Below are positions 1 through 64,000 of a DNA stretch of 64,000 nt, piece after piece (positions within the stretch are counted from its first letter, which is position 1; every line of letters begins with the position of its first letter). Source of the stretch: Apostichopus japonicus. Taxonomy: Eukaryota > Echinodermata > Holothuroidea > Aspidochirotida > Stichopodidae. The notes under the pieces were generated by a model. That model was given only the letters and a program-made list of their open reading frames with translations. It was not told the DNA's origin and made no database searches. A program made the position numbers and the translations under genes. The stretch is from assembly GCF_037975245.1 (NCBI RefSeq), contig NC_092579.1:13128678-13192677 (forward strand), given 5' to 3'.

Positions 1-97
1 AGGGGACACCCCCTCACCTTAGACCCCTCCCCCAGGCCGGCCATCAGTCTTCAGCCCCCCCCCCCCCCCCACTCAAAAGTACCTTCCTACGCCACTG
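1..97 (-). mobile_element. hAT-like non-autonomous element, one end only
   Basis: Reverse complement of the first ~100 bases of the elements at 6057 and 25138. It shows the shared GGCCGGCC segment, a poly-C tract, and the terminal CTTCCTACGCCACTG ending at 97. The rest lies beyond the window edge, so the target duplication cannot be checked; the flank after the terminus is CTACTATA. Confidence 0.75.
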
Positions 98-770
98 CTA
101 CTATATATCCCATATTTTGCTGTGCCCACTTATTGTTCCTATCTAGGCCCTGTGTCTTTCCCTTCCTCTCATTCTGCCTTTCCTTTTTCGACAAAGTGTG
201 TTAATCTCCATCCGATAGAGATGGTACCCGGCTTGCACGTTGTATTATAAAACTACTGTTGAACTCCATGAACTTGTATTTTCAATGTGGGGAAGTTTGT
301 TTCGTTACGAACCGAGGATGTGGTCTTCTTCAAAGTCCCTTTCAATACGCAAGAATCTGACAATAGAACAGATGACGTTAAACTTCGTGGCTGATGCAAT
401 ACCTAAATGCGATGTACAAAGAGCCGAATTATTCATTTTGTTAATGTTTCTCCGCGTAAAAACAAAGTTATACTTCTCCAAGATGTGGCACCAATAGAAA
501 TAATTTCGGTTCATTTCCCCCCTAGCAACAAAGAGTATCATAACATTTTTTAGAAGGTTCCCGTTCAGATTTTATGAAAGAAATTTCATCGCGAGAGAAA
601 CAGATGGGTTCGTTGTGAAAGAATAATCCGCCGGTGATCACTACCTCAGTCGCGCGAAAAGTGCATACGTACGTGTGTTTATGTACATAACACACAGTAT
701 AAACATAGATTGTACGTACAATTATACATATATTGTACTATCGCAAACTTTCAACATTGCCTTTTACATA
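98..770. other. unassigned region upstream of ATF4
   Basis: No convincing gene. Short open frames on both strands (about 85 and 78 codons between 240 and 541) overlap each other and resemble no family I know. The last ~150 bases are likely ATF4 promoter or leader, but I see no clear TATA box or other decisive core element. Confidence 0.4.
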
Positions 771-773
771 ATC

Positions 774-845
774 ATGCTGAAAAGAAGAGAAACTCACCGC
801 ACCGAAGGAAAACCTGATTTAACGCTAATCATGGCGCTTTTATAG
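774..845 (+). promoter_or_regulatory. ATF4 uORF1 (4 codons, or 23 codons from an upstream in-frame ATG)
   Basis: ATG at 831 opens a four-codon frame (M-A-L-L) that stops with TAG at 843-845, 61 bases before the uORF2 start. An earlier ATG at 774 is in the same frame and would extend it to 23 codons if transcription starts upstream of 774. A very short uORF1 ahead of an overlapping uORF2 is the known vertebrate ATF4 leader arrangement (uORF1 of three codons), where it lets ribosomes resume scanning. The match is positional and structural. The transcription start is not known. Confidence 0.6.
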
Positions 846-906
846 CAAAACGGCAACCCAACTCTGTGCAATTCCAACGCGGATTGTGCCCGGCAACATA
901 TTAACC

Positions 907-2207
907 ATGGCGTAAGTTTTTTGGGGGAATAATTTTATCCTAAACTTCATTGAGGAAGTGAGGTTGTTAGCGTATGACTAACTACGCAATACGCCTAATG
1001 TTAAATATTAGTTCGTTAGGCTATTTAGGTCACGGTTTTCAAACATATGTTCGAAATTGAATTACAATTTACTAATAAATAGTTGGATTGTTTGACAAAA
1101 TTACTCATTTTATTAATCACAAGTTATTTCTCCCTTTGTAACGAATGTGAACGAGTGTTTGGTCTAGGCATATTCGAAAAAATAAATCCCTGATTTTCTC
1201 AAGTTTTGGGAAGTGTGATCTGTTATGGAACTTTGATGGATACACGTACGTAATGTTCAACAGCATATTGTATTGGGCACGACATGGCATACAAAACCTA
1301 GGAATTAATGAATAAGGGTAAAGCTGGGACATGTCATGAGTGGTACAACAGTTCTAGACTTAGGCCTAGGCCTAGTTTCATCAAAATTAGTGCATCCAGG
1401 ATAGTAAAACAATTCACACAATGTTAAAATTGCATCACAAATGCAATAATATAGCCTAGGCATCAGCACCTTGGAAAAATGTAATCTATCCTATAGTCTA
1501 GAAAACAGAAGATTCCTGCAAAAAATCATGCATAGATGGACATCAAATGCCCTTCAAAACTTCATAAGTTTGACACTCTTTATGAAATGATACCCATGTC
1601 ATGTGAATGCAAATGAATACCCTCCTATTGAATAACTATGTCACAAGCCTCACCACATCAGCAGGTACATACTTTATGATTTGTATGCAAATAATTGAGA
1701 AGTGAAACTCCTGGAGTTGCAGGTACTTGGCTCCAAAATGTGCAAACCTAGTTACTGTCATGATTACCATACCAATGTATGTTTTGCTCATAGCCATGTT
1801 TGTACCAACATGCTAAGTAGGGAAGCATATGTTTGTCCTGTGCAAGCTGATGGATGTTCTGTGCTGGCTTTTCAGTTGTTGCACCACATTCTTACCAAGA
1901 GTTAGCCATGGATGTTAGTTGAAACTATGATGGTTATTGGTCTATTGAGTTGCATTTTGCAAAACATGTTTTCAAATATAAACTTACAGTATGTTAAAAT
2001 GTTACTCCTTTCTATTCCTTCAGGACCTACAAATCCCAATACACTCGGCTTGCCTTAGCAGCATATGATTTCGTGGAACCATCATCAAAACCAGTTGATT
2101 TATTTGAAGAGTCTTTAGATGAGTTACAACAGCAACATGATGACTTCAATGGAGACCATCACATTTCCGTCGTCCCTCGTAGGGGACGACCTCTCAATTT
2201 GGTCTAA
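907..2207 (+). promoter_or_regulatory. ATF4 uORF2 (62 codons, spliced, overlaps the ATF4 start out of frame)
   Basis: The start ATG at 907 has strong context (ACCATGG). Two bases after it comes a perfect GTAAGT donor at 912. The exon resumes at 2024 after a CAG acceptor. Joining 907-911 to 2024-2207 gives an uninterrupted 62-codon frame ending TAA at 2205-2207. It is in a different frame from ATF4 and overlaps the first 89 bases of the ATF4 coding region (ATG at 2119). Vertebrate ATF4 uORF2 is 59 codons and overlaps by 83 bases, so the geometry is almost the same. Role by established knowledge of ATF4: when eIF2-GTP is plentiful, ribosomes translate uORF2 and miss ATF4; under eIF2alpha phosphorylation they scan past it. 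Confidence 0.8.
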
Positions 2208-3583
2208 TGACCTCCTCCCTAAGAATGAATTCCAGGATGGAGCCTCCCTGGATACTACCATCCAGCTTATGGATGCCCTGGTCGCCTGCAAGCAGGACCA
2301 AAAATCCTCATATCTCACTGCAGGTTTGTGTTTAAGTTTGAAGTTATATTCTTGTTGACAATCACAGGAACCACCCTATGGGTCCTTTCCTGACATTTGT
2401 ATCTACCTAGATAGGCTTCTTTCTTTTAAGTAAACTTGGCAGAAGAAAAGATGACATAATTGGGGGGGGGGGGGTGAGTGAGGGGGATATGAAAGTGTTG
2501 TCTATATTGGTTTTTCACAAAAGGTTGTGGACTAAGTTCTGTGTTTGGGGCTTAGTGTGTCACTTTGTGTCTACTTCACATCCTGTATTAAATTATTTGA
2601 CAAATTTGGCAGGTGTTGTGGGGTAGGGGAGAGTGGCTCTGGCTTATGTGGGATTGAAATTTGATGGGTACCTTTGGAACAGTTATTTCAATCTCAGCAT
2701 TGTGATTCAACAGAGTTGCATAATGGTCCGAATTTAATAAGATAACAATATTCTGGTTTTGTTTGTGTCTTCAGGTGATCAGAATGACCCACTCCCTGAC
2801 TGGATGTCAGAGAAAGTAGATGTCAGTAATTGGCTGGATGTTTTCGCAGGTAATTCTGCAAACCAAATGAATGAACTTGAAATGGACAGAATGTCACCTG
2901 CCAATGAACTTCTAAATACCTTTGAGGCGGATGAATCCAACATGTCAGATTTCTTCCTCCCGAAGACTTGCCTCGACGAAGAGCCATTCATGGCGTCTTC
3001 TCCGGGAAGTTCTATCGGAAGTGGGGGTTCTGGAGTTAACAGCAGTGTCTCCACCATGCCATCCAGCCCATATTCCATGGGAAGTGAGACCTCGGAAGGC
3101 GATTCCCTTCGGGAAACGGATCTCGGTACAGAAGACCCTGTAAGTCTGGAGTTACTCCTCAACACTTGCAAAGACGCCGACGTTTTCTTGCAACTCGCAG
3201 ACGTGCTTCCCATGGATCTGCCCTTGCCAGCAGAAGGAGACCTCAAAATGTTAGAGGAGACTGCAAACCAGATGCAGAGTGACCTTCAAAGAAAAGAAAA
3301 ATCAGCGTCGAAAGTCGGCAGAGGCAAGTCCAAGTCGAAAGGGGTAACGAAGGAGAGGAGAGAGAGGAAGAAAGGCCAAAACAAGGAAGCAGCGACAAGG
3401 TACAGGCAGAAGAAGAAGAAGGAAAGTGATTGTCTGTCCTCTGAGATGGAAGTCCTAGAGAAGGCCAATGGGGAACTTAAAGGCAAAGTCAGCTCCCTTG
3501 AACAAGAAATTCACTATCTGAAGGACCTCTTACAAGAGATCTGTAAGGTCAAAGGTCAAATTCAAATCCTCCAGTCACCGTAA
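2119..3583 (+). CDS. ATF4: Cyclic AMP-dependent transcription factor ATF4 (bZIP)
   Basis: Spliced coding exons are 2119-2323 and 2775-3583, with intron 2324-2774 (GT-AG, phase 1), giving 337 aa; human ATF4 is 351. A 5' leader exon ends at 911 and the leader continues from 2024. The N-terminus has an M-x-x-I-T-F-x-S-S-x-L-V-G-D-D-L run like the vertebrate start. Exon 3 opens with D-W-M-S-E-K-V-D, matching the vertebrate D-W-M-L-E-K-M-D segment. The middle is acidic and Ser-rich. The C-terminus is a bZIP: basic region with NKEAATRYRQKKKK, then a leucine zipper ending YLKDLLQEICKVK. The first ATG has weak context (T at -3); in-frame ATGs follow at codons 7, 8 and 11. I do not see the DSGxxS degron. 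Role: DNA-binding dimer that activates amino-acid, redox and stress genes in the nucleus. Transcribed toward GTPBP1 (tail to tail). Confidence 0.93.
2462..2473 (+). repeat. poly-G tract in ATF4 intron 2
   Basis: An uninterrupted run of about 12 G, followed by GTGAGTGAGGGGG. Similar G or C runs recur through the window (about 8290, 16426, 38436, 45755), often inside transposon copies. Confidence 0.8.
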
Positions 3584-4013
3584 CTTTTTGTGATCATCGT
3601 AAAGTTATAGTTATAACAGAAGACACTGTGCCCCCATCACTCCATCCGAAGGGGGGGAGGAGGGATTTGGGTTTGTCACTCTGCAGCAGAAAAGGCTGTT
3701 TGTGGAGATGAGATCTTGTTCGAGTTGGAAGTATGTGTTTTCACTGAATATTGTGAAAATCCATGCAATGACTTTTGATGATTAGTGTTATTGTAGTGCA
3801 TGGATTTAGCCGGCCTTGTCGGTTGACATGTAGAGGATTGTCAAGAAGAAGAAGAGCTAATTCATAAAATCGCTGTACTTAAGCAAGATGTCAAGTTATA
3901 TAGGTAAAGGGACATTGATAGTTCAATCAGTATTGTACATTTCAGGTAGATGGATTTGGAAGGAAGTAGACCATTTCTGTGTACTTTTAAGGTTTAAAGA
4001 ATTTTTTTTTTTA

Positions 4014-4019
4014 AATAAA
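4014..4019 (+). terminator. likely ATF4 polyadenylation signal
   Basis: Canonical AATAAA after a T-rich stretch, 431 bases beyond the ATF4 stop codon. It is the first such hexamer in the 3' region. Confidence 0.55.
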
Positions 4020-4926
4020 ACATTCAAGGATCAACCTGAATTGATGGAGTCATAAATTAGCATTTATGTAACCATCCTAGATGCAGTTAATGATACTGTA
4101 AAGCATCCAGCCACTTAGTGAGAATAAGAGTATATAATACCTAACAAAAAGCCAAATTTTGTCTGGAAACTTTAGTTTCCAGGGAGGCTCCACTTTGAAA
4201 AGTCATTGTTAATCGAGTTTTGCAGCAAGTTTCACTATGTGAACTAGTAAGTAATCTTTAAAAAAATTGAGAGAAAAAAAATGGTCAGCATAAAATGTAG
4301 CTAATTAGGAATCAAAATGGAAACAGTTGACTTCAAATGATGCTAAACCATCCAAACCAAGTTTGAATATTAATATCATTCCTAAGGCAATGTTCAAGAA
4401 TTATATTGATGTTGAATTATTATTTTTCATACCACACTATCCATATACAAACAAGAGTTTTTCAGTCATCTTCAGTTGTAATAACAGCAGTAGTTAACAG
4501 CTATTCCACTGAAATGCCTCAATTAACATCTTTTGTTGGACAGTTCACATCAACCTCATCTACCATCATTTCCTAAAATGTTGTGTCAAGTGTAGTGAAA
4601 ATTGCCTTACTAGTTGTTATTCTTGTTGATTTTTCTTGGATATCTTTCTAAGCATACATAACCAAGTAATTTTGAAAGTTGTGTAGCATTGCACTCCAAA
4701 AGTTTGAGATCATTCTGTAAATACATTTTCTTTTTCGTTTTGATGTTTAGATATATGGTGTTGGTAGAGATAGAATTCCTCGCAAAATGTTTGTCTGTTT
4801 CTGTTAGGGCAAATTTTTACGTTTCAAAAAAGGGTGAATCTGCATGGTATAGCTTGTATCAATATTGGGTGCAGGGTGCCCCTCTTGGAAATGAGTTTTC
4901 TCTTTCTTAGTGCAAGGAATGAATGT

Positions 4927-5228
4927 CACACAAAGAAACAATACACACACAGAAACAATACACACAAAGAAACAATACACACAAAGAAACAATACACACA
5001 AAGAAACAATACACACAAAGAAACAATACACACAGAGAAACAATACACACAGAGAAACAATACACACAGAGAAACAATACACACAGAGAAACAATACACA
5101 CAGAAATAATACACACAAAGAAACAATACACACAAAGAAACAATACACACAAAGAAACAATACACACAGAGAAACAATACACACAGAAATAATACACACA
5201 AAGAAACAATACACACAAAGAAATAATA
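4927..5228. repeat. 17-bp minisatellite, 18 units
   Basis: Unit CACACAAAGAAACAATA, with a variant carrying CACAGAG, repeated in tandem. By length the array fits 16 units of 17 bp and two 15-bp units (CACAGAAATAATA type). No frame of the unit contains a stop, and 17 is not a multiple of three, so long open frames appear on both strands; these are not genes. Confidence 0.95.
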
Positions 5229-5463
5229 CAATGAAGTAACAAAATCAATACATTACAACAACAAAAACTTCAAACAAAACAGCAAGTTTATTGATAAAGA
5301 TTTCGTAGAAATATCGGTTCTTAAAATCAATTTATTTATCTTCTGAAGAAATGGGGGCAAATGTTCATGGGTTAACACATTTATAATATTTTGCGACTCT
5401 TTAAGTATTTCTGTATATGATTTTTCCTTCAGTTGTTCCAGAGCTTTTGTGATATTAAATAAA

Positions 5464-6048
5464 AGTAGTGTAGTGTAATTTTGTATCTTCTTTTGTTTGC
5501 TTTATACATATAATTGTTGTCTAAGAATTTTGTCGTCTCCTATTTAGAAATTAGTCCACTTAGTCCTGTCATCCAATGTGGTGGTGCCACAGCTTGTCCC
5601 TTTGATCGGTTTGGGGATAGGAAATAGATCCAAACAGATGTTAAAGATAAAATAAAAGATAAATAATAAAGATTAAAAACAGCGCCGGATTTGATTGGAC
5701 ATCATACTGGCCCATACAATATGTGTTATATAATAAGCCACTAGCCAGACATTTTATCTTAACCTGTGACAACACAAATTAAACCTAAGTAACCTGGTGG
5801 GAAGTTGCATGAAGTTTCTCCATAGTGTTTTGGAGAAAACAGTAGTTGAAGTTGACAGGGCATTTAGTCTAGGAGTGAACTTGAAGCAAACAGGTGTGAT
5901 GTCATGGATGCACACTGGCAAATATATTTCATGTAAGTTGTACACGGCATACTAACTTGGAAGCAGAGAACCCCCCCCAACCTTTTTCTTAATGAGCGTA
6001 CCCGGATGCTATTTTGCCAGCGGTATGGTGCATACCATTATCACAAAG
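5464..6048. other. unassigned intergenic DNA
   Basis: AT-rich with no recognisable gene or repeat. A short open frame on the minus strand (5754-5945) has no recognisable features. Confidence 0.4.
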
Positions 6049-6056
6049 TACACAAC

Positions 6057-6421
6057 CAGTGGCGTAGGAAGGTACTTTTGAGTGGGGGGGCTGAAGACTG
6101 ATGGCCGGCCTGGGGGAGGGGTCTAAGGGGAGGGGGTGTCCCCCTCCCCTTTGGAATTTTTTTGCATTTCCAGGTGGCCTCAGATGCAATTTGGTGCAAT
6201 ATAGCACACTTCAACACCCACTCCATTTTGTAAAGAATTTTGCATTTTCACCTGGCCTTAGATGCAATTTGGTGCTTCAAATGAGATTTTTTTCTCATTT
6301 GGAAATGAAAAAGGGGTTTTCTGACTTGCGGAGCGGGGGGGCGGAACGATACTTCCGCCCCCCCCATATTTTTCACTGGGGGGCTGGCGCCCCCCCAGCC
6401 CCCCCGGTCCCTACGCCCTTG
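6057..6421 (+). mobile_element. hAT-like non-autonomous element (MITE) with 8-bp TSD
   Basis: Starts CAGTGGCGTAGGAAGG and ends CCCTACGCCCTTG, imperfect terminal inverted repeats. It is flanked by a perfect 8-bp duplication TACACAAC at 6049-6056 and 6422-6429. CAG-type termini with 8-bp duplications are the signature of the hAT superfamily. No transposase is encoded. The interior has a GGCCGGCC box, G/C runs, and two diverged copies of a TTAGATGCAATTTGGTGC-like segment. Confidence 0.88.
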
Positions 6422-6429
6422 TACACAAC

Positions 6430-9147
6430 GACTATTTGCTTGATAATCTTAACATTATCTTGAACAGGTGTGAGGGGAACTTCCCCAATATATCCCTAAC
6501 TGTTGATACTTCCCAGAACTCCCGCAATTTGGTATAGACTACGGAATGCTAATGCAAACAAATGTTTTTCGTCGAGTATATTTTATCTAATATACTTAAT
6601 AGTAACAAAATAGGGTAAGGTGTGTTGAGTAGATCCAGACTTCATAGGATAGGGCGGGTGGCAGTTATACCTAACCCCCCCCCCCTTTTTCAACCCCCAC
6701 AAAAAAATGACACAACGTTGCGTGTAGAACTAATTATAGATCTAGTTAATAGCCTGATAATGCCTCTGAATGTACCATTTCCCTGCTAAAATATCTATTT
6801 CCAGGTAGGACCCCCCCAAAAAAAAAAAATCCCTACATGGGAGCCACATTTAACAGCCATAGGGCCACACCCCTTCATTCTTAAATCCTGGATCCTACCT
6901 GAGGAGGGGGTGTGGCCCTGGGGCTACTGAAACCGACTCCCGTGTAGGGGTCTGGGCCGGGGTCTTCTCCCATAAAAGTATCACAAATTTACACGTCAAA
7001 TGGTACATTCTGAGGCGACTAAAAGACTTTAAATTAGGTCAAAACAAAAAGCCTACACGCATGGTTATTCTCTTTGGTGTGTGTAGTTGTTAATTTCTCA
7101 ACAGTTAAAAGTGATATAGAAATACACATTGAACTGGTAGCAGTGCTTTTGAACGGTCAACACGTACATTATATCAAAATTAATTCCATGCGTAATCTAT
7201 ACAGGAGAGGTCATGCAGTCGTTCATGCGGAGGGGATCTTAAGTTAGGATGGCGAGGGAGTGGGAAACGCATAGAGAAGTTTTCAACTATAGATGCTTTC
7301 TCATACCGACAGGGTAATAACATTTGAATTTCATATCCAGTGTTATATACTTTGCAAGAACCAGAGTGACCATGAATCAGCCTGATAATCAAACATTCAT
7401 CTGTTCTCTCGGCTGCAAACGTGTTTTATTAGGAATTGTATCACTTGAGTGTGATGATCCATGCTTTTTTTGCCGGTGCAGTACGGTCTTTATAGTGGGT
7501 GAACAAAGAGAGTTTCAAAGCCACTTACATCGCACATAGCCATATGTTACATCCGTATAGTTTTATATGATGTCGTATAGAATTACTCTACTGAAGCCTA
7601 TAACAGTTATATGATCCCAGATGCGAGAATGTTTGTCTTGTTACAATATTTCCCGAATAAGTTAATATCTCTTGCTCGTATAATGACACATGTGATTTTG
7701 TGAAGTTATTTCAATCTTCAAGTATATAAATAAGGGAAGCTTTAGCCGGAAATTACGGTGCAAATATATGTTGATGACATTTCAGATGTATTTTATGTCA
7801 TCATGACAAGTAACATTTGGGTAATTATTATTCAAGCAGAAGGAAATGTCACCTTCGTTACCATGGCGACACAATCTTTTATTCTTAAAACACATTTTGC
7901 TATGATGGCCTGCAGCAGACAATTCAGGTTTCAATAACAAATCTTTCGACTCCATATCTGATTGCGACCTATATAAGCTTCAATCCAACTTGTATCTCGC
8001 TTATATCAATTTAGTTTCAAATCTGAATCAAAGACGTCCATTTCTGTACAGGAGACTGTTACTTCGAAATATGGAAGCAAAATATACCGCAGGCGATAAC
8101 ATTGAGCTGAAAATTAATATATTCCAAGGGTATAGCCTAACATATATAAACATTATACATGCAAACCTGCGAGGCATAAGTATTGTGTTCTGTGCGACTG
8201 TTATGGTCCTACTGCAGTTTCGTGCTCTGATACGTCACACAATTATACAAATCCGCCAAACTGCTACAGGAAACCGAAGTCAAATATTAGGGGGGGGGGG
8301 GGGACATGTGGAAGGTTCTTGTTTGTGTGTTGTCAACATAGATTGCTAACTTTTGTCGTTCTTATGTTGAAGACAATGTTATACCATTATCTGTCTTTGA
8401 GCCAGTTAATGGCCTCGGACGTCTTTGCCATAAAACTGACTACTTTTATGTCTTTCTCATTATAAAGAAATGAAAACCAAACAAACACCGCAACAGCCAA
8501 GGCGTATATTATATACGGAAATGCTCAATAAATTCGACATCATTAGAAGGGAATCTATGTCTTTTTTTACCGATAGCAATTGGTCTCTTTCACCATACTT
8601 TGGTTGCTTATAGTTTGTGCATAAATTGTATGAACCCACCCGGCCGACGCCTAGCATTGTTGGAATAGGCTATACCCTTATGTCGGCATATATGGTCTCG
8701 TCAGTTACATGAAGATCAAACCATTTGATGTAACATAATGTAGCAAATTGCATCCATCTTCTCACTCTTGGATAATGATTTTCACATTATAAATACAAAC
8801 TAACACTCGGCGGTGATGTGGCCCTCGCTACTGCTTTCAACTGTGTACATCATTTTGTATTTATCATTTGAAATAATTAGCATCTTTACAACAGCTCATG
8901 CTTCCGCGGTGGAGACTTTACACAAAAAAAGCCGTCTGTATTACAGCCCCCCCCCCTCACCCCCAACCAGGACTACCCAGCCAGTTAGCATGCATGCTAA
9001 ATTTTGTATCTCAAAAATGGTTTTAAATACCGTTATTTAAGTTTAAAAATTCAGTACCCTGGTATGAATGTGATAAACCTCAATTTGGAGAGATAACGAT
9101 ATTGCGATGAATCAATAATGTCTGTGAGTCTGATAACTGAACCGTAG
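6430..9147. other. unassigned intergenic DNA
   Basis: No supported gene. Contains poly-C/poly-A tracts near 6670-6840, a perfect X-box palindrome at 7857-7870, and a poly-G tract near 8290. An open frame of 119 codons at 7990-8349 runs through the poly-G tract and has no recognisable domain. Confidence 0.4.
7857..7870. promoter_or_regulatory. X-box (RFX-type) palindrome
   Basis: GTTACCATGGCGAC fits the RYYNYY-N-RRNRAC rule with strong half-sites. It is 120 bases upstream of an open frame that I could not assign, so function is unproven. Confidence 0.3.
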
Positions 9148-9390
9148 ATGTATGTATGCATATGTGATCTTCCCGCAAGCAGGAACTCGCGAAAGAAGCC
9201 ATGGAGGCTTGTAGACTCGCAAGCTGACCGAAGCCAATCTCTCGGCACACATCCATTTAACGTCCATGTCGGGAAGTTGTTATTGAACAACACCCTTGCC
9301 AGACGACACACATTGCTGTCGGCGGGGAATCGAACCGGGGATCTCATGACTGGGAGACGCCGGCGTTAACCACTAGGCTATACACTCCGC
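9148..9390 (-). mobile_element. tRNA-derived SINE, minus orientation
   Basis: Reverse complement of the SINE at 15887-16137 over its whole length. Read on the minus strand it begins GCGGAGTGTATAGCCTAGTG (A box), then has GGTTCGATTCC (B box), a ~160-base tRNA-unrelated body and a short CATA-type tail. The A and B boxes are RNA polymerase III promoter elements from a tRNA ancestor. It encodes no protein; open frames here are fortuitous. Confidence 0.88.
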
Positions 9391-10256
9391 TAGATTGATA
9401 GATGGTGACCTTACATGAACTCTCTGATCGATCTTATCATGACGTCACAAAGCCGATGACCTACATTGTGATTTGAGTATATAATTTTGCTATGGCTATA
9501 TATGCACAATAAAGTAGACTATACATGGATGCTATTATATATATACAGTGACCGTGTATAAACATATATTTGGTTCACAACAAAGAATTGATATTAGATT
9601 TGGCATGCTGTGACTCAGTATAATGTCACGTGATACATATTCTCGTTTCTATGAGGCAAGAAGTTTCGGCTGTAATCATACTATGAACAAACCAGATCAT
9701 CAAACGTTGTTTTTCTTTAACAGTAAGATGTATAATTGACCAGCTCATGATTACTATCATAAATTTAACTTAAAAAAGAACTTAATGTAAACTTTAACCA
9801 GGACGGATGAACTTCATAATGTGTTCCGGTCTTACGTCACATTTATGGCAGGAAGAGATTATAGTAATTTAATGAAAGTGTCAGAACAGTGCATGAGACA
9901 ATTATAACTTAAATCGTTTGACTTTCGACATCCATACCACCCCCTCCCCCCCCCCCAACTCCCGCCATCATACCATAACCCAAAAGATGAGCTTAGAACA
10001 ATACCGTGTCCCTACAAATATAACAGCACCCTCTCCCACCTCCCGTAAACGTAAGTAACCGTAAGCAAATGAATATTTTATTTAAAAGCTGGCTCTATGC
10101 TCCTTCAGTTGCCAACCGTCTGAGTCTTAGGACCACATAATCATCACATCCCTATGGCAACGTGCACGTCACTATCCCACTCATGGAAATGATGTCATGA
10201 CAGAGAAATTGTAGAGCTAACGGCTTCGTCTATTCCAACACTTTTTCTAACGTACA
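9391..10256. other. intergenic DNA downstream of the LRAT-like gene
   Basis: No gene seen. It contains a perfect CRE palindrome (TGACGTCA, 9440-9447), a C-rich tract near 9940 and several CRE-like variants (for example near 10195). Confidence 0.45.
9440..9447. promoter_or_regulatory. CRE palindrome
   Basis: Perfect TGACGTCA, the full CREB/ATF site. It is one of three within 1.4 kb around the LRAT-like gene. Whether it is bound is unknown. Confidence 0.3.
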
Positions 10257-10730
10257 CTAGTAGTTTTCATGCTGTTGGTGGCCATACATTACCACTGGGT
10301 TTACAAGTGACGTCACTTTACTGCTTACGTCAAACTCGGTGTCAAAATTATTATAATAATCAGCAAGGTTTACTTTAACACCGTATCGACAACGGATAGC
10401 GAACATTTCGCAGCCGTAAAATTGGACGTTGTACCAGTCGATTCCGATCTGATCTTCAGCCGTCGATACGATTTCGTTCGGATCCAGAGGAGGATAATTC
10501 ATAACTAAATGTTTGTCGTTGTTAATTCGAACTAGTTTATTTCCCGCCACAACGCTAAGGTGTTCTTTCTTTGTCCACGGATGACGCACGTGTATGACGT
10601 AACCGGTTCCGATATAAACTGCCCAATGATTGAACGTGGAGTCTGGGTACTTTATTTCCAACAAATCCCCGACGTTACATTTCGTAAGAATCCGATCAAA
10701 TGTGGTATATTTATTCGTAGTATTACCCAT
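10257..10730 (-). CDS. LRAT/PLAAT (NlpC/P60-like) domain protein, single exon
   Basis: 157 aa with no intron in the coding region. The LRAT-type fold is visible: C-N-V-G-D-L-L-E-I at residues 18-26, H-W-A-V-Y-I-G at 35-41, G-Y-V-I-H at 43-47, and a helix with G-C-E-M-F-A-I-R-C-R-Y-G at 106-117. Expected catalytic residues are H35, H47 (12 apart, as in PLAAT enzymes) and C107. The usual N-C-E-H around the cysteine reads G-C-E-M, which is odd, while the following C-R-Y-G is LRAT-like. Family members are thiol acyltransferases or phospholipases acting on lipids. I see no C-terminal membrane helix, so it may be soluble or inactive. The start ATG at 10730-10728 is the only in-frame ATG upstream of the domain after a stop. 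A CRE lies 64 bases upstream. Confidence 0.75.
   Translation of the reverse strand: MGNTTNKYTTFDRILTKCNVGDLLEIKYPDSTFNHWAVYIGTGYVIHVRHPWTKKEHLSVVAGNKLVRINNDKHLVMNYPPLDPNEIVSTAEDQIGIDWYNVQFYGCEMFAIRCRYGVKVNLADYYNNFDTEFDVSSKVTSLVNPVVMYGHQQHENY
10308..10315. promoter_or_regulatory. CRE palindrome inside the LRAT-like coding region
   Basis: Perfect TGACGTCA within GTGACGTCAC, near the 3' end of the coding region. It may be chance coding sequence. Confidence 0.2.
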
Positions 10731-10793
10731 TGTGTCGGATACCAAATGAATGATCAATTCACAAACTATAGTTACGGTATACCTTCACATCAA

Positions 10794-10801
10794 TGACGTC
10801 A
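10794..10801. promoter_or_regulatory. CRE in the presumed promoter of the LRAT-like gene
   Basis: Perfect TGACGTCA, 64 bases upstream of the start codon of the minus-strand gene, in a position typical of functional CREs. It would bind CREB/ATF bZIP dimers; inference only. Confidence 0.4.
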
Positions 10802-13800
10802 CATTTGCTCACAGCACTCGTTCCCATCGACATAACATGATTCTGGTAAAAGTTCACAACATGTAAACTGATGAAAAGATGACACAACTATATACCGAGC
10901 TCGCAAAGTCTTAGCTTAATCTCCAAATTAAAATTCCGATATACCGTGGGTATATTAAGTAAGCTTCATCCATCAATGGCCAGCAATTATTTGATCCAAT
11001 AAATTATATACACCGTCGGTCACGAGTGGCTGGAGCAACTTGTTTTGCTTTTACAAATATTAGGAATACGAAAAATGACAATGCGTATCCTGATCGTAGT
11101 AAAACAGATCATTTCATTGCAACTAAACAAGATCCTGTTTTTAGTTATCAAGTTTTACCCTTGTTTTCGGCCTGGCATTCGCGATTCTGAAGTGTGAAAA
11201 TGAGGATTCTACAAGTTCCGCATCATACCGCGTGCCGAATGCCGATACATATAATAAAAACAAACTATTGCCATAAACCTATCGACACTCAATGCGGATG
11301 GCAAAGTACAATTTATGTTGTTAACAAATCGTGTACAAACTTCGATTCGTGACACATACTCCAAATAGGCGGGACGATAAACTATAGTGCTTTGCTCGGA
11401 AATAAGTTATCAATAGGCTCATTTCTGTGACCAACTCTAGCTGCGCTTGGGTAAACACTGAAACAGAATTAAACAACGTGTGTGAGGTGTTTGACGTAGG
11501 CCGACACGTTGTGCATACCGGTACACAGACGGTGGTTGAATTGTATAGCCTTCTCTAAGGTGGGTTCACTTGAAGGAACTGAAAAAGTTTGAACTCAAGC
11601 TGGACTGCTGGAGGCTGCAATGCTTCTTCTTCACGCGTTGTTTGAATCGATAAATAAATCCCTGATTGGTTTTACCGGCGGCTGTGAGCCCCGTGAAACT
11701 GAAACTATAGCTAGCACAGCTGTAAAATCCAAACGAGGTATTTATATACGGTGAGAATAAGAGAGCTTCTAAATAATACTGACTTCTCAAAATAACTTAA
11801 AAACGTTCACATAAACTGATCTCTCAGTTCATTTCTGTCCGGAAACACAAGCCTGGTAGAATAGACTGAGTGACTGAAATTGACGACATTCACGGGTCAG
11901 TGAAGTGGACACGAATTCGAAAAGACTTGACGGGTACCTCCCAGTGGTGAACACAAATTCCACAACAAGGTTATAGCATGTATGGTTTAGGAAAGCCAGT
12001 CAAAAAGCTCAATGAAAACATTGCGGCTAATCATATCCCGCCAAAATATTATCAATGTATTGCAAAGTGATTTCCTGTCTAGTCTGATTGACTGATGTAC
12101 GGTAACGGCATCCCCCGGTGTCTTGAATACAGAACTGCTCAAACTGATCAATGCGGTAAAAAGCAAGTCCGGGTGGATTATAGCATGGACCCAACTTTAA
12201 CCTCTAATATGGGAACGACTGCCTATATATGCAGATGGTATAGCTTCACGTTAGATACTATATGTGTCGGTCCGTGCATTGTGTTGATTATCGCGTACAA
12301 TGTACAAATTCCATCATTAATATATTTAAGACAGTTGGACAATGAATGATCGATGGATGGTGATTGCGATCTTTCATAAAAATATCGGTGCGGTACGTCT
12401 CGTGAAAAGTGAGGTTAATACAATCGTTCATAATGTCATGGAAACAGTCCGACAAATTAGTGATTTCGGTTAATCATTAGTACAATCGAAAATGTCGTGG
12501 TTCGGCGAAATGTGCTTGTGCTTGAAATGTTGACGCAAGCTTATTCGCTTGAAAATATCTTTAGGCTCATATATCATTCCACAATATTATCCCATAGGAC
12601 ATGCGTGGTCCAAGTCGGCTGCTGTATGAAAGCACTCGGTGTCTTTTTAAGAGTTAGAATGCGGAACTATAATGGGCATCATACAGCAGCTAGGGTACTG
12701 CTGCTCCCGGGAAATTCCCTGCCGCATGTGTAGGTTGGCCACGCGGATACAGGGTTTACGTCACTGAGCCGTCGATTCAACTGTACTACACTGTACTGTA
12801 GCTTAGACCATAACATTCCCCTGCAACATTACTATGTACGACCACCCAAGAAAAGAAAAATGATGGTCAGAGAGGCCAACTTATAAGTCAGCCTGGGCGG
12901 TGATCTGTCTGCAGGTTGACCCGACGACAAAAGTGAACACAAGAAAATACTCCTCTTGCTCGCAGTGAAATAATAAAAAAAAAAAAAAAATTGAACTATC
13001 TCTTAGGATTTTGCAGTCAACTTGGTTAAACAATGGAGCTATAAACGCCGTGCCGTCGTCGATGGTAATTCCCTAATAGAGTTTACCGGTTCCCTGCAGA
13101 GCCTGTGCAACAAGTTTGCATACAAGTTGGCAACACAAACGTGTTTATGTCCGCCGTTAGACTAGTTGTTTATGTATATAGTCAGCCTGTCCCGAGGCTG
13201 CTAACCCGACTGACCTGAACGTTGAGCGTTTCCACCTGATATTATATTAGCAGCTGTCACAGGCCTAGAAATTATAGAAGTAACGTAAGAATTGCTCTGC
13301 GTAAAATTCATATTTGGATACTATCCTCTTGAAAATGCTTTGATTTGTGCAGTTATTCGGGTGTGATATAGCGGAAACCCAAATAAGAATATTGTTGCTG
13401 GTGTCAGAGGTTCGCTCTAATTACCATACTTGGATCTTCTCACACTGAGCACTATATCAGTCAATGATGGTCAGAGAGTTCCGATATAACCTGCTCCAAC
13501 CTGTTACGCCCAACTTCAACTTTATTATCACACGCTTCATGTAAGTCCTATTTGCAAACAGGATAACAACCAGCTCCCAGGTCATACAAATTGGTCACGA
13601 ATTTGACATCATTTTGGTGTCTTGTGGCTTCACAAATCAAATAAATTGGATTTATCAGGACAAAAAGTTCGCTGCAGTTAGTACACGATTTAAGGGTTAA
13701 GCCCGTACTGGGATTTGCTCTAGAAAGGAATGTGTGGAATGTGCCAATCCTTTACCAAAGGCTACGAAAGGGTGAACTTATCGCATCGGCAAAAGAACCC

Positions 13801-14228
13801 CGAAATGAAATCTTCTGTATTTTGTTTTGGTAGTTGAATGCGTACCTTTGCTACATTAAGATGGATCTATTACATCGAGTTGGGGACCTCATTCGTTTAG
13901 GGCACATGAAAAACTCCCTTCATTGAGGGTTTGTTTTCATAAGTTTTTTCCCGTTCAGTAATCTTATTGTCAAGCCCGGAATTCAGTGATGAACACGAGA
14001 AGGAGTAAATCCATCGGGGATATTGTACTGATAAGAAACGGAACAGCAGGAATCTACAATTTGAAAGACCCTCGAGGAAGTAAACTGAGATATCCATGGG
14101 TATTAAATCAAACAATTGTTCGAAAGTTGACGATGCACGCCAACTCCAATTCGTGGAAAGTTTAAAAGTAAAGTAAACTATATATATTCTGCAACCGTAG
14201 AGAAGATGAACGCCGAGAATAAAAAATA
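10802..14228. other. unassigned intergenic DNA
   Basis: No gene recognised on either strand. Open frames are all under 90 codons with no domain features. A poly-A run lies near 12975. Possible promoter sequence for the LRAT-like gene occupies the left end. Confidence 0.4.
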
Positions 14229-14310
14229 TTTGTTGTTATTATTATTATGGTTCCTTATATAGCGCAAGGACTATAAAATCTATATATTCATATGCGCTTT
14301 ACAGCTGTAT
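14229..14310 (-). mobile_element. LINE (CR1/L2-type) 3' terminal remnant
   Basis: On the minus strand the order is a GTAAAGCGC-like segment, a GCGCTATATAAGG segment, then an (ATA/ATT)n run. This is the characteristic 3' end of CR1/L2-like non-LTR retrotransposons and resembles the end of the element at 46920-47275. No coding part is seen here. Confidence 0.5.
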
Positions 14311-14989
14311 GTACAAGTTTTCAAAGCCTGGGTTAAGGGTTGGGGAATTCTAAAATTAGAATGGTGAAATGGTGTATTCCGAGGCATATTTAGACAACAA
14401 GTGAGGTCTATAGGGCTAAACGCAAGGTTGTCCTAATAAAAAAAATAGAGCAGTGGCCTAATTAGCCCCGTTGGATGTAAAAAGTACCCCGAATGAGCCC
14501 CCCCCCCCGACGGACGATAAAAGGTGGGGGTGCCCGTCACTGGGCGGAAAGGGTGGGTGAATGGAGGAGAATTTACGGTAAGCTACTACGGTACATCCAT
14601 AACACAAACCTTCTGACGTATATGGCAAGTCATGTGGGACAAACACCGCATAATATATCCGCGTATTAATTCGAATATATACGCGTATTAATTGTACATG
14701 TGTAAAGTTTCGCTTTTTGAAGCAATCTCGCGAGCCCGCCAAAACATTTATCGTTGGTATATGTACACAGCAAGAGCGGAATTGTTTTTTCGTGTATATT
14801 CTAATTAATCCGTGCATATATTGGATTTAATCTCCATATGTACTTTATTTAATACGTGTATATTTTCGAATTAATACGTGTATATATTCGAATTAATATG
14901 TTGATATATTCGAATTAATACGCGGATATATTTAAGCCATATCAGGTGCGTATCCAGGGGGGGGCGTTGGGGGCGCGCGCCCCCCGGGT

Positions 14990-15120
14990 AAGAAAAAGAG
15001 GAGAGAAAAAAAGAGAAGAAAAAAGGGAAAAGGAGGGGGAAAAAAGAAAAGGAGGAGAGAAAGGAAGGGAAAAGAAAAAGAAAAAAGAGAGAAAAAGGAG
15101 AAAAGGAGGGAGTAGAAGAT
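14990..15120. repeat. polypurine tract
   Basis: About 130 bases of almost pure A/G (AGAGAAAAAAAG-like) with no fixed unit. Minus-strand open frames here are low-complexity Phe/Leu/Ser runs and not genes. Confidence 0.85.
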
Positions 15121-15777
15121 AGCCAAGACTTCGGGAAGAGAAAGAGGAACAGTCATAGTTAAAGCGCTGATCCCTATTATATACACAGGGTAGCCAGTGA
15201 CAGATCAAGGATTACGGAGGGGGTGTGCGCCTCACCCTACCCCTTACACCAACAACTCCATTTTTGACGTTTTTTTCCCTCTCTCACTAATGTATCTATA
15301 TAAATACTCTATATATGGTCTATCATAACACGTGTGTGTATGGACGCCTTAAACAATTGTACAATTGTGCTATATGGAACCAACTGTGGCTGGTCTTGAA
15401 CTCGACGGGGTCGTCGGGAACATGACGCATTTCGGGAAGGGGGCGACCGCCCCCCCCCCCCGAGCAAATTTTCTTTATGACATCGCTAGTAATTTCAAAA
15501 TAGACAATGCTTAGGTGCAACTTACAAGGCCTGGGAAGTGTCATTTCCAGCGATCTGGGAGGCATTTTCGGGCAAAATTTTTCTTGTACGCTTCGCGCCA
15601 ACTCATGGTGGCGCTTCGCTTAGATAGTTTGCATACAGGCTTCGCCCCTCCCTTGGCAATTACTCGCTACACGCCTGTTCGAATTTGTAAAGCAAAGAGC
15701 AGACATCACATAATATCAGTGAGCATGAAAATGCATGTTCAAAAATGAACAGCCTCAAAACTGTCTATGTGTGTAGT

Positions 15778-16462
15778 CAAAGGCGTAGGAGCCCAATTGG
15801 ATTTGGGGGCTGTAACGACTTGCCCGAAAAATATAACCAAAATTTTTCGTGCGCAAAGCGCGCGTTCAACATGTTAATGTCAATAGGCGGAGTGTATAGC
15901 CTAGTGGTTAACGCCGGCGTCTCCCAGTCATGAGATCCCCGGTTCGATTCCCCGCCGACAGCAAGGTGTGTCGTCTGGCAAGGGTGTTGTTCAATAACAA
16001 CTTCCCGACATGGACGTTAAATGGATGTGTGCCGAGAGATTGGCTTCGGTCAGCTTGCGAGTCTATAAGCCTCCATGGCTTCTTTCGCGAGTTCCTGCTT
16101 GCGGGAAGATCACATATACATACATACATACATACAATATCATATAAGCAAGCATAGGTCATTACATCGCATGGCATCGTGTACCGTACGGTCCGTGAAA
16201 GTTGCGCAGTCATCCGCAGGATGCTAATGTAAACAACGAAATGTCTTATGTAGATGGAGAAAAAGCATACAGGTCCAATTATGTCAAAACTCTCTTTTAC
16301 AGTAGTAATGGCGAATTAGTCTGCCAAGCTTAGAACTTTATTTTAATTACCAAGGAGATCATTTTTAAACTATTCATTTATTCTCAGCATATTGCCCGAA
16401 TTTTCAGGGGAACAAGTTTGGTTGGGGGGGGGGGGGCTGCAGCCCCGCCTCCTACGCCTATG
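15778..16462 (+). mobile_element. hAT-like non-autonomous element with 8-bp TSD, carrying a SINE
   Basis: Termini are CAAAGGCGTAGGAG and CTCCTACGCCTATG (inverted). They are flanked by a perfect 8-bp duplication TGTGTAGT at 15770-15777 and 16463-16470. A poly-G tract precedes the right terminus. The SINE at 15887-16137 lies inside it and inserted later. No transposase. Confidence 0.85.
15887..16137 (+). mobile_element. tRNA-derived SINE, plus orientation
   Basis: Begins GCGGAGTGTATAGCCTAGTG, with an A box around TAGCCTAGTGGTTAACG and a B box GGTTCGATTCC about 40 bases later. A tRNA-unrelated body and a (CATA)n tail follow. It matches the copy at 9148-9390 nearly base for base over ~235 bases, so the family was probably active fairly recently. 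Confidence 0.9.
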
Positions 16463-17279
16463 TGTGTAGTGTTCGGTTTCGAAATATCTGATATCGGAAA
16501 TATCTGCTATTTTTCATTTCCTTCAACCAAGTTTTATAATTGCCGTTATAAGAGGTTGTAATATTTCTACACCAATAAATTAACTGTGTCTGAATTTTCG
16601 AAAACTTCCTGACCAACATTCTTCATCATACTTCCCTCTACTCGTAGCAATTTTGACCGGTCTGTTAGGGGTTGAAGGAGGTTTTTCTATATTGGTTGTC
16701 CATAGATTGAATTTTGTGCAACATTATGTATATGTTTTGAAGTGATTTTCTTCACGAGAAATGTGAATTTTCAAATTCTGAACAAATAATGGGCTTTAAA
16801 CTTTGAAAAGTGGGGCTTTCGGATATTGTGGGCCGTGACGTAGAATCACCTACAAAAGCAATGATCAACAGGACATGCAATGAGGTCGAACATGATGTGT
16901 GACTGGTTACAATCTTCAAAAAGGTTATGGATGAAAAAAAAAATATTGGGAAATACTTGGTTCTCAGGCAAAAGTGTACATTTGGTTGGTCATTTTCAAG
17001 CCCGAGAAGTGCCATTTCCGGTGATCTAGGGGGTATCAAAACCTGAAATTTTCTTGTACGCTCCGCGCCAACCGATGGTGGCGCTCCGCTTAGATAGTAA
17101 TTCGCGCCCCCCGGGTTAGAAAATCCTGGATACGCCCCTGCATATGATTGGCTCATAATATATACGCGTATATGTTCCAATTAATACGCGTATAAATTCC
17201 AATGACTACGCGTATATATTCGAATTAATACGCAGATATATTATGCGGTGTTTGTCCCACATGGCTTGCCATAGACGTA

Positions 17280-20200
17280 GGCCTGACATACTTTTCACAT
17301 TCTAGTCGTACATATATTACTGATATGGTAGGGACCGATTATACCCAAGTTCATGTCTCACTTAAAGGGTGGCTCGATCTAAGCACGAAATAAATTTGAT
17401 AATGATGTAGACCGCTAAAACTGAGACACTGCTATCAGCCCTGGCCAGGTTCCTTGATCACTTTAAAGTTAGAGAAATGTCAGTTTAAACATGATATGCA
17501 GGTCATCAATTAAAGTGGCTGGATTTCTTAGTCTAATTCACAATTACGGTAGATCAGTTCATCCATCATGTGTAACACAAAGCTCAATAGGAAAACATAA
17601 AATGTTTATGGTCTCAAAATTAATGACATGTTACAATGCATTATAATAATTTGTCATGGACAAATAGCTTTGAATGTCATACACTGGAGTCATTTTGTTC
17701 ATTAAAGTTAGAAGAATATGATTTGAATTATCAGTATTTATAAAAAACGATTGACTAACATTAACGTTTAGGTATGCACTAAGGAGCCCACGTCATCATC
17801 AATCTTTAAAGGAACATTCCAGAGATGTTATTTTTTTCAAAGCTGAATATCTTGAAAATGAGGATAGAGACATTACGAACACTCAAACTTGATATTTTCT
17901 TCGGCTAAACTTCTGACTTAAGTCATACTTTAAACATATATCTTTTTGCTTGACGATCCACTGACATTTAGTACTTGATGAACTGCACCACATGCTTATG
18001 AGGTGAGCCAGTATAGAATATTGAACGCTAAACGGTGCTCAATATCAACTGAAGTTACAAGTTATACGATTGATGCTGGGGTTTTTTTTTTATTTGGTAT
18101 TGAATTAAGCGAAGAAGGCACAGAATGTTTTCGAGGTCGTAAACACAAAGTATTTACTGAGGCATATCCAAGGTGGTGACGTGACATCGAACCATCCGCT
18201 TTGTTGATTCCGTGAAAATAGCAACGTCGCATATAAGGTAAATCTATTTTGTTGCATACGCCCCTAGTTGGTATTCAATGAAAAACGGTTGGAGGGTCGC
18301 CAAAATTATTCGTAAGAAGAAAGAAACTGCCGATAGTTGTTTAAAAAAGGGGAAATATCTGCAACATAAACAACTAATAAATTGCAAATATAACACCACT
18401 CTGCATTCAAGCACTTTTATTCATAACAAAACCTATTCAACCTTTTCGTACAATTCTAACCCAGAATTGTACAACTCTACAGTTGTACAACCCAGTACAC
18501 TGAACTGTATAACCCAGAACATCACCTGCCACTGGACAAGATGATGAAGGTAAAATTTGCACAATATAACACCATTCTGCAACCAAGCACTTATAATCAT
18601 ATACAAGTTTCTTAATCCGCCCTCCCTCTCAACCCGCCCCCCCCCCCCCCGTAGACCCCTAACCCATGCAGGCACATCTGCCACCGTGGAGGGTCGACTA
18701 GATGATGATGGTGAAAATTAGGGTCACCACACAAAAGTGTTTGAACACCAGAGGTATAAACTATGCAGTGTATCATATGGTGCCAATCTAAATTATTAGA
18801 CAGATGGAATAAAGCACTGGGAGATTGGCTTACAAGCACGTTGCTTGGCTGGCTAGTTGCTATAGATGCTAATTTCGCCCCTGTTGCGGTTTGCGTAAAG
18901 GTCACGGAGCCAGCAACAATTTAAGCCCCAGCCCGTCACTTGCCAAGAGATTGTACCACCACCCCAACTCAATATAAAGGGGTGGGGGGGCACCTTATAG
19001 ATTTCTTGTAACTGAAGGATCATTTAAATCATTTTCTCCTTAGCACATTACTTCTCGTAAAATTATTGGGGTAATGTTACACTCAAGATTCGAATATATA
19101 TTATATTTCCTCAACTACTCATATCTGATCCACACTGTTGTGATGATAGGGTAAGGGGTCGATCCTCTAACACCAATTTTGGTGAGGCCATCATATAAGG
19201 ATATCCCCATTCTATTCGCCCTTCCCTACACCCCTTCGCCACCCCAAACGACGGTGGCTACTTTAAATTTTTATTTCAAGAGCTCCGATGCTGTGGTTTA
19301 TCCAGACACTATACAAAGTTAAACGAAGAAACAAGATACTGTACAACTGAATCAGAAGTTTATTGCAGTTTAATAAAATCAAAACAGCAACAAGGGTCTT
19401 TCCATGTTTCACTGAAAACTTAAAACATATTCACTAACGCTTTTTTATCCTATAAAGATTGTAGTACCAATGATACGCCGCAATTGGCATACTAAACTAG
19501 GGAATCTATGGTTTCATACCACCAGGCTTCAGAATACAGTATTTGCCTGCAAATGCAGCGATTCTAGTGTCTCTTTGGCTATTAGTCTGGACCAATCTCC
19601 TCTAATAATTATCTATCAACATGGACGTTACCACCTTTTTGTGGGGTGGGGGTGGGGGGGGGGTTAGTAAAGTTGTGGTGCTTAGATGCAAAGTAGTGCT
19701 ATAACTGACAATTTTTGGAACAATGTTGAAGAATTGTTGACTGTTGCATATTTATGTACTGTGCACTAGGATTTGCTTGTAATATTCTGTCTGCCAGTGT
19801 GGAGGGAGGGGGGGAGGGAGGGCTGAATACCCCTGATTTTGTTTGTTTGAACAGGCTAAAGCCTCCCCCCCCCATCCCATGTATACGTGGTTGTCTACAT
19901 GAAACATAAAAAGTATTCCTCATGCAATTATTTCATCTAATATTTGTTCGAATAAATAGCATACCTCATGCTGCATTCTAATTCCACCTGCCTGAAACAA
20001 TTTAACTTAATGAAAACTAACAAATTATCCAGTAATGTGACTGAACTTGCACTGATAAATCTCAGTGCCACCCTTTACCTGCCTCGTGACCCGCACCCAC
20101 GGACAAATTGAGAACATCCTGTCAATAACACAACATTAAAATTAATTTGAAGAACAGAACAAGGAACTTAGTAGACAGAATGTTTAAGGCCCAGAAACAT

Positions 20201-21177
20201 GAAAATAGTAATTAAGTCATAAATAAATCTCAGTGCCACCCTGCAGCTGCCTCTTGACTGCACCCACAGACAAATTGAGAACATCCTGTCAAGAACACTA
20301 AAGGTAGGTTCACACTCCAACATGTATCTTGGATGACAACTGTCAACGAACCATATCTTCTTCATCGCAGGTTATATATTTGAACCCTACATGGCTGTTC
20401 ACATCTATCGCGGGTGACCTATATTGCAGTATGAACCTGTCATTGACTCTTGCTTGAATTAAATTGTAATTTATGCAAAGCCTCTATGGTCTGACTGGCT
20501 TTACAACCAGCAGCTGCGATTTTAGAAACAAGTGAGACAGATTTTGGCAGATCTCATTTGAAGATCAACATGTCTTGCTAAAGGAACTTAGTATACAGAA
20601 TAATGTTTAAGGCCCCCCAAAAACATGATCTACTATGAAAGTAAATTTTAGGCCTGGACTAAATGATCATAATTGTTTTGAAAAGGAGCAGCCTATCCTG
20701 AGATATTATCAAAGCAGCATAAATATGCAACATCGCAAACCCAACCATCTTTTTTTCTCTTCTTTTTGCACTAGTCTTGGTAATGTTTTAAAATGGATAA
20801 GATATTGAAACCAAAATAAAATTGTATAAAAGTGTCTTCCTTACATGATATGCAGTCTTATATGAATACTGCTCAGTCAGAAAAAACTTTCCGGTGGTAT
20901 GAAAAGACCGGACTAAAAGTGATTGCGCTGAACGGATTACAGTACGGCTGATAAAATCCATCAATTTATTTGACTTGGATCCTCAATTCTGTTATCAATA
21001 TTAGAAAAATCTGTTCGCAGAAAAGGTTCTGGCATTTTGATACGATCAAAAAGTTTTTAAAAATTTTACGAAATACAAAAATGGACCACAAGTGTACTCT
21101 CAGGAAATTGCAATTTGTTTAATTTAATGGAAGAGGGCCCCAGGATACAAGGATCGGTAGATATCTAAAATACAGGA
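17280..21177. other. unassigned intergenic DNA between the insertion stack and GTPBP1
   Basis: No gene recognised. It contains C-rich and G-rich tracts (18635, 18985, 19650, 19800), a short diverged duplication near 18385-18425 and 18565-18605, and the dispersed local repeats listed separately. Confidence 0.4.
20053..20628. repeat. Interleaved local duplications
   Basis: A segment with AAATCTCAGTGCCACCCT..GACAAATTGAGAACATCCTG occurs at about 20057-20133 and 20223-20294. A second segment, AAGGAACTTAGTAGACAGAA..TTTAAGGCCC, occurs at about 20161-20193 and 20580-20614. The order suggests a duplicated block that later broke up. No coding potential. Confidence 0.7.
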
Positions 21178-21216
21178 TTTATTGGAAGAGGGGCCCAGGA
21201 TACAAGGGACGGTAAA
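21122..21216. repeat. Short tandem duplication, ~57-bp unit
   Basis: Two adjacent diverged copies of a block with GGAAGAGGGCCCCAGGATAC and AAGGATCGGTA / AAGGGACGGTA. It lies in the presumed GTPBP1 3'UTR or just beyond it. Confidence 0.65.
21178..21183 (-). terminator. possible GTPBP1 polyadenylation signal
   Basis: AATAAA on the minus strand about 680 bases beyond the GTPBP1 stop; it is the nearest canonical hexamer I found. It lies within the tandem duplication at 21122-21216. Confidence 0.35.
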
Positions 21217-21862
21217 TAATGAAACTACTACCGAAATAGAGGTGCATTTGGAAACATTGGTAGAAAAGCAAAGAACGCCCATGCATTCAGCTTGCTAAAC
21301 ATTAGCACCTAGTGTCTCAGCAAAATTGTATATGCTGATAAGTTTTAGTACCAAAGAAAGGTTTGGGGGGTGGGTGGTCCAGGTCCTCTCACTGGATCAA
21401 CCAGTGAACAGGAAACCAAATCTATAATTGTTATCGTATTGTTAATATGTCACTGATAACATAGAGTTCCACAGATGACCCAATGTGCCTTCTATTAATG
21501 TTGTGAATAAGACCTTACTCGAAATATTTTAAAATGAGACCTTACTCGAAATATTTAAAACGGAGCAGCCCACTCAACACATGTATTTCTCTTTTAACAC
21601 ACATCTTTTTGTTTCTACACGACATATCTTCTTTACAGTTCACAATCAAATGAAATGGACGTAACCTAAAGTCATGCGTTAGTTCAACCCACCACCGACA
21701 ATACTTGCAAACCATTTTCTAATTTTTTTTTTAAAATACTGATTAAAACAACCTGCATGTCTATTTTTCTATGGGAAAGGTTAATTTTCTGTAAAATTTT
21801 AAAACACATTACTGACAACCTACAATAAAATGATCTAGCAGCTTTCGGCTTCATCTTTTGAG

Positions 21863-34377
<12,515 letters not shown>

Positions 34378-36894
34378 CTCTATAGCTTCTGTCCAATTTC
34401 AGACAAAACTTGTCCCTTGACGGTTAGTGATCCACAACTGGGTCTGGGGTACTCTTTACTTTTCTTTTCTTTACAGGGCAATTTCTCAACACCAATAGGA
34501 ATACCAACATAGGAAGACTTTCAGCTATACAAGATTTTTTCTCATAATGCCATCTTTCTTTCAGGTTAATAACTGTAATCGAGGTAACGTTAAAGTTCTG
34601 TGAGGAGCTGCAACTGAAGAATGAGTCATCTGGTTCACGATCAAACACATTGAACCGAATAGAAATTTCAATTGAATGAAAACAGAATAGCACGTTCTTG
34701 GGAACATCAAAATAAACAGGGTTTGTCCTTAAATGAAGCAAACAATTATCTGCAAAAGAAAGAAACAATTATCTGCAACCGAATTTTAGTCTTGATATGT
34801 CATACCATGTAAAAAAAAAAATATTTGAGTGTAATGTTTCTATGGCAGTATAGCTGATCAGATATTAACCTTTTTGGAATGATCCTTTGACAAACTTAAT
34901 CATAACATTAACCTCATTAAGTGATGGCTGAAATGTTAACACTTTTCTAATAACTCAACCAAACAGGTGCTTTTAATTTCTTGTAAACACCAGAGCACCC
35001 TTGGATAGCAGTCAACATTACTTATCCTTGACAAATATATGTAATGCATGCATGGTAAACATGTTATTTGAGGCTATAACATTCTTGTTTTCATTTTTTG
35101 TGTTGCATACATGTGAGAAGTTATCCCCAATGTTGATATACAGTAGATTATGTTATCCAGGCCACTCTCAAGGAATCCCTTTTGATTAAAAGGTAATTTC
35201 TCAAAAATTATAAAAGTACAACCTAGAATGAAAGAACATGTTTTTTCACATGTCTACAACTTATCTTACTTAATCCTGTGCCTAGAGTCATGTTTTAAAG
35301 GTGATAGTGTGGATGGCAACATATAAGTTCCACAAAAACGTATTAACCAAAATGATACAAGTTGTTAGTTTGGATTATTGTCACTACGAATGTTTAAATC
35401 TTCCAGAGATGTGATTTCATGTGCTTTCTTCATTTGTGATAAAGTTATAAATAGGCTAGGCCTTTCTAAACACAGCATACTGTAGCTGTTTATGCAAATC
35501 AAAAGCACATAACCTAAATGTGATTAGTATCGCTGACAACCAGCTAGTTTCCCATTCAGTCTTTCCTTCAGTTTATACCAATGTGAGCACATATGTCACC
35601 TATAGTGGTTTTACTGTGAGACTCACAAGTTTGTCTTATCTCATGGTGAAATCACCAAATCTCCCATGGGAAAATTCTTAAACTGGTAAAACAAACAGGA
35701 TACAAAGCTTTTGAAAAAGTCAAAGAAGGCTGCCAATAAATGCAATGCTGAACACAAATACCTAGTAAGTATTTTAATGAAATCAAAAACTTTTATTTGA
35801 CATTGCTGCCTAGGATGTTTAGTAAAATCATAACTTTTGAGCTCTGGTCTCCAGGATTAGTTTTGGAAGTCCACAGGGTTCAGGTTAACACCTATGAGTA
35901 TGACTAGTATGAGGGATAAGTAGGTCTGTCAGAGCTGTCTCAACTTCACCTCAATTTTGCACAAGACCTAGGCTAGTTGTAATTTAGGTTAACAGGCCTA
36001 GGCCTACTACTTAAGTGCCAATCAGCTTTCCTCAGTTGAACTACAAACATTGTCACACTAACATTACAATCCACATATGGTCAGTTCTCAGTCATTTCCT
36101 ATGTAAAGCAGTTTCATATATGTGTCAGTATCAAATATCACCAAATTAACAAGAACTTACCTAATCAATAAGCAGATTTTACAGTGCAATTTGGAGAGTG
36201 GTTACAACACGATCATATGAATATTTTCTGTACACAACGTTATAGTAACACAAATAGTACAGTACTACAAGCAGGTCGAATCATCAATTTCTCCAAGCTC
36301 AGTTATAGCCTACAACAACAACAATAAAGCCTAGTGTTATTATATGTACACGTTGACAGCGTGTTGTGGCACACCAATGCTGTAACACTAACAAGTAACA
36401 ATACTAAAGAAACAACGAAGAATCCAAAACAATTCCGTAATGTTAGAAAGTTTCCTCACAAATTACTTTAAAGTGCATCGAATGAAATCTTTATATACCA
36501 ACCATGACATATGATGCAATAAACTTGTAATCTCAGGGTTATCCATTTCGTCAGATTCAATTCAAGCTTCCTGCACTTAACCAGCTGTAGCCTGTGGTAT
36601 AGGTATGGTACATTTACTAAAGCTTGTTTACCGAATGGGGGCGGGCTAATAAAATTGACATTGCACAATGTGTTGAAACAAGAACAGGTACCTGGATTAA
36701 ATATAAATAACTTCCAAAGAGTGTTGAGTATTGGTGACTAGTTCTGGGGTCTGATTTCATCATGTATTTCTGATTTCAGAAACTTTGATGGTCATCATTT
36801 TATTATGATTATGATCTGATTATGATTATGATCTTCCCGCTCATTTAATTAAAGGTCAATCAGTTTATTTCCTGATTGAATTGTCAACACCCCA
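34378..36894. other. GTPBP1 5' region, unassigned
   Basis: Probable leader exon(s) and promoter of GTPBP1. A minus-strand open frame of 114 codons (34768-34424) directly upstream of the start has no recognisable features and may be leader sequence. A GGGGGCGGGC box lies at about 36636-36645 and could mark a promoter. No other gene seen. Confidence 0.35.
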
Positions 36895-36908
36895 GTCGCC
36901 ATGGAAAC
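36895..36908. promoter_or_regulatory. X-box (RFX-type) palindrome upstream of GTPBP1
   Basis: GTCGCCATGGAAAC fits the RYYNYY-N-RRNRAC rule, about 2.5 kb upstream of the GTPBP1 start codon and near the GC box at 36636. Binding unproven. Confidence 0.3.
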
Positions 36909-39900
36909 CATATACATCACACGTAAAGTTTTGCAGTTCAAATAAATTAACATTTGCATATATATCAATTCCATTTTCCTTCTAAATCAAAACCATCCTC
37001 GAAAAGCAACCAGAAATAATTAATAAAACTTTGCATCGAATTTTGTGCGTGTTTCAAGAACAGTATGATGAAATGGATGATGAATCACAAAATTGCAAAA
37101 AGTTACATCAGCCGAACGCCATTGTGGCTACATATATTGATTGTAAAATTGTCTTTCTTCAAGGAAGAATGCTACGGTAGTCCAAACCCTAGATCTATGA
37201 TGTAGACTATTCGAAGTGATTTTGGGATTGAGAAAATACAAGAGAAGCAACGTACGAGGAGTCTGGTGATGTATTGTTTTCAAGTGTCATGTTATCCTAA
37301 TATTCCATTAGCACAAACTTCCTAATTTTTGAAATTCTGCCTAATTTGTTATAAATACTCATTATGTATTTTCATCGCATGGACATTTAATTTAAATGGT
37401 TTTTAGTGTTCATTGCCTTTTCGTTTTGTTTTCAGTAGGCTACTATAATAAATAACAAAAAATATTAAAGTGGCCGTCACATTGTTTTAAACAAAATTTC
37501 GGTTTACTGGGATATTCTCTAATGTACAAGTTAGGCATCACGGCTTCAGTATATCCAGTGAATTAAGGGACCGACCCTCTCCTCTGAATTTTCGCTCCTT
37601 TGCTGTGTCTAAAGTTAAGCTGGATAATCTTTACTCAATACAAGGTAGAAGGGGAGAATAAAGAGCCCCCTACGCACTGATGTCATTACATCATCAACAT
37701 TACTTAACCAATGTTTTCACGTGCACCGCTATTTCGGTAGTACTTTCAGCATAGCATACTTGTGTTTTTTAGAGGGCTCCCCTCTTGTGAGGCATCATGT
37801 ATAACTGCTTAATTAGTTCTTCAAGCCTTTTGTCGAATTTCATAGGCTCTCCAAGAGAAATTATAAATGGGACTAAACATTTCATCCATCCGGTGTTAAC
37901 TCGATACTGATAGTTCGTTCGTATGACATAACACACGATTCCTATTGGTGGTGGTGTTTCTTTCTTCAATTCATGGTGTAATTTAGAAAAGATTGTGCGA
38001 CAGACTATTGAAAAGGGAAATATCTTCTAATGCAAGATGACGGTGGTGACAAATAGACCCTCGTAAAATATACCCGACTATTTATGAGAGCACTTTATAT
38101 CACTCCGAAGAATGAATGACGTATGTAGGGGTAGTGTTATATTGTTTTGAAATTATTGCGTAAATTTAGACAAGATTGTGCAACAGGATATTGAAAAATC
38201 AAAATTTTCTCTAATGCATCCATGCATGCTATTTGTAAGCATTACTACGGTGGCAAGAAACCCATGTAAATATATTTCGATATTGATAAGAGCAAGTTTG
38301 CTTCGCACCTAATAATGAATGGAGAATGTAGGGAAGTGGTAGGGGAGAGGAAGGCACACAACAGAGTATCTACTAATTCTCAAGTTGCGCCAGTTTTTAC
38401 ATATGTCCAGGACATAGGAGGAGGCAGAGGGGTGGGGGGGGGGGTGGAAATGGGGGAGGGAGGCTTGCAGAGTGTTCATGTATTAATCGCATAGATGATT
38501 AAGAGTGGTGCTTCAATGAATCTTAGTCTGGAGAAAGGATTTATATCAAAAACTAGTAGGCCGATGAGCATAAAAATAATAAAATAGTAGTTAACATATC
38601 AGTTCAGTTTCATTGATATTGAAATATCATTTATTCTCTCCTTCAATGAACAGTACTTCAGTTAAACAATTAGTCATCTTTCACTGTAATGATGCAATAT
38701 GATGCTTGGCACTAATTAAAGCCTGTCAAAACTGTCCAGCACACACTACCAACTTTTGCATGGCAGCTTTTGATATGAGCAGGAGCCCATGTAGTGGTGG
38801 GGTGGGGTTGGGGGAGGGGGGTGTGGTTGGGGTGTTTGTGTATGTACACAAAACATTTTAAGTAGTTATTAGCACAAACCTTGTGTGTAGACCTTAATAT
38901 AGAACTAATTCATAGCCTCAGTATGCCTTGGAATGCATCATTTCACATTTCAATTTTTCTGGGAGGAGTTACTAATATTTCATTTATGTTCATCGTATGG
39001 AGATTAAATTTGATGGAATATTTGTCTATATTCCCATCTCATTTTCCTTCGAAATAAAAACGAGACACCCCCCCCCCCCTACAATACAGTTATCTTCAAC
39101 GACACATTGTCTCCTTTTAAGTCCTGGATACACACCTGATGTTGTAATAGCTTGATATTGATACTTCTGTAAAACACTATCAAAGACTCCTAAACGAGCC
39201 CAGGTCCTCGCAAGCTAGTCGTCCAACGTGCCTGCTTGAATGTATCACTGGTAAAGCAACATTGCTTTTTGCTTTTCCTTGTTTCTTTAATTCTTTATTT
39301 GCCAGTGGCATTCAATTCAAGTAAAGGTGAATGACCTCTGCACACTGTACTTGGATCTATAGGACTGTATTAAGGTATATTTTCTACCCAATTTTTTTAT
39401 GAGAAGATTTAGAAAAAGAATCAGGAGTTAATATGCTGGTAAAACCAATCCTTTATCTACAGTGCAAGAGCCTGAACTGATTGGATATAAGAAGTCACAG
39501 CCTCAACTAGACAAAGAGTTTCATGATGAATATTTAAAGTGGATCGTGCTGCAAAGGTGTTTTTTTTATTAAGGAGGGGGAAGGGAATTCCTTCATGAAA
39601 GATCCAAACAGTCAACCAGGCAACAATTCCAAAAGTATGTATCCATCGAGGGTTCCGTTACTGACATTTCTGAGATCCCTGTTTGTTTAAGTCTGTAGGA
39701 AGTTCAAACTGCATTCCTGTTAACCCCTGTGAGGTACCCCTATCACTACTGGCCTAAACTAAGCAGCCATTTTCAACATGGAACTTTTGACCCTTTGGAC
39801 CAGGCATTTATGTTTATCTCACCTGCAGTACCCAAAAAAGTTGTGGACTACTAGGTGGTCAATTTGAGCAAAAGATTGGCCTATTACAAAGCAGACCTAC

Positions 39901-40156
39901 GAATTTACCCTGCCAATAGTTAGATGCAATACTGATGAGCTTCCATACGCTGATGTTTAAATGTCTGGATGTTCTACGTAGAGGAATAACCCTACAACGT
40001 GTCAATGATGCAGTGGTCAACCTGGCAAGGTTTGGAGATGTTTCGTCTGGATGGACCTTTGAAGCCATCTCGAAGACAAGATAGCTCTCTTCTACATTGA
40101 CAATAAGTAGACTGCATACCCTCTATGAAGTCCTCGATGCAATACCTCCATGCGGT
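36909..40156. other. intergenic DNA between GTPBP1 and TELO2
   Basis: No gene recognised. It contains a diverged duplication of ~190 bases (about 37978-38160 and 38161-38345, each with TTTAGA(A/C)AAGATTGTGC), G-rich runs near 38435 and 38800, and a C run near 39070. Confidence 0.4.
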
Positions 40157-40348
40157 TCTTCAAGCTGGGAATGACTCAGTGTGTCAGTCCTTCAAGCTGG
40201 GAATGACTCAGAGTGTCAGTCCTTCAAGCTGGGAATGACTCTAAGCGTCAGTCCTTCAAGCTGGGAATGACTCAGAGTGTCAGTCCTTCAAGCTGGGAAT
40301 GACTCAGAGTGTCAGTCCTTCAAGCTGGGAATGACTCAGAGTGTCAGT
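40157..40348. repeat. 32-bp minisatellite, 6 units
   Basis: Six head-to-tail copies of a 32-bp unit: TCCTTCAAGCTGGGAATGAC then TCAGAGTGTCAG. Three of the last four copies are identical; copy three differs by three bases. It lies downstream of TELO2. Confidence 0.93.
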
Positions 40349-40784
40349 TTGGTCTTGTTTAGCTGCTTGTGTCACCTTTCGTCAAGGTTTAATTCCTATC
40401 AAGGAAGCAAAAAAAGGGGAAACTTTGGTACATTTCAAATCAACACAATCGCTGAAATGCGTCTTTGAAAATGGCAGCAATGACCTTACCATTGGCTTTG
40501 AAAGCATTGACATGCCTTATATAGCTAACCATAATTGACTTGGTATATGATGATATAAAAGCAATTTAATGATTCGAAGATAATCCCCTCATTTTGTTTT
40601 AACGGCACAGCCAAAACTTCCCTTAAGTTTTGTTGAGATTGCACAGATCAATGGGCACTTTTAATTTTTTTTGTTATGTCAGACAAAGCATCATTATTCT
40701 ACATAAAACTGTGTAAACTTCCCAAGTTCTTGTGGTAAGTTATGGCACCTGAATTAGACTGCATGTAAGTAAACAGGTTCCTGG
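40349..40784 (-). other. TELO2: TELO2 3'UTR region
   Basis: Non-coding sequence after the proposed TELO2 stop. There is no canonical AATAAA on the minus strand, but ATTAAA hexamers occur at 40665-40660 and 40570-40565. Confidence 0.4.
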
Positions 40785-43700
40785 TTATAGGTAAACTGAC
40801 AAAATGGCTGAAAGCACAAACTGATTTACCTTTTTAATAGCATCCTGCAAGAGAAGTATAGTCTGAGCAGCTTGTTTCTTGCATTCTGGTTCTGGATCTT
40901 TCTCAACAATATCTGACAAGAGAAAGAAGTCATGCAAAATTAGGAAAAACAAAACAAAACTGTGATGTAATATTTATGGAATGTTATTAAATTATTCTGT
41001 AAGCACCTCTTTTTCCCTCCTAGCAGCTCTGAAAATAGTGTCTACTTCTCTGTTCTCACACATAAAGAAAGAGTTAAATTGTTTGTTTTTTAGTGACTGA
41101 CGTTTAATCCTTCTACAACAATGAATTTTTAGCCACAGGTGTCAGTGTTTAGACGGCATGTATTGCTTACTTGGAGATTTCTTTGCTACATTTGTGATTG
41201 GCTCTTTGAAGAGGTTCTAATTAAAATTAATATCTTTGGAGGTGTCTTCTTATTTCGACCAATAAACAGTTCGGATACAACAATATGATACACATATACA
41301 AAATAAATATGATATACATATACAACATGATTGGTAGATTTTTGTAAATCGCCCCAAGTTCAGCAGATCTGACTTACCACTCGAATCAGAAGGATATAAT
41401 CATGATTTTGTTTTACTAACAACCGTGACTAATATGATCTTTTTGATTGAACTTTCACAAGTTTTTCATCGTCGTCCTGACAATAATTTGAGAAAGAGAA
41501 ATAAATCGACTGAAATCAATCCAAACTTTTCATAGTTTATATTGGAATAGCAAATCCTATGTATTTTATAGGCTTTATAGCCTAGCATTTATTAATCAAC
41601 TTCCAGGACAAGGTTCCCTAACCTGAAGTCCATCCTCTATTCCCATGATGGAAGGTAAAACTGAAGATTTGTTTATTTTCACCCTATTTTATGCAATTAT
41701 TGTTGCAATGTAAGCCTACCATGCTAGATTTTAACCCTGATAGAGAGTACTGGACAGCTTAACATTCACTATAAAAATTACAAACTTTTGATCTGATGTT
41801 AAGGAAACACAATACAATGCCTGACTGGGCATCCATTAGCTTTAAGCTGAGGGAGAGGGTAAAGGGGATGTATGGCAGGTATTCCAAACAAAAGCCTATT
41901 ATTAAATTATCAGTCCTAGTTTTTCTTGTTTTTATATTCCTTACCTTCAAGCCACATTTGACATTCAATCAGGTCAGACTGTAGATCCGTTGTTATGGTG
42001 TGAGTTGGCACACTGAGAATCACCATAGAAACAGCAAACATGATGGCCCTGCGAACATAACTGTTCAAAAGAAGGAGTGTATCAAAATTTTGGCCAAACA
42101 GGGTAGAGATAAATATTTTATAACTGAGAGACATAGTCCCACAAAAGTCAGCTAATCTTGAAAGCCACGAGTCATGCATTCAAGCATAAATTAAAAATAT
42201 TTAACTAATGCTGAATGTGAAAGTTATAGATGACAAAACAATAAATTTGTCTCTGCTAATATTGTTACAATATTTGGTAGATCTCCCCCCCAAATTCAAG
42301 AGTAGTTAACACAAATATTGGTTAATGCTGAAAGTTAACTGAGAGTTAAGAAAACATTTCACTTGTCTAAACTCATACTCATAGTGATACAGGTTCAAAA
42401 AATCTCCCCAAGAAATGCACCGTGACATAAAATGCTCATAAAGGATTTCAATTTCCAAATTTTTACATAAAAATATAAAAAAATAAAAAAAGAAGAAAGC
42501 TGCATCCATATTGAATCACAACAAAACCATAAACAAAAAGACTAATGATCAAATTTTGGTGGCATCAGTTTCTGACAGTTGAAACAAATCAATTGTAGAA
42601 CATGTACCAAAAACTCACGGTTCAACGTGATACCTGATCGCCCACGTGAATTGCAAAAGAGTCTTAGCCATTTGACGACAGATCTGAAAGAGAGTAGGGT
42701 ACCAAAAAAAAGTTTCAGATTAGAGAGGGTGTTTTCTTCTTCTTTATCTGTTTAACTTATTTTCAAGTTCAGCAATTTCAGAGGTATAAGTGGGTAATCT
42801 TTTGTGATTCAAAGTTCAGATTTCACCAACAGGCTTCATTCAATTGTTTCAAGAGAATATTACAAAGATAAACAAAGCGATCTATACACAAAGCGTATAT
42901 GTCAGAATAACTTACCGTTGTATTTTGAGCAGAATGGAGGATTATTGCTAGAGTGTGAACCAGTCTTCCAAGCAAGAAAAAGTCACCAGCAAGGAGGTTC
43001 ATGGTATTCATTGGGCTGTCAAGAAAAGACAGAAAAACAAAAGGAGTGAAAAACCAATTCATGAGAAAGAAATTTTATGTAAATGCACCTGGGTGTTTTG
43101 TTAGGTTTATAGTATTTGTTAGGTCCCATTTACATTTAAATTCTTCACATTCCACTAGATCAACTCAGTTAATATGTGTAAGTACAGATTTCTGACTAAA
43201 ATGGCTATTAACTGAAAACCAGCCGATAGCACTTAATAACAATAACAAATTTGCCCCAATGCTTATATGCAAACTAGACTTGCCCTATAGGTGGCCCATT
43301 TGGACAATTTTCTTTATGGTTCTTTCAAGACAAAATTCAAAGCACTTGTATTGACAGTGTTTTCAGGCTCTTGCAGTGTTTGCACTTTCAATGTAAGTGG
43401 ACCATTTGTCATGAGAACATGTCCTTCATACAAAAGGAAGGTACACTATCATATATTAGAAAACTCCAGCAATATTGAATCAAACTTTTCTATTTCTTTC
43501 ACTTTTATTAGCCTTTTTGAATCATTTCAAATAGCATGAGAATAATAAGGGGAAAAAAAACATCAGAATTATTGTATGCAAGTGTTCCCACTCACCTATC
43601 ATATGTCTTCATAAGAGGAAAAAAGAAGTGGCCAGCTACCGCTGCAAATTTATTCGCCGATGCTTGAGGGCCTTGCTTGGTTGCCTAGCAACAGAAAAAA

Positions 43701-46700
43701 AATTCCCATGGCAAACTATGATTAACATGATTATTTTAAATCTATTCCTCTGGAAAGACAAGTGAATATTGTGATATCACACTTGAAATAATCTGACATT
43801 AGACATTAACATGATTTATTAATATTATTATTATTACTTTTATTATTATTATTATTATAACCTTGTTTTTTTTTCCTTCTCAAGCTGTGAGTTTTTCCAT
43901 GACCTGTTTAACTTACAGAGGCAAACCTCCTGGTCTTACTCTCGACTCTCTTCTGGACAATTTCCCTCCAATTCTCTGTTCCCGGCATTTGGTTGATAGG
44001 TATAAGCTGGTCCTTGGAAGAAGACTTTGAGGTTATATCTTTTTGGTCTTGAGTTGGTCTAGAGAGTTCTTGAGCAGCAGAGGACAACACCTATGATTGG
44101 CATAAAATAAAATAATTAATAAATACCAGCGATTAACAGAGAGAATACTAATTGTAATTATCACATTAATCATATGTCCAGTGAGAGGGGTTATTATGGT
44201 GGCAGAATATGTGACATTAATGTCTTAACAAAACAGATTTTATTTGCTAATTCTAAACACTGTTATTTACAGGTGAATTATTTTTTGCCAGGTGAACACT
44301 ATTTCAGGAAATTGATGACAGTGGGTTGCCTGTGATATCATGAGGGTAACGGTGTGTGGAACATACAGTATATCTAAATGTACGTAAAGATACAAAAAAT
44401 GAGAGAATTAAAGTAACTCTAGCTATTTTATTGAACTGTATCCTACAAGAGCCAGTAAATAACTGATAGAGAAAGTAACTTAATGTAAGAACAAAGAAAC
44501 ATGTGCACGTATGACTCGAGATGAACATTTCCTAGGAACTGACGAGCAGACCCACAGACTTGGCACAAGCTTGAACAAAGGCTTGAAGTCATTCTGTCCA
44601 AAGACCAAAAAGATTCAAAATACTGCTTTTGGTTTTAATTTCCATCAAATTAGGATGCATCAGATACCATGTTCACTGGTTTATTGTTGCCATTGTACTC
44701 TCACTGTAAAGTTGGAAACCCTATCAAATCAAAGATCAAAATGATAGAATGAAAAATAAACCAAAACAGCAAGTAAAGCAAAACAAATTTACAAGGATGC
44801 TAAGATTATGCTCTCCTTTCATTACTTAAATATAAATTTACCCCTACACCAACGTTTTAAATGAGTGAGGTGTACGGACACTAACCTCCAACATATCAAT
44901 CCGTTGCCTGATGTTGTAGTTACGGTCATAGAACTGCTCTGTGAGGTAACTTGCCACCTGGCAAGAGAAAGAAAAACACTTTTACAAAAAGTAAAAAGTA
45001 GCAATCAGCAATGGCTACAAGTAATTGTGCATAAGGGGAAAAATGAATCAAAAAAATCCAAATCAAATATTTTATCCCTTTGCTATCAATGGCCATGTAT
45101 CCCTTGTTAATCCTCTCTCAGCCCATTTCAGAGTTGCATAAAATAAAACTGATGAGAGACTTGGTCACAAAGGGATGCAAGGTTCTATGGACTCTGTCTT
45201 TTTACCAATAACAAGCAATACAAGGCTATTAAGGATCAAAATCAAGCTTAGGAGTAACGTGCTGATTCTGAAGTTACTCGAACTAACCCTGCGACGTAAA
45301 TTGCATGGTTAATGGTCCTTTAATACCTTCAGCATCAGTCACTCGGTAAAACAGTCTAGCATCTGAAGTAAAATGTCTCTCACTCTATTTAATTAGTCTT
45401 CCTTTTCAAATCAATCATGCTATAATGATAGTTAGCTGCTGTCTTTGGTACCTCAGTAAACTCCACAGAGTCCACTTCTCTCAATCTTATCTTTAGGCTA
45501 TTGTTAATATCATAAACTGACTAATACTTAACTAGTTTAGCATTCTGCTAAAATTTGAGACAAAAAAAAAGGTCATTTTATAGGTGTATTTAGCAGGGGT
45601 GATAAGCAGTATAATTTGTCAGTTAAATCTGAAATAACAATTCTTTTTGAAAATCTACATGAAGAAGCCAATCAGTGGATGTCTGTTGCCTGGCAATGTT
45701 CTGCTTATGGTCAGCCCCTCATCCTAGCAGTGGTGTCACCAAACATTTCAATCTTGGGGGGGGGGGGGGTGGGGTACAGCAATTAATAAGGGGGGCACAA
45801 ATGTTTATTTATGAATGACATTCTGGGGGAGGAATCTAAGGGAAGGGGATGTCCCACCCCCCTTATAGAATTTTTTTATTAATCAAGGGTCCTTAGATGC
45901 AATCCAGTGCTATATTTTGCAACTTGAAGTAACTTTATGTTCAAGAATTTTTGGGCTTAGCCGGTCCGATATTTATGTTTGTAATTGAGGCAGATAAAGT
46001 TCTTGTTTGAGTATAATTTGTAACACAATAAATTGCATCTGGTGGGGCACCTGGGGGGCACAATTTTTTGGGAGGGTACGTGCCCCCCCCCCCAGGCCAC
46101 CCCTTGGCGACGCCACTGCATCCTAGCATCCTGAATATATCTCTCCAACTCACCGGTACAGGACAATGCACAGTCAATGCACACAAACAGGATAACTTTA
46201 ATTCTGCAAAGTTCTCTGTGTGGTAGTTATCTTCTAAATGTAATAAAATTTTTGCAAATTCCACAGCAATCTAAAAGAGGTAAACAAAAACAAAAAATGA
46301 AAGAAAGAAAATGTCCAGAAGCCTAAATTAAGGAAAAATCGCATGGGTAAAAAAGTTGTAAATTCAGTTATACCTTAGTTTTAGAGTCAATATATGAAAG
46401 CAGAATGTTTGTTGAAATTGAAACCAAGATGGACTATTTGCCTGATTTTCAAATCTCTGAAAGCAAGTTCCAAAGCATCATCTTATTTACTGAAAACTCT
46501 CTGTTGCATTTGTACAAAAAGACTAATGAATGCAACAAAGGGATTTTATGATTTCATTTCATCCTAATTTGACGTTCTCAAATGTAAGCTTGACATTTAA
46601 CTTGCAAGTAATTTGATATACAGACTTCATGACTGACAGAGACAACCCTACTGTCATTGAATGAACCTCACCTCTGATAGATCATCCGGTTTCCTGCGGA

Positions 46701-49700
46701 CGAGTTTCTCTGCTACCTTCAGACTCGCTTCCACCAAATCAGGATTGTCTTTAGCAATTAATCCTTTGAACAATACGAGATGTACGTAACGATTAAGAAA
46801 CCATCAATTTGAGCTGACACTCAGAGATTTCAAAATTACTCTCAAAGTAAATTATTTACTTTATTCACATTTGATGTAACAAAAAATTAGTAAACTAGAA
46901 AGAACAAGTTGGAATAAGTAACCTGAAAAATTCTAGAAGTGATGGTCTGTTAGAAGAATTTCTATCATTTTCTTTCCATCGAATGTTAAAGAGTCAGTTA
47001 TACCCTCTCTATGTTTTTGGTTATGACACAACTAGAATGAAATATAAGTCTCTTGGCAATGGTCGCTTCTATTATGCAGGATCTCCCCTTTGGAATGAAT
47101 TGCCTGCTTCTATACGTTCCATTGAGAGCCTGAGTTTGTTCAAGTCCAAGCTCAAAACACACTTCTTTCACATTGCTTTCAGTTAGTTGCAGTTTGTTTC
47201 ATTTCATTGTAAAGTGCATTATAATGCTAGGCAGAGTTTAGGGCTATATCTTTTTACTATTATTATTAACATGGTGAATGAAAAATATGATAAAATGTAA
47301 ATATATGACAAATTGTAATGGTTTGTGTTCGTTCTTTACTCTTACCTTCCATACAATCTCTAACATAGACAGGTTCCTTCACTTTGGTAACTTTAGTGTC
47401 ACCTGACATGTCATATGGTTCCAAGTCATCATCGCTATAAAATAATATCAAATATCCACATAAAATTGAGACTTTTAAATATGTTCAGAATGCGAATGCA
47501 TGTTCATCAGTCAATTTGGTCATCACATGGAAAGGTTTTCAAACAAATTTTCCACTGGCTTCCTAATCCTTTTGAAATATATGAAACTGAACTAGACAAG
47601 TCAAGATCATACTAAATGAGACTAAACAAACAAGGCAAAGAAATTTAAATACGATAGAGAAACACAAGGTTAGCACTGAAGGTTTTCAAAAGAAGGTGTT
47701 ACACAGAGAAGATTATACTCTGTTACCACACAAAATACTGAACTGGGAGATTTGTATACAAACTGAGGAACAAAGTAATTATATGGGAAAAGATGAAATT
47801 AAAGCAGATGTTAATGATGTTGTAAGGGGATTGTGGTATGAAGAAGGTGGGTCACATCAAGAAGAGAGAGTGACAGCATCAGAGAACATCAAGGGTATTG
47901 GGTTATTGCTAAACAATACATTGCATTTAATAGCAAAGACTATGCTCATTAGCAATATGAAAATATACAAAATCAGAAATGAAAAATGATGATAATAAAT
48001 AAAATAAAATAACCTAAAAAATATGCATGACCTGAACAAGTTTGAAATTGGATTATACAATCACATGGAAGAAACTAATCTGTTTTAATTCAATATTCAG
48101 TGTAAATCGGATGACCAGAGTCGTTTATTTTATTTTGTTTATGAAACCAGCTCATTTGACAGTTGTGGATGTTGTAGCTTAGTTACTTAAATTTCTTTCT
48201 CAGAAACTATCAGAAATAATACAACCATGCAAATGTCTCTAATGTCCATTACTTTTGTGACAATTTGTTTTTAAAGCCCTGGTAATTTGTTTGGTAAGTT
48301 AATTTTTTATTTAAACATTTTTTAACTTACCTGTCAAGCTCTAATTCATCTGGTTCTTGAACTTCATTAATCACATTTTCTTCTTGCTTGGAAACTTCTT
48401 CCTTGCTTGTGATCAAGTCAATTTCTTTGAGGTTACTGTAATATCAATTTTGAAAGCAATCCTGAATTGCCATCAATATATTAAATTCATTTCATTTAAT
48501 TTTGTGAGGATTCAGAGAAAGTGCCATCTAACTTTATGTGATGTGTTTTCATGTCATCTTACAGCAACCATCCCTTCTAGTATAAATGTATCGGAGGAGG
48601 GGAGGGGTAGAGGTAGGGTGACCATGAAGATGAAAGGGAACACCTTAAACACCAAGGGCAAAGTCAAATTTGGAATCATATGGAACAAAGTTGCAATTTG
48701 AATAAACGTAGAATCTTTTGAGTTAGGTAAGTGCATGAATACCCCCTCCCCCTCTTTCAGCTTTGTTGTATAATATGGAGAACGGGGGGGGAGGGGAGGG
48801 ATAACCAGACATATGATACTTGTCAATGCTTTATGTATCATGTACTAGGAAAGCTATAGAGAATGTGCAAACAAATACTGTTTTGAGTCTGCAAAGAAGG
48901 TTTTGTGGGATTCTTTCTTCTCACTCAATGAGTTTTGTGATATTTGCACAACGACTGTTAGGGAGCGTATGACTAGCTTGATTATGTTAGGAATGGGATT
49001 AAGAGGCCTTCTACTTGAGCAAACACTAGGCGTACCCCAGCCTTAAATTTGGTTTTACGTGGGGTCATTATCATACATTTTCATACTCTGATATTAAACA
49101 TGAGAATAAATATAATAATTACCCTGCCCTTTTAATATCCAATTTCCTAAGCTTAAATTACAATAAATTCTTGCCATTTTACCTAATAATTTCATCTAAT
49201 CCAGGATCTTGAGGCAGAGCAAGCAAAGTTTTGAGATGTCTGGTAGTATCGTCCTCCTGATATTCAAAGGTAAGGGCAGGTCCATTCGGACTTAATTTCT
49301 TTGTCAGCGTTTCCGCGACGACCATCCCCATGGTCCTCAGTCTGGATATAGGTGTCTCTAAATGAGCTTGCATACCATTCATCAACTTGTGGAGGAAAAC
49401 TGTGAATAATATGTCAAATAAAGTGAAACTTTACTGGGAAAACAAACACAACAGCAGGAAGAAAGGTTCAGGACCCATGTAAAGAGGCAAACGTAACAGT
49501 TACAGCACCAAAGAAGGATAGAATTTGTTTGAAAATGACAGAAATTTTGTAAAGTTATGTGACACGTGAAAGATAGTTTAGACATTGGAGTATGCTAAAT
49601 GTATTCCAAAGATACTACAAGTTCAAACAATGGTGCTGATGCACTTTTTTTCTGCCAAAAGATATAAAAATTAAGGCACTAATGTTGCTAGATGATACTA

Positions 49701-52700
49701 AAGTAAATCAACCACAGAAAACTGATCGGGAAAGTAGATGATCAGTTGAAAAGAACAACTAAAGTATTGGATAATACAGGATTCCAACCAGTCATATAAG
49801 GATTTACAAGTTCTGGACTCTACCAACTGACCTATCCATTCCCTTGGTTGGTGGTGATTCTCAAGACTTGACCACCAACTCCATGACTATAGCTCTACTT
49901 GCATTAGTTTAAACTATAGAATTTCCCTACAATATAAACACTTAGTTTACTCTGATGGACCATTGGCAAATTTGGTTAAACGGTTTCTAGAGATTACAAC
50001 AGAAGACATGTAATAAACATGTGTTTTAGTAGTAATAACTTATTGAAAGGTTACTGTTCTAGCAATTGTGGACCACACATACATTTCCAAGCCAGGACTT
50101 GTGACAGGTTCATCAATAGGTATGCATTGTAAAGAGGAGCAAATATATTTAACCGGGTGCAAATATATTTAAGTAAGGACATATCATATTTAAGGTGGCA
50201 CAAAATATACTGCTCATGACAACTTTGTGTATTATAGCCAAGGAACATTTTGGGTTGGGAGAAAGGGGTAGCTGGTTGGCAGAGGGGGGCACCAGATCTA
50301 ATGAGGGAACCAGCTCTGATGGGGTATCCAAAGACTTACCATCTTTGTTCTCTTCTAAATATTTCTGTGAGAGGTGAGCTGAACTTATCAATATTGCTTT
50401 AGTTATGTACAAGTGTTGCTCATGTGAGGTGTGTTTGAGGGCACTGCCATCTGACCAGGCATCGAGAAGATTAAAAAGTACCTACGAGAAACAATTAAGA
50501 AGCATGTTCAGAGAATCAATGGTAAAAAAGAATTAAAAAAACAAAAAACAATGGAAGATCAGTAATTGGGTTAAGAACCATGAGCATTACAAAGAGGCCA
50601 TAGGACATCCCATTGGGCATTTTTGTAGATGATTGTAGAGGAAATTGCTTTTTACATAAAAGCTTGGCTATAATACCCACCCCAGTCCCACCCCCTCTGA
50701 ACATTTTAAGACAAACCTTTATGCACATTGCTAAACCTTCCTACTGAATGACTATTTGTTTGTTGAATTGAATGATTTAGAAAACTGATTGGTAAATTAA
50801 TAACAGGAGAAAAATTTGAGGTCAATCATTAGAGTTATTCATCGTTTTTGGAGGGCAGATAAGAGTAGTTTCAGTTTTATCTCCTAGGCAACCTAACTCA
50901 CAGCCATTTAAAAAAAAAGAAGGTTCTTTTACTTTAGATGGAAGGGTGTGGGAGGGGATGGTGGGAGAGTGTGGGAGGGAGGGGGGTAGACTATTTTGCT
51001 CCCTTCTCTCCAGCTGTAAATCTTTTTGTAACTTTCCTTGTTATTTGTAAATTAAATACCTTGATTATCTTTGAAATGAGTAAAAGAAATACACAAATAT
51101 GTAATGAGAATCCTCAAGTTCAGCAATTGGTACAGTAATTATTTCACTGTGTTGCTATGGTAACCAAAATAATATGCATTGCCAATGCCAGCCTGCTATG
51201 TCTTCTGTGGTCTAAGCAGCACCCATGGTCTATTACATTCACACCTCCCACCCCCTCCTCCCCAATCCCCTCCTCTTTCCTAGTCTGGTTCCTTCCCTCC
51301 CTTCAGATGTCATGCTGAAATTATCCTACCTTCGGTAAAAGACAAGCACGACTTGGAGAATCTCCCAGGTAACCAATCACATTCTGTAGGACCAGATCGT
51401 TCTCAGTGTGTCGCAGTAGAAGGAATTTACTGGTCAGCAGATACTTTACTTTCTGGTTGTTTAACACAGCATCTCCAAGAAGCTTGGACATGTGACCATA
51501 CCTGGACGAAGAAGAATAATCCACTAGAAAATATCAGTGTAATATGATGACAATATAATCACAGTATCAGATATTTGTTTCACACCGTATCCATACTTCT
51601 AGGGTCAGTTACAATTTATGTTCCTTGTGCTTACGTGTGACATTGTTCTAGGACATATCAATACATGTTTCGGGGAATTTATCAAATTTATCAATATCGC
51701 TGCTGAAATCTGAAGTATGTAATGGAGAGGATTTACTTGTCATTGTTCGCTTTCATTTCACATTCTCACTTCATCTATTCTGCATAAATAAACATCGCAG
51801 ATACCAAATGAATAACTTTTTTTTACCTAGCTTGTAGGCTGTTATGTATTTCGGATCAACGTACAAACATTTTCAATAAACTAATATCAGGGACACCTAT
51901 CAATCATTTTCCATGGGGTGGGGTGTTGTGAAGGCTGATGAACTTTTACACTAGATAAAATGATGACAAAGAAACACATATTACTGAATTGAACATACCA
52001 TGGAACTTTCTTCAGCAGACAGTCCAGAATGATTTCTAAGCTTCTTTCAGGAGCCCCGACGATGATACGGACCGAGATACGACTCCAGACATAGTTGTTA
52101 GAAGAAAACTTCAATAGATGAGGCAATAAGTTATCAAATAAGACTTCTGTGAATATAAGATAAAGAAAATCTCACATGGAACTGATGCCATGGTAAGCAA
52201 ATAAGTTTCTCAACAAAAGTGTATACACTGCATGGAAAATCAAAATGGCGAGTCTCACAAAGTGGATGTCAAGGTATCTATTCTTCTACAGTACATCCTT
52301 AAGTTTACCCTTGCTCCCAAAACTGTCTTTCTCTCCCTTGAATTTTTAAGTTTTTCAAATAACCTTCAAACTTTGCCCTCCCTTGTCTCCAACCCCTACC
52401 CCTTCTCCATCAACCCATCTCAGGGTCTTTTGTTTGCACCACTACTGCCGATGCTAAACGCATGTTGTAACTTCCAAATAGCAAACTTCAGCTTAGCAAC
52501 TCACCTGAGTAACCACTCACACAAATCTTTCCAATCAACTGGCTGACAAACACCAAGGAGCAGTCTTTTGATTCTAAGATAACAGAAAGAAAAATAGTGA
52601 CAACAGAGTAACATTGAAGCACAAATCACAACAAGATTCCAATACAGTGACACTAATAAAGCATAAACCTTAAAGCACAGCTTGGTGTAAGAAACAAACG

Positions 52701-54642
52701 TTCTTGCATTTTTTTCTCAACTGTTTAGCCTGTACTTTTCAGGAGTACATTTAGCTTTCCACTGTCACATGTCCTGTACATGAATAAGAAGACAGTCGCC
52801 ATTATAATGCAACTTAAATATTTTGCCTAGAAGCCTCTGAATCTAGAATTATTGTAGTAGAGCATTGAAGCATACCTTGGATTGTCATGTGAACAAGCTG
52901 CAGGGTCTTCAAGATATCTTGTGCAAGAAGTTTAAAGTACTGCTTTGGCAAAAATATGTCCCTATCAAATGTGTAATAAAGAAGAAGAAGAGAAAAACTT
53001 TATAAAATGTTGCATAATGACAAAATATCTTTCTCTAACAAAAATTAAGTACACTTATTAGTTAAATCTGAGAGCTGGGGATGGACTAGGATGGGGGAGG
53101 GAGGTGGCAAGAAAGAAGAGCAAATGTAATGCCTGACTTGCCTGTGGCTCTGATAACACCACGAGAGAAGGACAGGGATTTAATAGTCAAGTCAAAATTG
53201 CCTGAAGTGACCAATAGACAGGAGACAGATGAAATCATGCATTTAAATTTGAACCCCTCTTCTGTGCTTTGACCTTTACCAAACAAATTATGCAACTTTT
53301 ACTCACTATGGGGCATCCTTATATTAAGTATGAGATATGCAATCCATGTAAATTTGTCTTCTCGAGATGACATGTTAAAAAGCAACACCACTGGCTATAA
53401 CCACTCATGTAACAACAGCACCTGTACACACATGTCACAGTGGTAGAATAGGCCATGAATGTCATCAAGGTCAAAAATTGCTAGTGACTCTCAGCACTAA
53501 AGCCAACAGGCTTCTACATTTAGCAAGTGCTGAAAAGAGAACCCTTAGTATTAACTTACCAGTTGTCCACCTTTAACATGTTAGCCATTTTATCTGGTAA
53601 ACTTGTCAACAAGCTGATCGATTGATCCCAGGTTACTCTGGTCCTTTCCTTCATGGCTTTTCTTGTGGATGCTTCTTCCTCTGCTCCTTGATTGACCAAA
53701 CAATGATGCCAAAATAATCCAACTAGTCTGTGAGATTGCAAGAATTCAGCAAGAAGAGAAAGGCACTTGTTCCTTTTGAAGCTGGGGCTGAAATAAGGAA
53801 ATGTGTTTTGTTTCACATCCGTCATCCAAACACTGACAACATATAGTATGCTGAAAGGAGAGGTGCACTTTTGTTCTTGAAAATGTGACAAGTACTGTTA
53901 ATATACTCTTACGTCCTGGCTGGTTTTCCTTTTCAGAAAACTAAGGTAAGAGACGTAAAAGCTGGTCTCCCCTAACCCTCTTTCCCAAATCGACCTTCAC
54001 TGTAAAATCAACTTCACTCCTCTACATCTCAATATCATATTGGTACAAAAATGACAGAAAAAGCACTGATTTATTATTATGGCCTATGACTTGAGTGTTA
54101 ATTGAAATTGTCAGGTCATACTATATTATATATGATAAAAGCAAAAACCTTTCCTTTCATGGACAAAGCACTGTATAGTAAAAAACAAAGAAAGTGATAA
54201 AGATACATAGATATTAATTTGCATACCTGCTATTAAAAATTGATGAACAGAGGACAACCATTGCATCTTCTGGAGGTGCCGCGAGAAATACCTCATTGAA
54301 ACACTCCTCTCCATGTTTTTCACGTCCAAACTTTCCGAACCAGTCAAGGCCAAGTTGATTGATAAGATGTTCTGCAAGTTGCACATAATGCATCCTCACA
54401 AATTCTCTCTGGATTACCTTCCATTGAACAAGAGTTCTGCTTCCAGGAAATTTTTCTTGAAGCAAAGCAACCTGATCATCAGTAAAAGTGGACGGCTCCG
54501 TTGTTGGTAGTAACAGCGTAATCAGTTTGAAGATTTGAACGGCTTGGGAAGCATCTTGAGAATTTGACAGATCATGTCTACAAGTAATCACCAATGACTG
54601 GAGATGAGCTCTCTCTTCGGTACTCCAGTTTATCCCAGCCAT
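40785..54642 (-). CDS. TELO2: Telomere length regulation protein TEL2 homolog (TELO2), 19 coding exons
   Basis: Coding exons: 54642-54227, 53787-53560, 52961-52876, 52573-52505, 52146-51999, 51501-51330, 50481-50340, 49399-49183, 48435-48331, 47434-47346, 46763-46672, 46270-46154, 44957-44886, 44090-43917, 43684-43596, 43015-42916, 42683-42619, 42060-41945, 40912-40785. All phases join, giving 874 aa (human 837). It aligns with human TELO2 throughout: MNGMQAHLETPISRLRTMGM, the acidic linker with L-D-S-D-D-D-L-E-P-Y-D-M-S-G-D (S at about 528), A-A-Q-E-L-S-R-P, A-G-H-F-F-F-P-L, and R-L-V-H-T-L-A. It is an alpha-solenoid scaffold of the TTT complex (TELO2-TTI1-TTI2), which with R2TP/HSP90 stabilises PIKK kinases such as mTOR, ATM and ATR. 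For exon 17 I used the later donor (after 42619) because it restores the conserved R-Y-H-V-E-P-Y-V-R-R. The last exon may instead splice at GTAAAT after A-I-K-K. Confidence 0.93.
43680..43692. promoter_or_regulatory. X-box overlapping TELO2 exon 15 acceptor
   Basis: GTTGCCTAGCAAC, a textbook RFX palindrome. It overlaps the AG acceptor and first codon of TELO2 exon 15, so splicing and coding constraint alone may explain it. Confidence 0.2.
43818..43860. repeat. ATT microsatellite in TELO2 intron
   Basis: Imperfect (ATT)n run, about 40 bases, between exons 15 and 14. Confidence 0.8.
45728..46118 (+). mobile_element. hAT-like non-autonomous element in TELO2 intron 12
   Basis: Starts CAGTGGTGTCACCAA, ends TTGGCGACGCCACTG. 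It is flanked by a perfect 8-bp duplication CATCCTAG at 45720-45727 and 46119-46126. Poly-G and poly-C tracts sit inside each end. It is a diverged relative of the 6057/25138 family, sharing the TTAGATGCAAT segment. It inserted only 35 bases from the exon 12 boundary, measured from the element end; the duplication ends 27 bases from it. Confidence 0.88.
46920..47275 (+). pseudogene. LINE (CR1/L2-type) 3' end fragment with reverse-transcriptase tail
   Basis: 46983-47186 encodes R-F-Y-Y-A-G-S-P-L-W-N-E-L-P-A-S-I-R-S, then L-F-K-S-K-L-K-T-H-F-F. This is the well-known C-terminal tail of CR1/L2/RTE-like non-LTR polymerases (pattern PxLWNxLPxxIRxxxSLxxFKxxLKTHLF). It is followed by a short 3'UTR with GTAAAGTGCATTATAA and an (ATT)n tail, as expected. 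The rest of the polymerase is absent, so it is a 5'-truncated dead copy. It lies in TELO2 intron 10, antisense. Confidence 0.8.
51151..51164. promoter_or_regulatory. X-box (RFX-type) palindrome in TELO2 intron 6
   Basis: GTTGCTATGGTAAC, a near-perfect palindrome matching RFX sites. Intronic; function unproven. Confidence 0.3.
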
Positions 54643-55272
54643 CTGTCTATATTGTTATTAAAGAACAGAATGTTTCCAGTGCTTAAAGAACAGAATTTTA
54701 CCTGAACCTGCAAACATTTGTTAAGTATTAGGTAACCCTCCTCCTGATTTTATGTGCAAACTTCTTCTTGCCTTCTGAAATGGGCTGCTTGTATGATTTC
54801 ACCTGTAAGACCCAAAGAACGATACTATTCAAGAGCAGAAATCTAACACAGGCTAGCCACGAATTGAAAGTAGTCCTATAGGCCTAAGCTCTCTAACGGT
54901 CATATACAAAACGAGAGATTTTGCTGGCGCATGATCTGTTGGGCGGGGCTTGCAAATTTGATTAAATTTTGTAGAATCTACAGATTCGTTAATAAATCTG
55001 GGGAATTTTATTCAGCTCAAAATGTTTAACGACAGATAATTCAATAAAAATAATGAATATGAAAATTGCATACAGAACGATGTTAATAACTGTTATTTTC
55101 ACTGAGCTTTTAGTTTTAGGGCAGTAAGCTTGAAAGGTAAAAGTGAAAATTTGGCAAACACATATTGAGACTTTAAACAAAAACATTCCAGTACTAATAG
55201 TAATATCAGGAACAGACTATGCAACTAAATTTTACTAGTAATATTACTGGCTCATCGGAATATACATACAAA
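54643..55272. promoter_or_regulatory. TELO2 promoter and leader region
   Basis: Upstream of the TELO2 ATG there is an acceptor-like ACAG directly before the start codon, so a non-coding first exon is likely further up. A GGGCGGGGC (Sp1-type) box sits at about 54941-54949, with no TATA box evident. The start of transcription is inferred to be near it. Confidence 0.4.
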
Positions 55273-55548
55273 GTGGCTATTCTTACGACCATTCGTAAGA
55301 ATAATTTCCGAATATGCACGCATGCGCAGTTGCTATTTTTATGACAGGCGTACTATTTTTACAACCAGGAGTAACAATAATTTATTGGTTAGGGTTAGTC
55401 TTAGGGTTAGGATTGGGGTTTAGGGTTAAAGTTAGGGTTACCCCTACTACATGTGCAGTTGCTTTATTTACTTTACTGCGCTTGAATTCGCCTTTGTCGT
55501 AAGAATAGTTTATAATTTATTATTACGACTAGTCGTAAGAATAGCCAC
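55273..55548. mobile_element. Inverted-repeat element (MITE) with TTAGGG-rich centre
   Basis: Ends are GTGGCTATTCTTACGAC and GTCGTAAGAATAGCCAC, an exact 17-bp inverted repeat. Each end has a second, inner inverted copy of the TTCTTACGA motif. The centre at 55387-55441 is a degenerate (TTAGGG)n run, including GGTTAGGGTTAG. ATGCGCAGTTGC and ATGTGCAGTTGC flank the centre. No clear target duplication was found. No coding capacity. Confidence 0.75.
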
Positions 55549-56895
55549 GGCCATATACATAACTATTGCCTAGGCTATGCCAATGGCTAATGTTGTGCCC
55601 AGGCTTAGCTCAGTTAGGCCTATCATTTCTGCGAAATTATGATAGGTTTAATTGTCTCAAGTTTCATACTCAATTGCGCAAAAGAAAACAATCTATTGCA
55701 AGTTATTTACCAGTATCCGATCACTTTTCATAAGCTACAATATGATCACACCTTCAAATCCATCGATTTATGTGGAAAAGAAATCCACGATGTATTAGGT
55801 TGGATTGCTTTATCCTTGGTTATGTTTTACCGTCTTGAAGCTATCTCAAGATTCATTCATAGATTCAACTCTCTATTTGTTGGTCGGCCCAACATTAGCA
55901 AGGTACCACTGTGGCTGGAGTTGCATAGTATCTGGTGAGTACTAGGATCCTGAATATCTAAAACACACTTGCCAAGGTAAATAGTCTCCATGATCTCTGA
56001 CACGTGAAATTCAACGAAAAGTCGCAATTTGTTCATTCATAATTAGTCTCAGTCCCAGGTACCCAAGTACTGGTGGTAGACTGTTTTACGTAGCCTAACA
56101 CAACAAGTAACAGTTACGCTATACTTTCGTGGCCCCTAGTCGATACGTTTATTTAGACAAGACAGTAACTTAAGTTTATGAAAGCACGAGACAATAAATC
56201 GGAGACATCCCAATGTTCCCCCGCCCGATGGTATAGGAGGTTAGGCCTACTAGCGATGTGAAGCGGGATAAGGTGGGGCAGAAGAGAAGGGGAGAGAGCA
56301 TGGATGTACGACCATCAGTACTTACTCTATGACCATTGATTTGCACTTTGTTACAATCCTTATATGACTACCAAGATTGCTTGATCAGATCTAATCCTCA
56401 GGTTATTTATCTCTGAATTGTACATGCAACCATGCAATTTATGGTGAGATCTCCAATCAGTTCTGTAATTAGCTGAAAGGTGATAAGACAGTATTTAAGA
56501 AACCTTGACTGGGAGTTTCATCACTGAACTGTCGTCGATACGGACACAAATAGCTCATGATCATAAAATTAGATACAGTGCCTCTGCAAAATAGGAGTTG
56601 AACCATAGTTCTTGATGTGAGTTATAGTTTTTATTTACAAAACACTAGTTACTAGCATGGACCTCATGAAAGTAACTTAAAGCAGATCTTGGTCTGTAGT
56701 GTAAATTTTACAAGCACATTAAAGGAGAATGTGTTTTTCCCCAGACTATCATATAAAACAGTTACAACTCAATCACAAATTTCACTTTCTTCTCACTTTT
56801 CTTTTTTATCCTAGGTCTAAAAGTGGCATTCTTTTGGAAAAACACTACCCTGCCCATGCTCTGAGAGGGTTTTCCTTATCACACTTGAAGGTGGA
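55549..56895. other. METTL22 upstream region, unassigned
   Basis: No supported gene. A 99-codon plus-strand open frame (55639-55938) has hydrophobic stretches but no family I recognise. The part just before 56896 is probably METTL22 leader; a TCTTTTTTATCCTAG acceptor-like site lies near 56815. Confidence 0.35.
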
Positions 56896-59800
56896 ATGTG
56901 TGCTTTACCTGGGGAATTAGTTTTGTCTGATGTTCACAGAGAAGTTTTTCAGCCAGCCAGACAATCATCTGAAACCAAAACAGGTTAATTCAAAATTGCA
57001 GATACTACATAAAATAACAAACAGGCCAACTTAGTTGTATAAATTTGCTCTCTAGTCTATAGTGATTGTAAAGAGTATTGCTTGCATGAGCAGAAAGTTT
57101 GAAATGTTTGCTGGAAGATAAGCTGGGACTTAAATCAGGTTCATTTTCTTTTCTATGCTTTAACCTTTTGCAAAGAAAGTATTTTTCCACTTCTAGATGT
57201 ATCTTGAACAGCATTAGATGTTGGTGATAGATATAATTGGAATTTTGTTTGCAGTTAACAAAAAAATGATGTCCAGTGAATAATTAAATAACTCTTCAAT
57301 GAAACTTCACAATATTTTCTTCTGTCATTACATAAAAGACTTTCATTGTTCATGCTGCTATAAACAAAATATAAATATTTATATACAACAGCTTTTTAAC
57401 TGGATTGTTTAATCTGGGGGAAATATGTGTCTAGTTATGCATCATTTTGATGTGTGATAGTAGTAATTTGAGTAGAAATCAACTGACTTGCAGTATTTGT
57501 GATATATTTTAGCCTATTTGTTTCATTTTCTATGGTATCAAACCTATATGGTGGTTCCAGTCTTATAAGAGCATATTAATTAGTCATTATATCTTATGTA
57601 TTCTGGAGGTGTTCAAACAAGTTTGACAATACTTAGAAACCTTGCTATGGAGGTTGGAAGTACAGTGTCATTTAAGCTCTGGTGAAAATTGGCAGATATC
57701 ACCGATGAAGTTTACTCACCCCTCCGTCCCTCATAAATAGTTGTAGAAGAACTTGTCAAGACATTTCAAACATAATTTTGATCTGTTTCCAGTTTTATCA
57801 AGGTTCCAATTTTCAATCATTTTGGATGGAACGACAGAAGATAAAGAAGAGAAATCTGGACCGGACAAAGATCGATTTGATGAGGATGGAGATCTTATTG
57901 TTATCAGGAGACAGGAGAAGACGATGACAGAAGTGATTACAATAGGTACAGTACCATTGTTTTCAAGCAATCATATCAATTTACCACTGCACCAGATATT
58001 GATCTTTGCTATCACCCTTGACCTCTGTTTATTTAGAAATATGACAATATTTGTTATGTATGATACAGAGTTTGACTTGGAAAGAACTCAAAAGAAACTC
58101 AGCTAAGCTTGTAGGTATGCATAAGCATATGGTTATACGAATAACAGAAGAAAAAGCCAAACAACACAATTTAGCAATCACAAAAACGGAGGAAACAACA
58201 AGAAACCATTCTGTGATTTATTGATGGTTATTAAGTAAGTACTGTTTTTTCTTGAAAGAGCATAAGAATTATGACAATTAATGAAAAAAAAGAGAGACTT
58301 CCAGAGTTTTGGGCCAGTGTACAGTATTAAATATTGCATATTACTGCTGGAACTATACGATAGCAAATCTCAGAATTGTAGAAATTTGGAAAATTTTGAT
58401 TACATTGAATTAAAAGCAGGCTACATCGTTTGTCTTCCCACATAGGGATCCTGTTATGACTATTTGGTGTCATCTACAGGTGTCATTTTGGAATCTTTTC
58501 AACTTTTCTAAAATTTTCTCTAATAGTAAGATCTCCTGTATTGCTCTTTTATGTATAACAGAACATATGATGTCAACTGAAGTAAGCAGAGTTGGTTTAC
58601 AGGTAAACGTTTACTTTTTGCATTATTTGTTTTATTTTTAATCCCTCATTACAATATACAGCTAGTATCATGTGATACATCAATTGGGAAACTGCATATG
58701 CATGTTTGCACTTGGAATGCTTTGCATAAAATATCGTGCGAATCGAAGCCTGTCGGGTCAGTCAACATCTGCTGTTGAATGTTTAAATTATGAGCAAAAT
58801 GAGATCATAGACAGTAATGTAGACATAAGCTGTGTTGCTTTTGGTCTAGATTTAGTGACTACCATTCCCCCCTCCCCCCTTCCCACCCCTTCCACTCCCA
58901 TTAGCCTTTTTAGTTGTCTCAGGTTTGAATGAGAGAGGAACCAGGAGTAGGCAGTGACAATTTTAGAAAGCTTTATGATATTTTTAATCATCTATTGACC
59001 TTCTACAGGTTTGGATGGCCTCCTTTCTGCTATGTGACTTCATTATGGCAAATTCTTCCCTCTTTACTGATCAGCATATCTTAGAGTTAGGGAGCGGAAC
59101 TGGAATAACTTCTATCTTACTCGCATCCACAAACGTTGCTGGTATTTTCTGCACTGGTAGGTATACGTCTAAAGTATCGGAGTAACTATATAGTTACATT
59201 GTATCTTTGCCATACTAGACATCAAAGTTCAACTCATCGGTGTATAATTATTAAACTTTTGATTTGAGGCATGTGTTTAGCTGTCTTTTCAGACATTTGT
59301 AATAAATGCAATGTTAAACTTTTGTGACAGTGATATTGAACCATCTAGATTTCCAATTTGAACACAGGAAGGCAAATTGCCAGTCAGAACAGTTCTTGCA
59401 CCATTCTCATCTTACAAGTCATATTGCTATTTATGTTCAATTTAGGAACCACCTTCAATATCAACTTTTGGATATTCCATGCATTTCCTTTGATTGGTTT
59501 CCCTCACTTTAGATACTGGGATCGATGTCTTAATTCAGTGTCAGAAGAACATCTCCAGCAATACTCACCTGACCTCGAGAGACGGGAAGATGACACCCGA
59601 AGCTGAATCAAAGGTTCTGGTGAGAGAGTTGGACTGGACTCATGACAGCCTCAATGAAGACACCCAGAATGCATTTCACTGGAGACAGAATGACAAAGAG
59701 TTAATGCAGCAAGTTAAGTTTATAGTTGCTGCTGATGGTAAGTACCAAAACCAAGACGTTTACTTGCAAGGTTTGGCGGAGGGAGGGGGGGGGGGATGGG

Positions 59801-60827
59801 AAGGGGATCAAACTAGGATAGAAACATTCAAATAGGAATCTTCTAGCAGAATTAGTTTCTAACATGCTAGCTTACATGTTCTTATCAAAAGGAAATAGCA
59901 CAAGTTTTATATTTTCAACAGGACTTAAATGATTAAGATATCCACAAAGCAAATGGGTAAATTAGTGAGTAGTTGCCAGGCTCAATTGGAAACAGAAAAA
60001 AAGGAAATTAATAAATAACAGTTTTTGTCCTCTGGAAAGAGTAATGGAACAGGGAAAGTGGAAGCAGGTATTAATTATTGAAACATCCATCCAGTGAAGA
60101 AAAAAAAACCCCAGAAGAGAAAGCCCTGTTGTTCCTCCATCCCACTTGATATCATCTCCCTACCATGATGCCCTTGTGGAAGATGGATTATTGCATTATT
60201 GTTTGATCAACAATTTTTTGTCTTTTTTCTTTCTTTCCCCCATCGTCTGCAGTGATATATGATGACAACTTGACCGATGCATTTTTCAGGATTCTTCAGA
60301 AATTAATGAAAGAGAACCACATTCAAAGAGCATTTATTGCTCTAGAGAAGAGGTCAGGAATACCTTTTTCATATTTAACTGGCTATCACACTCAGATTAT
60401 TTAGTAAAAACAGTATTTTGAGATGAAACGAAAGACTTGTCTATGCTAGAATCTCTGTTATTTCAATGCAACTCATTTAATAGTCTGATAGTTATAAGTC
60501 TCAATGATGTACTGTAAATAGGACAATTTGGTTGTGTTTAAATCTCTGTTTAATATTGTCTCATTAGTTGGGGCAATAAAGTTGATAGAATCAAGAAGAA
60601 TCAAGAGGTAATTGCACCATTTTGAGATAACAAAAAGCTTGGATGGTGTCCTTAGTTTCATCGTAAGCAGTCTTGTTTTGTGGATTGCTACTGTAGGTAT
60701 GTTTTGTACAGACGGTCTAACTGTTAACTAGGTATCAAACACAAACTGATTCTGCAAAGTTCAAAAAAGCAGTGTTGCTACATGTAACTATTCCATGGTC
60801 AAGACAGATGTGTCAAATCTATAAGTA

Positions 60828-60861
<34 letters not shown>

Positions 60862-62266
60862 TATATATACAAAATTTACATTAATCAAAAGTAGGAATGT
60901 TATGAATTCGAAATTAATGATTTAATGATCTTTATTTTTTCATGCAAAATATACTACTGATTTCTAGCACTTGTCATTTGTGACCAAGGTCACCTCTGAT
61001 CAAACGATAGTTAGCATTCATGAACCGACTCTTGGCCATTTCAAGACTTTTGTTTTGTGTACATGTTCAGAAAGAAAGAGAAGTTGAGACTAATATAATT
61101 CACAAAAAAACTCTGCTAAATTCTGAAATGTATCATGAAAAATTTGATCCAAGTTATACCAATAACGATAACATTCTGTTGGTACTTGCAGTTATTTATA
61201 TCACAACAGTAGATTTATGGAATTTTACAAAGGTCATTAGGGTTTTTGTTTCCAAAATAAACATTTTCAGGAATAGCTGTAAATCCATTCAAGTGATAAA
61301 TACCATTGACGATAACATTCTGTAGGTATTTACATGTCATGTTATGTCATAACAGTAGTGTTGCGGAATTTTCCAAAGGTCGTTAGGGCTTTGGGTTTAC
61401 ATTAACAGGGTTAACTGTATGGATTCCATTCTCAAATGACCTTTGACCATATGTTTTTAATGATGTCATTTATACCATGCCTCCTTAAAAATGATTATAC
61501 TGGTAATCTAATCCTCATATGCTTTAACACAGATTCATCAAGTATTTTACCACACTTCACAACAGGGTTAATACTAACATTGTTCTCTGCTCACAGCTCT
61601 GTCAAGTATTTCTAAAAGTCTAATCCTTTCTGATTCTGATATTCAAGAAAAACGTCTCTCCTGCCACCTCTTCCTCCTCGTTTAGGATCAACTTCAGTTT
61701 GGATGATCTGGATGTATCCTCCCCTGCTCACGATCATTTCCTTCAATGGGTAGAGGTCTTGAAGAAGACGGAAGGTTTCGACTGCCGACAGATGAAAACA
61801 TCATTTCCAAAACGTTTCAATTACACAAGAACTAAGCAACTGGTAAGCTGTCATGCTGGTTGAAAAATATTGAAATCAAGGTTTTTGCCACAAATTTCTT
61901 TTCTTAATGGCTGGTTCGTTTCTAGGAATAAATGTCCTGCCCATCGCCTGCTCTTAAAGCTCACTGAAAAGGAACCCTGGTACAGGTTTTTGCAATGTAT
62001 ATAAAGAATTAATTGAAAGAAAAACATAATAAAATCAAAGTTTGCCTGGAGATTAACACATAACTAGTTAGACCTTGCCTCAAAGGCTGGGAGCCTACTC
62101 CCAGGAAAACTGGGAGAGTTGGCACTGGGCTGCCATATGTAATGCCATTAGGCATTCCACTTGGAGCTACTGTATAATCATCTGTTTTGCATTTCCACAG
62201 GAGCTATGGCAAATAACCTTCTCTCATGTAAGGATTGAAAGTGAAGAGGTTCATCCAGGGAACTAG
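56896..62266 (+). CDS. METTL22: Methyltransferase-like protein 22 (METTL22), 8 coding exons
   Basis: Coding exons: 56896-56983, 57793-57945, 58562-58602, 59009-59156, 59513-59737, 60253-60352, 61686-61842, 62201-62266. All junctions are GT-AG and in phase, giving 325 aa (human 404, longer in the N-terminal region). Conserved pieces: L-V-L-S-D-V-H near the start, D-E-D-G-D-L-I-V-I-R-R, H-M-M-S-T-E-V, then the seven-beta-strand fold with motif I ILELGSGTGI (about 118-127), V-R-E-L-D-W, and the family A-A-D-V-I-Y-D-D (216-223, the D-x-x-Y motif). It ends E-L-W-Q-I-T-F-S-H-V. Role by family (METTL21-like lysine methyltransferases): SAM-dependent trimethylation of a nuclear protein lysine; human METTL22 modifies Kin17. 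The first exon is the least certain part. It lies divergent from TELO2, 2.25 kb apart. Confidence 0.9.
60831..60868. repeat. TA microsatellite in METTL22 intron 6
   Basis: (AT)14 followed by GATATATATA, between exons 6 and 7. Confidence 0.9.
61158..61402. repeat. Diverged ~145-bp duplication in METTL22 intron 6
   Basis: Two copies start with TACCA(A)T.GACGATAACATTCTGT and both run into TTTTACAAAGGTCATTAGGG (second copy TTTTCCAAAGGTCGTTAGGG). They share about 100 bases with small gaps. No coding sense. Confidence 0.7.
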
Positions 62267-62701
62267 CATTCCTGGTGACACATATCATAACAATGCACAG
62301 AGATTGCATAATAGCTGGAGAAGTCCGAAACCACCTGAAGTAATATGTTCATCAAGAGCATACTTTGATCGCCCCGACAAAGATCACCAACGTACCAGCT
62401 GTTGATACCAAGTAAGATATCCCTATGACAGAGATTCATTTCATTAATTCTCATGAACAGAATTAATTTGACCTCTGAAAGGCATAAAAGTTAGATAACT
62501 AGACAAGAAGGTTGGCAAATAGAGGAATTTGGTCCAATAAATTAAAAAAAAAACCTGTTTTTTTGTCATTAGCATCAGTCATTGTTTCATTTTGTGGCTG
62601 GTCAGTTCCCTATGAAACTGTACCCCAGGAAGCTGTTTGTGGATCATTTTTAATGGATTTTTTTGCAACAATTATTAAAAGGTGATGCAAATGACAATAA
62701 A
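62267..62701 (+). other. METTL22: METTL22 3'UTR
   Basis: Non-coding sequence after the TAG at 62264-62266, with AATAAA at 62536-62541 and again at 62696-62701. Either could end the transcript. Confidence 0.5.
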
Positions 62702-64000
62702 CTGCTTTATATCTTCTACAAAGACTCATACTTTACAAAAGTTTACAGCTTAGTTGCCATTCAGTCATCAAGTCCTTTGTTTCTTTAATAGTCTGTGGGA
62801 AATTATAAATTGTTCAATTTTAAATTTCATTATAGCCTGTCATTTTTCTATCATCATTTTGTTCCTTTTAGCAATTAGTTTGTCTACTACACCTCACATG
62901 ATACATGGTGCTTTTGTAAACATTTTTAGTCTCCTTTGAAAAGGATCCCTCTGTATGGTTGGCATGTTATCTGGCCTTGTTAGGCCTGTGACTTTATATT
63001 AAGTAGAAAGTAACAGAAAATTTTCTTTTCTTTCTCACCTTTGGTCTCAATCTGGCTGTTTGGTACTTTCAAGTACATATTCTTTTTGTATCTGCTTCAT
63101 AATTAGATATGTTCCACCAGTAGCCATCTTGTGTTAACAAATTTACATTTTGTATGTACGTACGTACGTATGTGTGTGTGTATGTGTGTATTTATGTATT
63201 TATGAAAATGCTTTGATTAAACATTTCTTTATACAATTTTCTATCTTTACAGGAAAGATTCATCAGAATTCTAGCATCTTTATTGGTTAAGATGAAAGGA
63301 AGTTTGAGATGAAATAGACACTGTATACATCTCAGGTAGTTTTAATGATAGAGAGTGAACTCTTACATAAATCGCTGTTAGCCTACAATAGGTTTCATTA
63401 TGATTACGTGGTAATCATTTTCAGAGTTGTCATTCTTCCTGTTGCAAGACAGACAGTCATGCTGGTAACACTTTCCAAAATGCTGCATCATAAAGCAAAC
63501 TAATAATTTCTGTAAATTATTAGCAAACTAATAATTTGTTATCCTGCGTCGCTAAGGTGAAGTGCATGGAGGTTGTCTGCCTTATTGGAGCACAATGAAT
63601 AACAAGTGTATTCTGGTGTATTCAGTGATTCAAAGTTAAGCAGTCATATGGTGAAGAGGTTATTTCAATTCATTGGCATTTTACCTATTCACTTAACTTC
63701 TAAGGAAATATAAACGTTACTGTAGTGAAATGTATTTTGTGAGTTTCCGTAGTGTTGTCTGTTATGTAATATTTGGTGTAACTTTGTTTGGCCATACTTC
63801 AAATTGTTCAGATTTAGATGCTTATTTATTCGACCACGTTTGAACGATTCCTTGCGTGATTGGCTTGTTGAGCCCTCATGATTTTGTGTTACGTAATTAG
63901 TCCTTTTCAGTGTCCATTTGGTATATATACATATATATTTGGCGCACATGAGAAAAGGACTACTGGCGTTGGTTGTGTAGTATATTTTACATGCCAGATA
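62702..64000. other. unassigned region to the window end
   Basis: No supported gene. A (GTAC)n/(GT)n-like microsatellite lies at about 63151-63205. An acceptor-like TTTACAG at 63252 is followed by a 19-codon open stretch in the METTL22 exon 7 phase (see findings). An 86-codon minus-strand frame at 63949-63689 has no recognisable features. Confidence 0.35.
63151..63205. repeat. GTAC/GT microsatellite
   Basis: TGTACGTACGTACGTATGTG followed by (TG)n and TATG variants. Confidence 0.85.

What the first reader, a model, noticed from the sequence alone, without database searches (positions are those of the whole stretch)
774..2207. Vertebrate-type two-uORF stress-response switch in the ATF4 leader, with an intron splitting uORF2 just after its start codon
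Seen: a 4-codon uORF1 (831-845), then uORF2 starting at 907 in ideal context, spliced 912/2023 two bases after its ATG, 62 codons long, overlapping the ATF4 frame by 89 bases. Known: mammalian ATF4 has a 3-codon uORF1 and a 59-codon uORF2 overlapping by 83 bases. Inference: the eIF2-gated delayed-reinitiation circuit is conserved here. Because the uORF2 ATG is at the exon edge, failure to splice would give an immediate stop (ATG GCG TAA) and so a different translational output. Splicing could therefore act as a second layer of control.
Basis: partly seen in the sequence, partly recalled or inferred. Interest (0 to 1): 0.75.

Follow-up and report, generated by a model that had tools for sequence, protein, structure and literature searches.

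The report
Sea cucumber ATF4 stress-switch leader
This is the ordinary animal ATF4 stress gene of a sea cucumber, with the two small decoy reading frames known from other animals, plus an unusually strong RNA hairpin placed where vertebrates have one.

Summary
An ATF4 gene carries a 4-codon uORF1 (831-845) and a 62-codon uORF2 split by a predicted intron (907-911 + 2024-2207) that overlaps the ATF4 frame by 89 nt. The assembly fits the sea cucumber Apostichopus japonicus. Paired ATF4 uORFs are already published for arthropods, Aplysia and Hydra, and a human 5'-leader splice variant is published too, so neither part is new in kind.

(1) ATG774 is in frame with uORF1 and makes it 23 codons if transcription starts upstream.
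(2) A weak-context uORF3 (2065-2118) ends directly before the ATF4 ATG.
(3) Intron retention would swap uORF2 for 42 intronic ATGs, which argues against a simple splicing switch.
(4) A 9-bp hairpin (2169-2190) sits in the uORF2/ATF4 overlap, where human ATF4 has SL3. It gives the most stable of 1614 40-nt mRNA windows, and 1 of 3000 synonymous recodings matched it. Its C-run comes before its G-run, apparently opposite to human, and an AUG rather than a CUG lies 20 nt upstream.

Splicing, transcription start, conservation and translation could not be tested.

The parts
698..703 (+). TATAAA motif, possible core promoter element; if used, transcripts would include ATG774
   Evidence: 45 such motifs on the + strand of the window, 0.14 per 200 nt, so it may be chance
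774..845 (+). Longer version of uORF1 from an in-frame upstream ATG (23 codons)
   Evidence: matters only if transcription starts upstream of 774
831..845 (+). uORF1, 4 codons (MALL), strong start context (A at -3, G at +4)
907..911 (+). uORF2, exon 1 part: start codon plus two bases
912..2023 (+). Predicted intron 1 (1112 nt), GTAAGT...TTCAG; holds 42 ATGs
   Evidence: splice scores; ATG count; no RNA evidence
2024..2207 (+). uORF2, exon 2 part (62 codons in all), -1 frame relative to ATF4, overlaps ATF4 by 89 nt; it has no further ATG in frame
2065..2118 (+). uORF3, 17 codons, weak context, in the ATF4 frame; its stop directly precedes ATG2119
2119..2323 (+). ATF4 coding sequence, exon 2 part; in-frame ATGs at 2119 (weak context), 2137, 2140, 2149
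2149..2151 (+). In-frame ATF4 ATG exactly 20 nt upstream of the hairpin
2169..2190 (+). 9-bp, 4-nt-loop hairpin inside the uORF2/ATF4 overlap
2324..2774 (+). Predicted intron 2
   Evidence: joining 2323 to 2775 gives the open 337-codon ATF4 frame
2775..3583 (+). ATF4 coding sequence, exon 3 part, with the bZIP domain at about 3356-3529
   Evidence: domain coordinates converted from residues 263-320

Best explanation
This is an ATF4 gene of a sea cucumber whose leader works as the general animal ATF4 switch. Ribosomes translate a short uORF1 and resume scanning. When eIF2 ternary complex is plentiful they reinitiate at the strong uORF2 start, read through the ATF4 start in the -1 frame and stop at 2207. 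When eIF2-alpha is phosphorylated more of them pass uORF2 and start ATF4. In addition the hairpin at 2169-2190 probably slows ribosomes in the overlap, which would strengthen uORF2 repression and favour a late ATF4 start such as AUG2149 (that added step taken alone: about 0.45). Shown here: the frames, the gene identity, the predicted hairpin and its unlikelihood under free codon choice. Inferred: the splice junction, the transcription start, reinitiation, and any pausing.
For: Frames, contexts and -1 relation as in human; spacings 61 nt from uORF1 stop to uORF2 AUG, 100 nt to ATG2119, 150 nt to the hairpin. bZIP and ATF-4 matches. Paired arrangement in 0.26% of 20,000 shuffled leaders. eIF2-alpha exon with SELSRRRIRS, PF10488 match. 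Paired ATF4 uORFs known in other invertebrates. Hairpin: z -4.0, 0 of 200 shuffles for 2150-2207; first of 1614 mRNA windows; 1 of 3000 synonymous recodings, and 2, 6, 6 and 4 of 2000 in four other versions.
Against: No transcript, 5'-end or ribosome data and no related species, so splicing, uORF1 length and conservation are untested. ATG774 may make uORF1 23 codons, over the roughly 20-aa limit given for reinitiation. The donor ranks only 18 of 217. Overlapping strong-context uORFs alone arise in 5.0% of shuffles. For the hairpin: 81 of 31,980 40-nt windows on both strands of the 64 kb are as stable; by the energy of the whole overlap 23 of 2000 recodings do as well; the AUG at 20 nt may be chance, as 4 of the first 17 codons are Met. 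In the related sea cucumber H. glaberrima the listed stress-response factors did not change in expression under the treatment tested (mRNA levels, not translation).
Confidence: 0.8

Rival explanations
1. The first uORF is really the 23-codon frame from ATG774. Control is then mainly by leaky scanning past 774 and 831, with little reinitiation.
For: ATG774 is in frame with no stop before 843 and has A at -3. A TATAAA at 698 would place transcription starts upstream of it (distance rule recalled). PMC4176352 reports extra weak-context uORFs upstream of uORF1 in arthropods.
Against: TATAAA is expected 0.14 times per 200 nt here. ATG774 has C at +4, whereas ATG831 has A at -3 and G at +4. Short uORF1s are the rule in the species surveyed.
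Confidence: 0.25
2. Retention of intron 1 is a second control layer: unspliced RNA loses uORF2 and gives a different ATF4 output.
For: Unspliced reading ATG GCG TAA is real and uORF2 has no other ATG. A longer human splice form (V1) is described, with IRES-type translation and, in one study, about 30% more polysome association of V1 in the unfolded protein response. Retention of a mouse Atf4 intron (intron 2) is reported in granulocytes.
Against: 42 ATGs in the intron, 4 in strong context, lie before the ATF4 start. V1 is not the majority form in human and was absent in two cell lines. No RNA data for this species.
Confidence: 0.1
3. The hairpin is a chance by-product of codon use and has no role; the leader works by uORFs alone.
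For: Single genome, no conservation test. 81 of 31,980 windows of the 64 kb fold as well. Whole-overlap energy is matched by 23 of 2000 recodings.
Against: 1 of 3000 recodings and 2, 6, 6 and 4 of 2000 match the local energy; none of the 227 recodings that kept uORF2 open did. It lies where human SL3 was found by experiment.
Confidence: 0.4

Closest known systems
Paired-uORF translational control of animal ATF4 (mammals, insects, a mite, Aplysia, Hydra; PMC4176352)
   Same: Short uORF1 in good context, long uORF2 overlapping ATF4 out of frame, several in-frame ATF4 AUGs, and a third short uORF overlapping uORF2.
   Different: uORF1 has 4 codons against 3 in human, and uORF2 62 against 59. An in-frame ATG774 lies upstream of uORF1. 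Echinoderms are not mentioned in the main text of that survey (its figure and supplement were not seen).
SL3 hairpin with ribosome queuing in the human uORF2/ATF4 overlap (PMC11058473)
   Same: A stable hairpin inside the overlap with a start codon 20 nt upstream; the 150 nt between uORF2 AUG and hairpin would hold several ribosomes.
   Different: AUG in place of CUG; C-run in the 5' arm, whereas the human description implies the G-run comes first (inference); human AUG3 is in the loop, here no ATG is in the hairpin. Function untested.
Human ATF4 transcript variant V1 (longer 5' leader by splicing)
   Same: An intron in the 5' leader whose retention would change the leader.
   Different: Intron here is 1112 nt; the human difference is 590 nt by the V1/V2 numbering in PMC12839439. 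That the human intron also lies just after the uORF2 ATG is recalled and was found in no call.

Membership tests
ATF4 paired-uORF switch | Downstream gene is an ATF4-type bZIP factor | tested here: met
   PF00170 E 3.8e-14; 1ci6 ATF-4 E 1.8e-11, next ATF-2 4.9e-4
ATF4 paired-uORF switch | Short uORF1 in good context upstream | tested here: inconclusive
   831-845 present, but ATG774 lengthens it to 23 codons if transcribed
ATF4 paired-uORF switch | Longer uORF2 in strong context overlapping the ATF4 start out of frame | tested here: met
   depends on the predicted 911/2024 junction
ATF4 paired-uORF switch | eIF2-alpha with the Ser51 region, and kinases | tested here: inconclusive
   eIF2-alpha motif exon met; the PF12745 (GCN2-type by recall) matches are weak, E 7.0e-4 and 7.8e-4; other kinases not searched in this genome, but reported in H. 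glaberrima
ATF4 paired-uORF switch | Stress raises ATF4 translation through the uORFs | not testable with these tools
   no ribosome or reporter data
ATF4 paired-uORF switch | Arrangement kept in related species | not testable with these tools
   no relatives held for this genome; viral-contig scan gave none
SL3-type overlap hairpin | Stable hairpin inside the uORF2/ATF4 overlap | tested here: met
   (predicted fold)
SL3-type overlap hairpin | Near-cognate CUG 20 nt upstream | tested here: not met
   no CTG in 2119-2168 in any frame; an in-frame ATG is at that spacing
SL3-type overlap hairpin | Same arm order as human SL3 | tested here: not met
   C-run in 5' arm here; human G-run first inferred from the text, not from an alignment
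SL3-type overlap hairpin | Ribosome queue and effect on output | not testable with these tools
   no data
ATF4 V1-type intron retention | Intron in the 5' leader | tested here: inconclusive
   good predicted sites, no transcript
ATF4 V1-type intron retention | Intron-retained transcript in the cytoplasm | not testable with these tools
   no RNA data

The most novel reading that the evidence does not exclude
A ribosome-slowing hairpin in the uORF2/ATF4 overlap is not a vertebrate invention. An echinoderm has one at the same place but builds it with the opposite arm order and pairs it with an AUG instead of a CUG, so selection would keep the barrier and not the sequence. It would act with uORF2 as a two-part brake and would favour a slightly shortened ATF4 from AUG2149 under stress.
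Probability: 0.3. Interest if true: 0.6.

Novelty: new member of a known kind. Interest (0 to 1): 0.36.

Why it matters
It describes the ATF4 paired-uORF anatomy in an echinoderm and gives a testable case that the overlap hairpin, described for vertebrates in the paper seen here, is older or has arisen more than once. If so, ribosome slowing in the overlap would be a basic part of ATF4 control rather than a vertebrate refinement. It also shows why the 5' end must be mapped before uORF1 is called short.

Tried and rejected
Related species: the window's genome has no relatives in the genome search, and an ATF4 scan of viral contigs gave 5 pattern matches, none confirmed as a relative. Genome contigs and metagenome contigs were not scanned. 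So uORF2 and the hairpin could not be tested for conservation. The uORF2 peptide has no Pfam match at E 0.001, and at E 10 its only match in its own genome is itself. Repeats in 560-4000 showed nothing bearing on the question.

Human intron position: searches (listings) and passages did not say where the V1 segment lies relative to uORF2, so identity of position stays a recollection. Sea cucumber ATF4 uORFs: searches (20 of 750 listed; 15 of 19 listed) showed none by title or abstract start; of these I opened only PMC9657328, where 'uorf' occurs 0 times. One search listed 10 of 24 papers, each with 0 hits for 'echinoderm'; the other 14 were not seen. One search listed 2 of 2, not opened.

Other folds were unremarkable: 2024-2118, 774-911 and 2208-2320 gave z 0.24, 0.07 and -0.82. 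One search used exon 2 ending at 2322, one base short; corrected to 2323.

Full report
What it is. The window lies in an assembly of 671,581,487 bases in 35 contigs. The published Apostichopus japonicus assembly has 671.6 Mb in 34 scaffolds (PMC10344927, passages). An arginine kinase fragment joined by hand from exons on contig C8 agrees with PDB 3ju5 at 220 of 222 aligned residues (my count on the alignment; that 3ju5 is from A. japonicus is recalled). I take the source to be this sea cucumber. The ORF 2119-2323 + 2775-3583 encodes 337 aa with a C-terminal bZIP (PF00170, E 3.8e-14). The better of two solved-structure matches is ATF-4 (1ci6, E 1.8e-11). A 259-aa query finds one match at E 0.001 in the genome, the gene itself, with 17 of 17 candidates scored.

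Checking the observation. uORF1 is 831-845. uORF2 starts at 907 and, if 911 is joined to 2024, has 62 codons and ends at 2207, 89 nt into the ATF4 frame, in the -1 frame as in human. Unspliced it reads ATG GCG TAA. The acceptor is the best of 234 AG sites in 560-4000; the donor is 18th of 217 by a textbook matrix from memory, with a perfect GTAAGT and a poor last exon base. The exon 2 part of uORF2 has no ATG in frame, so its AUG start depends on this splice. In 20,000 shuffled leaders, a short strong-context uORF followed by an overlapping strong-context uORF appeared in 0.26%, and an overlapping strong-context uORF alone in 5.0% (criteria set after seeing the case).

ATG774 and ATG681 are in frame with uORF1. 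[quoted passage not shown] A TATAAA at 698 could give such transcripts, but 0.14 such motifs are expected per 200 nt. A third frame, 2065-2118, lies in the ATF4 frame, has weak context and ends directly before ATG2119. The figure legend in PMC4176352 notes that a third short uORF overlapping uORF2 is often found in the animals listed outside arthropods (section 13).

The hairpin. Human ATF4 has a hairpin (SL3, -15.4 kcal/mol) in the middle of the uORF2/ATF4 overlap, with a CUG 20 nt upstream. Unfolding it raised reporter output 1.3- to 1.8-fold, and a ribosome queue was proposed (PMC11058473, sections 5, 10, 15 and 28 and passages). I had seen those passages before folding the same place here. 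Bases 2169-2190 form a 9-bp stem with a 4-nt loop. Bases 2150-2207 fold at -23.7 kcal/mol, z -4.0, with 0 of 200 shuffles as good; the whole overlap has z -2.56, 2 of 200 (5 stretches folded). It gives the most stable of 1614 40-nt windows of the mRNA (774 to 3989, introns removed), although 81 of 31,980 sampled windows on both strands of the 64 kb are as stable. Recoding the overlap with synonymous codons reached its energy in 1 of 3000 trials, and in 0 of the 227 trials that also kept uORF2 open. With other codon weights and window lengths it was 2, 6, 6 and 4 of 2000; by the energy of the whole overlap, 23 of 2000. Pair probabilities in an 807-nt context are 0.84 to 1.0. There is no CTG in 2119-2168, but the ATF4-frame ATG2149 lies exactly 20 nt upstream of the stem. 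Four of the first 17 codons are Met, so this spacing may be chance. The C-run is in the 5' arm here; the human text implies a G-run first and a C-run after it (inference). The two stems are alike in place, not in pairing.

Most likely mechanism. Delayed reinitiation as in other animals: uORF1, then uORF2 when ternary complex is plentiful, ATF4 when it is scarce (model as given). The pathway parts I looked for are present to this extent: an eIF2-alpha exon with the SELSRRRIRS motif, a PF10488 match (PPP1R15-type by recall, E 4.4e-10), two weak PF12745 matches (GCN2-type by recall, E 7.0e-4 and 7.8e-4) and 5 W2-domain matches, not told apart. Transcripts of the sea cucumber H. glaberrima include ATF4 and the four eIF2-alpha kinases but not CHOP; none of the listed factors changed in expression under the treatment tested, and the authors saw no active stress-response signalling there (PMC9657328, section 13 and table passages). 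The hairpin probably adds a brake in the overlap; that step is inference, at about 0.45.

The splicing idea. Retention would remove uORF2, but it inserts 42 ATGs, 4 in strong context, and none of the 46 ATG frames between 774 and 2118 runs past 2119. I expect a poorly translated or decaying RNA. Human V1, a longer splice form of the leader, is described as IRES-translated (PMC5754368 passage), differs from V2 by an internal leader segment (PMC12839439 passage), is not the majority form (PMC6321046 passage), and was absent in two cell lines (PMC7047134 passage). Its polysome association rose about 30% in one study (PMC5042567 passage). The original 2013 paper was not seen. If so, the exon-edge ATG is an old shared feature and not a novelty.

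Verdict. A known kind of system in a group for which I saw no report (searches; listings only, apart from PMC9657328 and PMC11058473, which were opened). One addition is of interest, the overlap hairpin, whose role and conservation are untested.

Noticed in passing
window 10260-10784 (-): Open frame of 175 codons with an LRAT (lecithin retinol acyltransferase) domain, E 1.2e-18, over the curated cut-off.
   Followed up: partly
window 54217-54654 (-): Open frame of 146 codons with a weak Neurochondrin match, E 0.0084, below the curated cut-off.
   Followed up: no
window 6125-6404 and 25196-25477: Two stretches about 19.07 kb apart share three similar G/C-rich hairpins in the same order, so they look like copies of one repeat element.
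   Followed up: no
window about 4920-5240: Tandem array of an 'acacaaagaaacaat'-like unit about 1.3 kb downstream of the ATF4 stop codon (seen).
   Followed up: no
G000 C20:18443595-18446393 and C20:18474619-18477417 (L001-L003): Two near-identical clusters about 31 kb apart, each with three phosphagen-kinase domain matches in one 989-codon open frame.
   Followed up: no
window 2119-2149: The first ATF4 ATG (2119) has weak context and is predicted fully paired in an 807-nt fold, while 2137 has A at -3; the true ATF4 start may be one of the later ATGs.
   Followed up: partly
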